Below, in pieces: positions 1 through 64,000 of a stretch of 64,000 bases of DNA. Origin of the DNA: Methylotenera sp. (GTDB taxonomy: Bacteria > Pseudomonadota > Gammaproteobacteria > Burkholderiales > Methylophilaceae); assembly GCA_030682715.1 (NCBI GenBank), contig JAUXNQ010000042.1, positions 1-64,000 on the forward strand, read 5' to 3'. How positions within the stretch are numbered: the first letter of the stretch is position 1; each line of letters opens with the position of its first letter. Below the pieces are notes generated by a model. It searched no databases. It was not told the origin of the DNA and was given only the letters and a program-made list of their open reading frames with translations. A program made the translations under genes and the position numbers.

Positions 1-215
1 TTAACGCCTAAGGCGCACTGAATGCAGAAGCCAAGATAGTATGCGATTATACAGTGAGGTTGTGACAACCTTTGGTTGCGGTGTAGGCTAACTCGCAAGG
101 CGATGTTAAGCCACTGAAAGTGGCGGCCGAAACCAAAAAACCGCGCGACGCAGCAATTTGCTCGCGCAGGCACTTATTCCGCATTTCCCTAAACAAGACT
201 TCGAATAAGGCTCAG
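1..215. other. Intergenic region with imperfect palindrome and a possible leftward promoter
   Basis: No ORF is open here in any frame. A perfect short hairpin (GCCACT-GAA-AGTGGC, about 111-125) sits at the centre of a longer imperfect inverted repeat (about 78-170); a second stem, GCGCGA...TCGCGC, lies to its right. On the minus strand a TATAAT hexamer occurs at about 52-47 and could drive a gene lying left of the window, but I see no convincing -35 at 17 bp. The palindrome may end the proS-slt transcript. Confidence 0.4.
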
Positions 216-845
216 TTAAATATTTCTAGGTGTAACCTTCCAGTTATTGGGTGTGTAATCCCAATGTTTACGCCAAGCACCCAGTACTAAATTTGGATAT
301 TGTGGCTTGCCCAAGCTACCGTTGTATCGACCCAGCGCACGATATAAATCACCACGCTCAATATCAACATAGTGTCTTAAAATTGTGCAGCCATAACGTA
401 AGTTAGTGCGCAGTAGAAATAAATTATGGTCGTTTGCACCAATGCTACGCACCCAAAAAGGCATCACTTGCATAAAACCGCGTGCGCCTACTGATGAAAC
501 GGCATATTTCTTAAACCCACTTTCAACTTGAATTAAGCCAAGCACCATTTGTGGGTCTAGCCCTGCCCTACTTGCTTCATAGTGCACAGTACGCAGAAAA
601 TCTTCTCTGTATTGTTGGTCTGGCATGCGTTTTTGAAGGCGCAGTGACATTTCGTTAAGCCATGCGCGGCCTTCTTCTTCAGTTGCAAACGTGAGCGTAG
701 GTACGGCACGGTCACTCACGCTGCGCTGCATCAGTGCTTTGACACTATTAGAAAGCGGCTCTTCTTTCTGTGAGCCAGCAAAGCTCATGTTAGGCACTGA
801 AGCGCCTAACAACACAAGCAAGCTAATTCGTAAGATTTTAAGCAC
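216..845 (-). CDS. Lytic transglycosylase, SLT domain protein
   Basis: Secreted murein-cleaving enzyme of the Slt/MltC-like catalytic family. Residues 1-24 form a signal peptide ending near MSFAG. The SLT domain covers about 85-190, with the catalytic glutamate in GLIQVESGF (E108), then GARGFMQVMP and the LGRYNGSLG segment that lines the glycan groove. At 209 aa it is a short single-domain family member without the large superhelical domain of Slt70. The ATG start is preceded by AGGAAA on the minus strand. It lies 36 bp downstream of proS on the same strand and is probably cotranscribed with it. The family assignment is firm; the precise subfamily is not. Confidence 0.88.
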   Translation of the reverse strand: MLKILRISLLVLLGASVPNMSFAGSQKEEPLSNSVKALMQRSVSDRAVPTLTFATEEEGRAWLNEMSLRLQKRMPDQQYREDFLRTVHYEASRAGLDPQMVLGLIQVESGFKKYAVSSVGARGFMQVMPFWVRSIGANDHNLFLLRTNLRYGCTILRHYVDIERGDLYRALGRYNGSLGKPQYPNLVLGAWRKHWDYTPNNWKVTPRNI

Positions 846-881
846 GCAAATTTCCTAATGCATCAATTGCAACAGTTTATA

Positions 882-2603
882 CTAAGCCAAACGCTGCACA
901 AACTCAACTACTGACGTTAACGCAACGGCTTGAGCATCAGCTTGTGTTCTGGCTTTATACTCCACATTGCCTTCGTTCAGGCCACGTTCACCAATCACGA
1001 AACGATGCGGAATCCCCATTAAATCAGCCTCTGCAAACATCACGCCAGGGCGCTCGCCTCTGTCATCTAGCAATACATCAACCCCAGCCACCTGCAAATC
1101 ATCATGCAGTTGATTCGCCGCGGCCTTAACGGCTTCAGATTTGTCATAGCCAATCGCACAGATGACCACTTCAAATGGTGCCATGCTCTTAGGAAAGATA
1201 ATGCCGCGCTCATCATTACCTTGCTCAATGGCCGCACCCACAATACGCGACACACCAATGCCGTAACAACCCATTTCCATGACTTGGGTTTGTCCATTCT
1301 CATCAAGGTACGTTGCGCTCATGGCTTCTGAATACTTGGTACGTAATTGGAATATATGGCCAACTTCGATACCGCGGCATAGTGACAACACGCCTTTACC
1401 ATCTGGACTAGCATCACCCGCAACTACATTACGGATATCTGCCACCACAACAGGCTCTGGTAAATCACGACCGAAATTAACACCACTTAAGTGATATTTA
1501 GGTTTGTTAGCACCGCAAACAAAATCGCTCATTAATGCGACTGTTTTATCTGCAATCACCGTCACATGAGCACCAACGCCAACTGGGCCGATAAAGCCAG
1601 GTGGACAGTTGAGGTTAGCGCGGATTTCTTCTTCAGTGGCGAATCTAAACTCTGCACAACCTGCAAGCTTGCCTAGTTTCACTTCATTGAGGTGGTGATC
1701 ACCACGCAGTAAGGCTAAGTAAAATTTGTCATTGCCAGTCGCATCTTTAGCAATCAGCGCAATCGCTTTCACTGTACGCGCTACGCTAATTTCCAATAAC
1801 TTGGCCACATCTTCACATGCTGTTTGCTTCGGCGTATCTACTTCACGCATACTTTCTGTCGCATCCGCACGCATATTATTGGTTGGAATCGCTTCAGCTA
1901 ACTCTACGTTGGCTGCGTAATCTGATGTCTCGCAATATGCCAAACCATCTTCACCTGAGTCTGCTAATACGTGAAACTCATGTGAACCATCGCCACCAAT
2001 TGCGCCTGTATCTGCTTTTACTGCACGGAACTTAAGACCCAAACGCGTGAATACATTGCTGTATGCCTGATACATCGTGTCATAGGTTTTTTCTAACGAC
2101 GCAAAATCTGTATGAAATGAATACGCATCTTTCATCATAAACTCGCGCGCGCGCATCACACCGAAGCGTGGGCGAATCTCGTCACGGAACTTAGTTTGTA
2201 TCTGATAAAAGTTGAGTGGCAATTGCTTGTAACTACGAATTTCTTTACGCGCAATATCTGTAATCACTTCTTCATGCGTGGGGCCAAAGCAAAATTCGCG
2301 TTCGTGTCTATCTTGAATTTTGAGCATTTGTGGGCCAAACACAGCCCAACGGCCAGTTTCTTCCCATAGTTCTTTAGGTTGTACTGCTGGCATTAAAAGC
2401 TCTAATGCACCTGCATTGTTCATTTCCTCACGCACAACGCGCTCTATCTTACGCAACACACGCAAGCCTAAGGGCATCCAGCTGTACAGGCCCGAGCCTA
2501 AACGCTTAATGAGGCCCGCACGTACCATTAAGATATGGCTTTGCAGTTCGGCTTCGTTAGGGGCTTCTTTTTGAGTATTAAAGAAAAATTGAGAGGCGCG
2601 CAT
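882..2603 (-). CDS. proS: Prolyl-tRNA synthetase
   Basis: Charges tRNA-Pro with proline in the cytoplasm. At 573 aa it matches the bacterial type with an editing domain. Class II motif 2 is visible around residues 139-160 ([20 protein letters not shown]). A YbaK-like insertion domain, which clears mischarged Ala-tRNA-Pro, spans roughly 225-395. Motif 3 ([13 protein letters not shown]) lies near 445. The C-terminal 100 residues are the anticodon-binding domain ([18 protein letters not shown]). The ATG start has no clear Shine-Dalgarno sequence. It is the first gene of a short leftward unit with the lytic transglycosylase. Nothing is odd about the gene. Confidence 0.97.
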
Positions 2604-2699
2604 AGTGATTTGAATTCGATACTAAATAAAAGCAGAATTTTACAGACAATCAGTGTGTTAGTCAGTAACAGTTCGCTGACCAAGCACAAATCCAGTCGA

Positions 2700-3365
2700 T
2701 TATTTCTCGGCGGATCGCTTACTCACAATTGGACTATCAGATGGGAAATAGCCAGACTTCCATAAAGACAAGGGAATAATAGTGGCGGGAAAGCCATTGT
2801 CATAAAACCAGCTATCCACTGCATAACGCTCTCCCGTTGCAATCTCACGAATAGATGCCGCACTGTGCGGCCAGCCAAATAGAAAGAAACTGCGTGTACG
2901 CATATCTTCTATTTGATGGAGTTTAATCAAGCCATGCTGGTGCATTAAACGCATATAAGTTGTGCTGTTAATTGCTTCATCATTACAATCCAGCTGTCCG
3001 GGATACTCTGAATTATTAAACGTGCCAGCGCGATCAGTGCTTGTTGCAGTTTTAGCGCCTACCATTTTCTCCAGTGCGCCAATCGCCTCTGCGATATGTT
3101 TGCGTTCTAATTGTGCATCTGTAGTATCTGTACTCTGGTTTGAGGTTTCAAATATAGCAGTGATGGTTTTCCACTCATAATCAGCTAAAGAGGTCTGTTT
3201 GATTTCTGCACAGCCACCGCCTGTGCAGATTCCAAATGCTGCTAGTTTTGGCGTTTGCTTATAAATACGCGTGATGTCAGTGATTGCTGCTTGCAGATTT
3301 AACGGTATCAGAAAAATGATACTCAGCAAGCTGCTATAAAATAACTGGGGTGTTAGGTAACTCAT
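2700..3365 (-). CDS. Uncharacterised exported protein coupled to the LemA/TPM module
   Basis: I do not recognise a family. An N-terminal hydrophobic stretch (LFYSSLLSIIFLIPLNLQA) reads as a signal peptide, so the mature protein of about 195 aa is probably periplasmic. Four cysteines occur in the mature part if CTGGGC near the N terminus and LDCND are counted, suggesting disulfides. The ORF track starts at a GTG (3377); the ATG four codons inside, with AAGGGTG upstream, is preferred. It overlaps the end of the second TPM gene by 32 bp, so it is probably translationally coupled as the last gene of the lemA-TPM-TPM operon. That context suggests an envelope role, but no function can be assigned. 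Confidence 0.7.
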   Translation of the reverse strand: MSYLTPQLFYSSLLSIIFLIPLNLQAAITDITRIYKQTPKLAAFGICTGGGCAEIKQTSLADYEWKTITAIFETSNQSTDTTDAQLERKHIAEAIGALEKMVGAKTATSTDRAGTFNNSEYPGQLDCNDEAINSTTYMRLMHQHGLIKLHQIEDMRTRSFFLFGWPHSAASIREIATGERYAVDSWFYDNGFPATIIPLSLWKSGYFPSDSPIVSKRSAEK

Positions 3366-3855
3366 TATGATTTTCACCCTTAGCTGGGTAATGCTGGATA
3401 AGGTGTTCGCTAATCTTTGAGATGCCGTAAATCACGCCAGCCTCAAATTGTCCTTGCCTGAACATCAGTTCCATTTGGTGGCTAATCTGCCCCCAGCCTG
3501 CGCTACCTACGTGTTGATGTATGCCACGGTCTGCCAGAATCTCAAAATCATGGTCTGCTAACAATAGGTAAATCAACACCCCATTATTTTGCGCGGTATC
3601 CCACACTCTTAACTCTGAAAAAACTTCTAACACACGTTGTTGCGCTGTTTTTCTGGCAATCAGCTCTAAAAATGATAATTTGGCCTCCACGGCAAAACGA
3701 ATCTCACCTGAATGTAAGGCCTCGCTACTCGCAATTGCCGCTTCGATACGTTGTATCGCATCATGAGAAAAATGCCTTTTCACTGCACTCGGTAAAGCAC
3801 AGAGGTGTCGGCACCAACGTTTTATATACCAGCGTGTTATGAACTTAGCTGCCAT
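3334..3855 (-). CDS. TPM-domain protein, second copy
   Basis: A 173-aa protein with a TPM (YgcG-like) fold covering about 45-150. The segments SGEIRFAVEAKL, NGVLIYLLLADHDFEILADRG and QGQFEAGVIYGI are typical of the family. No signal peptide or transmembrane helix is visible, so it is probably cytoplasmic or membrane-peripheral, unlike its exported neighbour. The ORF track begins at 3912 inside the Gly-rich tail of the previous gene. The true start is the ATG at 3855, which overlaps the upstream stop codon as TAATG, a translational-coupling junction. LemA plus two TPM genes is a recurrent bacterial arrangement; the biochemical role is not established. Confidence 0.85.
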   Translation of the reverse strand: MAAKFITRWYIKRWCRHLCALPSAVKRHFSHDAIQRIEAAIASSEALHSGEIRFAVEAKLSFLELIARKTAQQRVLEVFSELRVWDTAQNNGVLIYLLLADHDFEILADRGIHQHVGSAGWGQISHQMELMFRQGQFEAGVIYGISKISEHLIQHYPAKGENHNELPNTPVIL

Positions 3856-4703
3856 TACCAATCTCCAGACGCGCCGCCGCCGCCAAAACCACCACCTCCG
3901 CCACCGCTCCAACTACCAGAGGAATGCCCACCACCATACGTACCACCACCCAAACTTCCCAATCCTACTGGGCCAATCAATGTCAGTACAAAGGCGACTA
4001 CCCCTAACAGCAATGCAATTAACAAACCTACCCCAAAAAACATGGCCAGGATGACAATCGCGCCGCCGTTCAACACGCCGCCGAAAAAATCACCAAAGAT
4101 TGCGCGTAACAAACCACCTAAAATCAACCCGCCGATCAACAATAAAGGTAAAAAGTCGGTAAAACTTCCCTGATTATTTTGCTTAGCTGGTGCTGATAAC
4201 TGCTCACCAGCAATTAATCCGATAAGTGCATCAACCGCTTTGGTAATGCCTCCATAAAAATCACCTTGTTTAAATTGCGGCGCCATGACTTCAGTGATCA
4301 CACGTTTAGCAATTAAATCAGGTATCACGCCCTCTAACCCATAGCCCACTTCAATCCGCATTTTACGGTCATCTTTTGCCACAACTAGAAGCACACCGTC
4401 ATCTTCTTTTTCTCGCCCTAGCTTCCAAGCATCAGCGACACGAATGCTATATTGCTCGATCACTTCTGGTTGAGTAGTGGGTACAATTAACACTGCAATC
4501 TGGCTGCCTTTTTCTTGCTCAAATACCGCTATTTTTTGCTCTAAGGCACTTTGTTGCTCAGCGCTGAGTGTTTGGGTTAAATCGGTAACCCGATGCTGTA
4601 AAGCAGGGATAGGCACAAGATCGGCATGCACTTGAAACGATGCAAATAGCATCATACAAAGTGCAACTAAGCTTATTCTAAAGAATGAAGTCACGCTAGT
4701 CAC
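3855..4703 (-). CDS. TPM-domain membrane protein with Gly-rich tail (YgcG-like)
   Basis: A 282-aa exported protein. Residues 1-27 are a signal peptide (ending QVHA). The TPM domain covers about 35-160, with TQTLSAEQQSALEQKIAVFE, DGVLLVVAKDDRKMRIEVGYGLEG and ITEVMAPQFKQGDFYGGI. Hydrophobic segments at about 185-250 anchor it in the membrane. The tail is glycine/serine-rich and ends GGGGGGFGGGGASGDW, a hallmark of YgcG-type proteins. It sits between lemA (23 bp upstream) and a second TPM gene (TAATG overlap). TPM proteins have been linked to phosphatase-like activity and photosystem repair in plants; the bacterial function is unknown. Confidence 0.9.
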   Translation of the reverse strand: MTSVTSFFRISLVALCMMLFASFQVHADLVPIPALQHRVTDLTQTLSAEQQSALEQKIAVFEQEKGSQIAVLIVPTTQPEVIEQYSIRVADAWKLGREKEDDGVLLVVAKDDRKMRIEVGYGLEGVIPDLIAKRVITEVMAPQFKQGDFYGGITKAVDALIGLIAGEQLSAPAKQNNQGSFTDFLPLLLIGGLILGGLLRAIFGDFFGGVLNGGAIVILAMFFGVGLLIALLLGVVAFVLTLIGPVGLGSLGGGTYGGGHSSGSWSGGGGGGFGGGGASGDW

Positions 4704-4726
4704 TCAAATGGACAATTTTAATGTGA

Positions 4727-5323
4727 TTATTTGGTTTCAAAATCAACAGTAGGGGCAACAGAGATTGCCTTTTCATTTTCTACAGTAAATGATGGTTTAG
4801 CTTTGTAACCTAGCATCATCGCTGTGAGATTATTAGGGAAACTACGTACCGCAATATTGTAATTTTTAATGGTTTCAATATAACGATTACGCGCAACGGT
4901 AATGCGGTTTTCCGTGCCTTCTAGTTGCGCCTGTAAATCTCTAAAGCCTTGGTCTGCTTTCAAGTTAGGATAGTTCTCTGACACCGCTAACAAGCGCGAC
5001 AATGCAGAGCCTAGCTGCCCTTGTGCCGCCTGAAATTTAGCAAAAGCCTCAGGGTCATTCAACAACTCAGGTGTCACTTGTATACTACCCACTTTTGAAC
5101 GAGCATCTGCTACATCTGTCAGCACTTCTTTTTCATGTGAGGCGTAGCCTTTTACCACATTGACCAAATTAGGTACTAAATCTGCTCTGCGTTGATATTG
5201 ATTCAATACCTCAGACCAGCCAGCTTTAGACTCTTCATCTAATGACTGAAAGGTGTTGTAACCACAACCAGTTAAACTCAATACAAGTAATATCGCTAAA
5301 AATTTCAAACCTAAATTTTTCAT
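4727..5323 (-). CDS. lemA: LemA family lipoprotein
   Basis: A 198-aa LemA protein. The N terminus is a lipoprotein signal with lipobox LTGC at about residues 17-20, followed by an all-helical LemA domain containing YQRRADLVPNLVNVVKGYA, ENYPNLKADQGFRDLQAQLE and ENRITVARNRYIETIKNYN. The ORF track opens at a TTG (5347); the ATG eight codons inside is preceded by AGAGGA at good spacing and restores a proper lipoprotein signal. It is the first gene of the operon with two TPM proteins. A 42-bp perfect inverted repeat lies upstream and may hold its regulation. The molecular role of LemA is not settled. Confidence 0.93.
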   Translation of the reverse strand: MKNLGLKFLAILLVLSLTGCGYNTFQSLDEESKAGWSEVLNQYQRRADLVPNLVNVVKGYASHEKEVLTDVADARSKVGSIQVTPELLNDPEAFAKFQAAQGQLGSALSRLLAVSENYPNLKADQGFRDLQAQLEGTENRITVARNRYIETIKNYNIAVRSFPNNLTAMMLGYKAKPSFTVENEKAISVAPTVDFETK

Positions 5324-5385
5324 GGTGATTCCTCTGAAATTAATCAATTGTTCGGTATCAATATTGTGCTAAATCTCTAATTTAC

Positions 5386-5427
5386 AAGTACTAATGTACT
5401 TAAATTTACACAAGTACATTAGTACTT
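5386..5427. promoter_or_regulatory. Perfect 16-bp inverted repeat upstream of lemA
   Basis: AAGTACTAATGTACTT at 5386-5401 and its exact reverse complement at 5412-5427 are separated by 10 nt. It lies between the end of the degenerate UDG gene and the lemA start. No T-run follows on the minus strand, so it is a poor intrinsic terminator. It could be an operator for the lemA operon or an mRNA hairpin. The symmetry is seen directly; the function is inference. Confidence 0.45.
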
Positions 5428-5449
5428 AGAGTTACGAGTACTGACATAT

Positions 5450-6094
5450 TTACAAGTTTTGCAAGATACGTTTGGCCGTGCATAAATCTACCCAAGCTTT
5501 CGCTTTATAAGCGGTGTTATTCAATAAGAATGCTGGATGATAAGTAATCATCACTGGTAAATTTTGATAGAAAATAGGGCTTGAAGATTGAGCGCCTCGC
5601 CAATCATCGATTGCTTGCAATTGCCCAAGTAAACTATTCGCAGCTGATTCACCCATGACTATCACTAACTTAACGACATGCTCATTGAGCGTATCTATGG
5701 TTGCATTTGGAATGTCTATACTACAGTGCATATTAATTGCCTTAAGCATATTGCTTAAAAGCGTTTCTATGTCCTGCGCATCATTACTTTCAATCGCACT
5801 ATCCAGTACAAAAGCGGCGGTTTTATCATCGTTGATCAATAAACGGAAAGATTCAGTTGGCGTCGCAACTACTGCAACCTCCTCCACATTCTGAATATCT
5901 AACGGCGCTGGCTCAATAACTGGCTCAATAACTGGCTCAAATTGCGGGCTTAATAGCAACGCGGGTTCAATAGAAGCTTCACTTGTAGGACTTAATACGG
6001 AAACGTGTTGAATACTAGGCAACGGATTTTTCAATTGCCAAACAGGCAGCAACTCAAGCTCTCTCAGCACATCTTCTCGCGTCATCAGGCTCAT
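5450..6094 (-). CDS. Degenerate uracil-DNA-glycosylase-like protein
   Basis: A 214-aa protein whose C-terminal third resembles the end of family 4 uracil-DNA glycosylases (VMITYHPAFLLNN followed by KAKAWVDL). The N-terminal catalytic GEAPG-type motif and the four Fe-S cysteines of that family are missing; only two cysteines remain, in MHCSID and DLCTAK. The N-terminal half is a low-complexity linker with EPVIEPVIEP repeats encoded by three copies of a 12-bp unit (about 5908-5940). It overlaps rimI by 4 bp (ATGA). Family 4 UDG genes next to rimI are common in betaproteobacteria, so this is probably a decayed or repurposed version. Glycosylase activity is doubtful. Confidence 0.7.
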   Translation of the reverse strand: MSLMTREDVLRELELLPVWQLKNPLPSIQHVSVLSPTSEASIEPALLLSPQFEPVIEPVIEPAPLDIQNVEEVAVVATPTESFRLLINDDKTAAFVLDSAIESNDAQDIETLLSNMLKAINMHCSIDIPNATIDTLNEHVVKLVIVMGESAANSLLGQLQAIDDWRGAQSSSPIFYQNLPVMITYHPAFLLNNTAYKAKAWVDLCTAKRILQNL

Positions 6095-6552
6095 ATTGCT
6101 AATCCCATTAAAATCGCATCTTCACGTCCATGATGTGCGGGGTAATAGCCTCGGCGCACAGCCATTTCATTAAATCCAATATTCTCATATAAAGCGATGG
6201 CAGAAATGTTACTGGATCTTACCTCTAAAAACATATTGGCCGCTTTGAGGTCTTGCGCAATGTGAATCATGTGTTCCAATAGCAACCGTCCCAATCCTTG
6301 TTTTTGATACGACTTACTAATGCTTAAATTTAACAAATGCGCCTCATCCAGCACCATCATCATCAAAGCATAGCCGATGATATTGGCATCTTGCACCAGC
6401 ACCCATGCACTATGCGCTGATTTAAGCGAATCAGCAAAGTTTCCACGCGTCCAAGGATGTGAGTAAATATGTGGCTCGATTTCCATAATAGCGTCTAAAT
6501 CGCTTACAGTCATCGCGCGAAATTGATAGTTGGGCTTAAGTACGGCACTCAT
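6091..6552 (-). CDS. rimI: Ribosomal protein S18-alanine N-acetyltransferase
   Basis: A 153-aa GNAT acetyltransferase that acetylates the N-terminal alanine of S18. The acetyl-CoA loop YQKQGLGRLLLEH (about 93-105) follows the strand LLNLSISKSY, and the C-terminal IALYENIGFNEMAVRRGYY is typical of RimI. It overlaps tsaB upstream and the UDG-like gene downstream by 4 bp each, giving a tight tsaB-rimI-UDG operon as in many proteobacteria. The length is normal. Confidence 0.92.
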   Translation of the reverse strand: MSAVLKPNYQFRAMTVSDLDAIMEIEPHIYSHPWTRGNFADSLKSAHSAWVLVQDANIIGYALMMMVLDEAHLLNLSISKSYQKQGLGRLLLEHMIHIAQDLKAANMFLEVRSSNISAIALYENIGFNEMAVRRGYYPAHHGREDAILMGLAI

Positions 6553-7238
6553 AAACGTAAACCCTGCTCACGTTCAATGGTCTTGAGTGCGACTCGATTA
6601 CGGATATAAATTGGCATGGCGTCTCCAGCTGGTTTAGCCTCGCCACTTTCAAATATTGGCTGTGCTAGTGCTAAAACGGCACTAGCAACTGGCAACAAAG
6701 CGGGTTGTGTAGATTGCATCTGCCCACGATAAGCTTCTGCTAACACTTCACCATAAGTTTGCCAACCACTACCCACACCTACCCAATCATCACCAACCAC
6801 AGCAGGTACTGCATCAGGTTTATACAGCCCAGGTTCGATGACAGCCTCCCAGCTAGAATCTTTTTTCACATAGGCCGCATGATAAACCTCACCCATGCGG
6901 GCATCTAAACAGGCTATCACTTTAGATTCACCACTGGCTTCAGCCAAGGCCATCAAAGTGCAAACACCCACCACAGGCAAGTTCGCACCTAAACCCAAGC
7001 CTTGTGCCACACCAGCCGCGATACGGACACCAGTAAATGAGCCTGGCCCAGCGCCAAACGCTAAACCATGTAAATCCTGTAATTGCAGCTCTGCTTGATT
7101 CAATAAGTTTTGAGTCTCTGGCAGAATGATTTGTGAGTGAGTTTGTCCAGCCAACACATCATACTTAAATACAATGCTGTCTCGCATAACGGCAAGTGAC
7201 AAATATTCGGTTGAGGTATCAAAAGCTAATAGATTCAT
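6549..7238 (-). CDS. tsaB: tRNA t6A-synthesis protein TsaB
   Basis: A 229-aa ASKHA-fold protein that partners TsaD and TsaE in making N6-threonylcarbamoyladenosine at position 37 of ANN-decoding tRNAs. The N-terminal MNLLAFDTSTEYLSLAV motif and GLAFGAGPGSFTGVRIA are diagnostic. TsaB lacks the metal-binding histidines of TsaD and acts as a scaffold. It leads the tsaB-rimI-UDG unit. No Shine-Dalgarno sequence is visible; TAAAAT lies 6 nt before the ATG (minus strand, 7250-7245), discussed under leaderless starts. Confidence 0.94.
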   Translation of the reverse strand: MNLLAFDTSTEYLSLAVMRDSIVFKYDVLAGQTHSQIILPETQNLLNQAELQLQDLHGLAFGAGPGSFTGVRIAAGVAQGLGLGANLPVVGVCTLMALAEASGESKVIACLDARMGEVYHAAYVKKDSSWEAVIEPGLYKPDAVPAVVGDDWVGVGSGWQTYGEVLAEAYRGQMQSTQPALLPVASAVLALAQPIFESGEAKPAGDAMPIYIRNRVALKTIEREQGLRL

Positions 7239-7244
7239 TGGTAG

Positions 7245-7250
7245 ATTTTA
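7245..7250 (-). promoter_or_regulatory. -10-like TAAAAT 6 nt before tsaB start
   Basis: The minus strand reads TAAAAT-CTACCA-ATG. The hexamer is close to TATAAT and no Shine-Dalgarno sequence intervenes. If used, transcription would begin at or next to the start codon. No good -35 is seen. Confidence 0.3.
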
Positions 7251-7455
7251 GGTCAGATTTTTTAAATTACACGATAAAACAGGTTAAGAATAAAACAGGT
7301 TAGGAAAAACCAGTCAACAAAACAGCTCATGCCGAACCAGCGAAAATTGCTTTTTGGGTAGCTATTCATACCTTTAGGGATAATTATTTATACTTTGGGA
7401 TAACTACTCATATTAAGTTAGGCCATGTAAAACAATGCGTAATATGCACAGAACT

Positions 7456-7860
7456 TTACTCCCCCGCTATTTTGCCACGCAATTGCTTTAAATGCCCGCG
7501 TTGTGATTTACTTTCCAACCTGCGTTGCTTAGAACCATAAGTTGGTCGCGTAGCATAGCGTGTAGGTTTAACTTGACTTGCCGCATTCACAATCTCGTGC
7601 AAACGCTGAATGGCATCCTTTTTATTCGCTTCCTGCGTACGATATTGTTGCGCCTTGATGACCAGCACACCATCATCATTAATACGATTATCCTTTAGAT
7701 TAAGTAATCGCTCTTTTAACCAATCACTCAGGCTTGAAGCCTTAATATCAAATCGTAAATGAATCGCGCTCGATACTTTATTCACATTCTGGCCACCTGC
7801 ACCCTGAGCGCGAATGGTCGTCAGCTCGTACTCACCTTCTGGAATCTGGATAAATTGCAT
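7456..7860 (-). CDS. arfB: Alternative ribosome-rescue factor ArfB (peptidyl-tRNA hydrolase)
   Basis: A 134-aa class-I-release-factor-like protein that frees stalled ribosomes without needing a stop codon. The catalytic GGQ loop is in RAQGAGGQNVNKVSSAIHLRF (about 19-39). The basic C-terminal tail (RPTYGSKQRRLESKSQRGHLKQLRG) enters the empty mRNA channel. The length agrees with E. coli YaeJ/ArfB (about 140 aa). It stands alone between tsaB and yoaA; the 217-bp gap toward tsaB is AT-rich and shows no feature I can name. Confidence 0.93.
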   Translation of the reverse strand: MQFIQIPEGEYELTTIRAQGAGGQNVNKVSSAIHLRFDIKASSLSDWLKERLLNLKDNRINDDGVLVIKAQQYRTQEANKKDAIQRLHEIVNAASQVKPTRYATRPTYGSKQRRLESKSQRGHLKQLRGKIAGE

Positions 7861-8003
7861 GACAATCAGGTTTAGATAGTAAATAAAAAAGACAACTATA
7901 ACGCCAACTTTTTAAGACGTTGATAAAAATAAAAAGTACGGTATTTGCTCACTCCATCACTTTTACAAATGGCTTACATCTGCAGGCCTACAAAGCATGT
8001 AAA

Positions 8004-9935
8004 TTAATCATTAGCAAAGAACGCCTGCACATCACTCAATACTCTTGTGCGTTTAAACGGCGGCAAACTTTGCCAAATACGCTTACCGTACGACTTTGTA
8101 ATCAAGCGCGGATCACAAATCATCAGCACACCTCTATCGTTTTCATCGCGAATCAAACGTCCAGCGCCTTGCTTTAAGGTAATCACTGAATATGGGAGCT
8201 GATACTCCATAAATGCATTTTTACCTTCCGCATTGAGCTTATCTACACGTGCCGACAGCACTGGATCATCAGGAGGTGCAAAGGGTAACTTGTCGATGAT
8301 TACCACACTTAATGCCTCGCCGCGCACATCTACGCCTTCCCAAAAACTCTGACTGCCAACCAGCACTGCATTACCCAATTGCCGAAAGCGCTCGAGCAGC
8401 TCCGTACGCGAAGTATCGCCCTGTAATAATAAGGGGCTCTCTATACCGTTTTCTGCAAACGCATCCTTAAGCAAGGCGTGTATCTCACGCATGGCACGCA
8501 AACTAGTAGAAAGCACAAAAGCGCGACCACCACTCGCCTGCAATACTGGCAATGCGGCAGTAACAACACAGGCGGTATAAGAGGGGCTATTAGGATCAGG
8601 CATTTCAGGCGGCACATAAAACAATGCCTGTTCCTGATAGTTAAACGGGCTTTGCCATGAAGCGGTATGCGCATCTTGCAAACCCATTTGCGCAACATAA
8701 TGGCTAAAGTCATTTTTGACAGCTAAAGTAGCAGAAGTGAATATCCAGGCACGCGGCTGTGCATTCAGTTGCTTACCAAAGCCTTCGGCAACACTTAGTG
8801 GCGTCGCATGCAACTGTACTGATTGCGTAAACACCTCAACCCAACGCACCAAGTTATTGTTTTCAGCAGCATGCCATCGGCTAAGTAAATCATGCAACGC
8901 CATGCTGCGTTGCCAACATTTTTCTAACAACGGGTCGCGTGCTGCTTGCGTTTCCAACACAGCAGATAACGCTTGTAACTGCGCCTGCATATGATCAAAT
9001 GAAGATTGAAAGTCTTTGAGTGCTAATGCTTTCTGCACTGGCATGCGAGACCCTTCATAGGCAAAAATCAGCCTAAAATCTTTGCACGCTTTTTCTAATA
9101 CTGGAATCACTTCACCGAGCTGCACACAATCTTTGGCAAGGCTCAAGTGTGCTGCAGTGCAGTCTCTTGCAAGCTCAAGCAATTGGCTGGTAGAAATATC
9201 CTCGCCAAAAAACAGACCTGCTACTTCGGGCAATTGATGTGCTTCATCGAAAATAACAGTATTGGCACTAGGCAATAACTCAGCCACACCTTCATCGCGC
9301 AACATGACATCTGCAAAAAATAAGTGGTGATTCACTACCACCACATCGGCTGCCAGTGCTAGCTTACGGGCTTCCATCACAAAACATTCTTTATAGAAAT
9401 TACAATCACCACCAAGGCAATTATCGCGAGTTGAAGTGACGTTAGCCCATATTGTGGCATTTTCAGGCACGGTGTTCAGCTCACCTTTATCCCCTGTTTT
9501 ACTGTGTTCAGAAAAAGTTTTAATCAGATGCACATACTGCGCATCGTCACGCGCAGCAAAGCGCCCTTCATTCACCGCACGTTCTAAATGGTAATGGCAG
9601 ACATAGTTTGACCGACCTTTAAGCATAGCCACGGTCACAGGCACTTTAAGTGCATCGCGCACATTGGGCAGATCCCGGCTAAATAACTGGTCTTGCAGGT
9701 TTTTAGTCCCTGTAGAAATAATGACCTTACCGCCAGTCAGTAGTGCTGGTACCAAATAGGCAAAGGTCTTACCTGTACCAGTACCAGCCTCTGCAACCAG
9801 TTGGGTATTATGTTCAATCGCATCAGCAATCGCCAATGCCATTTCTAATTGCTGGGTGCGTTCATGATAACCAGCAATATGCGACGCTAAAATGCCATCT
9901 TTTTCAAAAACTTGGCGGATATTGTATTCACTCAT
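8004..9935 (-). CDS. yoaA: XPD/DinG-type ATP-dependent DNA helicase
   Basis: A 643-aa superfamily 2 iron-sulfur helicase. Walker A is AGTGTGKT (about 50-57). The Fe-S domain cysteines are at about C113 (NYVCHYH) and C173, C178, C184 (RDNCLGGDCNFYKEC). The DEAH box is VIFDEAHQLPE (about 227-237) and motif VI is QGAGRLIRDENDRG. Length and the intact four cysteines fit YoaA (about 636 aa) better than DinG (716 aa). YoaA works in DNA damage tolerance with the polymerase chi subunit. It is transcribed leftward, divergent from the NlpC/P60 gene, with about 100 bp shared upstream DNA. Confidence 0.88.
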   Translation of the reverse strand: MSEYNIRQVFEKDGILASHIAGYHERTQQLEMALAIADAIEHNTQLVAEAGTGTGKTFAYLVPALLTGGKVIISTGTKNLQDQLFSRDLPNVRDALKVPVTVAMLKGRSNYVCHYHLERAVNEGRFAARDDAQYVHLIKTFSEHSKTGDKGELNTVPENATIWANVTSTRDNCLGGDCNFYKECFVMEARKLALAADVVVVNHHLFFADVMLRDEGVAELLPSANTVIFDEAHQLPEVAGLFFGEDISTSQLLELARDCTAAHLSLAKDCVQLGEVIPVLEKACKDFRLIFAYEGSRMPVQKALALKDFQSSFDHMQAQLQALSAVLETQAARDPLLEKCWQRSMALHDLLSRWHAAENNNLVRWVEVFTQSVQLHATPLSVAEGFGKQLNAQPRAWIFTSATLAVKNDFSHYVAQMGLQDAHTASWQSPFNYQEQALFYVPPEMPDPNSPSYTACVVTAALPVLQASGGRAFVLSTSLRAMREIHALLKDAFAENGIESPLLLQGDTSRTELLERFRQLGNAVLVGSQSFWEGVDVRGEALSVVIIDKLPFAPPDDPVLSARVDKLNAEGKNAFMEYQLPYSVITLKQGAGRLIRDENDRGVLMICDPRLITKSYGKRIWQSLPPFKRTRVLSDVQAFFAND

Positions 9936-9999
9936 AGGGCCGTAATTATCACATGAGTTTAGGCCCTTATGTTTGTTTTAACCTAGTAGATAATCACAT

Positions 10000-10028
10000 T
10001 TGGTGCTTTTGTGTAAGTTTAATATAAT
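10000..10028 (+). promoter_or_regulatory. Sigma70-type promoter abutting the NlpC/P60 start
   Basis: TTGGTG (10000-10005), a 17-bp spacer and a perfect TATAAT (10023-10028). The predicted transcription start falls at the GTG start codon (10035), leaving no room for a 5' leader. Confidence 0.55.
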
Positions 10029-10034
10029 GAGCCC

Positions 10035-10583
10035 GTGTCAAAACTTACTTACTCTCATTATTTGATCTGCATTGCACTTGCGCTCGTAAGTGCATCCTGT
10101 GCTGCAACGCCCAATGCTGTAGGCAACACCAACACAACAGACCTAGCTCAAGTGCCCATAGAAAAAGGCAATACAGAGAACAGCGAAGATTGGCCAGAAC
10201 GCGCTCGTGAAGTGCTAGTTAAGGCACTTAGCCTTACAGGAATCTCCTATAAATATGGTGGCAGTACCCCAGAAACAGGTTTTGATTGCAGCGGATTTGT
10301 TAGGTATGTATACCATCAAGCGACAAGCTTAACATTGCCTCACGGTGCAAAAGCGATTAGCCAACTCGGCAAAACTGTTTCTAAGAGTGAACTACAGCCA
10401 GGAGACTTAGTGTTTTTTAACACGTTAAAATCAGCATTTTCACATGTAGGGATTTATGTAGGAAACAACCGATTTATTCACTCACCTAGTAGCGGTGGCG
10501 GTGTTCGTGTAGAGAACATGCAAAGCACTTATTGGAAAAAGCGCTTTAATGGCGCTCAGCGGATAGATTCAGAACAGAAGTAA
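10035..10583 (+). CDS. NlpC/P60 family murein endopeptidase lipoprotein
   Basis: A 182-aa peptidoglycan DL-endopeptidase. The N terminus is a lipoprotein signal with lipobox SASC (Cys22). The NlpC/P60 domain covers about 60-175, with catalytic Cys85 in FDCSGFVRY and His137 in SHVGIYVGNNRFIHSP. It starts with GTG; no later Met would keep the signal peptide. A TATAAT hexamer ends only 6 nt upstream, so the message may be leaderless. It resembles the Spr/MepS group, which cleaves mDAP-D-Ala crosslinks during cell growth. The neighbours on either side are convergent or divergent, so it is monocistronic. Confidence 0.88.
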   Translation: MSKLTYSHYLICIALALVSASCAATPNAVGNTNTTDLAQVPIEKGNTENSEDWPERAREVLVKALSLTGISYKYGGSTPETGFDCSGFVRYVYHQATSLTLPHGAKAISQLGKTVSKSELQPGDLVFFNTLKSAFSHVGIYVGNNRFIHSPSSGGGVRVENMQSTYWKKRFNGAQRIDSEQK

Positions 10584-10590
10584 AGCTTAA

Positions 10591-10634
10591 GCGAAACCCA
10601 AAAATATTTAGCATTCATTATTTTTGAGTTTCGC
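10591..10634. terminator. Bidirectional hairpin between convergent genes
   Basis: GCGAAACCCAAAAATA and TATTTTTGAGTTTCGC pair over 16 bp with one mismatch around a 12-nt loop. The A/T-rich inner stem is unlike a classical terminator, but its position between two convergent gene ends fits that role. A second palindrome, GCGACT-AA-AGTCGC, follows at 10645-10658. Confidence 0.5.
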
Positions 10635-10685
10635 GTTCAAGCCAGCGACTAAAGTCGCCAGTCACAATCAAGCGAGCACTAAAAT

Positions 10686-11144
10686 TTATGCGTGAAACTT
10701 AGCTAAATCACCAGGCTTACGTAACATTTTATCTACCTCACCCAAGTGCAGTTCTTCTTGATAAATCATTTCACGCGCGTACTCTTCTAGCATTACAGAG
10801 CTACCCTCTACCAGTTTCAATAACGCCTTATAAGCATTAAGGGCGGCTGTTTCATGCGCTAAAGACTCGCGTAAGATATCGCCGATATCATGGTTGTGCG
10901 TTTCTAGTAACGGACCTATGGACAATGAAGGATGCCCACCTAAATGCGTAATAATTTCACCTGCTTTATTCGCATGATCTAAAGACTCAGTTGCTTGACT
11001 GCGCAACCAAGAGACAATAGGAATACGGTTATACCCAAACACCATTAATGAGTAATGAGTGTATCTTACAACGCCTGCTAATTCGAACTCTAAAATCGTA
11101 TTTAGCGCATCCACTATTGGACTGCTCTCGTGTTGATCTGACAT
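10686..11144 (-). CDS. Bacterioferritin-like (ferritin-superfamily) protein
   Basis: A 152-aa four-helix ferritin-like protein. Diiron ligands are visible in ILEFELAGVVRYTHY, in ATESLDHANKAGEII and in the C-terminal YQEELHLGEVDKML. The heme-binding methionine of E. coli Bfr is not obvious, so it may be a non-heme type. The ORF track opens at a TTG; the ATG seven codons inside has AAAGGA at 7-nt spacing and is preferred. It probably stores or oxidises iron. It is convergent with the NlpC gene and downstream of the SelT/W-like gene. I see no clear Fur box. Confidence 0.82.
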   Translation of the reverse strand: MSDQHESSPIVDALNTILEFELAGVVRYTHYSLMVFGYNRIPIVSWLRSQATESLDHANKAGEIITHLGGHPSLSIGPLLETHNHDIGDILRESLAHETAALNAYKALLKLVEGSSVMLEEYAREMIYQEELHLGEVDKMLRKPGDLAKFHA

Positions 11145-11237
11145 TTTGTAATCCTTTCTAGTCAAAAAGTATATTGTGAGTTTATCTATGTACCTAAACT
11201 AAAACGGTGTTTAAATGATTAACGCCATATATAGACA

Positions 11238-11528
11238 CTATTGATCAACATACGTTTTATCACTATGCCCCAAATGACGCTCTGGGTCTACTTTATCACG
11301 CACCAACTGCTTAATCTCTTTAGCCTCAGGAAACCTTCCCGCATCTTTTCTAGAGAAAATCAATTCGTCATTCAAGGTAACCTCAAATACACCTCCTGTG
11401 CCAGGTTTAAGTGCTACGCTGTACAAATCCTGCTCAAACGTAGTCAGCAGCTCCTGTGCCAGCCATGCAGCCCGCAATAACCAACGGCATTGCGTGCAAT
11501 AAGTGATTTCAACAATATATTTACTCAA
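11238..11528 (-). CDS. SelT/SelW/SelH family (Rdx) protein
   Basis: A 96-aa thioredoxin-fold protein with a CXXC redox motif (ITYCTQCRWLLRAAW, about residues 9-23), where vertebrate relatives carry selenocysteine. The rest (ALKPGTGGVFEVTLNDELIFSRKDAGRFPEAKEIKQ) is the Rdx family signature. The substrate is unknown. It lies upstream of the ferritin-like gene on the same strand with a 93-bp gap and may not be cotranscribed. Confidence 0.88.
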   Translation of the reverse strand: MSKYIVEITYCTQCRWLLRAAWLAQELLTTFEQDLYSVALKPGTGGVFEVTLNDELIFSRKDAGRFPEAKEIKQLVRDKVDPERHLGHSDKTYVDQ

Positions 11529-11744
11529 TTTGTATGTCCCGACTGATATAGTTTAATATGCATAGTGAGCAATATAATGATTACATACTGAAACTAAAAA
11601 TTATTTTGCAACTCATAGTTATCGATAGATTTAATAAATCTTGATAGCTTAAATATATCTAATACAAATGTTTTTATCTATTTCAGATAAGATATTAAAG
11701 CATAAAATCAGCAACAGCTACTTTTGTTAGGACACCTTACATTC

Positions 11745-13190
11745 ATGCAAGTAAATAATAAACAACACCGGTTTACAAAAATTGGCCTCGTAGGCTCAGG
11801 TTTGATACTTGGCCTAATGCTAAGTCTCACCTACTCTGCTGTGGCAGAGAAAATGGTTAAACCACAACTGCCGCTGGATGATCTGCGTGCTTTTGCTGAA
11901 GTATTTGGCAAAATCAAAACTGATTATGTTGAAACTGTTGAAGACAAAAAATTAATTTCAGAAGCTATTAGCGGCATGCTCACTGGATTAGACCCTCACT
12001 CAACTTATATGGACCCAGATGCATTTAAAGACATGCAAGTTGCCACTCAAGGTGAATTTGGTGGATTAGGCATTGAAGTCGGTATGGAAGACGGCCTAGT
12101 AAAAGTCATCTCACCAATTGAGGACTCACCTGCTTATACAGCTGGCCTGAAAAGCGGCGACTTAATTGTAAAGCTTGATGACACGCCAGTAAAAGGCATG
12201 ACCTTAAATGATGCAGTTAAACGCATGCGCGGCAAGCCAGATACTCAAATTGTGTTAACAGTGGTGCGTAAAACTGAGACTAAACCACTTAAATTCACAC
12301 TGACCCGCGCCATTATTAAAAGTAAAAGTGTGAAATACAAACTCACAGAGCCAGGCTATGCTTACGCACGCGTAACGCAATTCCAAGAACGCACTGGTGA
12401 AGATCTTGCAAAAGCCATCAAGACCATGCATGACGAAAATAAAGGTGCTTTCAAAGGCTTTATTTTAGATCTTCGCAATGACCCAGGTGGTTTACTCAAT
12501 GGTGCTGTAGGTGTATCAGCGGCGTTCCTACCAAAAGGTGAGTTAGTCGTGTATACCGAAGGTCGCGCGCCTGATTCTAAAATGCAATTAACTGCTGTGC
12601 CAGAAAACTACGTACGTGGCGGCGCGGCAAATGATTATATTCGTGATTTACCTGCAGACTTAAAAACCGTACCAATGGTGGTGTTAATTAACAGTGGCTC
12701 TGCCTCTGCTTCTGAAATTGTTGCTGGCGCATTACAAGACCATAAACGTGCCGCAGTATTAGGGACGCAAAGTTTTGGTAAAGGCTCAGTGCAAACCATT
12801 ATGCCAATGAATAATGGTGCGGCAATCAAGCTCACCACAGCGCGCTACTTTACGCCTAAAGGTCGCTCAATTCAGGCAAAAGGCATTGTGCCTGATTACA
12901 TAGTTGAAGATGGCACAGACCAATCTGGTGCAATTCACGAGGCAGACTTATCTCGCCACTTGTCTAACCCAAAAGATGGCGAGGCTAAAAAACCAGCAGA
13001 TACAACAAACGCTGCAAAAGAAGCAGCAAAAGAGAAGTTGAATGAAAAGAAATTTGCAGAACCTAGCGCACCTATCGAACCTGCAAGCAAAGATGATATT
13101 CAATTCATTCAAGCGATGAATCTGCTTAAAGGCTTGCCAGTGATTCAATCTACGCCAGTAGTGAAAGCAGAAACACCTAAAACTGAGTAA
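11745..13190 (+). CDS. ctpA: Carboxy-terminal processing protease (S41 family)
   Basis: A 481-aa periplasmic serine protease that trims C termini and, in related bacteria, controls murein hydrolases. An N-terminal signal or anchor segment (IGLVGSGLILGLMLSLTYSAVA) is followed by a PDZ domain (about 95-180, FGGLGIEVGMEDGLVKVISPIEDSPA). The S41 domain carries the catalytic serine in NSGSASASEIVAGAL and lysine in SFGKGSVQT (about 344-352). The C-terminal 90 residues are Lys/Ala/Pro-rich. The ORF track starts at TTG (11724); the ATG at 11745 is preferred because it gives a normal signal peptide. It ends at a strong terminator. Confidence 0.93.
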   Translation: MQVNNKQHRFTKIGLVGSGLILGLMLSLTYSAVAEKMVKPQLPLDDLRAFAEVFGKIKTDYVETVEDKKLISEAISGMLTGLDPHSTYMDPDAFKDMQVATQGEFGGLGIEVGMEDGLVKVISPIEDSPAYTAGLKSGDLIVKLDDTPVKGMTLNDAVKRMRGKPDTQIVLTVVRKTETKPLKFTLTRAIIKSKSVKYKLTEPGYAYARVTQFQERTGEDLAKAIKTMHDENKGAFKGFILDLRNDPGGLLNGAVGVSAAFLPKGELVVYTEGRAPDSKMQLTAVPENYVRGGAANDYIRDLPADLKTVPMVVLINSGSASASEIVAGALQDHKRAAVLGTQSFGKGSVQTIMPMNNGAAIKLTTARYFTPKGRSIQAKGIVPDYIVEDGTDQSGAIHEADLSRHLSNPKDGEAKKPADTTNAAKEAAKEKLNEKKFAEPSAPIEPASKDDIQFIQAMNLLKGLPVIQSTPVVKAETPKTE

Positions 13191-13227
13191 CGTTAAATTT
13201 AATTAAGTTTAGTGCTTGTGCCAAACT

Positions 13228-13258
13228 AAACCGCCTTGATTGTTAAGGCGGTTTTTTT
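13228..13258 (+). terminator. Rho-independent terminator after ctpA
   Basis: CCGCCTT and AAGGCGG form a 7-bp stem around a 7-nt loop, extended by AAA/TTT and followed by seven T residues. Confidence 0.9.
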
Positions 13259-13300
13259 ACAACTCAATACTGTTTAATTAATGTTGAGATTGAAAAAGAT

Positions 13301-13306
13301 TATAAT
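13301..13306 (+). promoter_or_regulatory. TATAAT 6 nt before glcF start
   Basis: A perfect -10 hexamer ends 6 nt before the ATG at 13313. The -35 at 17 bp is poor (TTAATG). No Shine-Dalgarno sequence lies between, so a leaderless message is possible. Confidence 0.4.
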
Positions 13307-13312
13307 CACACC

Positions 13313-14488
13313 ATGACGTTATCGCTAAAAGAATTAACTGCTGAAGCTGACCGCTGCGTTGCATGTGGGCTGTGCTTACCTCATTGCCCTACCTATAGAA
13401 AAACTGGCTCTGAGGCAGACTCACCGCGCGGTCGCATCCAACTGATTCGTGCCGTATCGCAGGATATTTTACCCAACAATGCGCGCTTTAAAGAGCATAT
13501 TGATCTCTGCTTAAGTTGCCGCAGTTGTGAATCAGCATGCCCTAATAGCGTTAATTATGGCGCCCTAGTAGATACCACCCGTGCACTTTATATTCAAAAA
13601 AGGAGTGTCTGGTTAAGCATAGCAAAACCTTTTATTCGTCACCGTCGTTTAAGCAATGCCATCACGTGGCCACTATGGTTTCTGTCTAAGTTAAATTTAA
13701 TTACTGTATTAAAACAGTTGGTGCCAACTGCAAAATTATTGCCTACCATTCAAAAGCCAATGGTGTGGAAATCACTATACACAGCAACTCAAACTACTCA
13801 AGGTGCAGTCAGTTTATTCTTAGGATGCGCTACTAACGCTTTTGACAACCGCACCCTCAGCGCGAGCATTTATGTACTCAATGCCCTTGGCTACGATGTG
13901 CATGTTCCTAACGCACAAACATGCTGTGGCAGCATTGCACGACAAGCTGGCGATGATTTAGAAGCGAGCCTGCTAATTAAAAAAAATGCAAGCAACTTTG
14001 ACCCTGCAATGCCGATACTCACGACGGCAAGCGGTTGTAGCGCTGGCTTAAAAGATTATCTCACCACACATCAAATACAAGACATCAGCACGTTTTTAGT
14101 AAGTTGCGATTGGTCTACTGTAAAGATTACGCCACTCAAAGAGCGCATTTATGTGCAAGACCCATGCTCATTACGCAATGTACTCAAAGCGCAAAAAGCA
14201 GTGTATGACTTACTTAAAAAAATACCAGAGGCTGATATACAAGCGCTGCCAGGCAACAGCCAATGTTGCGGCGGCGCAGGTGCTTATTCAGTGACACAGC
14301 CAGAAATGGCGAATCAATTACTTAATGATAAGCTGACAGCGATAACGGCAAACCAAGTCACGATACTTGCTACCTCTAATATCGGATGTAGCCTCCATAT
14401 CAATAAAGGGTTAAATAGCACACACGCTAGTACGCGTGTGACGCACCCAATAGAAATTATTGCAAAACAAATGGGATTTGAAGCATAA
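13313..14488 (+). CDS. glcF: Glycolate oxidase iron-sulfur subunit-like protein
   Basis: A 391-aa protein with two N-terminal [4Fe-4S] motifs (CVACGLCLPHCP and CLSCRSCESACP, residues about 15-80) and two C-terminal cysteine-rich CCG domains (QTCCGSIARQAGD and QCCGGAGAYSVTQPEMA). This layout is that of GlcF, which passes electrons from glycolate oxidation to quinone. GlcD and GlcE are not in the window and the next gene is coq7, so it may work with subunits encoded elsewhere or as another CCG-domain electron carrier. TATAAT lies just before the ATG. Confidence 0.85.
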   Translation: MTLSLKELTAEADRCVACGLCLPHCPTYRKTGSEADSPRGRIQLIRAVSQDILPNNARFKEHIDLCLSCRSCESACPNSVNYGALVDTTRALYIQKRSVWLSIAKPFIRHRRLSNAITWPLWFLSKLNLITVLKQLVPTAKLLPTIQKPMVWKSLYTATQTTQGAVSLFLGCATNAFDNRTLSASIYVLNALGYDVHVPNAQTCCGSIARQAGDDLEASLLIKKNASNFDPAMPILTTASGCSAGLKDYLTTHQIQDISTFLVSCDWSTVKITPLKERIYVQDPCSLRNVLKAQKAVYDLLKKIPEADIQALPGNSQCCGGAGAYSVTQPEMANQLLNDKLTAITANQVTILATSNIGCSLHINKGLNSTHASTRVTHPIEIIAKQMGFEA

Positions 14489-14613
14489 GGGCTAATGTAT
14501 TATTTAGTGGTTTTTATAATGCGCGCTTCGTTAATATTAAAATACGTAAACCAAGACTAAAACACCTAAATCAGGCACTAAGCAAATACTAGCTTCGCCT
14601 AGAGAATTAAGCG

Positions 14614-14619
14614 TAGAAT
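14614..14619 (+). promoter_or_regulatory. -10-like TAGAAT 7 nt before coq7 start
   Basis: TAGAAT is followed by 7 nt and the ATG at 14627, with no Shine-Dalgarno sequence. No good -35 is seen. Confidence 0.25.
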
Positions 14620-14626
14620 AACTCGT

Positions 14627-15262
14627 ATGAACAGATTACTCACGACAGACAAATTGATTTGTGCGTTTGATACTGGGTTACGTACCCTGTTTGCAAAACC
14701 ACATAGCGAACGTGCACACCCTGATGCAGGCATTGATGAAACGCCGCTAACCGAGCAAGAGAGGAAACATGTCAGCGCACTGATGCGCATCAACCATACA
14801 GGTGAGGTCTGCGCCCAAGCACTGTATAGCGGACAGGCGCTTACTGCTAAAAATGCGGCCACTAGTATCACCATGCAGCAAGCCGCACGTGAAGAAACCG
14901 AGCATTTAGCATGGTGTGAATCACGCATTGAAGCATTGGGTGGTCACACCAGCATACTTAACCCGCTATTCTACGCAGGGTCATTTGCAATTGGCGCTGT
15001 TGCAGGTGCATTAGGCGACAAATGGAGCCTAGGCTTTTTAGAGGAAACAGAAAAACAGGTGGGTGCTCACTTAGCAAGCCATCTTGACCAGTTACCCATT
15101 GCGGACGAGAAATCTCGCAAAATTATTGAACAAATGCAAACGGACGAAGCCAAACACGCTCATGATGCAAAACAACAAGGTGCAGCAAAATTGCCGCCGC
15201 CAGTTAAGTTTTGCATGAAAAAGATGTCCGAACTCATGACCAGCACAACTTATCACATCTAA
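14627..15262 (+). CDS. coq7: Coq7-type demethoxyubiquinone hydroxylase
   Basis: A 211-aa carboxylate-bridged diiron monooxygenase that hydroxylates the ring in the penultimate step of ubiquinone synthesis. Ligands are visible as [15 protein letters not shown] (about 56-70), [14 protein letters not shown] (about 87-100) and [10 protein letters not shown] near the C terminus. Length matches the proteobacterial Coq7 family, which replaces UbiF in many betaproteobacteria. A central hydrophobic helix ([15 protein letters not shown]) suits monotopic membrane binding. The DUF2322-like gene follows 20 bp later. Confidence 0.94.
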
Positions 15263-15282
15263 TTATTTTTTAAGGTAACACA

Positions 15283-15600
15283 ATGCAAAAATTTAGCGAC
15301 GTACTACAGACTCTTGATGATGCCTCAAACGTAACCCGTATCGAGCTTTATAACCAAGACGGTAGCTCTGCAGGCGTGATTGAAAACAAACCAGGCAGCC
15401 AAGGCTCTATTAAAGTGTATAGCCATTTAGCACGTATGTATGGCGAAATCTCTTTAGATGCTGCGGTAGAAGGCTTAAGCTTGTATGCAGAACATACTGA
15501 AGATGCTGAGAACTGCCCTGGCAAACATCCTAATGTGGATAGATTGCTAAATATTTTGGAAGATGAGCAACCACTCGCGGTAAAAGTGATTGAGGCTTAG
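15283..15600 (+). CDS. Small conserved protein, probably DUF2322
   Basis: A 105-aa soluble protein: IELYNQDGSSAGVIENKPGS, then SIKVYSHLARMYGEISLDAA and EHTEDAENCPGKHPNVDRLL. This pattern agrees with my memory of the betaproteobacterial DUF2322 family, which has no known function. There is no signal peptide or membrane segment. A TAAGGT Shine-Dalgarno-like sequence precedes the ATG. It is 20 bp downstream of coq7 and probably cotranscribed, but nothing in it suggests a quinone role. Confidence 0.7.
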   Translation: MQKFSDVLQTLDDASNVTRIELYNQDGSSAGVIENKPGSQGSIKVYSHLARMYGEISLDAAVEGLSLYAEHTEDAENCPGKHPNVDRLLNILEDEQPLAVKVIEA

Positions 15601-15915
15601 GTGTACTAGCTTAGACTAAAGCTCATTTCTAAATTAATCTCTTTTAGACCCAATTTTTTGACTCAACTTATTTTTGACTAAGTGGGTGTTCTTAACTAGA
15701 TGGGGCGCTAAGCCCCTATTATAAACAGCCTATGATTCGACACACTTTTTCTTCAATTCACTCGCATTGAGCCTATCGTATATGGGCTGAGCTTGTTTTT
15801 CGACAGACTCAGTATCAATAGGCTTCATGTTTAGTTAGTGCCGTATCAATGGTTACTACTGTGACCCCAACTGAAACTAAATACCTAAAAACCAACATCA
15901 CATCATCTAAACGTT
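15601..15915. other. Intergenic gap between convergent genes with a small GC hairpin
   Basis: 315 bp without an ORF. GGGGC-GCTAA-GCCCC (15702-15716) is a 5-bp hairpin that could act as a weak terminator for either direction. A second weak fold (AGCC...GGGCT) lies near 15770-15790. I see nothing else. Confidence 0.4.
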
Positions 15916-17718
15916 TTAGTTAAAGTCTAATTTACTGTACCCCAACAAAGTCCCCGTTGCATAAGCGGTATCAATCAGTGCAACTTGATAGTCAGCGATG
16001 GCACGTACCTCTTTTGCCTGCGCCTCTCCTAATCGAGTAAGCGTTTCTAAAACTTCAGTCATGGTGCGTAAGCCTTCATTAAACTGTTTAAGCTCTGCTT
16101 CGTAATTAATACCTGCAATAAGCACTTGTTGTCTGGCAGCTAATATACGTTGCCAATTTTGGTCGACGTAATCAAGCGCATCGTAAATTTCTTTTTTTAC
16201 CGTTAACACTTGCAAGGTTTTAGTTGCTAATCGCTGGTTACGTTGCTGCACAGCGTTATCTAGTTGCGCTTTTCTGGCTTCATTGGTAATCGGCATTTCA
16301 AACTTTAAGCCAATCGACCAATCGTTAAAATCACCATTCAATACATTTCTATAATTCTGTCCAAAGCTGCTGTTAGTATTTGAAAGTGCACCATATTGAT
16401 AGTCCAAACTAAATAGCGGTAAGGTTTGGTTTTCGAGGTATTCAATTTTGGTAAGGTCAGCCGCTAATTTAATCTCCTGCTCTAAAAGCTCAACACGACT
16501 AGTCAATGCATCATCTAGCAATTTAGTACGATTAAATTCATATTTAAGTAAACTTGGCTGCGTACTCGGCACTAAAGTGTTGGTTTGAACGAGGTCTTCT
16601 GTCATGTCATTCATATAGAATCGCAGTTGACGCTGTGCCAATTTAAGGTTGGTCTCAGCGACAATTAATGCTTCCATTCTATCTGCAACGCCAATTTCTG
16701 CACGATTAATCTCTACCGCCGCACTCAGGCCCTCTCGAACCCGATGCTTAACCATGCTTAGATTTTGATTAGCATATTCAAACTGTTGACGCCTTACATC
16801 CAGCTGGCCCCATGCTTCATATAAAGCCCAGTAAGCTTTATCAACTGCGGCAATGATTCGTATTGATTGCAATCTGGTTTTAAGTTGTACAGCTTGCTGT
16901 GAGTATTCCGCAATGCGAATACTGGCTTCATTGACTTTAACCCCAGCGTTTCTTAGCAAAGGTTGGCTAATTGAAAACCGCATCGCACTTCGGTATTCAT
17001 CACTTTCAAACCGTCCTCTACTTGATTTATTTTCCAGTGGAGAACTTAAGGTGATTGATCCACCCGTGCGTAGAGGTATTCTGATACCTGCCTCTAGTTC
17101 AAGACTTCGTTTATCTTGCGCTAGCGTACTTATCTTGACTTGCTTCCCATCTAAATTAATATTGGTCGACTTAAACTCGACGGTATCTCCTGAAATTTTT
17201 GGCAAATCTATTTGTCCGTATTTTGCATAGGCAAAAATAATATTGTCGAACTTTGCTTGCTCTTCACGTACTTCCGTACCTGAAATTAATGGGTCTATTT
17301 GCGCAACTTTAATAGCTAAATTGTTTTTAAGCGCTGTTGCACGCACATCTGCAATGGTAAGTGATTGAGCCGCTTGCTCAGACAAGGTTGAAGCACGTTG
17401 ATTGGCATCAGCTGTATCAATTGCATTCAATGCCTTACTAATGTCTATCTGTAACGGTTTAACTTCAATTTTTTCTTGCTTAGATTTGTAATCCTTAAGG
17501 GCTTCGTCCAGTTTTAATGGTGCCTCAACAGCGTAATTATCTAGCATTAATTGCTCATCAAGCCTTAATCTCTGATTAGCTTTTTCTGCAATCGAACTTT
17601 GGCTAGACTCTTCCGCGGATAATGGTTGAATCAATATACACAGACTAAAAATGACTAAAGGAAAAACAAAGTAATTTTTAGCGCTCACTTGAATAGATTT
17701 ATTAGCATCGATTGTCAT
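15916..17718 (-). CDS. TolC-family outer-membrane channel protein
   Basis: A 600-aa outer membrane efflux protein, longer than TolC (about 470 mature) because of an N-terminal region of about 120 residues rich in charged helix before the first repeat. A signal peptide lies at about 13-35 (NYFVFPLVIFSLCILIQPLSA). The two repeats show the TolC pattern, for example QSIRIIAAVDKAYWALYEAWGQL and QLDNAVQQRNQRLATKTLQVL in the coiled-coil regions. It is the last gene of the sbtA operon and overlaps the HlyD gene by 4 bp, so it is the exit duct of a tripartite exporter. The substrate is unknown. Confidence 0.88.
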   Translation of the reverse strand: MTIDANKSIQVSAKNYFVFPLVIFSLCILIQPLSAEESSQSSIAEKANQRLRLDEQLMLDNYAVEAPLKLDEALKDYKSKQEKIEVKPLQIDISKALNAIDTADANQRASTLSEQAAQSLTIADVRATALKNNLAIKVAQIDPLISGTEVREEQAKFDNIIFAYAKYGQIDLPKISGDTVEFKSTNINLDGKQVKISTLAQDKRSLELEAGIRIPLRTGGSITLSSPLENKSSRGRFESDEYRSAMRFSISQPLLRNAGVKVNEASIRIAEYSQQAVQLKTRLQSIRIIAAVDKAYWALYEAWGQLDVRRQQFEYANQNLSMVKHRVREGLSAAVEINRAEIGVADRMEALIVAETNLKLAQRQLRFYMNDMTEDLVQTNTLVPSTQPSLLKYEFNRTKLLDDALTSRVELLEQEIKLAADLTKIEYLENQTLPLFSLDYQYGALSNTNSSFGQNYRNVLNGDFNDWSIGLKFEMPITNEARKAQLDNAVQQRNQRLATKTLQVLTVKKEIYDALDYVDQNWQRILAARQQVLIAGINYEAELKQFNEGLRTMTEVLETLTRLGEAQAKEVRAIADYQVALIDTAYATGTLLGYSKLDFN

Positions 17719-19049
17719 TTTTTATCGTATGGTAATTTTTCGTTAGGATAAGATTGTAGCTCTGGGATTCTTGCGGGGAACCCATTAAGCAAACGCCATA
17801 TCTCATAACCAATCGTTACATTTTCCAATAATATCCAACCCTTAGCGCTAATCCCTTGCCTTAAAAACCTGGCAGAAGGCCAATCTGTATTATCATCGCC
17901 AGGAACAACCATGACTCGGAAATTCCCTGTGCCATTATCTGTAGGGTCTACAAAAGACACTTTTCCTGAAAATGTGCCAATCCCCACTTTTGCCCAACCT
18001 GGCACTTGAATTGCGGGCCAGCCTTCAAACTCAAGCCTCACTAAAGTATCAGTCGTAATTAGAGGTGCATCACGACCATCCACCCATAGCTCTACAGCTC
18101 GCTCTTTTGCATCTGGCAAAATTACCAACAAAGGCTGTCCTTGAGAGATCATTTGCGATTGTGAATTAACAGGTAGCCTAAAGATGGTACCCGCTCTTGG
18201 CGCAACCACTTTTTGCATATTCTGACGTGATAAATTAATTTCAGAACCCGTCAAACTATTTTCGCTATCTGCCAACTCTCCCTTAATCTTATTGATACCC
18301 GCGGTGCTCGAGTCTAATAATGCTTGTGTGTCCGCGCGTATTTGTAAAATTTCAGCCTTAGCTGATTGTGCTTCAGCTTTTGCAGAGTTGTGCTGTGCTT
18401 GTGAACTAACCAAATTGCGATTAGCGATAATTAAGTCTCTTTCAGCAATTTCTAAATCACGTTTTGATACTAATCCATCGACAAATAAACGTTGCATACG
18501 ATTACTTTGAAACTCCGCTGCATCGGCTGTTGCTTTGGCAGCGCTAATGGCTTCAGTCGTGGAAAGTATTTTTTGGTTAGCGACATCAAGTTTGAATTGC
18601 GCGGCTGATATTTGTGCATCACGTGAGGTGATTAAGTTTTGTAGTTGAACTTGGTAGGATTTCAACTCTTCCTGTTTTGCGATAAGTTTAGTGCGAAGAT
18701 TGTTTCTTTGTGCCTCTAATCTATCTTTAAACATAGGATCAATATCACTGATCTCGACTAAAACATCCCCTTCTTTAACAACACTACCCTCTTGAACGTA
18801 CCATTTACTGATTATCCCACTCACAGGCGCATCGATAGTTTGCACCCTTTCAGATGGAGAAAATGCGGTGACTTTTCCAATCGCAGTCACGTTTTGTTGC
18901 CAAGGAAGAAACAACGCGATGATTGGAAACGCGAAAAATAGTATTGCAAAGATTTTGACATAGCGAACGACAAACTCAGGTGTTTCTGTCGCCACCATCG
19001 CGTCAATCATGTCTTTATTTTGTGCTATCACATTATTTTGTTCTATCAC
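17715..19049 (-). CDS. HlyD-family periplasmic adaptor protein
   Basis: A 444-aa membrane-fusion protein. One transmembrane helix (KIFAILFFAFPIIALFLPW, about 28-46) is followed by a biotinyl-lipoyl half (VQTIDAPVSGIISKWYVQEG and VLVEISDIDP), a long coiled-coil hairpin (about 110-275), the second lipoyl half (VVAPRAGTIFRLPVNSQSQM) and a beta-barrel C terminus. Overlaps of 4 bp with both the ABC gene and the TolC gene indicate coupled translation and a stoichiometric tripartite complex. It would link the inner-membrane ABC protein to the outer-membrane channel. Confidence 0.9.
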   Translation of the reverse strand: MIEQNNVIAQNKDMIDAMVATETPEFVVRYVKIFAILFFAFPIIALFLPWQQNVTAIGKVTAFSPSERVQTIDAPVSGIISKWYVQEGSVVKEGDVLVEISDIDPMFKDRLEAQRNNLRTKLIAKQEELKSYQVQLQNLITSRDAQISAAQFKLDVANQKILSTTEAISAAKATADAAEFQSNRMQRLFVDGLVSKRDLEIAERDLIIANRNLVSSQAQHNSAKAEAQSAKAEILQIRADTQALLDSSTAGINKIKGELADSENSLTGSEINLSRQNMQKVVAPRAGTIFRLPVNSQSQMISQGQPLLVILPDAKERAVELWVDGRDAPLITTDTLVRLEFEGWPAIQVPGWAKVGIGTFSGKVSFVDPTDNGTGNFRVMVVPGDDNTDWPSARFLRQGISAKGWILLENVTIGYEIWRLLNGFPARIPELQSYPNEKLPYDKK

Positions 19050-20707
19050 GTTGGTTCACTATTCTGCTGGTTTAGCGAAATTGTTTGATTGAATTGATTA
19101 GCAACATGCTCAAAACGAGTCGAGACCATTAACATCCAATCCACTTGATGCGCTTTAAGTAGATTGAGCACCGAGCTCAACTCTTGCGTCGTTAGGTTAT
19201 CTAAAAGCCCATCGATGATTAGCAAGTTAGGTTTACCAACTATTGCCCTTGCCAGCATCAATCGTTGCAATTGGGTGGTAGATAATGGTGCACCAAATGC
19301 TGTCAACTGAGTATCAAGCCCGCTCTCTAAACTTGTAAAGTCATCTAATAAGCCTAACTCTCCCAAAATGAGATTAATGTTGTTTAGTGGAATATCTTCT
19401 CTATCAAGCACAATATTTTCAATAATCGAGCCCTCAACCACTTCAATTCTGCCAGCGATGCCGATTGTATTTCGAAGTAAATTTTGATTAAGTTGCCTTA
19501 AATCATTTCCGTCAAATTCAATATATCCAGTAGATGGTTGCCTCAATCCAGTCATTAACCCAATTAAGGTGGTTTTACCCACCCCAGACTCTCCTAATAT
19601 GGCAACACTTTCGCCTGTAGACAGATTGAAATTAAGACGGTTAATTAAATTAACTCTTGGAGAGAAGCTAAATGAAAGATTAAAAGCCTCTATATAACTA
19701 AACCTATTCGAAGCTAAAGCATATGTGCCTATTTTCTCCTGTGGCAAGTCATCCAAAAACCCGATTTTATCAAGTGCAGCTAACATGTCGTAAAAATACT
19801 CAAGCTTGCTAACAAAACGAATAAAGGCAGCTAGCACGCCAAATATAATGAGCTCTGCCGCAACAAATTGGCCTAAATTAATTTGGCCTTTTATCACGAG
19901 GCCACCACCTAAGGCCAACATTAATGTGCCGACAACTGCATATAGCGTCACTGCGCCAATATTTTGAACAAACAAAGTGCGGAAATGTTCTTTCCTCTTC
20001 TTTGTATATTGATTAGCAAGATCGTGACTTAAGCGATTAGCACGATTTAACCCGTTGAAGAACTTAAACACATTGTAATTTCTAGCAATTGTCTCTAGCC
20101 ATGCAGCTGTTGCGTATTTCGCTTTAGACTCATCAACAGCAGTATCTATACCGTTCCGGCCAAGCACAAAAATAATAAAGGCTAATAAAGCGATCATCAC
20201 CACCACAATGATTGCAAAGTACAAACTGTAAAAAATTAAAATGACGCTACCAATAAAGCCTTGCAGAAAGGCTGCTAAGCTCACTGTAAGCAATGTGGCA
20301 GCGGATTTTTGAACCGTACTGATGTCAAAAAAGCGGTTCATCAGCTCGACAGGGTTACTGTGATCATACACAGCACAATCAACCCCTTGACCGTTCTTTG
20401 CTGCATTAATTGCCGTTCTTACAAACATTCTGCGCTGTATCAACTCCACCACGTAGGCTTCAAATACATAAAGCACACCAGACAACACTAACAAAACAAA
20501 CAATATCAGCGACACAATAAAAAGTGGCTGCAATAGCCCGCCCATCGTGACTATATTGACAAGTGCCTGCACGGCAATTGGCGTTGCAATGCCAAGCACT
20601 CCGTACCCAAAAGTGAGTACAACAAGCAGGTTAATGTCTTTTTTCTCAAGTGTTAAAAGATCAAATAATCTTTGTATGGGTGTTTTTTTATTGGTGTTTT
20701 TTTCCAT
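19046..20707 (-). CDS. Type-I-secretion-like ABC protein with degenerate ATPase motifs
   Basis: A 553-aa fused membrane/ATPase half-transporter. Six hydrophobic segments lie in about 25-300. There is no N-terminal C39 peptidase domain. Walker A is intact (GESGVGKTT, 372-380). The other catalytic elements are altered: the Q-loop glutamine position reads R (IGIAGRIEV, about 420), the signature is LSTTQ (475-479) instead of LSGGQ, the glutamate after Walker B is G500 (LLIIDG), and the H-loop histidine is replaced by T530 (MVSTR). ATP may bind but normal hydrolysis is doubtful, and a homodimer would have both sites affected. It starts 21 bp after the PII-like gene and overlaps the HlyD gene by 4 bp. 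Confidence 0.85.
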   Translation of the reverse strand: MEKNTNKKTPIQRLFDLLTLEKKDINLLVVLTFGYGVLGIATPIAVQALVNIVTMGGLLQPLFIVSLILFVLLVLSGVLYVFEAYVVELIQRRMFVRTAINAAKNGQGVDCAVYDHSNPVELMNRFFDISTVQKSAATLLTVSLAAFLQGFIGSVILIFYSLYFAIIVVVMIALLAFIIFVLGRNGIDTAVDESKAKYATAAWLETIARNYNVFKFFNGLNRANRLSHDLANQYTKKRKEHFRTLFVQNIGAVTLYAVVGTLMLALGGGLVIKGQINLGQFVAAELIIFGVLAAFIRFVSKLEYFYDMLAALDKIGFLDDLPQEKIGTYALASNRFSYIEAFNLSFSFSPRVNLINRLNFNLSTGESVAILGESGVGKTTLIGLMTGLRQPSTGYIEFDGNDLRQLNQNLLRNTIGIAGRIEVVEGSIIENIVLDREDIPLNNINLILGELGLLDDFTSLESGLDTQLTAFGAPLSTTQLQRLMLARAIVGKPNLLIIDGLLDNLTTQELSSVLNLLKAHQVDWMLMVSTRFEHVANQFNQTISLNQQNSEPT

Positions 20708-20728
20708 GTGGCTCGCTTAATTAATTGA

Positions 20729-21022
20729 TTAATGTATTATCCATTGAGCATCTGAGACTAAACACATACCACCATAACTTTTTAATATGGGGCGAAGCGA
20801 CTCAATTATTGTAGTCAACTGATCTTCTGGACAAGCAATCACAAACGTCACATTTTCAAACTTTTCACCGAATGCCAAGTCGTCTCTTGCCCCCCTCTCA
20901 CCATATCCGCCTACATGTTTATAGATGGTGTAGTTGAATATATTGATTGCTTTTAAGGTGGAGATCACTCTTTGTTTTTCAACAGCTTCAATGACAAGCT
21001 CAATTCTTTTAACACTGATCAT
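20729..21022 (-). CDS. PII-like signalling protein adjacent to SbtA (SbtB-type)
   Basis: A 97-aa ferredoxin-fold PII-like protein. The segment after the first helix, YKHVGGYGERGARDDLAFG, corresponds to the T-loop region, and FENVTFVIACPEDQL to the next strand. It lacks the C-terminal CGPxxC extension of cyanobacterial SbtB. Its place 12 bp after sbtA argues strongly that it controls that transporter, as SbtB does in response to adenine nucleotides. Conserved PII uridylylation tyrosine context is not visible. AAGG lies about 10 nt before the ATG. Which ligand it senses cannot be told from the sequence. Confidence 0.82.
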   Translation of the reverse strand: MISVKRIELVIEAVEKQRVISTLKAINIFNYTIYKHVGGYGERGARDDLAFGEKFENVTFVIACPEDQLTTIIESLRPILKSYGGMCLVSDAQWIIH

Positions 21023-21034
21023 GATATAGCAACC

Positions 21035-22042
21035 TTAAAGTAAAAAGTTAGCGAAACTATAATAAACTGGGATACCAAAAACAACGTTAAATGGAAAAGT
21101 AATGCCTAAAGCTAACGTTAAGTAAATAGAGGGGTTTGCCTCTGGTATTGCCATTCTCATCGCTGGTGGCACTGCAATATAAGATGCGCTTGCCGCCAAC
21201 ACCCCTACAAGTGTTGAGCCACCAACGCTAAAGTTTAACAAATAAGCACCTATCATCACACCTATTAACCCAGAAATTAATGGCATTAATACACCAAAGC
21301 AAATTAAAAACTTACCTGCAACTTTGAAGTCACTTATTTTCTTTCCAGCCTCCATGCCCATTGACAATAAAAATACACATAAGACACCCATAAACAAGTG
21401 ATCAAAGAAAGGTAGGATTGTTTTTATACTTTTTTCTGTTGCAATATCTCCTATCAGCAACCCACCCATTAAAAGCACAATACTTCCATTAGTAAAAGCC
21501 TCTTTGATTAACTCAGACTTATTCGACTGTATAGCCCCAGAATAATTTAAATGCTTTCCTCTTAAATATGAGGCCATTACCAACCCCACTAAAATCGCAG
21601 GGGATTCCATAATAGCCAACATAATAATTGGATATTTTTCAAAATCTACATGAAGCGCCTCCAAAAATGCAATCGCCGTTAGGAAAGTGCCCGCGCTGAC
21701 CGAACCATAATGCGTAGCAATAGCAACTGCATTTAAATGGTCAATTTTCCCAACTTTATTAATAATCAGATACGCAATAATAGGCAATGACACCCCAAGT
21801 GCTATTGCTGTCAATATTGAAGGCACTGCATCCAAAAATGTTGCATGTGAAAGCTCTATTCCGCCGTGTATTCCAACACTGAGTAACAAATAAATGGTAA
21901 TTGACTTTGTCAGCTCGGCAGGAAGCTTTAAATCAGACTTAATTAATTGCGCCACAAAACCTAAACCAAAAAACATGATAGATGGTGTTAACAAACTTTG
22001 AAAACTGTTCAATTTAGAGTTCCTATTTGTAATTGTCGCCAT
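21035..22042 (-). CDS. sbtA: Sodium-dependent bicarbonate transporter SbtA
   Basis: A 335-aa polytopic inner-membrane protein with about ten hydrophobic segments. Family hallmarks are ATHYGSVSAGTFLTA, IMLAIMESPAILVG and VLAASASYIAVPPAMRMA followed by NPSIYLTLALGITFPFN. SbtA imports bicarbonate with Na+. The start was moved from a GTG (22048) to the ATG at 22042, which has AGGTGAG upstream. It heads a five-gene operon. In an organism without visible carboxysome genes here, the imported bicarbonate could feed carboxylases such as PEP carboxylase; that is inference. A 37-bp perfect palindrome lies just upstream. Confidence 0.93.
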   Translation of the reverse strand: MATITNRNSKLNSFQSLLTPSIMFFGLGFVAQLIKSDLKLPAELTKSITIYLLLSVGIHGGIELSHATFLDAVPSILTAIALGVSLPIIAYLIINKVGKIDHLNAVAIATHYGSVSAGTFLTAIAFLEALHVDFEKYPIIMLAIMESPAILVGLVMASYLRGKHLNYSGAIQSNKSELIKEAFTNGSIVLLMGGLLIGDIATEKSIKTILPFFDHLFMGVLCVFLLSMGMEAGKKISDFKVAGKFLICFGVLMPLISGLIGVMIGAYLLNFSVGGSTLVGVLAASASYIAVPPAMRMAIPEANPSIYLTLALGITFPFNVVFGIPVYYSFANFLL

Positions 22043-22080
22043 TCTCACCTATGTTAATTGTTCTGTATAATATATTTTTT

Positions 22081-22117
22081 ATATTTAAAGGTTCTATAAT
22101 ACAGAACCTTTAAATAT
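22081..22117. promoter_or_regulatory. Perfect 15-bp inverted repeat in the sbtA/lysR divergent promoter region
   Basis: ATATTTAAAGGTTCT (22081-22095) and its exact reverse complement (22103-22117) flank ATAATAC. The repeat begins about 38 bp upstream of the sbtA start. A TATAAT on the plus strand and a TATTAT on the minus strand fall in it. It could be the operator of the adjacent LysR regulator or an mRNA leader hairpin. It is not followed by a T-run. Confidence 0.55.
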
Positions 22118-22297
22118 TGATTATTGCAGTAACTTTATGCTTATCAAAATTAGTTACCTGGCTCCTATAAACTACTATTTCCAGTAAAAAAAATCATTTC
22201 AAATAGCGAAGATAGTCGCGTTAGTTTTGCAAAGTTTCACTAAATAGTTAGTTGATAGAAAATATTTTTAATTAATAAGTGCTAAGCGCTCTTAACT

Positions 22298-23203
22298 ATG
22301 TCAAAACTTAACTACCACCACCTCAATTATTTCTGGCATGTCGCCAAGATTGGCAATCTGACTAAAGCGGCTGAAATGCTACATGTATCGCAGTCTGCAT
22401 TGTCGATTCAAATTAAGCTTTTAGAGGAAAGTATCGGAAACCAACTGTTCACAAGACAGCATCGCAAACTATTATTGACTGATGCTGGAAATATTACGTT
22501 TTCATATGCTGAATCTATATTTAGTATTGGTGACGAGTTAGAGGCCATGCTCAAAAATGGTCTACATAAAGAAAGTCAGGTACTGAGAATCGGCATACTA
22601 TCTACAATGTCTCGTAACTTTGTTGAGGTGTTCGTTAAGCCGTTAATGAATAATCCAAAAATTAAATTAAATATCGCAGCTAGAGGACAAACAAATTTAT
22701 TAAATGAGCTTGCAAATCATCAGTTTGATTTGGTGCTCACCAATATCGAAGTGAGAGGAACAAATAAGCAACTTTGGCAATGTCAGTTGCTTGTTCAGCA
22801 GCCCATCTCTGTGATAGGAGCTCCTGGACTTAAACTAAGTAAACAATTTAATGATGACTACAAATCTGTAGATTGGATATTACCAGCATCTGGAACACCT
22901 ATCAGATCTGCATTTGATGGGCTATGCGCACAATATCAATTTCAGCCTAATATTGTTGGAGAAGCGGATGACATGGCGATGCTTAGGTTACTTGCCAGAG
23001 ACAGCAATGCACTTGCCGTGATGCCCGACGTGGTAGTCAAAGATGAGATTTCAGCAGGAACTTTGACGTCTTATATGAAATTACCAAATATCAATGAAAA
23101 CTTTTATGCAGTCACGGTAAAGAAACATTTAGCTAATACACTTGTTTCTGAGCTAATAAGAGACTTTACTTATCTTCAAAATAACCCGCTAGAAAATAAT
23201 TAA
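22298..23203 (+). CDS. LysR-family regulator, NhaR-like
   Basis: A 301-aa LysR-type transcription factor. The winged-helix N terminus (LNYHHLNYFWHVAKIGNLTKA, AAEMLHVSQSALSIQIKLLE) closely matches the NhaR subgroup, in which E. coli NhaR responds to Na+. A co-inducer-binding domain spans about 90-295. It is divergent from sbtA, the classical position for a LysR activator, and a Na+-responsive regulator would suit a Na+/bicarbonate symporter operon. The start lacks a Shine-Dalgarno sequence. Target and ligand are inferred from position only. Confidence 0.85.
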   Translation: MSKLNYHHLNYFWHVAKIGNLTKAAEMLHVSQSALSIQIKLLEESIGNQLFTRQHRKLLLTDAGNITFSYAESIFSIGDELEAMLKNGLHKESQVLRIGILSTMSRNFVEVFVKPLMNNPKIKLNIAARGQTNLLNELANHQFDLVLTNIEVRGTNKQLWQCQLLVQQPISVIGAPGLKLSKQFNDDYKSVDWILPASGTPIRSAFDGLCAQYQFQPNIVGEADDMAMLRLLARDSNALAVMPDVVVKDEISAGTLTSYMKLPNINENFYAVTVKKHLANTLVSELIRDFTYLQNNPLENN

Positions 23204-23228
23204 TTTAATTTAAGTGTAACTCCAAAAT

Positions 23229-23254
23229 AAGGATGATAAATATCATCCTTTTTA
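23229..23254. terminator. Hairpin terminator between lysR and osmC-like gene
   Basis: AAGGATGATA and TATCATCCTT form a perfect stem followed by TTT on the plus strand, with A residues on the opposite side. It probably serves both convergent genes. Confidence 0.7.
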
Positions 23255-23309
23255 ATCACTCTGGCAACAGCGTAATTACACGAAGCATACACCAACATGC
23301 CACTAAACC

Positions 23310-23738
23310 TTATGCTTCAACAGTCAATGGTTTTATTTCAAAATCATGCGTGATTTCTACACTTTTACTCAACATGATAGAGGCTGAGCAATATTTCTCA
23401 GCGGACAATTTAACGGCACGTTCAACTTGTACTGGGTTTAAATTATCGCCAGTAATCACAAAGTGCACATGAATCTTTGTAAATACTTTTGGAATTTCAT
23501 CTGCGCGAGTTGCATCAATTTCGGCAACACAATCTACAATAGGCTGACGTGCTTTTTTCAGAATGGCCACCACATCAAATGAAGTGCAACCACCCATGCC
23601 GATTAACAACATTTCCATCGGGCGCATCCCAATGTTACGGCCACCGTTTTCAGGTGCACCATCCAACACAACCGCGTGACCAGTCTCAGACTCGCCGACA
23701 AAACTGACACCGTCAATCCACTTAATTCTAACTTTCAT
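23310..23738 (-). CDS. OsmC-family peroxiredoxin-like protein (YhfA type)
   Basis: A 142-aa OsmC/Ohr superfamily protein. The two family cysteines are in MGGCTSFDVVAIL (about 50) and AEKYCSASIM (about 117). The N terminus without the extra strand and the RPMEMLLIGMGGC segment fit the YhfA subgroup, whose substrate is not established; Ohr members reduce organic hydroperoxides. It is convergent with the LysR gene and followed leftward by nothing on the same strand for 2.3 kb except the palindrome-rich gap. The function beyond thiol peroxide chemistry is uncertain. Confidence 0.85.
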   Translation of the reverse strand: MKVRIKWIDGVSFVGESETGHAVVLDGAPENGGRNIGMRPMEMLLIGMGGCTSFDVVAILKKARQPIVDCVAEIDATRADEIPKVFTKIHVHFVITGDNLNPVQVERAVKLSAEKYCSASIMLSKSVEITHDFEIKPLTVEA

Positions 23739-23847
23739 GTTACTTCTCTCATACAGTGAAGTCTAATAAATAACTTGTTGCAGATACCAGGTGAAGCACA
23801 AAACACATTCACTACAAATGCTCACCTGGGGGAAAACTATCAATAAA

Positions 23848-24321
23848 TTATTTAACGCCTAATAATTCCACGTCAAAAATCAAGTCAGCATTAGGAGGAA
23901 TCACACCACCAGCACCGCGTGCACCGTAGCCCATTTCTGAAGGGATAACCAATGTACGTTTGCCACCGATTTTCATCCCAGCAAAACCTTCATCCCAACC
24001 CTGAATCACTTGACCACCGCCTAAGAAAAACACAAATGGTTCTTTACGGTCTACGCTGCTATCAAACTTTTTGCCTTTACCATCTTGAGCAGATGGGTCG
24101 TACAACCAGCCAGTGTAATGCACAGTCACATTAAATCCAGGCTCAGCTTCACGGCCTTCGCCGACTAAGGTATCAATCTTTTGCAACTCTTTCACTTGTT
24201 CTGACATTGCTTTTACTTCCTTTACTGTTGATTTATCTGATGTTGGCTGATTTTGTTCAGCTTGGCAGGCACTTAAGCTTAACAAGCAAAGCCCTGTAAG
24301 TAATGATCCTAATAATTTCAT
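23848..24321 (-). CDS. FKBP-type peptidyl-prolyl isomerase, lipoprotein
   Basis: A 157-aa protein with a lipoprotein signal (lipobox LSAC, Cys19), a short linker and one FKBP domain (about 55-157): [39 protein letters not shown] and [19 protein letters not shown]. The aromatic and hydrophobic residues lining the proline pocket are present. It is expected to be tethered to a periplasmic membrane face and to help fold exported proteins. It is monocistronic, with dacB about 100 bp downstream on the same strand. Confidence 0.92.
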
Positions 24322-24424
24322 TCTGTGTCCTGTAGCGTTGTATTTAAATTAACGGTTTAAATTAAAAGATTTAATGCGTAATCATACTTTAAAATTGTAC
24401 CCAATGTTAATCAAGGCCGTTAAC

Positions 24425-25843
24425 TCAAGGCAACTGATGCACCCATTCCACTAAGGCATCTTGCGCACCTCGACTGGCACCTGCATTAGCATGATTCACT
24501 AGCATCACCATCACATGGCGATGCCCGTTTGCATCTAACACATACCCTGCAATTGCACTTACGCCATTAATGGAGCCTGTTTTAAGATGCGCACGTCCAT
24601 TCGATGCACTATCTTGCAAACGTTGTTTCACAGTGCCATCCATCGACAAAATCGGCATAGAGGACATGAACTCAGGCATCACTGGGCTTAAGTAAGCACG
24701 TACTAACATCTTGCCTAACTGTTCCGCGCTGATGCGCTCTACACGCGACAATCCTGAGCCATTTTCGAGCACGAATCCATTGCCATTTAACCCACTTGCT
24801 AAGAGCCAGCTCTTAACTGCCATCACGCCTTTTGTAACAGTAGCAGGTGTGCCCACTTTTTCTGCGGCTATGGTCAGCAACAGTTGCCGCGCCATCAGGT
24901 TATTACTCCATTTATTGATATCGCGCACTACACTACCCAATGGCTCAGAGGACTGCTCTAACAATTTATGAGCGGTGCTGGGAATTGGCTGACGCCTCAA
25001 TGTGCCTGCAAACTCACCACCTAAGTCGCGCCATATTTTTTTAAAGGTGAAAAACGCATATTGCGCGTCATCAAACAAGCTAAGCTCTAAAAAACGCTCG
25101 CCACAATCGGGCGCATAAACACCATTAAAAGTGACCACTGCTGTATTGGTGTTGGTTTGAACATCATAGTTCATTCTGCCGCGCCAATTTCCACAGTCAC
25201 CTTTAACCGTTTTCATGTTGTTAATAATTGTCACCTCAGGTAGCTCAAACTCCTGATTCACGTTCACCACATCATCAATTGCGCTAAACCTAAAACTGGT
25301 ACTGCGGCCATTCACAGAAAATGCACTTGGCTTTGCATTATAAGCACGCCATTTTTCGTCATCAAAGCTAATGCCGTTATCCACATCATCAGCAAAATAA
25401 GTTTTATCAATAATTAAATCACCGTCAACTTTCTTAACGCCAGCTTGCCTTAAGCTCATTAATAACCGCCAAAAATCCTGTGCTTTAAAACTAGGGTCAC
25501 CATAGCCTTTAATCATTAAATTGCCATTTAGTACCCCATTTTTAATGTACCCATCTTGAAATTTACTGTCATGGTACAACTCCGTCTTCCAACGATAAGC
25601 AGGAGTAAGCAAATCAAGCGCTGCATTGGTAGTGACCATTTTCATGACCGATGCAGGGTTCATGCTTTTATCAGCATTATGTTTTAAGATGGCGATATTA
25701 CTATCCACCGCTTGCACATAAACCGACACGTTTTGCTGAGGGACACCCGCGTTTTTAAGAGCATTGGCAACTGGGGTGGGAAGTTCAGCTTGCGCTTGCA
25801 GGCAACACAATATCAAACCAAAAAATAACGCGAATCTTTTCAT
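24425..25843 (-). CDS. dacB: D-alanyl-D-alanine carboxypeptidase/endopeptidase (PBP4 type)
   Basis: A 472-aa class C penicillin-binding protein. The signal peptide ends at QAQA (about 19). The active-site SxxK is SVMK (about 64), SxN is in NKWSNNLMAR and KTG is LKTGSINGVSA. A large insertion between SxxK and SxN (about 100-270) is typical of PBP4. The enzyme trims stem peptides and cuts crosslinks in the periplasm. It overlaps the end of bioA by 4 bp (ATGA), so it is cotranscribed with bioA although the functions are unrelated. Confidence 0.93.
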   Translation of the reverse strand: MKRFALFFGLILCCLQAQAELPTPVANALKNAGVPQQNVSVYVQAVDSNIAILKHNADKSMNPASVMKMVTTNAALDLLTPAYRWKTELYHDSKFQDGYIKNGVLNGNLMIKGYGDPSFKAQDFWRLLMSLRQAGVKKVDGDLIIDKTYFADDVDNGISFDDEKWRAYNAKPSAFSVNGRSTSFRFSAIDDVVNVNQEFELPEVTIINNMKTVKGDCGNWRGRMNYDVQTNTNTAVVTFNGVYAPDCGERFLELSLFDDAQYAFFTFKKIWRDLGGEFAGTLRRQPIPSTAHKLLEQSSEPLGSVVRDINKWSNNLMARQLLLTIAAEKVGTPATVTKGVMAVKSWLLASGLNGNGFVLENGSGLSRVERISAEQLGKMLVRAYLSPVMPEFMSSMPILSMDGTVKQRLQDSASNGRAHLKTGSINGVSAIAGYVLDANGHRHVMVMLVNHANAGASRGAQDALVEWVHQLP

Positions 25844-27168
25844 AGAATGCTCTGAATCACTGCATTAGTTTGACTTACCATAAACTCAATCTCAGCTTCA
25901 TTAATAGTATAAGGGGGCATAAAATAAACTGTGTTTCCAATGGGGCGTAACAACAAGCCTTGCTGCATTGCCGTTTGGTAGCATTGTTTTGCAAACTGCG
26001 CATTATTCGTCACCACATCAAACGCAAAAATCATCCCTTGATGACGTAAATGTTGAATAGGCAGGTGAGTAAGCACTTGCATCTCCTTCAAAATCAACGC
26101 AGATTTATCAAGATTTTTCTGTACGATATGTTCTGACTCAAAAATATCTAAGGTCGCTAATGCTGCACTACATGCTAGTGGGTTACCCGTATAACTATGA
26201 CTATGTAAAAAACCACGCACCGTACTGTCGTTATAAAATGCCTGGTAAATAGTATCTGTTGTTAGCACTGCCGATAACGGTAAATATCCACCAGTAATGC
26301 CTTTAGAGAGGCAGACAAAATCGGCGATATCACTTACTTTGCACCCCACAGTTTTTGCTTGTTCAGTCGCAAACATCGAGCCAGTGCGGCCAAACCCTAC
26401 GGCAATCTCATCCACAATTAAATGCACCTGATATTGCGTACAAATCTCGCGTGCTTTAGCAAGGTAAGTCGGGTGATACATCGCCATACCTGCGGCACAT
26501 TGCACCAGCGGCTCAATAATAAATGCCGCCAATTCTGCATGATGCTGGGCTATGTAGCCTTTCAGTTGCTCGGCACAGCGTAGCGCGTAATCTTCTGCAC
26601 TTTCGCCCACTTCTGCCAGCCTAAAATCTGGGCTAGGCATTTGTGCAGACTGTCTCAATAATGGCGCATACGTATCTTTAAAAATAGCAACGTCTGTGAC
26701 ACTCAACGCGCCTAGCGTTTCACCGTGGTAACTATTTTGCAGGCTAATAAATTTGGACTTATCAGGTTGGCCAATATTACGCCAATAGTGAAAGCTCATC
26801 TTTAATGCAATCTCAGTAGCACTCGCGCCGTCACTTGCGTAAAACGCATGGCCTAGACCAGTGAGCCTAGCTAATTTCTCTGAAAGGCTAATCACTGGCT
26901 CATGCGTAAAGCCTGCCAGCATCACGTGCTCTAAAGTATCAAGCTGTTGTTTGATGGCATCTTTGATACGCGGGTTGTTATGCCCAAACAGATTCACCCA
27001 CCATGAACTGACGGTATCTAAATACCTTTTGCCATCTGCATCATAAAGCCAGACACCTTCACCTTTATGGATAGGTATTAGCGGAAAAGATTCATGTTGC
27101 TTCATCTGCGTGCATGGGTGCCATACAGATTGCATACTGCGATTGAGCAGGTTTTTATTGGTTGTCAT
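25840..27168 (-). CDS. bioA: Adenosylmethionine-8-amino-7-oxononanoate aminotransferase
   Basis: A 442-aa class III PLP aminotransferase of biotin synthesis. WHPCTQMKQHES near the N terminus and the SYHGETLGALSVTD motif are diagnostic for BioA. The PLP lysine is in CLSKGITGGYLPLSAV, and the metal-like aspartate motif is HLIVDEIAVGFGRTG. The ORF track start (27237) lies inside the toxin gene; the ATG at 27168 matches the usual family start and lies 16 bp after the toxin stop codon. No other bio gene is in the window. It is flanked by a toxin-antitoxin pair upstream and dacB downstream. Confidence 0.94.
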   Translation of the reverse strand: MTTNKNLLNRSMQSVWHPCTQMKQHESFPLIPIHKGEGVWLYDADGKRYLDTVSSWWVNLFGHNNPRIKDAIKQQLDTLEHVMLAGFTHEPVISLSEKLARLTGLGHAFYASDGASATEIALKMSFHYWRNIGQPDKSKFISLQNSYHGETLGALSVTDVAIFKDTYAPLLRQSAQMPSPDFRLAEVGESAEDYALRCAEQLKGYIAQHHAELAAFIIEPLVQCAAGMAMYHPTYLAKAREICTQYQVHLIVDEIAVGFGRTGSMFATEQAKTVGCKVSDIADFVCLSKGITGGYLPLSAVLTTDTIYQAFYNDSTVRGFLHSHSYTGNPLACSAALATLDIFESEHIVQKNLDKSALILKEMQVLTHLPIQHLRHQGMIFAFDVVTNNAQFAKQCYQTAMQQGLLLRPIGNTVYFMPPYTINEAEIEFMVSQTNAVIQSIL

Positions 27169-27184
27169 ATTTTTAGAAAAATCT

Positions 27185-27475
27185 TTATCTAAATTGGTCT
27201 TCACGCTGATGTTTAATTGCCAATACCACCACAACATTCACTAATCTATCAAACTCGTAAATAGCTATATAGCCTGTATTGCCACGTGAAATTACTAACT
27301 CACGCATACAAGCACCTACCAAGCGCCCAACTTCTGGATGACGTTTTAGCAGATGAAGGCCGTCGTCAATGATGTCAAATATATCAAGTGCCGCGACTAA
27401 ATCCACATCCATTAAAAAATTAACTACCCGTTCAATATCCGCCATTGCCGCGTTTGAATACTCAAGTTTTGTCAT
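27185..27475 (-). CDS. RelE/ParE-family toxin
   Basis: A 96-aa ParE/RelE-fold protein: LEYSNAAMADIERVVNFL, then DGLHLLKRHPEVGRLVG, MRELVISRGNTGYIAIYEFD and VVVLAIKHQREDQFR. These are the standard features of the ParE branch, which usually inhibits gyrase, although the target cannot be told here. It lies 16 bp downstream of an RHH antitoxin gene on the same strand and 16 bp upstream of bioA. The pair forms a complete type II toxin-antitoxin module. Confidence 0.88.
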   Translation of the reverse strand: MTKLEYSNAAMADIERVVNFLMDVDLVAALDIFDIIDDGLHLLKRHPEVGRLVGACMRELVISRGNTGYIAIYEFDRLVNVVVVLAIKHQREDQFR

Positions 27476-27491
27476 TTAATGACCTTAGCAC

Positions 27492-27773
27492 TCAACCGCG
27501 TTTAATGGGCTGTGGTTTTGGCAAGTCAATGCCTTGAATTTTTGCGCGGAAATAAGCACTTACATCATCGGCGTCGTAGGCAATGCCCGTCTCTTGATAA
27601 TGCTTTAATGACGCCTCTGCGCGCGCCATAAAAGCCCGGTTCTCTTCAATACGTTCTGTCTGCTCAGCAATTGCCTCTACCATAAACGCATGTGCGGACT
27701 TACCTGTATCTGCGGCTAGTTTTATGATGCGTTCTTTTAAGCTATCAGGAAGTTTTAAGCTTGTCGTTGCCAT
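27492..27773 (-). CDS. Ribbon-helix-helix antitoxin (ParD/CopG type)
   Basis: A 93-aa antitoxin. The RHH DNA-binding part is TTSLKLPDSLKERIIKLAADTGKSAHAFMVEAI in two short pieces, followed by a charged C-terminal tail that would wrap the toxin. The ORF track starts at 27953, which would run into the divergent rlhA gene; the ATG at 27773 has a strong AAGGAG at 6 nt and is clearly right. A perfect GTGTTAC-CAAA-GTAACAC palindrome 24 bp upstream is a probable autoregulatory operator. Confidence 0.9.
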   Translation of the reverse strand: MATTSLKLPDSLKERIIKLAADTGKSAHAFMVEAIAEQTERIEENRAFMARAEASLKHYQETGIAYDADDVSAYFRAKIQGIDLPKPQPIKRG

Positions 27774-27796
27774 TTGGTTCTCCTTAACTCGATAAA

Positions 27797-27833
27797 GTGT
27801 TACCAAAGTAACACCTTGCATTAAAGCTGTCAA
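27797..27833 (-). promoter_or_regulatory. Promoter and operator of the toxin-antitoxin module
   Basis: On the minus strand, TTGACA (27833-27828) is followed 17 bp later by TACTTT, which lies inside the perfect palindrome GTGTTAC-CAAA-GTAACAC (27797-27814). The overlap of operator and -10 is what an autorepressed antitoxin promoter would show. Confidence 0.65.
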
Positions 27834-27882
27834 ACTGTGTTTATGGTATAGTGCGCATCTTGTTGATTTAAATGTAATATCC

Positions 27883-29796
27883 ATGCAAAAAACTCGCCGC
27901 CATTTAGAACTGCTCGCTCCTGCAAAAAATGCTGATTTTGGAATTGAAGCCATTAATCATGGCGCAGATGCGGTGTATATTGGTGGCCCAGCCTTTGGTG
28001 CACGCGCTAAAGCGCCTAACACCATTGCAGACATTGCACGCTTAGTGAAACACGCCCATCGCTACCACGCTGAGGTGTTTGTAGCACTCAATACCATTTT
28101 TCATGATAACGAGCTTGAGGGTGTGCGTGAGCTTGTGCACCAACTTTACGACGCTGAAGTAGACGCGCTCATTGTGCAAGATATGGGTTTACTGGAAATG
28201 GATTTACCACCGATACAGTTACACGCCAGTACACAGACGGATATCCGTACGGTAGAAAAAGCTGCGTTTCTAGATCAAGTTGGCTTCTCGCAAATTGTAT
28301 TAGCACGCGAGTTAGATTTAAACACCATCAAAAGAATCGCTGATGCTACTTCATGTAATCTGGAATTTTTCATTCACGGTGCATTATGCGTTGCATTCAG
28401 CGGCCAATGTTTTATCAGCCATGCGCATACTGGGCGTAGTGCTAATCGTGGTGAATGTTCACAGGAGTGCCGCTTACCCTTTACACTAGAAGATCAAAAG
28501 GGTCGTATTATTGGTAAGGATAAACACTTTTTATCCATGAAAGATAATGACCAAAGCGCCAACTTACGCGCATTGATTCAGGCAGGCGTTAGCTCATTTA
28601 AAATTGAAGGCCGCTACAAAGACTTACCCTATGTGAAAAACGCCACTGCGCATTACCGTGAGTTGATTGATGAAATTCTAAACGACATGCCAGAGCTGGC
28701 AAAATCATCTTCAGGTCACGCCACTTATACATTCACCCCGCAACCTGAAAAAACCTTTAACCGTAGCGCAACCGACTACTTTGTGAATGGGCGACAAGCC
28801 GATATTGGCGCATTTGATACGCCTAAATTTTCTGGTGAGGCCTTAGGTAAAGTCACCAAAGTAGGTAACGATTACTTTGAAGTGGAAACCGACATTCAGC
28901 TACACAATGGCGACGGCGTATGCTTTTTTGACGTGCATAAAGAGCTAGTCGGCTTACGCGTCAACACGGTAGAGGGTAAAAGACTCTACCCGAACGAAAT
29001 GCCAACGGATATCCGCCGCAACACCATCGTTTACAGAAACCGCGACCACGCTTTTATACGCTTGCTAGAAAAAGATTCAGCACAGCGAAAAATTACGATT
29101 ACCATGAATTTTTACGAAACCGCCAATGGTTTTGCATTAACTGTTACCGATGAAAACGGCTTTAGCGCAACTACCACCTGCGAAGCAGAAAAACAAAGCG
29201 CACAAAATCTGGAAAAAGCGGAAACTAGCCTGCGTGAGAACCTGAGCAAACTGGGCGGTACAGACTTTACCGCCCAAGAGATTCAGATTAGCACTGCTCA
29301 AACATGGTTTATCCCTGCCTCTGTCGTTAACAACTTACGACGTGATGCAATCGAGCAATTACAGCAAACCCGTGATTTAGGCTACCAACGCCCACCACGC
29401 CGTGAAGCAGCGCAACCACCTGCGATTTTCCCCGAAGACACGCTCAGCTACCTTGCCAATGTGTACAACAAAAAAGCACGTCAGTTTTATGAAAAACATG
29501 GCGTAAAAATGATTGCAGCTGCTTATGAAGCCAATAAAGAGCTAGGTGGAGTACCGCTCATGATCACCAAGCACTGTCTGCGTTTTAGCCACGGACTGTG
29601 CCCGAAAGAAGCTAAAGGCGTAATTGGCGTACAAGGGACTGTCACCGCAGAACCAATGACGCTGATTAACGGCAACGACCGCTACACACTGAAGTTTGAT
29701 TGCAAGCCATGCGAAATGCATGTGATGGGTAAAATTCGTAAACCTGTGTTGCATATGCTACAACCACAGCCTGTACAGTTTCATGCAAAACGCTAG
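27883..29796 (+). CDS. rlhA: 23S rRNA C2501 hydroxylation protein RlhA (U32 family)
   Basis: A 637-aa U32-family protein. It aligns by eye along its whole length with E. coli RlhA/YdcP (653 aa): HLELLAPAKNADFGIEAINH, HGADAVYIGGPAFGAR, CVAFSGQCFISHAHTGRSAN, RGECSQECRLP, KIEGRYKDLPYVKN and a C-terminal cysteine set (KHCLRFSHGLCPKEAKG, FDCKPCEMHVMG). Conserved cysteines probably hold an Fe-S cluster. RlhA is needed for 5-hydroxycytidine at 23S position 2501. The length and DUF3656-like middle distinguish it from TrhP (about 450 aa). The old 'peptidase U32' name is misleading. It is divergent from the antitoxin gene. Confidence 0.92.
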   Translation: MQKTRRHLELLAPAKNADFGIEAINHGADAVYIGGPAFGARAKAPNTIADIARLVKHAHRYHAEVFVALNTIFHDNELEGVRELVHQLYDAEVDALIVQDMGLLEMDLPPIQLHASTQTDIRTVEKAAFLDQVGFSQIVLARELDLNTIKRIADATSCNLEFFIHGALCVAFSGQCFISHAHTGRSANRGECSQECRLPFTLEDQKGRIIGKDKHFLSMKDNDQSANLRALIQAGVSSFKIEGRYKDLPYVKNATAHYRELIDEILNDMPELAKSSSGHATYTFTPQPEKTFNRSATDYFVNGRQADIGAFDTPKFSGEALGKVTKVGNDYFEVETDIQLHNGDGVCFFDVHKELVGLRVNTVEGKRLYPNEMPTDIRRNTIVYRNRDHAFIRLLEKDSAQRKITITMNFYETANGFALTVTDENGFSATTTCEAEKQSAQNLEKAETSLRENLSKLGGTDFTAQEIQISTAQTWFIPASVVNNLRRDAIEQLQQTRDLGYQRPPRREAAQPPAIFPEDTLSYLANVYNKKARQFYEKHGVKMIAAAYEANKELGGVPLMITKHCLRFSHGLCPKEAKGVIGVQGTVTAEPMTLINGNDRYTLKFDCKPCEMHVMGKIRKPVLHMLQPQPVQFHAKR

Positions 29797-29855
29797 GCCA
29801 CCACAAAACCACCAATGACTGAATGACACTAGCGCTTCTATTACGATACAAAATT

Positions 29856-30197
29856 TTAGGCTTTTTTCACAAACTCAGACTTCAACTTCATCGCACCAAT
29901 GCCATCTATTTTGCAATCAATATCATGGTCACCGTCCACCAGTCGAATGTTTTTAACCTTGGTACCCACTTTCACCACCAATGAAGCCCCCTTCACCTTC
30001 AGGTCTTTAATCACTGTAATCGTGTCGCCATCTTGCAGCACATTACCATTCGAATCCTTAATGACACGCACATCATCCGTACTTTCTGCGCCACCATCTT
30101 TTGACCACTCATGCGCACACTCTGGGCAAACGTACATATCGCCATCTTCATAGGTGTATTCAGAGTTACATTTAGGACATGGTGGAAGTTGAGACAT
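29856..30197 (-). CDS. yjdM: Zinc-ribbon YjdM/PhnA family protein
   Basis: A 113-aa protein with an N-terminal zinc ribbon ([15 protein letters not shown] and [10 protein letters not shown]) and a C-terminal SH3-like domain ([40 protein letters not shown]). Both halves match YjdM, formerly called PhnA. It is not the phosphonoacetate hydrolase of the same name. The function is unknown; it is widespread in proteobacteria. It lies convergent with rlhA and stands alone. Confidence 0.93.
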
Positions 30198-30384
30198 AGA
30201 TAACTTTCTAAACGATTAAACAATATTAGAATTGTAGTTCAGTAGAGACCTTAAGGGAAAGACAATATCTTGAGCATGGTTATTTAATACCAACAATCTC
30301 AACCACTTTGGATTTAACATGTTCTTTCATGAACTCATTTGAGTTAATATTTGATTGACTAACATCCAAACAAGAAGCTTATCT

Positions 30385-30873
30385 ATGAGCATATTTAACA
30401 ACACTTTTAAAATAGACGAATCCAAATCGCTTCAAGAAAATTATATATTCTGGCTTGCGACATGTGCTCCCGTCGCTATTGCATTAATCTTTGCATTCCC
30501 ACTGATGTTTAAATTAAACTTTGATTTCTCTAAAGAAGGCTATCAATATTTCTTAGAGTCATTTAAATTCCCTTTTTGGATAGGATCGTCAAGTATAGTT
30601 TTTGGTGTCGTTATTGGTAGATTTCATGGATCAGCTCAAAGAGCTGCAACATTAAACTCAACAAAAGTACAAAATAATTTTGCAAACTATTTAAACCACA
30701 GAGATCACTTCCAGAAATATATGCAAACAGTTTCTGATGAGTTTGATATAAAAATTGATGCATTCAAGATATATGGAATCATATTCAGTGAATCAACACC
30801 AGAGCTCATAAGCATCAAGTTATCCCAAGGCGTCTCTGAATATTTCACTTCAAAATTTAGTTCAGAATTTTGA
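30385..30873 (+). CDS. Unknown two-helix membrane protein, first part of a TGA-split reading frame
   Basis: A 162-aa protein with two transmembrane helices (YIFWLATCAPVAIALIFAF and FPFWIGSSSIVFGVVIG) followed by a soluble part. I do not recognise a family. The ORF track begins at TTG; ATG at 30385 is preferred. The frame ends at one TGA (30871-30873) and the same frame continues GAA-AAG-ATG into the next ORF, so the two may have been one gene of about 265 aa. The AT-rich composition suggests an acquired or fast-evolving gene. The surroundings, yjdM and an aldo/keto reductase, give no hint. Confidence 0.6.
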   Translation: MSIFNNTFKIDESKSLQENYIFWLATCAPVAIALIFAFPLMFKLNFDFSKEGYQYFLESFKFPFWIGSSSIVFGVVIGRFHGSAQRAATLNSTKVQNNFANYLNHRDHFQKYMQTVSDEFDIKIDAFKIYGIIFSESTPELISIKLSQGVSEYFTSKFSSEF

Positions 30874-30879
30874 GAAAAG

Positions 30880-31182
30880 ATGAAGACTGCGTCTCCTATG
30901 TTCTCTATTACAGAAGTAAATATCTACTTTCCTAGGTTTGCGAAAGAAGTTGGTATCAATGCTGAAAAAACTAAAGTTACCGACTACGATTGCCTAAAAG
31001 AAAAATTAATAAAAATTAGAAAAATCTACCGTCGCGCAATGGAATATGGTTTTACAAGAAGCAATCTGCCATCAGAAATTGAGTCGGAGGAGTCTGGCTT
31101 CTCAATGCTCATTGGTGATTTTGACTCATGGGCAATGCAAAATAATTTCAAAAAACCATGGGCAGACTCTGGTTTTTTCTAA
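30880..31182 (+). CDS. Unknown small protein, continuing the upstream frame after one TGA
   Basis: A 100-aa soluble protein (MFSITEVNIYFPRFAKEVG, KIRKIYRRAMEYGF, MLIGDFDSWAMQNNF). It is in the same frame as the preceding ORF, with only TGA-GAA-AAG between stop and ATG. It could be a separate coupled gene, since GAG lies 5 nt before the ATG, or the C-terminal part of a gene broken by a nonsense mutation. No family is recognised. It ends 3 bp before the convergent aldo/keto reductase gene. Confidence 0.55.
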   Translation: MKTASPMFSITEVNIYFPRFAKEVGINAEKTKVTDYDCLKEKLIKIRKIYRRAMEYGFTRSNLPSEIESEESGFSMLIGDFDSWAMQNNFKKPWADSGFF

Positions 31183-31184
31183 GT

Positions 31185-32255
31185 TCAAGGCGCTGGATTC
31201 ATCATCGTCAAATGTAAATGCTCAATCTCTTGCATCACTTCTGGCGATAACCGCGTATCCCATGCATCAATATTTTCTTTTAACTGCTGCATCGTAGTCG
31301 CACCAATAATCGTGCTACTCACAAACCAGCGGTGATACACAAAGCTCAATGCTAATTGTGTTGGTGTAAGCCCATGTGCCCTAGCCAGCTTGGCATAGGC
31401 AGCACTCGCAGGAAATACGTTTGGCTTTTTGTAGCGTTGCGCATAGCCTAAAAACATGGTGACGCGCCCTTTTGCCTCTGGGTTATCAATGTACTTTGCG
31501 GTGAGGTGACCAAATGCCAGCGGTGAGTATGCAAGCAAACCCACTTGCTCGCGATACAACACTTCAGACATACCAAACTCCATGCCGCGGTTAATCAAGT
31601 TATAGCAGTTTTGGACACTGGCAATATGCGGCAGATTGTAAGCTTTAGCGATACGCACAAACTCCATCACACCCCACGGTTGCTCATTCGATAAACCGAC
31701 ATAACGCACCTTGCCCTCTTGCACTAACTCAGCCAGCGTTTCCAGTTGGTTTTGTATCGATACCCATGCATTCTCTTCCCCTTGCTGATAAACACCAGAC
31801 TCAAACTCACCCGCAGGGTCAAACTGATATTGCCCAAACATCGGCACATTGCGCTCTGGCCAATGCAGTTGGTATAAATCGATATAATCAGTCTGCAAAC
31901 GCTGTAACGAGCCCTCAATTGCCTCGCGAATATTGGCACGGTCTAGCGACGGTGGGCCGCCGCGAATCCAATCTAACCCACGGCGTGGCCCAGAAACTTT
32001 ACCCGCTAATATAATTTGGTCACGTGGCTGCTTCTTTAACCAATTTCCCACCATAGACTCAGTACGCGTATAGGTTTCAGCCTTAGGCGGTACTGGGTAC
32101 ATTTCAGCCGTATCAATAAAATTAATGCCGCGCGCCAACGCATAATCTAATTGCGCGTGCGCCTCTGCCTCAGAGTTTTGGTCACCATACGTCATTGTGC
32201 CTAAGCAAACTTTAGAAACATTAAGTGCCGAGGCGCCTAACTTAGTCAATTCCAC
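31185..32255 (-). CDS. tas: Aldo/keto reductase, Tas type
   Basis: A 356-aa NADP(H)-dependent TIM-barrel oxidoreductase. The catalytic tetrad is visible as FIDTAEMYPV (Asp and Tyr), LAGKVSG (Lys) and LYQLHWPERN (His). The C-terminal SSTIIGATTMQQLKENIDAW binds the cofactor. The ADP-linked length and sequence style (LGTMTYGDQNSEAEAHAQLD) match E. coli Tas (346 aa). The physiological substrate is not known. It is divergent from groES with about 160 bp between them. Confidence 0.88.
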   Translation of the reverse strand: MELTKLGASALNVSKVCLGTMTYGDQNSEAEAHAQLDYALARGINFIDTAEMYPVPPKAETYTRTESMVGNWLKKQPRDQIILAGKVSGPRRGLDWIRGGPPSLDRANIREAIEGSLQRLQTDYIDLYQLHWPERNVPMFGQYQFDPAGEFESGVYQQGEENAWVSIQNQLETLAELVQEGKVRYVGLSNEQPWGVMEFVRIAKAYNLPHIASVQNCYNLINRGMEFGMSEVLYREQVGLLAYSPLAFGHLTAKYIDNPEAKGRVTMFLGYAQRYKKPNVFPASAAYAKLARAHGLTPTQLALSFVYHRWFVSSTIIGATTMQQLKENIDAWDTRLSPEVMQEIEHLHLTMMNPAP

Positions 32256-32295
32256 TGTACAACCTCATTTATTTTAAAAAATATCAGCATCAGCA

Positions 32296-32323
32296 CTTGA
32301 AATTAATTTTTAGTGCCCCAAAT
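32296..32323 (+). promoter_or_regulatory. Sigma32 heat-shock promoter of groES-groEL
   Basis: CTTGAAA (32296-32302), a 13-bp spacer and CCCCAAAT (32316-32323) match the sigma32 consensus (CTTGAAA / CCCCATNT) at all but one position. The expected start site falls within the CIRCE element. Confidence 0.8.
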
Positions 32324-32349
32324 TAGCAATCAAGGTGTGCGAGTGCTAA
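32323..32349. promoter_or_regulatory. CIRCE operator (HrcA binding site)
   Basis: TTAGCAATC-N9-GAGTGCTAA matches the CIRCE consensus TTAGCACTC-N9-GAGTGCTAA with one mismatch. It directly follows the sigma32 -10 box, so HrcA would repress the same promoter. Confidence 0.88.
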
Positions 32350-32416
32350 AATACCGCATTACCCATGCAATTCAATATTTAGATGTATATTTTAAGACCT
32401 AATCAGGAGAAACCGT

Positions 32417-32704
32417 ATGAAAATTCGTCCTTTACACGATCGCGTGATTGTTAAACGTTCAGAAGAAGAGCGTACAACCGCATCTGGCATTGTGATTCCA
32501 GATTCTGCCACAGAAAAACCAGACCAAGGCGTTATTCAAGCGATTGGTTCAGGCAAACGCGATGAAAGCGGCAAAGTAATTGCCCTTGACGTTAAAGTAG
32601 GCGACAAAGTGCTTTTCGGCAAATACGCAGGCCAAACTGTTAAAGTTGACGGTGAAGAGCTGTTGGTTATGCGCGAAGAAGACATCATGGCTATCGTCGA
32701 ATAA
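32417..32704 (+). CDS. groES: Co-chaperonin GroES
   Basis: The 95-aa lid of the GroEL folding chamber. [20 protein letters not shown] at the N terminus, the mobile loop ([18 protein letters not shown]) and the C-terminal [19 protein letters not shown] are all standard. AGGAGA precedes the ATG. Transcription is from the sigma32/CIRCE region. Unusually, about 307 bp separate its stop codon from groEL, and the gap is filled by two long imperfect palindromes. Confidence 0.97.
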
Positions 32705-32708
32705 CTTG

Positions 32709-32821
32709 GCGGTCTGCGAGTTCGCGCTACTGCGTTGCTCGAAGCCGTTTAAGCTTGCCGTACTTTACGTACTGTCTGCGCTTAATACGTTTCTCGCGTC
32801 TTGTATCGCTTCCTCTCGCCA
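32709..32821. repeat. Long imperfect inverted repeat, groES-groEL gap (family D, copy 1)
   Basis: The centre is GTACTTTACGTAC, with arms that pair imperfectly over about 50 bp on each side (for example GCTTAAACGG against GCTTAATACG). The core CTTGCCGTACTTTACGTACT is nearly repeated after groEL at 34703-34723. No ORF lies here. It could form a large mRNA hairpin between the two chaperonin genes. Confidence 0.55.
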
Positions 32822-32870
32822 CCCCAAGCGTGATGATTTAGTTCGACTTTTTTAATTTTTAACAGGATAT

Positions 32871-34651
<1,781 letters not shown>

Positions 34652-34652
<1 letters not shown>

Positions 34653-34778
34653 ATCTGACTTTCAGTTCATCGATGATGCGTTGTTGGTTTCATCATTTAC
34701 TCCTTGCCGTACTTAACGTACTGCCTGCGTCGTAAATGATTTCACCAGCTAGCCTCACCTTCGAGCTGAAGCCAGATT
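34652..34778. repeat. Long imperfect inverted repeat after groEL (family D, copy 3)
   Basis: Starts at the groEL stop codon. Outer arms AATCTGACTTTCAGTTC and GAGCTGAAGCCAGATT pair with few mismatches, and inner arms share GTAAATGAT around the centre GTACTTAACGTAC. The core is almost the same as in copy 1 but the outer arms differ and still pair. Confidence 0.6.
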
Positions 34779-34803
34779 GCTATAATGCAACTGCACTAAA
34801 AAC

Positions 34804-34838
34804 AAAAAGCCCCGCAATTTTGCGGGGCTTTTTTTATT
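34804..34838 (+). terminator. Rho-independent terminator after groEL
   Basis: AAAAAGCCCCGCAA-TT-TTGCGGGGCTTTTT is a perfect stem followed by a T-run. It would end the groES-groEL message and can also work in reverse for the autotransporter gene. Confidence 0.93.
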
Positions 34839-34863
34839 TTATCCGATACGTTATTACAGTACG

Positions 34864-34940
34864 TAGTCTCGATGGAATGCAGTGAAATCGAGGGAATTTA
34901 GCTGGTTACCCTTGATTTCGCGATGCTGCATCAAGGCTAC
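34864..34940. repeat. Family B repeat (CTCGAT...CAAGGCTAC)
   Basis: TAGTCTCGATGGAATGCAGT opens the element and CATCAAGGCTAC closes it, with AAATCGAGGG and CCCTTGATTTCGC between. A diverged copy with the same order lies at 63585-63703. The two ends are mutually inverted. Confidence 0.6.
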
Positions 34941-34970
34941 GCTAGCTGTATCAAGGCTTGCTTAACAAGT

Positions 34971-35009
34971 GTAGGGTGGGCAAAACGGGTTGCCTTGCCC
35001 ACCCTACGC
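34971..35009. repeat. REP palindrome, family A
   Basis: GTAGGGTGGGCAA at one end and TTGCCCACCCTACGC at the other form a near-perfect stem. It sits just after the stop codon of the autotransporter gene and matches the palindromes around the RAYT gene. Confidence 0.75.
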
Positions 35010-35024
35010 AACTTTTAGAGGAAA

Positions 35025-36968
35025 TCAAAAGTTAGCGCGCAAGCCCGCCGTTACACCCCAAGTAGCATCGCCACCGCTACTGGCGGCATTTGCGCCCACG
35101 GTAAGCGCAACGTTATCGGTAAAGCGGTGGTCAACATCCAGCGTAGTGCGCACCCAGCTTTGATTGACGCTTTGTCCTGGCAGGTTCTGGTTAAGCATAC
35201 CCAAACCTATTACTTGCACTTTTACACCATCGGTATTGGCATCTATGCGATGCACGGCTTCCAAGCCTAAGCGTAAATCGGTATTGGCTGCCAGTGCGGT
35301 TTTGGCAGCGGCACCCAATCGAATATCTTGCGTGCGCCATGTTGCGGCAGAAAAATGTGCAGGAAAGCCACCACCTGTTTCAGTGTAGCTATCCATTTTG
35401 GTTTGCATCCAGGTATAAGCGGCGTAAGGGCTTAAGCTAAAGCGGCCAATCGTTGCGGCATCTTTCCAATCCATCCGTGCACGGGCAGCGTATGCGCGGC
35501 TATCTGGGCTGGCTTTTGAGCTATCTACCGTAGCACCGTTCATATAGTTGCGTGAAATATCCGTATCAAAACGACCATAATAGCCAGTGAAACTGGCTTC
35601 CAGACCATTGGCAAACGCGTTTGCCGCTTCGGCAATCAGGTATTGGCCGTTAAAACGGCTATCGCCACCTAGGCTTAAATCTTGCCTTGACCACGCCTGA
35701 CCAATACCCAAGCCTACACGTGCGGTACTAATGTCTTTACAAGCACCCACCTCAGCAATTTCCATGCGGCTATCAGTTTTGTTGTGGCGTCCGGCATCGA
35801 CTGTTACCCAAGCGCAGCCGCCGTCTTCACTGGTGCGTACCAAGCCGTTATCGAGTATAGATCGGTGGTGCGCGCCAAACATAGTCAAATTAGGCAAAGC
35901 CGCCCCTGCCTGCACACCACGTGCGCCAGCTTCTATTAAAGAGCTGTTGAAGGCGTTAATATCCGTCAACAAACCGGCACCTGCCGGACCGACCCGCGCC
36001 AGCCAGGCTTGATTATTACTGCCATCGCCCACCAGCACGTTACCGTCGGCAGAAACGCCGCTGGCCCTCTCCAAGACCAGCCCTGCAGGCACAGTCACCC
36101 CTGCGCCTGCCAACCAAGCCGCCACCGACTGCATATTAGTCGTTTGCGTCCAGCGGAAGGCCTCGGTATTGCTGCCGTTGTAGCTCTCACCCACCACCAC
36201 GCTGCCATCGGCAGAAACGCCGTAGGCAGAGCTAGACCAGCCCGTGCCGAGAAAGCCCAGACCAGTCATGACGTTGTTTGTCCAGCGAAAGGCCTCGGTA
36301 GAGTTGCCGTTGTGGCTCTCACCCACCACCACGCTGCCATCGGCAGAAACGCCGCGGGCCTCGCTATACGACCCCGTGCCGAGAAAGCCCAGGCCAGTCA
36401 TGCCGTTGTTCGTCCAGCGGAAGGCCTCGGTATTGCTGCCATTGTAGCCACTCCCCACCACCACGCTGCCATCGGCAGAAACGCCGAGGGCCTCGCTAAA
36501 CCACCCCGTGCCGAGAAAGCCCAGACCAGTCATGACGTTGTTTGTCCAGCGGAAGGCCTCGTAATAGGTGCCGTTGTCGGATACCCCCACCACCACGCTG
36601 CCATCGGCAGAAACGCCGTAGGCCTCGCTATACGACCCCGTGCCGAGAAAGCCCAGGCCAGTCATGCCGTTGTTCGTCCAGCGGAAGGCCTCGTAATCGC
36701 TGCCGTTGTAGCTGTTGTTGCTAAACCCCACCACCACGCTGCCATCGGCAGAAACGCCGTAGGCACCGCTATGCGTGCCCGTGCCGAGAAAGCCCAGGCC
36801 AGTGAATGCATCGGCAGCTTGCGCGGGTAGTGCCAGCAGACCTAGCATGATGGCAGTGAGTGGTTTAAGCCGGTATTTGGCTTCCCCACCAGCGTTGGCG
36901 CTAAAGCACCGAATGCTGGCGTGAAGGACAAAGCGCGACGAGGCGCTAACGTGCGTAGGTTGATGCAT
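35025..36968 (-). CDS. HAF-repeat autotransporter
   Basis: A 647-aa type V secreted protein. An extended N-terminal signal (about 1-52, ending ALPAQAADA) is followed by five near-identical 44-47-residue HAF repeats at about 56-280 (GLGFLGTG...GVSADGSVVVG...EAFRWTNN), a sixth degenerate one to about 328, and a C-terminal autotransporter beta-barrel (about 375-647) ending in the usual aromatic residue (GVTAGLRANF). The barrel would carry the repeat passenger to the cell surface. The gene is clearly richer in GC than its neighbours, which suggests transfer. AAGGGA precedes the ATG. An 11-G tract lies 104 bp upstream. Adhesion is a guess. Confidence 0.88.
   Translation of the reverse strand: MHQPTHVSASSRFVLHASIRCFSANAGGEAKYRLKPLTAIMLGLLALPAQAADAFTGLGFLGTGTHSGAYGVSADGSVVVGFSNNSYNGSDYEAFRWTNNGMTGLGFLGTGSYSEAYGVSADGSVVVGVSDNGTYYEAFRWTNNVMTGLGFLGTGWFSEALGVSADGSVVVGSGYNGSNTEAFRWTNNGMTGLGFLGTGSYSEARGVSADGSVVVGESHNGNSTEAFRWTNNVMTGLGFLGTGWSSSAYGVSADGSVVVGESYNGSNTEAFRWTQTTNMQSVAAWLAGAGVTVPAGLVLERASGVSADGNVLVGDGSNNQAWLARVGPAGAGLLTDINAFNSSLIEAGARGVQAGAALPNLTMFGAHHRSILDNGLVRTSEDGGCAWVTVDAGRHNKTDSRMEIAEVGACKDISTARVGLGIGQAWSRQDLSLGGDSRFNGQYLIAEAANAFANGLEASFTGYYGRFDTDISRNYMNGATVDSSKASPDSRAYAARARMDWKDAATIGRFSLSPYAAYTWMQTKMDSYTETGGGFPAHFSAATWRTQDIRLGAAAKTALAANTDLRLGLEAVHRIDANTDGVKVQVIGLGMLNQNLPGQSVNQSWVRTTLDVDHRFTDNVALTVGANAASSGGDATWGVTAGLRANF
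36129..36800 (-). repeat. Tandem 132-bp repeats encoding the HAF passenger
   Basis: Five units, each about 132 bp, contain the nearly invariant block GTGCCGAGAAAGCCCAG (plus-strand reading) and CCACCACGCTGCCATCGGCA. Identity is high enough for recombination to change the copy number. Confidence 0.8.
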
Positions 36969-37071
36969 GTGGATCCCTTTCTGGGATTAAATATTATTTT
37001 TTATAATGTCTATGCAATGGCACCCCATGCAAGAACACTGCAAATAACGCTATCGCGATTTTAACTAAAGC

Positions 37072-37082
37072 GGGGGGGGGGG
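37072..37082. repeat. Homopolymer tract of 11 G upstream of the autotransporter
   Basis: An uninterrupted run of G (C on the autotransporter strand), 104 bp from its start codon. Such tracts slip during replication and often switch surface-protein promoters. An assembly length error is also possible. Confidence 0.6.
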
Positions 37083-37116
37083 TAGCAAGCATTATCTTGC
37101 CCCAGCGAGTAGCCTT

Positions 37117-37196
37117 GTAGGGTGGGTCACTTGTAACCCACGCGTTGCAATAGTATAGCTGAACACTTCCGCGTGGGGTTAAAACCCCACCCTACA
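37117..37196. repeat. Paired REP palindromes (BIME-like), family A
   Basis: GTAGGGTGGGTCACTTGTAA and ACCCACGCG form the left palindrome; GCGTGGGGTT-AA-AACCCCACCCTAC forms the right one in opposite orientation. The same head-to-head pair recurs at 39190-39269. Confidence 0.75.
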
Positions 37197-37247
37197 AAAA
37201 CCAAGATGCCACCATTTTGGATATAAGCCTAAAGCTAGGAAACTCAG

Positions 37248-37275
37248 GTAGGGTGGGCAACTAGTTGCCCACGCG
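37248..37275. repeat. REP palindrome left of the RAYT gene
   Basis: GTGGGCAACTAGTTGCCCAC is a perfect 20-bp palindrome with a GTAGG head. It lies 25 bp upstream of the transposase start. Confidence 0.78.
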
Positions 37276-37299
37276 TAAAATATCCCGCACAATCTAACG

Positions 37300-37848
37300 A
37301 TGTCACATTATCGTCGCGCCAACACTGCTGGAGCCACTTACTTCTTCACTGTCGTCACTTATCGCAGGCGTCCGTTCCTGTGCGATGAGGATGTGCGTGA
37401 TGCATTAAAACAAGCGATTAATAAAGTACGCGAAAAACATCCTTTTACAATAGATGCTTGGGTTTTATTACCCGACCACATTCACACCATTTGGACATTG
37501 CCACCTAACGATGCCAACTTTGCACTCCGCTGGCAACTGATTAAACGCTATGTGACCCAAAGTTGCGGGGCACGCTTGCATAACCCGCAATGGATGAATA
37601 CATCCAAAGCAAAGCATCGTGAATCCACATTATGGCAACGCCGTTATTGGGAGCATCAAATTCGAGATGAGTTGGATTATGCAAAACACATGGATTATTT
37701 GCATTACAATCCAGTGAAGCATCAATTGGTAAAACAAGTCAAAGATTGGCCATACTCCACATTTCACCGCTACGTTAAACAAGGCGTTTATGATGAAAAT
37801 TGGGCAATAGAGGTATTATTAGAACAAAGTGATTTTGGCGATGAGTAA
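37300..37848 (+). mobile_element. REP-associated tyrosine transposase (RAYT)
   Basis: A 182-aa Y1 HUH transposase of the IS200/IS605-related REP group. The HUH motif is LLPDHIHTIWTLP (about 61-73) and the catalytic tyrosine lies in DYAKHMDYLHYNPVKH (about 126-141), followed by WPYSTFHRYV. It is bracketed by inverted family A palindromes at 37248-37275 and 37873-37902, the expected layout of a REP-mobilising unit. RAYT genes are single-copy domesticated transposases that act on REP DNA. The frame is intact, so it may be active. Confidence 0.92.
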
Positions 37849-37872
37849 ACGGAGAAATTAAGTATTAAGCAA

Positions 37873-37902
37873 CGCGTGGGCAACCACTTGCCCACCCTAC
37901 GC
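37873..37902. repeat. REP palindrome right of the RAYT gene
   Basis: CGCGTGGGCAA-CCAC-TTGCCCACCCTACGC, inverted relative to the left copy. It lies 25 bp after the transposase stop codon. Confidence 0.78.
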
Positions 37903-38001
37903 ACTGCAAGTTAAATAAATATTCTCGCAATATTGCGAATCTTTTTTTGTGGGTTATCGTTTGAAAGAGAATGGCACGCTCACCAACTTTATGAGATTAA
38001 A

Positions 38002-38355
38002 ATGAATATCATCTTTATAACTGTGATTGTTTTATATGCAGTTGCAGTGATTGCCTATTTAGCAAAACCATCCAAAACAGTATTTGTTATTAAAATCAAC
38101 TGCCTACTAGTTAACGTCATCAAAGGCCATGCCCCAAATAAATTTGTCGCGGAATGCGAAGAGATTGCAAAAATCAGGAAAACTATTAAAGGTAAAATAT
38201 TTGGTATTCGAGAAAGCGGAGGTATCAAGCTTGAATTCTCGAAATCAATAAGTGATGCAGAGAAGCAAGTATTTAGAAATGTTTGGCCTAATGATTATCT
38301 TGGTGGGAGTCCCCCACCAAAATCAGGACTGAGAAAAAAAGCAAAGCATTTCTGA
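38002..38355 (+). CDS. DUF3634-like small membrane protein
   Basis: A 117-aa protein with one N-terminal transmembrane helix (IIFITVIVLYAVAVIAYLA) and a soluble domain (VFVIKINCLLVNVIKGHAP, IKLEFSKSISDAEKQVFRNVW). The pattern resembles DUF3634 proteins of gammaproteobacteria, recalled from memory. The ORF track start at 37933 adds an unlikely 23 residues; the ATG at 38002 is preferred. Function unknown. It follows the RAYT patch and ends 150 bp before fklB. Confidence 0.65.
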   Translation: MNIIFITVIVLYAVAVIAYLAKPSKTVFVIKINCLLVNVIKGHAPNKFVAECEEIAKIRKTIKGKIFGIRESGGIKLEFSKSISDAEKQVFRNVWPNDYLGGSPPPKSGLRKKAKHF

Positions 38356-38504
38356 AGAGATACTCAGAAATGCTTAATGAAAATAACCCAAGCCAACTTC
38401 GCAGAGTTTTGTTTTATCCACCATTCTCCGTCATAATTATGGTTTATGCCGCTTGCATCACTCGCATTAAAAGTATCCCCCTTAAACAACGAAAGAAACT
38501 CACA

Positions 38505-39131
38505 ATGGCAATTGAATTAAACACTTTAACCCAACGCTTAAGCTATATCGTGGGTGAAAATATGGCGCATCAACTTAAGAATGATGGCTTAGCCTTAGAC
38601 GCAGACGCAGTTGCACAAGCTGTTATCGATGTAATGGCAGATACCCCATCACGTTTAACTGATGCAGAAAAACGCAGCACAGTTGAGCAAGTACAAAAAG
38701 AGAGCCAAGAAAAGCAAATGGCGGCACAGGCTGAGCAGTCTGCAAAAAACCAAGCTGAAGGCGCGGCTTATTTAGCTGAGAACGCTAAAAAAGAAGGTGT
38801 GATCACCACAGATAGCGGCCTGCAATATAAATCACTGGTGGCTGGCGATGGCGAAAAGCCAAGCAAAAGCAATAAAGTAAGAGTGCATTACAGAGGCACA
38901 CTGATTGATGGTACTGTGTTTGATAGCTCTTATGACCGTGGTGAACCTATCGTTTTCCCAGTCACTGGTGTGATTGCTGGTTGGGTTGAGGGTTTACAGT
39001 TAATGAACGTGGGCAGTAAGTTTGAGTTAACGATTCCATCAAATTTAGCCTATGGTGCAAACGGCAGTGGCCCAGCCATTGGCCCAGATGCAACATTGAT
39101 TTTTGAAGTTGAGTTATTAGCGATTGAATAA
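38505..39131 (+). CDS. fklB: FKBP-type peptidyl-prolyl isomerase, FklB type
   Basis: A 208-aa isomerase. A helical dimerisation domain (about 1-95: LNTLTQRLSYIVGENMAHQL, AAYLAENAKKEGV) precedes an FKBP domain (KVRVHYRGTLIDGTVFDSSY, GVIAGWVEGLQLM, PSNLAYGANGSGPAIGPDAT). The order matches E. coli FklB (206 aa). There is no signal peptide once the start is placed at 38505, so it is cytoplasmic, unlike the lipoprotein FKBP at 23.8 kb. The upstream 45 residues of the ORF track do not match the family. Confidence 0.9.
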   Translation: MAIELNTLTQRLSYIVGENMAHQLKNDGLALDADAVAQAVIDVMADTPSRLTDAEKRSTVEQVQKESQEKQMAAQAEQSAKNQAEGAAYLAENAKKEGVITTDSGLQYKSLVAGDGEKPSKSNKVRVHYRGTLIDGTVFDSSYDRGEPIVFPVTGVIAGWVEGLQLMNVGSKFELTIPSNLAYGANGSGPAIGPDATLIFEVELLAIE

Positions 39132-39189
39132 GGCTAGCACTTATCGGGTGGGGTCTAATGTAAACCACTGATGTAAATTACTTAGCCAT

Positions 39190-39269
39190 GTAGCGTGGGT
39201 CACTTGTGACCCACGCGTTGCAATCGTACATTTTGCAATTCCCACGTGGGGTTAAAACCCCACCCTACA
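39190..39269. repeat. Paired REP palindromes (BIME-like), family A
   Basis: GCGTGGGTCAC-TT-GTGACCCACGC is a perfect stem; GTGGGGTT-AA-AACCCCAC follows in opposite orientation with a CCTACA end. The pair mirrors that at 37117-37196. Confidence 0.75.
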
Positions 39270-39427
39270 AAAATCACTAATTTACGCCCATCCTAATGAG
39301 ATTGGGAGTTTTAAACATTGCGAAAAGTCTCTTAGCATCTCCGCCTATCACAATATCTTTTTACCATTGATGTCCTGATATTACTACCCAGCTAACGCAC
39401 TCTAAAACCATTGCCCAATAAAATCTT

Positions 39428-40264
39428 ATGCAATTACATTACCAAATCTCAAGCAATCAAACCCTAGGCGATAAAACTTTAGCCCAAACCCAACCTCTTA
39501 TTTTGTTGCACGGTTTATTTGGCTCTGGCGATAACTGGGGCAAGGTTGCTAAGCACTTTTCGCAGCACTACCAAGTGATTAGTGTAGATTTACGCAATCA
39601 CGGCAAATCTCCACATAGTGACTCACAAACCTACACCGAGATGGCAGATGATCTGCTTAAGTTATGCGATACGCTAGGTTTAGACCGCATTCACTTACTT
39701 GGGCACTCACTAGGCGGAAAAGTGGCGATGCAATTTGCTACGCAATTTCCTGATAGGCTAGAAAAATTGATTGTGGTGGACATGGCGATACGGACTTATC
39801 CCGATGCATATACGCATATGATTGATACGATGATGGCAGTTGACCTCAGTACTATGCAAAGCCGCAGTGACGTGGACAAAGCATTGATTGGCAAGATTCC
39901 CCACGCGATGGTACGCCAATTTTTACTGATGAATTTAATCAAGTCAGACGTCAATCACGCAGAAAGTGATGTAAATAATACTGGCCTTACATGGCGCATT
40001 AACCTAGCCGCTCTCAAAGCTAACTACCCTCACCTGCTTCAAGCCGTGTGTGAAAATGCACACTATGAAAAGCCTAGCCTATTTATCCGCGGTGAACGCA
40101 GTGATTACGTGCAGGATGCAGACATTGAACATATCAACACCCATTTTACCAACGCACAGTTTGCCAGCCTAGCAACAAACCACTGGGTGCACGCAGAGCA
40201 GCCACAAGCATTTATTGAAGTGGTAGATAATTTTCTTGCGAGTGAAATGCGGATCAATATCTAA
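39428..40264 (+). CDS. ybfF: Alpha/beta-hydrolase, YbfF-type esterase
   Basis: A 278-aa alpha/beta-hydrolase. The oxyanion segment ILLHGLFGSGDNWG, the nucleophile elbow LLGHSLGGKVAM (Ser about 100), and the C-terminal catalytic His in ATNHWVHAEQP match E. coli YbfF, an esterase acting on acyl-CoA-like thioesters and short esters. No signal peptide. TAAAAT lies 3 nt before the ATG and no Shine-Dalgarno is seen. It is monocistronic and convergent with ygiD. Confidence 0.87.
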   Translation: MQLHYQISSNQTLGDKTLAQTQPLILLHGLFGSGDNWGKVAKHFSQHYQVISVDLRNHGKSPHSDSQTYTEMADDLLKLCDTLGLDRIHLLGHSLGGKVAMQFATQFPDRLEKLIVVDMAIRTYPDAYTHMIDTMMAVDLSTMQSRSDVDKALIGKIPHAMVRQFLLMNLIKSDVNHAESDVNNTGLTWRINLAALKANYPHLLQAVCENAHYEKPSLFIRGERSDYVQDADIEHINTHFTNAQFASLATNHWVHAEQPQAFIEVVDNFLASEMRINI

Positions 40265-40432
40265 AATTTTATAAAATTAACGATGCGCTTGGGTGTTTGA
40301 AAATCAGTTTGAAATAGGTTTGCTACTCAATTTGGGGAAGGATGCCTCAGCAGTCATTAGCTGACGTTTACACAAATTCAGGACACCTTCCGCCGTAAGT
40401 CACTTGTAGCTACCATACTTACAACTTAAAAG

Positions 40433-41254
40433 CTAACCAAACTGGTAAGAAGCCATGACCACACCAAATACCGCATCAGTAAAAATACGTTCGCCAATAC
40501 TATCACCTGCCGCACCTGCCACCACCATCAACGGGATAAGATGATCTTCTCTTGGGTGCACTAACCGCGCACATGGCGCTTGCTCCCAATCTACCAACGC
40601 CTGATTACGCTGATGCAGATCATGATTAGTCACTGCTTCATATAAATATTGCTCAAATTGCACAGAAGGCTCAAGTGATGCTGGCCTGCCAAATCCACGC
40701 ATATTATGATAAGTGAGCCCACTACCGATAATGAGAACGCCTTCATCTCTTAAAGGTGCAAGGGCCTCACCAAGCTTGATATGCTCAAGTGGGTCATAAG
40801 TAGTTTTCATGGAAAGCAGCACAACTGGAATATCCGCATCAGGGTACATCAGCATGAGCGGTACAAAAGTGCCGTGATCAAACCCTCTTTGTGCATCTTT
40901 GAGCACATTGACCCCAGTTAACGCCAACAGCTCGCTAACTCTTTTAGCTAACGCAGGGCTACCACTCGCAGGGTATTGCACATGATAAGTATGCTCAGGG
41001 AAACCGAAATAGTCATATACCATGGGCGGTTGCTTTGCGGTAGAGACTGTAAATTGCGGCTCTTCCCAGTGACCTGTAATCACCAAAATGGCCTTAGGTT
41101 TTGCAGGCAAACTTGCTGGTAACTTAGCTAACTCAGTTTCTGTTACCGCAAAACGCTGACGCATATCTTCAATATAAGGCCAAGGCCCGCCACCATGGGA
41201 AATAAACAACGTTGGAAATCTAACGTTTGGTTTTATACTGATATTTTGCTTCAT
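40433..41254 (-). CDS. ygiD: 4,5-DOPA-type extradiol dioxygenase
   Basis: A 273-aa class III extradiol ring-cleaving dioxygenase of the DODA group, the same size as E. coli YgiD (271 aa). Metal and catalytic histidines are visible in LFISHGGGPW, VITGHWEEP and RGFDHGTFVPL, and SGLTYHNMRGFG lies further on. It cleaves catecholic rings; the natural substrate here is not known. It is the nearest leftward gene downstream of the proposed small RNA at 41.4 kb. Confidence 0.9.
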   Translation of the reverse strand: MKQNISIKPNVRFPTLFISHGGGPWPYIEDMRQRFAVTETELAKLPASLPAKPKAILVITGHWEEPQFTVSTAKQPPMVYDYFGFPEHTYHVQYPASGSPALAKRVSELLALTGVNVLKDAQRGFDHGTFVPLMLMYPDADIPVVLLSMKTTYDPLEHIKLGEALAPLRDEGVLIIGSGLTYHNMRGFGRPASLEPSVQFEQYLYEAVTNHDLHQRNQALVDWEQAPCARLVHPREDHLIPLMVVAGAAGDSIGERIFTDAVFGVVMASYQFG

Positions 41255-41370
41255 ATTAAGTAAGCTACTCTTTATTTCTTACGTTTAAAACAACCACATA
41301 ATTAATTTACAAACAATTACATATTGTTTACAATTTGTAAGAATTAAGTTTATACTTATCGCCATATAAA

Positions 41371-41430
41371 GCCTGCTGAACAAATAGCAGGCAAAAAAAA
41401 GACCCCAACCAAGGGGATGAAATTGGGGTC
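41371..41430 (-). terminator. Tandem intrinsic terminators of the candidate small RNA
   Basis: TTGGGGTC (41423-41430) pairs with GACCCCAA (41401-41408) and is followed on the minus strand by eight T. A second perfect hairpin, GCCTGCT...AGCAGGC (41371-41392), then TTTAT, comes right after it. Confidence 0.85.
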
Positions 41431-41515
41431 CAAAAGTGCCTCATCGTCTAAGGCTTCCGCTCAGGGAGGATTGGAGCGGAAAGGTAACTTGCGTTACCTG
41501 TTAACTCTGACTGAG
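41393..41515 (-). ncRNA. Candidate structured small RNA with anti-Shine-Dalgarno loop
   Basis: No ORF lies in 41255-41746. Read on the minus strand, the segment shows in order: AGGTAAC-GCAA-GTTACCT (perfect stem, tetraloop), TTCCGCTC-CAATCCTCCCT-GAGCGGAA (perfect 8-bp stem with a C-rich loop able to pair with AGGGAGG), a GCCT...AGGC stem, and GACCCCAA...TTGGGGTC followed by eight T residues. This is the layout of a trans-acting sRNA with an intrinsic terminator. The 5' end is approximate; no clear promoter was found. The strand is set by the T-run. Confidence 0.62.
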
Positions 41516-41733
41516 CTTTTACAAAATAAGTTCCAAAAATAAATGCTGAAGACTTTCGTTTTTGCACATAGCCTAGTTTGCATTAATCTTGCACCACCCA
41601 TTTATCTTAATCACCATATAAAACCAAGCCATGCTCGACACAAGAACATGCATCTAACATATGTTCAAAAAACATATTCCAAACATATCTAAACGCTAGC
41701 CACATATGAAATATTTGGCTTAAGTAGTCATGC

Positions 41734-41739
41734 TAAAAT
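41734..41739 (+). promoter_or_regulatory. Extended -10-like TGCTAAAAT before uvrD
   Basis: TAAAAT with an upstream TGC ends 7 nt before the uvrD ATG, with no Shine-Dalgarno sequence. It may give a leaderless message. Confidence 0.35.
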
Positions 41740-41746
41740 ATCGGCT

Positions 41747-43978
41747 ATGAATAGCCAACCGCAAACCACGATGCAAGACCCTCTGTTAGCTGGATTAAAT
41801 AATAAACAGCTTGAAGCGGTCACCTTACCCCAACAGTCTGCACTGATTTTAGCTGGTGCTGGCAGTGGTAAAACACGCGTACTTACTGCACGTATTGCAT
41901 GGCTGATCCAAACTGAGCAAGTTTCGCCTACTGGCTTACTGGCTGTGACGTTTACCAACAAAGCGGCAAAAGAGATGCTCACCCGCATAACAGCATCGCT
42001 ACCCATTAACACCCGCGGGATGTGGGTTGGTACTTTCCACGGTTTATGTAATCGCTTATTGCGCGCACACCACCGCGAGGCTGGGCTGCCAGCTAGCTTT
42101 CAGATTTTAGATATTGCTGACCAGCTTTCAGTCATCAAACGCTTAATGAAACTGATGAATGTAGATGATGAGAAGTTTCCACCTAAGCAAGTGCAAAACT
42201 ACATTAACGGCTGTAAAGACGAAGGACTACGCGCGCATGCGGTTGATGCTTACGACCCACACTCACAAAAATTACGTGAGATTTTTGAAGAATACGACAA
42301 ACAATGCCAACGCGATGGCGTAGCAGACTTTGCCGAGCTACTATTGCGTTGCTATGAACTGCTAGAACGTGACACGAACATCCGCCACCATTACCAAAAC
42401 CGTTTTAGATACATTTTGGTGGATGAATTTCAAGACACCAACCGCTTGCAATACCAATGGCTGAAATTACTGGCTGGCCAAAGTAAGGATGGACAGCACA
42501 ACTGCATGTTTGCAGTAGGTGATGATGACCAATCTATTTACGGCTTCCGTGGCGCGCGCGTTGGCAACATGCGTGACTTTGAAACTGACTTTAACGTGCA
42601 AAATATAGTGAAGCTGGAAGAAAACTACCGCTCACATAGCAACATACTAGATGCCGCCAATGCCATTATTTCACACAACAAAAACCGTTTAGGCAAAAAC
42701 CTGTGGACCAGCGCTGGCGCTGGTGAGCCTGTACGCGTATATCAAGCCTACAACGATAACGATGAAGCCCAATTTATTGTCGATGAAATTAAAATGCTGC
42801 ATGCAGAAGGCACTGAGCTAGGCGAAATGGCCCTGCTCTATCGCTCCAACGCGCAATCTCGCGTATTAGAACATGCACTGTTCTCGGCTAACCTACCTTA
42901 TCGCGTTTATGGTGGCTTGCGCTTCTTTGAACGTGCAGAAATCAAACACGCGCTTGCTTATATGCGCCTGATTGCCAATGCCAATGACGACACGGCATTA
43001 TTGCGCGTGATTAACTTCCCAGCACGCGGCATCGGTGCACGCAGCTTAGAACAGCTACAGGAGGCCGCTCGCGCGGAAAATTGCAGTCTATGGCAAGCCG
43101 CCATTAATAAAGTGGGGCATGGCAAAGTTGGCGGTAAAGGGATTGATGGTTTTGTTGCACTGATTAGGCAAATGGTAGATGAAGCTTATGGCATTAGCCT
43201 CTCTGAACTAGCAGAGCTCGCCACCACGCTTTCTGGCCTGAAGGCGCATTACCAGAATGAAAAAGAAGGTGAAGACCGCATTGCCAACTTGGAAGAACTG
43301 GTCACGGCGGCAGTTGCCTTTACTAATCAAGATTTTGGCAACCATAGCAACGCAGATGGTGAAACCGAACAAGACCTACTCACGCAGTTTTTAAGTCACG
43401 CAAGCTTAGAAGCAGGTGAACATCAAGCCGATGTCGGGCGCGAGGCTTTACAGCTAATGACAGTACACGCCTCTAAAGGCCTAGAGTTTAAAGTAGTGTT
43501 TATTAGCGGCCTGGAAGAAGGTCTGTGCCCGCACGAGCAAAGCACATACGAAGCAAACGGTTTAGAGGAAGAACGTCGCTTAATGTACGTAGCGGTAACG
43601 CGTGCCAGGCAGCGCTTATATCTCAGCCATGCGCAAAGCCGCATGTTGCATGGGCAAGTACGCTATGGCATTCCATCCCGCTTTTTGGATGAAATTCCAG
43701 AGGAGCTACTCAAACGCTTAAATAGCAAACCTGTCGCTAAATCTGGCTATGGTAGAGACTACAGCGAGCTACCTGCCATGATGAGCAAACAGCAAAGCAG
43801 CACGCAAAAGAGTGCAATGCCGTGGAAAATCGGCCAGCAAGTGGCGCATAGTAAATTTGGGAATGGCGTTGTGGTGAGCTACGAGGGCAACGCGAACGAC
43901 ATGCGTGTACAGGTGAATTTTGGTCGCGAAGGCTTAAAATGGCTCGCGCTGGAATTTGCAAAACTTACTGCGATTTAA
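41747..43978 (+). CDS. uvrD: DNA helicase II UvrD
   Basis: A 743-aa superfamily 1A 3'-5' helicase of nucleotide-excision and mismatch repair. Walker A is GAGSGKTR (37-44), motif II VDEFQDTN, motif III GDDDQSIYGFRGA, motif V VHASKGLEFKVVF and motif VI YVAVTRARQRLYL. The C-terminal Tudor-like tail (KIGQQVAHSKFGNGVVVSYEG) binds RNA polymerase in homologues. Length fits UvrD (720 aa) rather than Rep. It is monocistronic, preceded by the candidate sRNA on the other strand. Confidence 0.95.
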   Translation: MNSQPQTTMQDPLLAGLNNKQLEAVTLPQQSALILAGAGSGKTRVLTARIAWLIQTEQVSPTGLLAVTFTNKAAKEMLTRITASLPINTRGMWVGTFHGLCNRLLRAHHREAGLPASFQILDIADQLSVIKRLMKLMNVDDEKFPPKQVQNYINGCKDEGLRAHAVDAYDPHSQKLREIFEEYDKQCQRDGVADFAELLLRCYELLERDTNIRHHYQNRFRYILVDEFQDTNRLQYQWLKLLAGQSKDGQHNCMFAVGDDDQSIYGFRGARVGNMRDFETDFNVQNIVKLEENYRSHSNILDAANAIISHNKNRLGKNLWTSAGAGEPVRVYQAYNDNDEAQFIVDEIKMLHAEGTELGEMALLYRSNAQSRVLEHALFSANLPYRVYGGLRFFERAEIKHALAYMRLIANANDDTALLRVINFPARGIGARSLEQLQEAARAENCSLWQAAINKVGHGKVGGKGIDGFVALIRQMVDEAYGISLSELAELATTLSGLKAHYQNEKEGEDRIANLEELVTAAVAFTNQDFGNHSNADGETEQDLLTQFLSHASLEAGEHQADVGREALQLMTVHASKGLEFKVVFISGLEEGLCPHEQSTYEANGLEEERRLMYVAVTRARQRLYLSHAQSRMLHGQVRYGIPSRFLDEIPEELLKRLNSKPVAKSGYGRDYSELPAMMSKQQSSTQKSAMPWKIGQQVAHSKFGNGVVVSYEGNANDMRVQVNFGREGLKWLALEFAKLTAI

Positions 43979-44084
43979 GCAACAAGACAAGAAAGACCGT
44001 AGCACAAGGTTATAACTGGCAAGGTTAATCCAAGAAAAAATGCTAAAAATTAAGTTCTGTAGCTTCTCTTATCAGATCGGAGTG

Positions 44085-44624
44085 TCCGTGGTACTTACGA
44101 TTTTGCAAGCGCTTTGACATGTGAGCCAGTCATTGGCTTCCCCAATTTACCAGACCAATAAACTGGTAAATAGAATGTGAAATAAGGCAATTTATTACCT
44201 AAATTCTACGGACATGCCTAGTACTGGTACCGTGAGTGCTAGCTTATTTGTAGGAGCGGTCATTTGGCGTGTGAATAAGGCAATTTATTGCCTATATTCC
44301 ACGGACATGCCTAGCACTGGTAACCGCGAATGGCCATGGTGAATTGCCCCTGACGGCTCATTAGCCCAACACTGCATAAGCTTGAAAGCTTCTGTTCGCG
44401 GCTACTAGCCGCTCCTACATACGACTTTGCAAGAGATTTCACTCAGAATAATGCGCTTTTCGCACCAACCTTGCTACTTTCGCGCATGAATAACCAGCTT
44501 TAGCTGGTATATTCTGCGGAGAAGACCCCTGCGGTCTTAGCAGCTTTAGGTTGGTGGCGATGACCTTTACGGTTAAGCGCATATATTATGTGGGGAAGCC
44601 AAATGCTGGCTCAGCGCTTGCATC
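44085..44624. repeat. Mosaic hairpin-repeat cluster, family C (copy 1)
   Basis: No ORF. Two direct units (GTGAATAAGGCAATTTATTG-CC type, about 44177-44230 and 44270-44322) share ACGGACATGCCTAG and ACTGGTA. A variant with CCAGCTTTAGCTGG in the same frame (GAATAA...TATTC) lies at 44487-44516. AGCCA-N5-TGGCT hairpins with a TGGGGA edge lie at 44121-44144 and 44591-44613. TGTAGGAGCGG (44249-44259) and its complement (44409-44419) resemble Pseudomonas-type REPs. The 3' part recurs at 63.7-63.9 kb. Confidence 0.7.
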
Positions 44625-45392
44625 TTAAACGATATCTTGGCTTGGATTCTCTATGCCAAAAATATCAGCATAGCTGGTGTACAAACTGGTCATCATGACA
44701 GGAATGATAGCAACAAACACCACTGCAAAAATCACATGCAAGCTCACCACCAACCACATAGCGGCCATCAATACCGCCATAAATATCAGGCCATACAGCA
44801 AAAATGGCAGCATATTCTTTAAGCAGGCAAAAAAACTTAGCTTCATGGCATCAACTGCTTTTAATTGATTAAGACCAGACAACACAGGTGCAAACCAATA
44901 TCCCATCAACACAGGCATCAAAAAAAACATCGCTATCAATAAAGGTAATAAAACAGTGCTGGCTTGCTCAGGGCTTAAATCTTTACCTTGTGCAATCAGC
45001 TCAATCGTTGGTCTATCCATCATTAGCACTACAAGCACAGCAATCACGAGCAAACTCATCATGTAAATACCGCCAACCGCGATTAACTGCGAGGTATTTT
45101 GCTTAAAACCCTGAAACAGATGATTGATTTCTAAATCTTGATTACGTGCAAGCGCTTGGCAACCCCACATCATGCCTGCCGCAAAAACTGGGGCAAGTAA
45201 TGTGCTCACGACTGAGCCCAATATAGGGACCAATGAAATGGGAATCATAATCGCTAGATAAATCACCAACAAAATAATCCACATCACTGGGTTAGACCTA
45301 AACAAACCGATGCCATTCACAATCCACAGCCATGCGTTTGCCGCGGGTACTTGCCTAATGACTGGAGCTTGCGTGTTTAGATCTTCTGCCAT
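44625..45392 (-). CDS. BPSS1780-family polytopic membrane protein
   Basis: A 255-aa inner-membrane protein with about six transmembrane segments, for example WIILLVIYLAIMIPISLV, LLVIAVLVVLMM and LLPLLIAMFFLMPVLMGYW. The N-terminal QVPAANAWLWIVNGIGLFRS segment is the mark of the BPSS1780 family, common in betaproteobacteria and of unknown function. It is the leftmost gene of a leftward series with thrB and DUF2782 near polA, an order I associate with betaproteobacteria. Gap to thrB is about 120 bp. Confidence 0.85.
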   Translation of the reverse strand: MAEDLNTQAPVIRQVPAANAWLWIVNGIGLFRSNPVMWIILLVIYLAIMIPISLVPILGSVVSTLLAPVFAAGMMWGCQALARNQDLEINHLFQGFKQNTSQLIAVGGIYMMSLLVIAVLVVLMMDRPTIELIAQGKDLSPEQASTVLLPLLIAMFFLMPVLMGYWFAPVLSGLNQLKAVDAMKLSFFACLKNMLPFLLYGLIFMAVLMAAMWLVVSLHVIFAVVFVAIIPVMMTSLYTSYADIFGIENPSQDIV

Positions 45393-45510
45393 GATACTTT
45401 CACCTCTGGTTTAACTCAGGTTGCTTTAAATATTGTGTTTTAATTTAGTACTTTTAGATATTGTTTAAAAATAACGTCTACATACCAACTAAGGTATTCA
45501 TCAACAGTAA

Positions 45511-46452
45511 TTAACGTTGCGCTGTGCGTAACTTAAGTATGTTTTTAAAATGATCTGGGTCTTTTGCATGCGTTAACTCACCCGCTTGCGGGTAAATTTG
45601 ATCATACAAGCGTGATAACCAAAAACGTAATGCAGCAATTCGTAACAAACCATTCCAAGCATCATGCTCGGCTTGCTCAAACGGCCTAACGGCTTGATAG
45701 GCATTTAACATGGCCTCAACTTTTTCTGCGTCTAGCTGTCCATCTGCCTGTACGCACCAGTCATTTGCAACAATTGCCAAATCATAAGCGAGCACATCGT
45801 AACAAGCGTAGTAGAAATCAATTAAACCACCGACTTTATCACCATCAAACAATACGTTATCACGGAACAAATCAGCGTGAATAATGCCTTTAGGTAATGC
45901 GGAGGTATCAAGCTTGGCTTGAAATACCAATGTTTCAGTCAGTAATTTTTGGTCATCTGCCGATAAATGCGCCATCACTTTTTGTGCAGTTTGATTACGC
46001 CAATCAGCACCACGCGGGTTCTGATGCGCCTGACCTGAAGATTGTGCAGCAAACGTTTGCCCTGCCTGATGCATTTGCGCCAGCACTCTGCCAACCTCAG
46101 CACAATGCACTGCGCTTGGCGCAGTAATATCACGACCATTGAGGCAGCTAATCAGTACTGCTGGCTTGCCGTTGAGCATATGCAAGCTTACCCCTGCTTT
46201 ATTCGTGATAGGGTCAGGGCAAGGTACACCGTGCTCAGATAAATGGTGCATTAAATCAATAAAGTATGGGAGCTCATCAATCGTGTTGTGCTCAAACAAA
46301 GTGAGTACGTACTTACTTTTAGTGGTTGTTACAAAGTAATTGGTATTGGTAATACCTGAAGAAATGCCTTTTAAGTCAATCACTTCACCAATTGGGTAAT
46401 CTTGAAGCCAAGCTTGTAATTGTTGAATGCTAACTGAGGTAAAAACAGACAT
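45511..46452 (-). CDS. thrB: Homoserine kinase, choline-kinase-fold type
   Basis: A 313-aa kinase that phosphorylates homoserine on the way to threonine, of the aminoglycoside/choline-kinase fold found in pseudomonads and betaproteobacteria, not the GHMP fold. LKGISSGITNTNYFV is the nucleotide loop; the Brenner motif is IHADLFRDNVLFDG (about 190-203) and the metal aspartate GGLIDFYYACYD follows. Length is normal. TAAATT and a poor Shine-Dalgarno precede the ATG. The DUF2782 gene is 108 bp upstream on the same strand. Confidence 0.93.
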   Translation of the reverse strand: MSVFTSVSIQQLQAWLQDYPIGEVIDLKGISSGITNTNYFVTTTKSKYVLTLFEHNTIDELPYFIDLMHHLSEHGVPCPDPITNKAGVSLHMLNGKPAVLISCLNGRDITAPSAVHCAEVGRVLAQMHQAGQTFAAQSSGQAHQNPRGADWRNQTAQKVMAHLSADDQKLLTETLVFQAKLDTSALPKGIIHADLFRDNVLFDGDKVGGLIDFYYACYDVLAYDLAIVANDWCVQADGQLDAEKVEAMLNAYQAVRPFEQAEHDAWNGLLRIAALRFWLSRLYDQIYPQAGELTHAKDPDHFKNILKLRTAQR

Positions 46453-46560
46453 AGGTATAATTTAAAAAACTGGAAATGGTTAATGGCGAGGCATTATAAC
46501 AACCATGCGAATGAAAGCACTCAGCCTAATCCACATGAACGCTTGGAAAGTGTAGGTTGG

Positions 46561-46914
46561 TTAAAATGTAAAAATGGTCCATTTAGGCACTGACAATGGT
46601 GGATTTGGCCCATCATTAATCCAAGCGCCTTCTTGATCTTCACGATGCATGTAATAAGGAACGCCATGCTTAGGGGTAATTTTTAGCATATATAACTGGC
46701 CGCCAACACGATATTCCTCAATCGTTTCATTTTCTTTTTTGATGATCGTAATGACTGGCTCATCCGCGTTCTCTTCAGTACTAATGCTTGGCGGTGGAAT
46801 ATCTTCCAATGGTTCAAGATTTGATGGTAAATCTCTTGCTTGCGCCAATGCTGGTAAAAGCATTGCCGCCATCAGTAAAGACGCTATATTTTTGTAACTT
46901 TTACGCATAATCAT
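46561..46914 (-). CDS. DUF2782 exported protein
   Basis: A 117-aa periplasmic protein of the DUF2782 family. A signal peptide (ASLLMAAMLLPALAQA) is followed by PVITIIKKENETIEEYRVGG, QLYMLKITPKHGVPYYM and a Trp-containing end (VPKWTIFTF). The start was moved eight codons in from the ORF track to the ATG at 46914, which has AAGGGTGG just upstream. The family is usually found near thrB and polA in betaproteobacteria, as here. Function unknown. Confidence 0.85.
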   Translation of the reverse strand: MIMRKSYKNIASLLMAAMLLPALAQARDLPSNLEPLEDIPPPSISTEENADEPVITIIKKENETIEEYRVGGQLYMLKITPKHGVPYYMHREDQEGAWINDGPNPPLSVPKWTIFTF

Positions 46915-46994
46915 TACCACCCTTAACGGCATAAACACAACTCAGGAATCAATATCTCATTCTATCAAAAACCACCCAACATAAGACCATATGC

Positions 46995-47723
46995 TTACAA
47001 ATAAAGCTGAATCCGCTCTTCTTCTGCAGAAAGCTTAAAACCACGTGTTTCGTAATGTTTAAAGATGGCTTGAACGATTTCAGCAGGATCATCTATCATC
47101 TGTATCAAGTCAAGATCGCTTGCTGAGATCATTTCCTCATTGACTAATGTAGTCTTCACCCAGTCAACCAGCCCCCGCCAAAAAGGCTCACACACCAAAA
47201 TAATTGGAATCCTGAGCGTTTTACCTGTTTGCACCAAGGTGATCGCTTCCATTAGCTCATCTAAGGTACCAAAGCCGCCAGGCATCACAACATAGGCGCT
47301 TGCATACTTCACAAACATGACTTTACGCATGAAGAAATGTTTAAAGTTTTGGCTAACATCCTGATAAGCATTCGCATTTTGCTCATGTGGCAACTCAATA
47401 TTTAGGCCAACACTGGGCGAAGTTCCAGCAAATGCACCTCTATTGGCAGCCTCCATAATGCCTGGCCCGCCGCCAGAAATCACAGAAAACCCTGCATCAG
47501 ATAGCCTTCTAGCGATATCTACCGTCAATTCATAGTAAGGACTATCTGGCTTAGTGCGCGCACTACCGAAAATAGAAACCGCTGGTGTAATTTCTTTGAG
47601 TCGCTCAGTCGCATCTACAAATTCAGACATAATCTTAAACGCATGCCAAGACTCAAGCCCTGTATGGTGCATCCCTTGCACATCAGGGTCTGTGATTTTT
47701 GGAATTTTTTTAACAACGGTCAT
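46995..47723 (-). CDS. LOG-family nucleotide 5'-monophosphate phosphoribohydrolase
   Basis: A 242-aa Rossmann-fold protein of the TIGR00730/LOG family. The two signatures are VISGGGPGIMEAANRGA and VVMPGGFGTLDELMEAITL. LOG enzymes release a base from ribonucleoside monophosphates; in plants this activates cytokinins, and in bacteria PpnN-like relatives balance purine pools. The N-terminal 40 residues (DPDVQGMHHTGLESWHAFKI) are typical of the longer bacterial type. AAGGA lies before the ATG. It is divergent from polA. Confidence 0.9.
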   Translation of the reverse strand: MTVVKKIPKITDPDVQGMHHTGLESWHAFKIMSEFVDATERLKEITPAVSIFGSARTKPDSPYYELTVDIARRLSDAGFSVISGGGPGIMEAANRGAFAGTSPSVGLNIELPHEQNANAYQDVSQNFKHFFMRKVMFVKYASAYVVMPGGFGTLDELMEAITLVQTGKTLRIPIILVCEPFWRGLVDWVKTTLVNEEMISASDLDLIQMIDDPAEIVQAIFKHYETRGFKLSAEEERIQLYL

Positions 47724-47923
47724 AACTGAGAAATCCTTGATGAGTGAACTACCAACATTTAAATACTAAATTAAAACCTTGCGTATAAAACAATTTTTAA
47801 GCACGCCATATATGTTTTATTATGTAGGCGATTAAAGACCGTTGGCAACAACCTATTGCAACTTTTTGTTCAAAACTTAAGTAAACGAACATAAGGCGTG
47901 CTCGCAATTTTTGGATTTTTTAC

Positions 47924-50788
47924 ATGAAAACTTTATTATTAGTGGATGGCTCATCTTATTTATATCGCGCATTCCACGCCATGCCTGACCTAAGAAACCG
48001 CCAAAACGAACCAACTGGCGCGATTCAAGGCGTATTGAACATGCTACGCCGCTTGCATAAAGATTACCCTAGCGATTATAGCGCGTGTGTTTTTGATGCC
48101 AAAGGCAAAACATTTCGCGATGACATTTATGCCGAATATAAAGCCAACCGTGCTGCCATGCCAGATGATCTGCGTCCTCAAATAGAGCCATTACATGAAG
48201 CCATTAAAGCCATGGGCTGGCCGCTACTCATGATAGAAGGCGTAGAGGCAGACGATGTGATTGGCGCACTGGCTAAACAGGCCGAGCGTGAAGGCGTGCG
48301 CGTCATTATTTCCACTGGCGATAAAGATATCACGCAACTAGTTAACGAACACATCACTGTCATCAACACCATGCGCGATGCTTTCCGCAAGGTGGACGAT
48401 GTGCTCGACATTGCAGGCGTAGAAAATAAATTTGGCGTGCCACCAAGCTTGATGGTGGATTACCTAGTGCTAGTGGGCGACACCTCAGACAACGTGCCTG
48501 GCGTGGAAAAAGTCGGCCCAAAAACTGCCGTAAAATGGCTAAAAGAATATGGCTCGCTCGATAACATTGTTGCCAATGCAGAAAATATAAAAGGCGTTGT
48601 GGGCGAGAACTTACGCAAAGCGCTACCTTGGCTGCCTACTGCACGCGAGCTAATTACCATTCGCTGTGACATTGGCATTCAGGAAAATCTAAGCGACCTT
48701 GCACCGCAACCGCAGAATAAAACAAAACTGGCAGAATTATTTGACCGCTTTGAGTTTAGAACTTGGCGCCGCGAATTGGACAATATGCCAGATAGCGCAC
48801 CATACAGCGCTGTACCAATACAAACAGAAGGTACGCCGCAATCAGACTTATTCGGCGGTGCAGTTTCCGTTCGCCCTGAACCCTTCGACCAAGCTCAGGA
48901 GAGCCCCATCGCAGGGCAAATCAGTGCTTCGTCAAGCTCACCACGAGCGAATGTGTTTGAACCGACTTATCAAACCATCACCACCCGCAACTACGAAACC
49001 ATTTTAGCCAATGCGCAATTAGATGACTGGCTCAATAAAATAAGCACTGCAGCATTGGTTTGCTTTGATACAGAAACCACGTCACTTGACCCGATGACCG
49101 CAAAAATCGTGGGCATGTCATTTAGCGTAGCGGCTGGCAGTGCCGCGTACCTGCCATTAAAGCATGATTACTTTGATGCGCCATCCCAACTGAATTTTGA
49201 TGAGACTTTGGCTAAAGTTAAACCCATACTAGAGAACCCTGCCATCAAAAAAGTGGGGCAAAACCTGAAATATGATCAGCATGTATTAGCCAACCACAAG
49301 ATACAGCTTAACGGCATTGCGCATGACACGCTGTTGCAATCCTATGTGTTTGAATCCCATAAAACGCATGGCATGGATGCCCTGAGCGAGCGACATTTAG
49401 GCGTTAAAACCATCACGTTTGAAGAGGTGGCTGGCAAAGGTGCAAAACAAGTAAGCTTTAATCAAGTAACAGTTGAAGTTGCCGCAGAATACGCCGCCGA
49501 AGATGCTGACATTACTCTGCAACTACACGAAGCAATGTATCCGCAAGTAGCGGCTGACGCAAAGCTTGACTATATTTACAGCCAGATTGAATTGCCAGTT
49601 TCAAACATTCTGTTCACCATCGAGCGCAATGGCGTGCTGATAGACGCCAACATGCTCAATGCGCAAAGCAATGAAATTGGCCTAAAATTAGTCGCACTAG
49701 AGAACCAAGCCTACGAACTTGCAGGGCAACCATTCAACCTAGGTTCACCAAAACAGCTACAAGAAATCTTATTCGGCAAACTTGGAATTAAGCCGCTGAA
49801 AAAAACACCAAGCGGTACACCATCTACGGATGAAGACGTATTGCAAGAACTGGCTTTGGATTACCCTCTGCCAAAAGTGCTATTGGAGTATCGCGGTTTA
49901 GCCAAGCTTAAATCCACCTATTCTGACAAACTTCCACGCATGATTAACCCCAGCACAGGTCGCGTACATACCAGCTACAATCAAGCCGTAGCCATTACAG
50001 GCAGGCTCGCCAGCTCAGACCCTAATTTACAAAACATCCCAGTACGTACACAAGAGGGCCGCCGTATTCGTGAGGCGTTTATCGCCCCACAAGGCAGCCA
50101 TATTGTTTCTGCCGACTACTCGCAAATTGAACTGCGCATCATGGCGCATCTATCGCAAGATGAAGGCATGCTCAACGCCTTTGCCAACAACGAAGATATT
50201 CACCGCGCCACTGCCGCTGAGATTTTTGGGGTGGAACGTGAGCAAGTAGATAACGAACAACGCCGTTATGCCAAAGTCATCAACTTTGGTTTGATTTATG
50301 GCATGAGCGCATTTGGATTAGCGCAAAACTTAAATATCGAGCGTAGCGCCGCACAAAGCTATATCGAGCGTTACTTTGCGCGCTACCCTGGTGTGCGCCA
50401 ATACATGCAAGAAACGCGCGAGATTGCCAAACAAAATGGCTATGTTGAAACCTATTTTGGACGCAGACTATGGGTGCCAGAAATCAATAGTAGCAATGGC
50501 ATGCGCAGAGCTGGTGCTGAACGTGCAGCCATTAATGCACCTATGCAAGGCACCGCCGCTGACTTGATTAAACTCGCGATGATTGCCGTGCAGAATTGGC
50601 TAACTACAGAAAAATTAAACACTAAACTCATCATGCAAGTACACGATGAACTGGTGCTGGAAGTGCCAGATAATGAACTTGCACTAGTGAAGGAAAAACT
50701 ACCAGAGCTTATGCAAAATGTCGCTAAGTTAGATGTACCGCTATTAGCTGAAGTTGGCGTGGGTAGCAATTGGGAAAGTGCTCATTAA
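47924..50788 (+). CDS. polA: DNA polymerase I
   Basis: A 954-aa repair polymerase. Domains: 5' nuclease (1-290), linker, 3'-5' exonuclease with the intact DxE motif CFDTETTSLDP (about 381-391), and polymerase with motif A VSADYSQIELRIM (about 729), motif B RRYAKVINFGLIYGMS (about 785) and motif C VHDEL (about 907). It is longer than E. coli Pol I (928 aa). Part of the excess is a linker (about 314-347, VSVRPEPFDQAQE...) that reads as a translated REP-like element, described separately. The cinA-like gene follows 24 bp downstream. Confidence 0.96.
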   Translation: MKTLLLVDGSSYLYRAFHAMPDLRNRQNEPTGAIQGVLNMLRRLHKDYPSDYSACVFDAKGKTFRDDIYAEYKANRAAMPDDLRPQIEPLHEAIKAMGWPLLMIEGVEADDVIGALAKQAEREGVRVIISTGDKDITQLVNEHITVINTMRDAFRKVDDVLDIAGVENKFGVPPSLMVDYLVLVGDTSDNVPGVEKVGPKTAVKWLKEYGSLDNIVANAENIKGVVGENLRKALPWLPTARELITIRCDIGIQENLSDLAPQPQNKTKLAELFDRFEFRTWRRELDNMPDSAPYSAVPIQTEGTPQSDLFGGAVSVRPEPFDQAQESPIAGQISASSSSPRANVFEPTYQTITTRNYETILANAQLDDWLNKISTAALVCFDTETTSLDPMTAKIVGMSFSVAAGSAAYLPLKHDYFDAPSQLNFDETLAKVKPILENPAIKKVGQNLKYDQHVLANHKIQLNGIAHDTLLQSYVFESHKTHGMDALSERHLGVKTITFEEVAGKGAKQVSFNQVTVEVAAEYAAEDADITLQLHEAMYPQVAADAKLDYIYSQIELPVSNILFTIERNGVLIDANMLNAQSNEIGLKLVALENQAYELAGQPFNLGSPKQLQEILFGKLGIKPLKKTPSGTPSTDEDVLQELALDYPLPKVLLEYRGLAKLKSTYSDKLPRMINPSTGRVHTSYNQAVAITGRLASSDPNLQNIPVRTQEGRRIREAFIAPQGSHIVSADYSQIELRIMAHLSQDEGMLNAFANNEDIHRATAAEIFGVEREQVDNEQRRYAKVINFGLIYGMSAFGLAQNLNIERSAAQSYIERYFARYPGVRQYMQETREIAKQNGYVETYFGRRLWVPEINSSNGMRRAGAERAAINAPMQGTAADLIKLAMIAVQNWLTTEKLNTKLIMQVHDELVLEVPDNELALVKEKLPELMQNVAKLDVPLLAEVGVGSNWESAH
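48863..48957. repeat. REP-like palindrome inside the polA coding sequence
   Basis: TTTCCGTTCGCCCTGAACC, TCGACCAAGCTCAGGAGAG and GCTTCGTCAAGCTCACCACG-AGCG resemble the common bacterial REP that reads CCGTTCGCCCTGAGC...GCTTCGACAAGCTCA. The ends are inverted (CGTTCGC against GAGCGAA). The reading frame of polA is kept. Confidence 0.65.
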
Positions 50789-50812
50789 CTAAATAACTAT
50801 CAAGATACTCCT

Positions 50813-51559
50813 ATGCAAACCTTCGGCCTCTACATCATCGGTGATGAAATATTATCTGGCAAACGCCAAGATGCGCACCTCACTAAAGTCATCGAACTGC
50901 TTTCAGCACGTGGGCTACAACTTAGTTGGGCAAATTATTTGGGCGATATTCCAGCGCAAATTACCGCCTCACTTAAGGCCAGCATGGATAGGGGCGACAT
51001 TGCATTTAGCTGTGGTGGCATTGGCGCAACGCCTGATGATTACACGCGGCAATGTGCGGCTGTAGCAGCAGGTGTACCGATTGCACGCCACCCAGAGGCT
51101 GTCGCTGAAATTGAGGCGCAGTACGGAGAAAGTGCCTACCCAAAACGCGTATTGATGGCAGATTTTCCACTGGGTGCAACGATTATCCCCAACCCTGTTA
51201 ATCGGGTGGCTGGCTTTGCAATTAATCAACATTATTTTTTACCTGGCTTTCCACAAATGGCGCACCCGATGATTGAATGGGTGCTTGAGACACACTATCG
51301 CCACTTATTTCACCAGCAAGACTACATTGAAACATCTATTTTGGTGATGGATGCAGGTGAAAGCCAACTGATTGATTTCATGAATCATATTGTTGAGAAA
51401 TATCCTGAAATTAAATTATTTAGCCTACCCAAGCTAGATAAGCGCCGCACCATAGAGCTAGGTGTAAAGGGCGCAACTCAGCAGGTTAGTTTGGCGATGA
51501 ATGACATCAAACAAAGGATTACTGCGCTAGGTTTTCCATGGCTAGAAATCGCAAATTAA
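50813..51559 (+). CDS. CinA-N/MoaB-like molybdopterin-binding domain protein
   Basis: A 248-aa protein of the competence/damage-inducible CinA N-terminal (MoCF biosynthesis-like) family without the C-terminal amidase. IIGDEILSGKRQDAHL and FSCGGIGATPDDYTRQC correspond to the substrate loops. Relatives in full CinA cleave ADP-ribose-type pyrophosphates; the separate short proteins are uncharacterised. It follows polA by 24 bp and its last 22 bp overlap the next gene. Confidence 0.85.
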   Translation: MQTFGLYIIGDEILSGKRQDAHLTKVIELLSARGLQLSWANYLGDIPAQITASLKASMDRGDIAFSCGGIGATPDDYTRQCAAVAAGVPIARHPEAVAEIEAQYGESAYPKRVLMADFPLGATIIPNPVNRVAGFAINQHYFLPGFPQMAHPMIEWVLETHYRHLFHQQDYIETSILVMDAGESQLIDFMNHIVEKYPEIKLFSLPKLDKRRTIELGVKGATQQVSLAMNDIKQRITALGFPWLEIAN

Positions 51560-52173
51560 TCGCTAAACAACTTTTCACCCTACCTGCCTACCGCTGGATT
51601 TTTGTATGCATCTTTGCCACACTATTTGCGCTCACTCTTTATGCCATTACGCACCAGTTCATCCCATCGCCAACATGGTATGCACTCAGTTTTAAACTTA
51701 ACATTGGCTTTACTATCCTCATGGCTAGCTGGTTTTACTATATGTTGATACTTAATCCAGCATCACTCACTGAAGCTTACAAACGTTATTACAAATGGTT
51801 TGTGATTGTATCGGCACCTGCTATATTTTATTTTTTAGGGTACGTCACCATCATTTATAGTATTGGCCATATTGTGGGCAACTTTTCAGGCACGCCTCAT
51901 ACAATTCATGATGTAATGCAGAAACAATCCGTTGAATCAAAAAGAGGCTGTAAAACACGTTTAGTCGGTAAAAGTCTGCAACATGCTCTGCCGCCTCACT
52001 TTTGCATTACTCAAACGTCTTTCAACCAGCTTCCTCAAGAAATCGCAGTGAGGTTAGTGGGTAAGCAAAGCTATTTTGGCTTTACGCTTGATTATATTGA
52101 GTATGATTGGGAAAAGACCTTAAAGCTCTACCCAAACACGCTAATTTTAAGCACTTTAACTACACTACCTTAA
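51538..52173 (+). CDS. Unknown membrane protein
   Basis: A 211-aa protein with three transmembrane helices in the first 125 residues ([54 protein letters not shown]) and a soluble C-terminal part of about 85 residues with two cysteines. I do not recognise a family. It overlaps the CinA-like gene by 22 bp and its stop codon lies 2 bp before the YkgJ start, so the polA-cinA-like-unknown-YkgJ series is probably one transcript. Confidence 0.65.
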
Positions 52174-52175
52174 CC

Positions 52176-52445
52176 ATGAAATGCAGAGATCATTGTGGCG
52201 CATGCTGCACCGCGCCTTCTATTAACAGCCCAATTCCTGGCATGCCCAACGGCAAGCCTGCTGGTATGCGTTGTATTCAACTAAACGAACAAAACATGTG
52301 CAAGATTTTTGGCACGCCAGAACGGCCTGCTTTTTGCGGAAGTTTACAGCCAAGCCTAGAAATGTGCGGCGAAACACGTGAACAAGCTATACATTGGCTA
52401 ACTGAACTAGAGCAGCTCACTGCGCCAAGTCTCACCCAACAATAA
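52176..52445 (+). CDS. YkgJ-family cysteine-cluster protein
   Basis: An 89-aa protein with the CxxCCxxC-like start [19 protein letters not shown] and further cysteines in [20 protein letters not shown] and EMCGE. This is the YkgJ/UPF0153 zinc- or iron-cluster family. The ORF track start (52107) runs back into the previous gene; the ATG at 52176 gives the standard N terminus. Its last 39 bp overlap the 3' end of the convergent MFS gene. Function unknown. Confidence 0.85.
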
Positions 52446-53675
52446 CACCGCAACAAAACTGACAGCAGCGGCAATTGAAACATAAGCCCCTACCCAAGCC
52501 AAACCACCAGCCGACACTAACAATTGTGAAATATAAGGCGCCATTGATGCACCTAAAATCCCACCCAGTTGATACGCTAAACCCGCACCCGTATAACGGA
52601 CAGCAACAGGAAATTGCTCTGGCAGATAAGCGCCCATGGGTGCAAACGTAGCCCCCATTAAAAACAAGGCTAACGATAAAAATATAGTCACTTGCACCAC
52701 AGAGCCACTTGCCAATAATGGGCTAAGTGTAAAACCAACCAGCACCGCCAGTGCGCTACTGATTAACAATACTGGACGGCGCCCCCAAACATCACTTAAT
52801 TTTGCTGAGAGTGGCGTGGCAATCGTCATAAACAAAATTGCAATACAAAGCATGCCTAAAAAATCGCTACGTGCAATGCCAAGATGCGTGGTGCCATAGC
52901 TTAAGCAAAACACTGTAGCGGTATAAAACAGGTTATAGCACACCACCATTGCCAAAGCACCTAGTAGCACAGGGCGCAAATGTATTTTTAACAAGGGCTT
53001 AATCGGTACTGCATGCGTTTTATTTTGCTTCAATGCTGTGGCAAAAGCTGGCGTTTCTGTGAGTTTAAAACGTACATACAAGCCCACACCAACCAACAAA
53101 GCACTGGCAATAAAAGGTAGGCGCCAGCCCCATGCTTTAAACTGTGCATCGCTTAGCCATACTGATAAAGCCAGATAACTCAAAGTCGCCAGTAAAAAAC
53201 CAACCGACGGCCCCAACTGCGGAAACATCCCAAACCAAGCGCGCTTACCTTTTGGCGCATGCTCGGTCGCCAGCAATGCAGCACCGCCCCACTCACCCCC
53301 TAAACCCAAGCCCTGACCAAAACGCAATACACACAATAAAATAGGCGCCCAGATTCCTAACACATCGTAACCTGGCAATAAACCAATCAGCAGCGTTGAA
53401 ATCCCCATCAACAATAAAGAAGCTGCTAGCGTTGTTTTACGACCAACTCTATCACCAAAATGACCAAACACAATCGCGCCAACGGGCCTAGCAATAAACG
53501 CAATACCAAAAGTTAAAAATGCATTAAGTGACTGTGTAGATGGGTCACTGGCAGGAAAAAACACTTGACCAATCACCAAAGCGGCAGCCATAGCGTAAAT
53601 ATAAAAATCGTAAAATTCGATCGCAGTGCCGATAAAGCTAGCAAAGGCAATGTGAGTGGTCGATGGTTTTTGCAT
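52407..53675 (-). CDS. MFS transporter, metabolite:H+ symporter type
   Basis: A 422-aa major facilitator with 12 hydrophobic segments. [20 protein letters not shown] at the N terminus, [13 protein letters not shown] between helices 2 and 3 and [20 protein letters not shown] are hallmarks of the metabolite:H+ symporter group (ProP, ShiA, KgtP). The substrate cannot be told. The start is placed at the ATG at 53675 rather than the TTG. It overlaps the YkgJ gene tail-to-tail by 39 bp. Confidence 0.85.
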
Positions 53676-53789
53676 AATCAAACTCAATAACAAACTATTA
53701 CCAATTGTATGCTGAAAATTGTTTTCTCAAAGTGAGATTGCGTATAAAATAAGCAGCTTTCACTGCTCAGTTGTTTGTAAGCCCTCTTT

Positions 53790-53925
53790 TAGATTTTTAG
53801 CGAGACGATAAGAGGCAAGCAAGAATGCAAAACGAAGACAGCACTTTATACAGCTAGTTTTAATACGGCGAAATAGTGCGGCGAGTTTTAGCATTTGCAG
53901 TTAACAATCTTATCGTGAAGATAAA
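53790..53925. repeat. Long imperfect inverted repeat before dusB (family D, copy 4)
   Basis: ACGATAAGA and TCTTATCGT are perfect outer arms, AATGCAAAAC and GTTTTAGCATT inner arms, and GCACT/AGTGC lie near the centre. It fills most of the space between the MFS start and dusB. Confidence 0.55.
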
Positions 53926-53927
53926 AT
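53922..53927 (+). promoter_or_regulatory. -10-like TAAAAT 7 nt before dusB start
   Basis: TAAAAT-AATCTAA-ATG. There is no Shine-Dalgarno sequence and no clear -35, because the palindrome occupies the upstream DNA. Confidence 0.25.
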
Positions 53928-53934
53928 AATCTAA

Positions 53935-54978
53935 ATGCAAATTGGTAATCACATCTTAAAAAACAACCTAGTCGTTGCACCCATGGCGGGCGTAACTGAC
54001 AGGCCTTTCCGCCAACTTTGTAAAAAGATGGGCGCGGGCTTGGCTGTGTCCGAGATGGTCACTTCAAATTCATTATTGTACGGTAGTGAAAAAACAAAGC
54101 GTCGCGCTAACCACGAAGGTGAAGTTAACCCGATCTCAGTACAAATTGCTGGCGCAGATCCAAAAATGATGGCTGAAGCAGCCAGGCATAATGTAGACAA
54201 TGGTGCGCAAATCATTGATATCAACATGGGCTGCCCTGCTAAAAAAATCTGTAACGTGATGGCTGGCTCTGCATTACTTAAAGATGAGCCGCTTGTTGCG
54301 CAAATTCTTAGGGCTGTTATCTCAGCGGTTGATGTGCCCGTTACACTCAAAATACGTACGGGTTGGGATAAACAAAACCGCAATGCGATTCAAATTGCAA
54401 GAATGGCTGAAGACCTAGGCGTTCAAGCACTTGCAATGCATGGACGCACCCGCGCATGTGCTTATATGGGCGATGCTGAGTACGACACGATTGCCGCAGT
54501 TAAACAAGTGATTAAGATTCCACTGATTGCTAACGGTGACATCACCACACCTGAAAAAGCTAAATTCGTATTAGATTACACAGGCGCTGATGCCGTGATG
54601 ATTGGTCGTGCCGCACAAGGCCGCCCATGGATATTCCGTGAAATTGAGCACTACCTCACGACAGGCACACACTTATTAGCCCCAACCGTTGATGAAATTC
54701 ATACCGTGATGCTAGAGCATCTACATGACTTATATGACTTTTATGGCGATTTGACTGGCATGCGCATGGCGCGTAAGCATATCTCTTGGTACACCAAGGG
54801 CTTGGCTGGCTCTGCCCAATTCCGCCACAGCATGAATACGTTGCAAACCATCGAGTTGCAACTTCAAGCAATTAACGACTTTTTTGTTGAAATTAAAACA
54901 AAAAATGAACGTTTAGTTTACATTGATCCTGACGCTGAAGACGCCAAGACCAATTCGTCAGAAGCATTAGCAGCCTAG
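53935..54978 (+). CDS. dusB: tRNA-dihydrouridine synthase B
   Basis: A 347-aa FMN-dependent enzyme that reduces U17 in tRNA. NLVVAPMAGVTDRPFRQLC binds FMN, the catalytic cysteine is in MGCPAKKICNVMAGSALL (about 100), and MHGRTRACAYMGDA and GRAAQGRPWIF follow. The dusB-fis pair, 8 bp apart here, is the standard proteobacterial operon in which fis is read from the dusB promoter. The C-terminal tail beyond about 330 is acidic and variable. Confidence 0.95.
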   Translation: MQIGNHILKNNLVVAPMAGVTDRPFRQLCKKMGAGLAVSEMVTSNSLLYGSEKTKRRANHEGEVNPISVQIAGADPKMMAEAARHNVDNGAQIIDINMGCPAKKICNVMAGSALLKDEPLVAQILRAVISAVDVPVTLKIRTGWDKQNRNAIQIARMAEDLGVQALAMHGRTRACAYMGDAEYDTIAAVKQVIKIPLIANGDITTPEKAKFVLDYTGADAVMIGRAAQGRPWIFREIEHYLTTGTHLLAPTVDEIHTVMLEHLHDLYDFYGDLTGMRMARKHISWYTKGLAGSAQFRHSMNTLQTIELQLQAINDFFVEIKTKNERLVYIDPDAEDAKTNSSEALAA

Positions 54979-54986
54979 GAACTACT

Positions 54987-55223
54987 ATGTCAGAAAACTG
55001 TAAGCTCAGCCAAGCAGTAAAAGAGTCTTTGGATGACTATTTCATCCATCTAGATGGTGAGCCACCTCATGCCGTTTATGACATGGTATTAGGTTGCGTA
55101 GAAAAACCTTTACTCAGTTACATTATGCATAAAGTCGGTGGCAATCAAAGTAAGGCCGCAGAAATACTCAACATCAATCGCAATACGTTGCGTAAAAAAC
55201 TTCAGCAGTACAAGATCGAATAA
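54987..55223 (+). CDS. fis: Nucleoid-associated protein Fis
   Basis: A 78-aa DNA-bending protein, shorter than E. coli Fis (98 aa) because the N-terminal beta-hairpin is reduced, as usual in betaproteobacteria. The C-terminal helix-turn-helix is GGNQSKAAEILNINRNTLRKKL. AGGA precedes the ATG. It is cotranscribed with dusB. A weak CCCAT...ATGGG hairpin lies just downstream (55229-55243). Confidence 0.94.
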   Translation: MSENCKLSQAVKESLDDYFIHLDGEPPHAVYDMVLGCVEKPLLSYIMHKVGGNQSKAAEILNINRNTLRKKLQQYKIE

Positions 55224-55415
55224 AACAACCCATCAAACATGGGCTACTTTATAAACGCTTGCATTTTGTTTATTTAAACTTGTTTGCTACAGTACATGCC
55301 AAGTTTGGTAATCAAGCAATAATCGGCAGCAAAAATTGAATGTGTTTGGCAATTTATTAGCTAGGCACTGTTTTTGAGCTAACACAGCTTATCATTTGTA
55401 TTATGGAATCAATTT

Positions 55416-57017
55416 ATGGCAACTATTAAACGTGCGCTTATTAGCGTTTCTGATAAAACTGGCATCATCGACTTTGCAAAAAACCTTCATGATTTAGGTA
55501 TTGAAATTTTATCAACTGGCGGCACCGCTAAACTATTCCGTGATAATAACATTCCTGTCATTGAGGTTAGTGATTACACTGGCTTTCCTGAAATGTTGGA
55601 TGGCCGCGTTAAAACATTGCACCCAAAAGTACATGGTGGCATTTTAGGACGTCGTGATTTACCTGAGCATGTATCAGCAATGCAATCACAAAACATTCCT
55701 AACATCGACATGGTGGTAGTGAATTTATATCCATTTGAAGCAACCGTCGCCAATCCAGATTGCAGTCTTGAAGATGCAATCGAAAATATCGATATCGGCG
55801 GCCCAGCAATGGTGCGCTCAGCAGCTAAAAACTGGAAAGACGTTGCAGTGATCACGGATGCTAACCAATATGCTGATGTGCTACGCGAACTACAAAGTAC
55901 AGGCGGTGCAACCAGCCAAGCCACAAACTTTGCCTTATCTGTCGCTGCATTCAACCGTATCAGCAATTACGATGGTGCAATCAGCGACTACCTATCAAGC
56001 TTTAATTCCGATGGCACACGCAACCCATACCCTGCACAAGTGAATAGTCGTTTTGTAAAACTGCAAGACTTACGTTATGGCGAAAACCCACATCAAAGCG
56101 CTGCGTTCTACCGTGACATTAACCCAGCACCTGGTAGCTTAGTGACAGCTCAACAACTACAGGGCAAAGAGTTAAGCTATAACAATATTGCCGATGCTGA
56201 TGCAGCATGGGAAGCCGTAAAAAGCTTTGATTCAACAGCATGCGTCATTGTTAAACACGCAAATCCATGTGGCGTTGCGCTAGGCAAAGACGCGCTTGAA
56301 GCTTACAGCAAAGCCTTCCAAACAGACCCAACTTCAGCGTTTGGTGGCATCATCGCATTCAACACCACTTTAGATAAAGCAGCAGCAGAAGCGGTTAGCA
56401 AACAATTTGTGGAAGTGCTGATTGCCCCTGGCTACAATGAAGATGCACTAGCAATATTTAGCGCTAAAGCCAATGTACGCGTGCTTAAAATCGCTTTACC
56501 AGAAGGCGGTGCTTTAAAATTAAAAGCTAGCCCATGGGAACAAGGTCGCAACTCACATGACACCAAACGTATTGGTTCTGGCTTGTTAATCCAAACTGCA
56601 GACAACCACGAGATGAGCGTTGATGATTTAAAAGTTGTCAGCAAAAAACAACCAACCCCAGAACAATTACAAGATATGCTATTTGCATGGCGTGTTGCAA
56701 AATACGTTAAATCAAACGCAATTGTATTCTGTGGCAACAGCATGACACTTGGCGTAGGCGCAGGGCAAATGAGCCGTGTTGACAGCACTAAGATTGCAGC
56801 GATTAAAGCGCAAAATGCTGGTTTAACTTTGAAAAACTCAGTGGTTGCATCTGATGCGTTCTTCCCGTTCCGCGATGGCATTGATGTTCTAGCAGAAGCT
56901 GGGGCAGCATGCGTGATTCAGCCAGGTGGCAGCATGCGCGATGAAGAAGTCATCGCTGCGGCTGACGAGCATGGCTTGGTGATGGTAGTAACTGGGATTC
57001 GCCACTTTAGGCACTAA
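55416..57017 (+). CDS. purH: Bifunctional AICAR formyltransferase / IMP cyclohydrolase
   Basis: A 533-aa enzyme for the last two steps of IMP synthesis. The N-terminal IMP cyclohydrolase (about 1-150) shows [28 protein letters not shown] and [18 protein letters not shown]. The formyltransferase half shows [28 protein letters not shown] and the late [14 protein letters not shown]. It leads the purH-purD-hemF-apeB series. The 192-bp upstream gap shows no riboswitch or PurR-like box that I can support. Confidence 0.97.
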
Positions 57018-57065
57018 ATTAACTTAGACACTAAATTATTAAAGTAATACGTTTGTTTTCTTTTT

Positions 57066-57096
57066 GCCACAGCTAGTCTCACACCTAGTCTGTGGC
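57066..57096 (+). terminator. Hairpin in the purH-purD gap
   Basis: GCCACAG and CTGTGGC form a 7-bp stem, extended by TTT/AAA mismatched pairs, 27 bp before purD, followed by GATTTTTAA. It could be a leaky terminator or attenuator, since purD probably shares the purH transcript. Confidence 0.45.
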
Positions 57097-57122
57097 GAAA
57101 GATTTTTAAGGGCTTCAAATAC

Positions 57123-58391
57123 ATGAAAATTTTAGTTATCGGTGGTGGCGGTCGTGAACATGCGCTCGCTTGGAAAGTGACGCACAACAAAGAAGTGAGC
57201 CGTGTATATGTAGCGCCAGGCAATGCCGGCACCGCATTAAACCCCGACATGATGAATGTCCCCATTACTGCTGTAGATGATTTAGTTAAATTTGCACAAG
57301 ACGAACAAATCTACCTCACGATTGTTGGCCCAGAGGCGCCATTATCTCAAGGGGTAGTCGATGCATTCCGCACAGCTGGCTTAAAGATTTTTGGCCCAAC
57401 TAAAGCAGCGGCACAACTAGAATCTTCTAAAGATTACGCTAAAGCATTTATGATGCGCCACAACATCCCGACCGCAGGTTATGGCACATTTACCGATGCT
57501 AAACTCGCGCATGATTACGTGAAGCAACAAGGTGCGCCTATCGTTATTAAGGCGGATGGTTTAGCTGCGGGTAAAGGCGTTGTGGTTGCGATGAACGAAG
57601 ATGAAGCACATGCCGCCATTGACGCCATGCTTGAGGACAACAAACTCGGTGCCGCTGGTGCACGCGTGGTGATTGAAGAATTTCTGCAAGGTGAAGAAGC
57701 CAGCTTTATGGTGATGGTGGATGGTAAAAACATCTTAGCACTAGCTACCAGCCAAGATCACAAACGCCTGCTTGATGCAGACTTAGGCCCAAACACAGGT
57801 GGCATGGGTGCATATTCACCCGCACCAGTGGTCACGCCTGCCATTCACGCTAAAGTCATGCGTGAGATTATTAAACCAACAGTTGAAGGCATGGCTAAAG
57901 ATGGCATTCCTTACACTGGCTTTTTATACGCAGGTTTAATGATCAGCCCTAATGGCGATGTTAAAACGTTAGAGTTTAACTGCCGCATGGGTGACCCAGA
58001 AACGCAGCCGATTATGATGCGCTTGAAGAGTGATTTAGTTGGCCTAATGGAGCATGCAGTCAATGGTACATTAGACCGTGCTGAAGCGGAATGGGATAGA
58101 CGTGTCGCGCTAGGCGTTGTAATGGCGTCAGCCAACTATCCAGAAACACCAAGACTAGGCGATGAAATTACAGGCCTAGAAAATCAATTAGCAGATACGC
58201 ATATCTTTCATGCAGGTACTGCACAAAAAGACGGTAAAGTGGTCACCAGCGGTGGACGCGTACTTTGCGTGACTGCACTTGGTGAAACTGTAAAATTTGC
58301 GCAACAACAAGCGTACCAAGCCATGAAAGAAGTTAAGTTTGATGGCGCACAATTCCGCACGGATATTGGTTACCGCGCCATTAAAGGCTAA
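57123..58391 (+). CDS. purD: Phosphoribosylamine-glycine ligase
   Basis: A 422-aa ATP-grasp enzyme making GAR in purine synthesis. [17 protein letters not shown] opens the N domain, [18 protein letters not shown] is the ATP-grasp glycine loop, [12 protein letters not shown] and [13 protein letters not shown] carry metal-binding residues. It follows purH, a common pairing. Length is typical (E. coli 429 aa). hemF begins 17 bp downstream. Confidence 0.97.
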
Positions 58392-58408
58392 GCCCTAAAG
58401 GTTACATC

Positions 58409-59323
58409 ATGAACACCCAAGACGTTTTTAACTACTTACAAAATCTACAAGCCAAAATTGTAGAAGCCATCGAATTAGTAGATGGTAAAAACTTTTTACA
58501 AGATAGCTGGCAACGTCCTGAAGGTGGTGGTGGCAATTCTTGCCTGCTAGAAGAAGGCAACGTATTTGAACGTGCTGGCGTGGGCTTCTCTCATGTCATC
58601 GGCACTAAGCTACCCCCTGCTGCCAGCGTTGCACATCCAGAAGCAGCAGGTCGTCCTTGGGAGGCAATGGGTGTATCTTTAGTGTTTCACCCACGCAACC
58701 CATATGTGCCTACCGTACACATGAATGTGCGATTTTTTATCGCCAAAGCACAAAACTCGTCAGAACAAGATATTTGGTGGTTTGGCGGCGGCATGGATCT
58801 CACCCCTTATTACGGCTTTAGTGAAGATGCAGAACACTTTCATCGCACCAACAAAACTGCATTAGATGCGTTTGATACCAGCTTCTACCCTAAATTCAAA
58901 AAAGAATGTGATGAATACTTTTATCTGAAACATCGCCAGGAGCCTCGCGGCATTGGTGGTATTTTTTATGATGACTTTAACGAACTAGGGTTTGAGCGCA
59001 GCTTTGACTTTCATCGTGCAGTGGGCGATGCGTTCTTACAAGCGTATTTACCAATTGTACAACGCCGTAAAGACACCCCTTATGGCGAGCGTGAGCGTGA
59101 TTTCCAAGCTTACCGTCGTGGACGTTATGTTGAATTTAACTTGATTTACGATCGCGGTACTATTTTTGGATTGCAATCCAATGGCCGCACCGAATCTATC
59201 TTGCTTTCAATGCCGCCTATTGTGAAATGGCGTTATGACTGGAAGCCAGAAACAGGTAGCCCAGAAGCTAAACTCTATACTGATTTTCTTATTGAGAAAG
59301 ACTGGCTCTCTCTTAACCAGTAA
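58409..59323 (+). CDS. hemF: Oxygen-dependent coproporphyrinogen III oxidase
   Basis: A 304-aa enzyme that decarboxylates coproporphyrinogen III in heme synthesis, using oxygen. [34 protein letters not shown] and [15 protein letters not shown] are hallmark motifs, and [15 protein letters not shown] and [20 protein letters not shown] follow. It fits an aerobic organism. It is in the purD-hemF-apeB series with 5 bp to apeB. Confidence 0.97.
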
Positions 59324-59328
59324 ACGTC

Positions 59329-60633
59329 ATGAACATTTCCACCCAAGCACATGCGCTAGCAAAAGACCTACTCAACTTTATTGATCTCAGCCCTAGTCCT
59401 TGGCATGCGGTTGATTATATTGAGCAACAGCTATTAAATGCAGGTTTTGCCAAGTTAGATGAAACCCAAGCTTGGCAACTGAGCACTGGTAATCGCTATT
59501 TTGTGGTGCGCGGCGGCGCTTCTATTATTGCCTTCACCCTTGGCAACAAACCTATCATCAATACAGGCTTTCGTATGGTGGGCGCGCATACAGACTCGCC
59601 TAGCCTAAGACTCAAACCTAAAGCCGCGTATGAAACTGACGGCCTACTTCGCATTGGCGTAGAAGTCTATGGCGGGCCAATTTTGGCAACATTTACAGAC
59701 CGTGATTTAAGTATTGCAGGGCGTGTGACTGTACGCACCGAAACTGGCCATACTATCAAATTACTTAAATTTGATAACGCACTCATGCGCTTACCCAACC
59801 TAGCAATTCACATGAACCGCGAAGTGAATGAAAAAGGCCTTAAGCTAAACAAACAAACAGAACTACCATTATTATTTGGTGAAAGTGAAGCTGGCATCGA
59901 GGCTGATCAGCAATTTCTAGCTTATATTGCTGAAGCGCTCAATATCGCCCCACAAGATATTCTCACATTTGAATTTAATGTATTTGATACCCAAAAAGGC
60001 GCATTCTGGGGTGCTCATCAAGAGTTCATCACCAACAGCCAGCTGGACAATCTAGCGTCGTGTCACGCAGCCATTACCGCCCTGCTTAACTCCACCAATC
60101 AAGAAACCAGCAACATCTGCGCATTATTTGACCATGAAGAAGTGGGCAGTGAGAGCGCGACAGGCGCAAGCGGTAGCTTTTTATCAGATGTGATTAACCG
60201 CATCACATCAAACACAGGCATGAGTGAAGAAGATCGCCTACGTGCCCTAGCCCTAAGCTTTTTTGTGAGCGCTGACATGGCACATGCTTACCACCCTAAT
60301 CATTCAGGCGCCTATGAACCGTGTCACCATGTGATGGTAAACCAAGGCCCTGTGATTAAAACCAATGCGAATCAACGCTACGCCAGCAATGCAGATACTG
60401 CCGCACGCTTTATATCCATGTGTGAACGCGCCAACGTACCATTTCAGCAATACGCACATCGTACCGATTTAGGTTGCGGTAGCACAATTGGTCCGATTTT
60501 GGCCTCTGGTCTAGGCGTTGCAAGTGTCGATGTTGGCTCGCCCATGTGGGCAATGCACAGCATTAGAGAAAGTGCTGGCGTGCTTGATCACCACTACATG
60601 ATAGAAGCACTTAAGGCATTGTTTAACAACTGA
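59329..60633 (+). CDS. apeB: M18-family aminopeptidase
   Basis: A 434-aa zinc aspartyl-type aminopeptidase. Metal ligands are in VGAHTDSPSLRLKP (His and Asp, about 85-98), FDHEEVGSESATGA (Glu pair, about 265) and the C-terminal DVGSPMWAMHSIRESAG. Length matches bacterial ApeB. It releases N-terminal residues from cytoplasmic peptides. It ends the purH-to-apeB run; a 92-bp gap precedes the symporter gene. Confidence 0.93.
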   Translation: MNISTQAHALAKDLLNFIDLSPSPWHAVDYIEQQLLNAGFAKLDETQAWQLSTGNRYFVVRGGASIIAFTLGNKPIINTGFRMVGAHTDSPSLRLKPKAAYETDGLLRIGVEVYGGPILATFTDRDLSIAGRVTVRTETGHTIKLLKFDNALMRLPNLAIHMNREVNEKGLKLNKQTELPLLFGESEAGIEADQQFLAYIAEALNIAPQDILTFEFNVFDTQKGAFWGAHQEFITNSQLDNLASCHAAITALLNSTNQETSNICALFDHEEVGSESATGASGSFLSDVINRITSNTGMSEEDRLRALALSFFVSADMAHAYHPNHSGAYEPCHHVMVNQGPVIKTNANQRYASNADTAARFISMCERANVPFQQYAHRTDLGCGSTIGPILASGLGVASVDVGSPMWAMHSIRESAGVLDHHYMIEALKALFNN

Positions 60634-60725
60634 TTTTTGTCACCCACCCCCTAACAAACACAGTGATGACTACAATCCTTAATCTATCCATCAAAAAAAC
60701 AAAAATGAATAAGGATTAATCACCT

Positions 60726-62057
60726 ATGCAAACGATTGAATCAGTGATTGCGACGCTCTCTAATTGGGTGTGGGGCCCGCCAATGTTGACCTTATTACTA
60801 GGTACTGGCTTGTACCTCACCATCTTACTCAAAGGCATGCAGTTCCGTGCATTGCCATTAGCGCTCAAACTTATTTTTCATAAAGATCACCACCATGAGG
60901 GCGACATTAGCCACTTTGCCGCGCTCATGACAGCACTTGCAGCCACAGTAGGGATCGGCAATATTGTGGGCGTTGCCACTGCCATTACATTAGGTGGACC
61001 TGGCGCTGTATTTTGGATGTGGGTAACAGGCATGCTGGGCATGGCAACCAAATACGCAGAAGCAGTATTGGCCGTTAAATATCGTGAAAAAGGCCCTCAT
61101 GGCATGCGTGGCGGCCCTATGTACTATTTAGCAAAGGGTGCAGGGTTGCCGTGGTTAGGCACGATGTTCGCTGTTTTCACTGCATTTGCCGCCTTTGGTA
61201 TTGGCAATATGACACAAGCCAATGCCACTGCCAAAATATTTGAATCCACGTTTAATATTGCACCACACATTACAGGCTGGGTGCTTATGATACTCACAGG
61301 CTTAGTAATTTTAGGCGGCATACGTGCAATCGGCAGATTTACCTCTTTTCTCGTACCTTTCATGATCATTGCGTACGTAGGAACCGCACTCTTGGTGCTG
61401 TTTATTAATATAGAAAAAATCCCACACGCGTTTTCACTCATTTTTTATCATGCATTTAACCCGATTTCTGCCACAGGTGGATTTATCGGTGCAACCATTG
61501 CGGCGGCGATGCGCTACGGTATAGCACGTGGTGTTTTTTCTAATGAATCAGGATTAGGTTCTGCACCTATCGCCGCGGCAGCAGCACGTACTAATGACCC
61601 AGTAAAACAAGCACTAGTGAGCATGACACAAACGTTTATTGATACGCTAGTGGTCTGCACGATGACAGCGCTAGTCATCCTCACCGCCACATCATGGACT
61701 CAAGGCGTCAGCGCAGCCGAACTAACCAGCGCAAGCATGGCTGAGACATTAGGCGACATAGGCAAGATTATTGTTGCCATCACCACCGCTCTATTTGCAT
61801 ACTCCACTTTAATAGGATGGAACTATTATGGTGAAAAAGCGATTGAGTATTTATTTGGGCCACGCGCCATTGCAACCTACCGCGTATTATTCACCGCCAC
61901 AGTCATTATTGGTGCGACCACTAGCCTAGAGTTTGTATGGAACTTCTCCGACCTGATGAATGGCATGATGGCCATCCCTAATTTGATTGGCCTACTGTTA
62001 CTCGCTAAGATAGTAAAATCAGAAACCAACCGTTATTTCTCTGAGCTAAAAAAATAA
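60726..62057 (+). CDS. Sodium:alanine/glycine symporter (AGCS family)
   Basis: A 443-aa polytopic transporter. WVWGPPMLTLLLGTGLYLTI at the N terminus, ALAATVGIGNIVGVATAITL, FWMWVTGMLGMATKYAEAVL and GVFSNESGLGSAPIAAAAAR are the AGCS signatures. It imports alanine or glycine with Na+. The closest named homologues are AlsT/DagA types, but the substrate is not proven. The NSS gene follows 55 bp downstream on the same strand. Confidence 0.93.
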   Translation: MQTIESVIATLSNWVWGPPMLTLLLGTGLYLTILLKGMQFRALPLALKLIFHKDHHHEGDISHFAALMTALAATVGIGNIVGVATAITLGGPGAVFWMWVTGMLGMATKYAEAVLAVKYREKGPHGMRGGPMYYLAKGAGLPWLGTMFAVFTAFAAFGIGNMTQANATAKIFESTFNIAPHITGWVLMILTGLVILGGIRAIGRFTSFLVPFMIIAYVGTALLVLFINIEKIPHAFSLIFYHAFNPISATGGFIGATIAAAMRYGIARGVFSNESGLGSAPIAAAAARTNDPVKQALVSMTQTFIDTLVVCTMTALVILTATSWTQGVSAAELTSASMAETLGDIGKIIVAITTALFAYSTLIGWNYYGEKAIEYLFGPRAIATYRVLFTATVIIGATTSLEFVWNFSDLMNGMMAIPNLIGLLLLAKIVKSETNRYFSELKK

Positions 62058-62112
62058 CGATTACTAATTAACAATCACTTATGCATCATCATTCGACTAG
62101 AGGCAACCACTC

Positions 62113-63465
62113 ATGACTCACCATCGAAGTGCATGGCGTAACCGCTGGACTTTCATGCTAGCGACTGCTGGCTCTGCCATTGGCTTAGGCAACATCTGGA
62201 AACTGCCCTACATGATAGGGGTTAACGGCGGCAGTGCTTTTGTCCTAGTGTTTATCGCCTGCATATTTTTTGTAGGTATCCCGCTGATGATGACTGAGAT
62301 TCTACTTGGGCGTAGGGCACAAAAAAACCCACTCAACGGTATAGAAACCCTTGCGATTGAAGCTAACGCATCTCGCCATTGGAAGTATCTAGGCGGCATG
62401 GGGATGATAACTGGGCTTTTGATTTTGAGCTTTTATAGCGTCATCGGTGGATGGGTGCTTAGCTTTATTGGCACGGCAGTAAGTGGCGGCTTTACAGGCA
62501 TGGATGGCGCCCAATCTACCGCGAACTTCAATCAACTACTCGCATCACCTCTCACCCTATTATTTTGGCATACCGTGTTTATGATCATGACCATGAGCGT
62601 GGTGGCGCGTGGCGTTAACTCAGGTCTTGAAAAAGCCAATAACATTTTGATTCCAGCGCTCTTTGCTATTTTACTGATACTGCTGGGTTACAGTATGTCT
62701 GTAGGCGACATGAACGCTTCTTTCCGCTTTATGTTCAGCCCTGATTTTTCTAAAATCACCCCAGTGACGGTGCTTTCTGCGCTTGGTCACGCATTCTTCT
62801 CACTCAGCCTCGGCATGGGTTCCGTGATGGTATATGGCTCATATTTGCAACGTGATGTTTCAATTGCACGCGCCTCTATTTATATCGCACTCGTGGATAC
62901 GCTACTAGGCCTTTTAATTGGCCTCGCGATTTATGCCTTAGTGTTCGCTAACCAGCTAGCACCAAATGCTGGGCCTGGCTTAATTTTCCAAACACTGCCA
63001 ATTGCATTTGGCCAAATGCCGAGTGGTAGCTTAATTGCAACACTATTCTTTATCCTTGTTGCCTTTGCGGCATGGACATCCGCTATTTCTCTCGTTGAAC
63101 CAACCATCGCATGGGTCGTAGAAAACACACAAATTTCTCGCAAAGTTGCCACAACAACATTAGGGTTGATTATCTGGTTAATTGGGATAAGCGTTGTACT
63201 ATCTTTTAATGAATGGCAAAACGTTAACATCATATTCGGGCTAAATATCTTTGATACCCTAGACAAACTCACCTCCACCATACTGCTACCCCTTGGTGGT
63301 CTACTGATTGCAATATTTGCGGGCTACTTTATGCAAAAAGACCATGTTCAAGAAGAACTCAATTTACATCAATGGTCTTTTAAAGCTTGGGTCTTCATGA
63401 ATAACGTAATCGCACCTATCGGCATTATTGCGGTGTTTCTCTATCTTTTTAAGATTATTCAATAA
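62113..63465 (+). CDS. Sodium-dependent transporter, NSS family
   Basis: A 450-aa neurotransmitter:sodium-symporter-type protein with about 11-12 hydrophobic segments. The N-terminal WTFMLATAGSAIGLGNIWKL is the unmistakable TM1 Na+ site. FFSLSLGMGSVMVYGSYL is in TM6. It is the bacterial LeuT/TnaT-like group and probably imports an amino acid. AGAGG lies 9 nt before the ATG. Two Na+-coupled amino-acid carriers side by side suggest uptake of free amino acids. Confidence 0.93.
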   Translation: MTHHRSAWRNRWTFMLATAGSAIGLGNIWKLPYMIGVNGGSAFVLVFIACIFFVGIPLMMTEILLGRRAQKNPLNGIETLAIEANASRHWKYLGGMGMITGLLILSFYSVIGGWVLSFIGTAVSGGFTGMDGAQSTANFNQLLASPLTLLFWHTVFMIMTMSVVARGVNSGLEKANNILIPALFAILLILLGYSMSVGDMNASFRFMFSPDFSKITPVTVLSALGHAFFSLSLGMGSVMVYGSYLQRDVSIARASIYIALVDTLLGLLIGLAIYALVFANQLAPNAGPGLIFQTLPIAFGQMPSGSLIATLFFILVAFAAWTSAISLVEPTIAWVVENTQISRKVATTTLGLIIWLIGISVVLSFNEWQNVNIIFGLNIFDTLDKLTSTILLPLGGLLIAIFAGYFMQKDHVQEELNLHQWSFKAWVFMNNVIAPIGIIAVFLYLFKIIQ

Positions 63466-63584
63466 TTGTAATGACTAATATCAAAAATGAATAATATCAA
63501 AGACTAACCTCTAAGATTAATAAGTAAGTAACATGTATTAATAAACCAACTATTTATAACTGTTCCATCAAATAATCTCATGTA

Positions 63585-63703
63585 TAGCCAAGCCTCGATG
63601 TAATGCAGATGTAATGCAATGGAATCGAGGGGCTATGTTACATCGCCCTTGATTTCGCTACGCCTGTCCTGAGCCTGCCGAAGTGGCTACATCAAGGCTA
63701 CAT
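63585..63703. repeat. Family B repeat (CTCGAT...CAAGGCTAC), second copy
   Basis: AAGCCTCGATGTAATGCAGA opens and ACATCAAGGCTACA closes. GGAATCGAGGGG and CCCTTGATTTCGCTACG lie between. It contains a REP-like insert, CTGTCCTGAGCCTGCCGAAG, absent from the copy at 34864. Confidence 0.6.
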
Positions 63704-63734
63704 GGCTAAATAATCCTACTACCTAGTCGTTCCG

Positions 63735-63945
63735 TGCTTTCGCGTGTGAATAACCAGCTAAAGCTGGTTATTCCACGGTGAAGACTTTCACGGTCTGACA
63801 CGGAACCCAGTGACTTAAAGACTCTAGATACCGACTTTTCGCACTTCCACTAAGCACTTTAGTGCTTAGTGGAAGCGGTGATGCCAAATACGGGTACAGC
63901 GCATATATTCTGTGGGGAAGCCAAGCACTGGCTCACGGTCTCATT
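63735..63945. repeat. Mosaic hairpin-repeat cluster, family C (copy 2)
   Basis: GTGTGAATAACCAGC-TAAA-GCTGGTTATTC leads, then GAAGAC...GTCTGAC, a perfect 32-bp palindrome (63844-63875, CTTCCACTAAGCACT arms around TT), and GCGCATATATTCTGTGGGGA with AGCCA-AGCAC-TGGCT (63913-63935). The order is that of the 44.5-kb cluster with changed loops and stems. Confidence 0.7.
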
Positions 63946-64000
63946 AGCATGACGGATTGTTTAGTGGAGTAGCTATAGATTTAGATAGCATATCAATAGT

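Follow-up and report, generated by a model that had tools for sequence, protein, structure and literature searches.

A putative sigma-E-controlled small RNA of the anti-hemB family (RF02837) with an exposed anti-Shine-Dalgarno loop in Methylotenera

Background

Anti-hemB (Rfam RF02837), also known as Burkholderia RNA 7, is represented in Burkholderia cenocepacia by ncS04, a 105-nt transcript documented by dRNA-seq, RACE and Northern analysis, for which Hfq binding has been cited (PMC5688073). In the same study brief stresses, including SDS, caused no significant induction of ncS04, and its level was not significantly altered in biofilms, under starvation or at low iron (PMC5688073). No function for RF02837 was found in the open-licence literature, and its name is misleading; neither a sigma-E promoter nor a polA-engB lineage for this family was found there, and a prior description elsewhere is possible.

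Several other proteobacterial small RNAs (sRNAs) resemble it in loop or locus. sX13 of Xanthomonas, of approximately 115 nt, is encoded downstream of polA and carries C-rich loops whose pairing partners are G-rich motifs close to start codons (PMC3771888). In Neisseria, the anti-Shine-Dalgarno (anti-SD) loops of NmsRA/B repress mRNAs (PMC5362039); in both systems the C-rich stretches act by pairing with mRNAs and hindering ribosome binding (PMC3771888, PMC5362039). The ersA gene lies in the polA-engB gap of P. aeruginosa (PMC8575079), and ErsA of Pseudomonas is strictly sigma-22-dependent (PMC7565897).

The RNA described here is encoded on the minus strand of a Methylotenera sp. contig (GCA_030682715.1, JAUXNQ010000042.1), positions 1 to 64,000 of which, the whole stretch analysed, are referred to as the window. 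Judged from model matches and predicted fold, it is a real small regulatory RNA and a full-length member of RF02837. Computational analysis established its family, its structure, the invariance of its loop, its promoter motif, its single-copy state and its synteny.

Results and discussion

Transcript and predicted structure

The minus strand at 41393–41499 specifies a four-stem RNA with a terminator at its end and an exposed UCCUCCCU loop. The predicted transcript (41499–41393, about 107 nt) is covered by matches to RF02837 and to R1, a four-stem covariance model built from other families only, the window's own family having been left out. Its start most likely lies near 41499, where it was placed because of the position of a sigma-E-type promoter. 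The 5' hairpin (AGGUAAC-GCAA-GUUACCU, 7 bp; 41482–41499) is followed by the anti-SD hairpin (UUCCGCUC-CAAUCCUCCCU-GAGCGGAA; 41455–41481), in which a perfect 8-bp stem, whose changes stay paired in relatives, carries the 11-nt loop CAAUCCUCCCU. Within this loop, UCCUCCCU (41463–41470) is the complement of the Shine-Dalgarno-like AGGGAGGA; its bases are 96% unpaired in the fold ensemble and its CUCCCU core is invariant. A third hairpin (GCCUUA-GACGA-UGAGGC, 6 bp; 41438–41454) precedes the intrinsic terminator, an 11-bp hairpin with the loop UCAUCCCCUU (41400–41431) and a T8 run (41400–41393). The terminator loop holds a second C-rich motif, UCCCCUU (41411–41417), 93% unpaired in the ensemble.

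The folding energy was –48.3 kcal/mol, compared with a mean of –30.9 for shuffled sequences (z = –5.3), and none of 200 shuffles folded as low. No minus-strand open reading frame of at least 40 aa overlaps the RNA, and the overlapping frames of 25–39 aa extend beyond its ends. The locus had earlier been described, in a preliminary description, as a candidate trans-acting sRNA without an ORF, its strand fixed as minus by a strong T8 terminator, with four ordered stems, a perfect 8-bp stem and an SD-complementary loop; the main structural elements were all recovered. The interval then given (41371–41515) was shifted: 41500–41515 is promoter, and 41371–41392 is a separate hairpin beyond the T-run. 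This hairpin, GCCTGCTATTTGTTCAGCAGGC, lies immediately 3' of the T-run on the same strand, and its first arm also occurs in the nearest relatives; it is perhaps a tandem back-up terminator.

Family membership

At the gathering threshold no Rfam family matched anywhere in the window. A low-threshold search, of the kind proposed with the preliminary description, matched RF02837 at 41393–41482 over all model positions (1–81 of 81; 47.5 bits, E = 4.3e-10), 2 bits below the curators' gathering score of 49.5 bits. The other low-threshold matches of the window (snoR10, STnc240, suhB and others) had E-values of 0.25 or worse and were taken as chance. The element order of RF02837, namely the loop UCCUCCCUGAGCGG, stem, third hairpin and terminator, is present in the window copy. 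R1 independently matched 41395–41507 (63.7 bits, E = 4e-14), and found 29 loci of the same genus at E = 5e-11 or better.

Within the order Burkholderiales, RF02837 matched 305 of 399 genomes, representing 131 of 165 genera; 54 of these genomes match at E ≤ 0.001 yet fall below the gathering score (305 vs 251). Named homologs include Burkholderia ambifaria, Cupriavidus, Nitrosospira, Pandoraea and the gammaproteobacterium Ectothiorhodospira mobilis, together with Methylovorus mays (67.5 bits) and the Methylophilales isolate LSUCC0135 (66.0 bits), the last two above the cut-off. The sRNA is single-copy in the window genome. Six streamlined genomes of about 1.3 Mb from the window's own family have kept RpoE and contain no detectable copy of the sRNA.

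Copy number varies elsewhere. Genomes of one family (f25: G270, G297, G389 and others; loci L182–L206) contain up to six dispersed paralogs each, mostly keeping CCUCCCUGA, and in some of these the CCCCU motif is found in the third hairpin instead of the terminator loop. Nitrosospira briensis (L161, 675–889) has two tandem copies, the second some 30 bp after the first; it is possibly co-transcribed with the first, since it has no sigma-E-type promoter of its own.

Conservation and covariation

Loss of the stems and loop in close relatives had been named as evidence that would speak against the sRNA. BLASTN found homologs in 34 of 36 genomes of the same genus, the loop is nearly invariant, and the stems covary across many families. 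CUCCCUG is invariant in an alignment of 61 sequences, and the loop plus its 3' stem arm show near-total invariance. An exposed, conserved loop complementary to the SD sequence, the hallmark sought for an anti-SD trans-acting sRNA, is thus present in the RNA at 41393–41499.

Covariation was counted on an alignment (A2) that excluded the window's genus, since the MAFFT alignment (A1), owing to a 2-nt difference in loop length, places the first stem of that genus out of register with that of the other sequences. For 26 sequences taken from other families, pairing in the four helices reached 96.4% (89.5% in shuffles), with double changes at 17 of 30 pairs compared with 8.4 in column shuffles; sliding the partners by 1–3 columns lowered pairing to 27–56%. 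The 81-position Rfam model has no counterpart of the 5' hairpin, all seven pairs of which covary in other families. Across 82 loci this hairpin stays in place, and its 5' arm takes 57 different sequences; a simple stem finder missed roughly twelve loci of the window's genus in which the hairpin is longer. The C-rich terminator loop occurs in 29/29 same-genus, 25/27 other Burkholderiales and 26/27 other gammaproteobacterial homologs, and in 0/3 Burkholderia-like ones. This distribution suggests that it may be a second pairing site hidden by the Burkholderia-derived Rfam consensus.

Promoter

Upstream of the RNA lies a sigma-E (RpoE)-type promoter motif, GGAACTT-N17-TCAGA (41506–41534, minus strand; –35 at 41534–41528, –10 TCAGA at 41510–41506), the –35 element being that of E. 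coli sigma-E (quoted in PMC2893595). What is looked for in sRNAs of a sigma-E regulon, a –35 GGAACTT and a –10 TCNNA at 16–17 nt just upstream, is therefore present as a motif. The sRNA locus is the sole place in the window genome with the strict pattern, and with one match, against five for a reversed control, this motif is not enriched elsewhere.

The family-wide motif was defined as GAAC[TC]-N15-19-TC[TA][TGA]A, with expectations from dinucleotide shuffles. It was complete upstream of 52 of 82 homologous loci (0.4 expected), and its –35 part alone was found at 74 of the 82 (13.5 expected); because the motif was picked after the sequences had been inspected and the loci are related, these shuffle figures are not probabilities and the expectation of 0.4 overstates the contrast. 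The motif lies mostly 59–76 nt from CUCCCU. In a second set, from the class-level search, it was present at 15 of 30 loci (0.13 expected), the window copy being one of the 30.

The window genome encodes RpoE (314 bits; cut-off 236). Upstream of its rpoE is GGAACTT-N17-TCATT, and similar GAACT[TA]...GTC motifs precede rpoE in several relatives, which fits the expectation for an autoregulated sigma-E. A second RpoE-like sigma factor (G000:C6:17379–17939) scores 234 bits, just below the cut-off. Burkholderia-like homologs, and the homolog in a genome with no RpoE above the cut-off (G254), have sigma-70-like –10 boxes instead, and another genome (G085) has RpoE and no sigma-E-type promoter before its sRNA. 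These exceptions are informative but not clean. Taken together, the promoter data, drawn from about 100 relatives, point strongly to RpoE control of the window sRNA.

Genomic context

As had been proposed, the RNA lies between a LigB/ygiD-like dioxygenase gene (minus strand, codirectional, about 140 bp downstream of the T-run) and uvrD (41747–43978, plus strand). Throughout the window's genus it is divergent from uvrD, as it also is in Methylovorus and LSUCC0135, the two named Methylophilales; this agrees with the choice of Methylophilaceae as the comparison group in the preliminary description. The ygiD homolog was found downstream of the sRNA at six loci only and is not a conserved neighbour. 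In most other Burkholderiales the sRNA is located between hemB and engB, divergent from hemB and 100–200 bp away from it, hence the name of the family.

Of 370 genomes of the class searched with R1, 122 gave matches, almost all outside Burkholderiales. Among the best 27 non-Burkholderiales homologs, 24 had PolA, EngB or cytochrome c4 encoded directly adjacent, and the engB beside the named non-Burkholderiales homolog was confirmed as TIGR03598. In the window polA (47924–50788, plus strand), the neighbour of the family in other gammaproteobacteria, lies 6.4 kb from the sRNA; no EngB was found in the 64 kb, and the window copy is not in a polA-engB gap. In each of two genomes, G587 (L273) and G680 (L278), the interval between polA and engB carries four or more tandem sRNA copies. 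Elsewhere in the window, the gene for an autotransporter beta-domain protein whose internal repeats are nearly identical (35025–36968, minus strand) lies beside a small IS200-like Y1 transposase gene (37300–37848, plus strand).

Targets

In the window genome an exact AGGGAGG before an ATG occurs three times, once inside an opposite-strand gene, and none of these matches is persuasive. Porin_4 had no match in this genome; the Porin_4 starts of relatives have AGGAG as their SD and form unremarkable duplexes. Duplex scans of porin starts in relatives and of window genes gave no decisive target. We infer that the window sRNA acts in trans by anti-SD repression.

Proposed function and alternatives

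The reading we prefer, with a probability of roughly three in four, is that of a stand-alone, RpoE-induced, Hfq-associated, trans-acting anti-hemB sRNA which represses translation by pairing with Shine-Dalgarno regions. RNA polymerase carrying the envelope-stress sigma factor RpoE would start the sRNA near 41499 and stop at the T8 terminator. Hairpins would protect both ends of the structured RNA, and Hfq, also in Methylotenera, would hold it through its U-tail. The UCCUCCCU and UCCCCUU loops could then base-pair with the G-rich Shine-Dalgarno regions of a number of mRNAs and keep these from being translated, much as ErsA blocks ribosome-binding sites in Pseudomonas, so that during envelope stress the cell would make less of some products, probably ones with envelope or transport functions. 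Counting against this are the missed gathering score, the strict motif being unenriched genome-wide, the Burkholderia-like homologs without the motif, the uninduced ncS04, the G085 exception and the want of a convincing target.

The same anti-SD sRNA could be a housekeeping or growth-phase regulator, with GGAACTT read by another ECF sigma factor or contributing weakly. The sigma-70-like –10 boxes of the Burkholderia-like and some f49 homologs, the behaviour of ncS04 in biofilm, starvation and low iron (PMC5688073), and the further ECF sigma factors of the window genome, including the one at 234 bits on the RpoE model, would all be in keeping with such a role. We regard it as unlikely in view of the identity with the E. 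coli sigma-E –35 element (quoted in PMC2893595), the recurrence of the motif before rpoE, and the strict sigma-22 dependence of ErsA at the homologous locus (PMC7565897). A different mode of action, in which the sRNA binds a protein or the ribosome rather than mRNAs, for instance as a global competitor of 16S rRNA for SD sequences, appears improbable: sX13, NmsR and ErsA, which also have C-rich loops or stretches, pair directly with mRNAs (PMC3771888, PMC5362039, PMC8575079). It draws on the resemblance of the loop to the 16S anti-SD CCUCC, and on the near-total invariance of the loop and 3' stem arm, which exceeds the strict need of pairing with varied targets.

Two further roles are hardly tenable. 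That the RNA is a leader or attenuator of the ygiD-like gene, as the codirectional position of that gene might imply, is largely refuted by the strong terminator between the two, by loci which keep the sRNA without a downstream ygiD homolog, this lack of conservation arguing against a leader, and by other families, in which the sRNA faces engB, hemB or polA. Antisense regulation of hemB, which the name of the family would imply, is very unlikely: the divergent arrangement close to hemB in most other Burkholderiales families would suit it, but the hemB of the window genome is on another contig, and its pairing with the sRNA (–42.9; shuffled mean –47.9) is no better than that of shuffled sequences. 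The name reflects position. The interpretation given in the preliminary description holds once its ends are corrected; overlooked there were anti-hemB membership, the sigma-E-type promoter and the second C-rich loop in the terminator.

Comparison with known small RNAs

The window RNA shares with RF02837 and ncS04 the anti-SD hairpin, third hairpin and terminator in the same order, a common CCUCCCUGAG loop, and nearly the same length (107 nt predicted, 105 nt for ncS04). It differs in an anti-SD loop 2 nt longer, a sigma-E-type promoter where the ncS04 type has a sigma-70-like one, the second C-rich loop in the terminator, and a location adjoining uvrD, not hemB. Beyond existing annotation are the sigma-E-type promoter, the covarying 5' hairpin, the second C-rich terminator loop and the polA-engB location outside Burkholderiales.

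Compared by locus and promoter, ErsA is likewise trans-acting and dependent on a sigma-E-type factor, and the polA-engB gap also harbours homologs of the window RNA; the window copy itself adjoins uvrD, outside that gap. The sigma-E/sigma-22-type promoter expected of an ErsA-type RNA is present at the window copy as a motif. The family resembles sX13 (RF02232) in its polA-side locus, size and C-rich loops, and differs in that sX13 is reported as Hfq-independent. The RF02232 covariance model had no match in the window genome, and genuine Xanthomonadaceae sX13 loci score weakly with R1 (13–16 bits); three gammaproteobacterial loci match both RF02837 and RF02232, and in G506, G587 and G640 the matches to sX13 and to anti-hemB/R1 coincide in position.

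Other RNAs are more distant. NmsRA/B are likened to the window RNA by description, through their anti-SD loops; their anti-SD is partly in a linker and their locus lies between dsbB and lrp. RF02278 (toxic small RNA/double-hairpin RNA) and Bordetella S17 are betaproteobacterial sRNAs with CU-rich anti-RBS stretches, but are short two-hairpin or processed RNAs, S17 having a sigma-70-type promoter, and RF02278 did not match the window at either the gathering or the low threshold. Spot 42 (spf) of E. coli occupies the same polA-yihA(engB) gap as many homologs, lacks a CCUCCC loop and gave no match with R1 up to E = 10.

From these comparisons anti-hemB and sX13 are probably one lineage, to which ErsA likely belongs; the inclusion of Spot 42 is unproven. 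On balance we favour an ancient lineage of anti-hemB, sX13 and probably ErsA which may have been born in the polA-engB gap of a gamma-/betaproteobacterial ancestor and tied early to sigma-E as the part of the envelope stress response that blocks SD sequences; the RNA studied here would be a copy moved beside uvrD in Methylophilaceae. With a sigma-E-type promoter common to dozens of families, the 5' hairpin, the second loop and the polA-engB location, an orphan Rfam entry becomes a testable hypothesis: a betaproteobacterial sigma-E-controlled sRNA, the counterpart to enterobacterial MicA/RybB and Pseudomonas ErsA. It would connect sRNAs so far presented as unrelated to each other and confined to particular lineages, sX13 for example, which is reported to be exclusive to Xanthomonadaceae.
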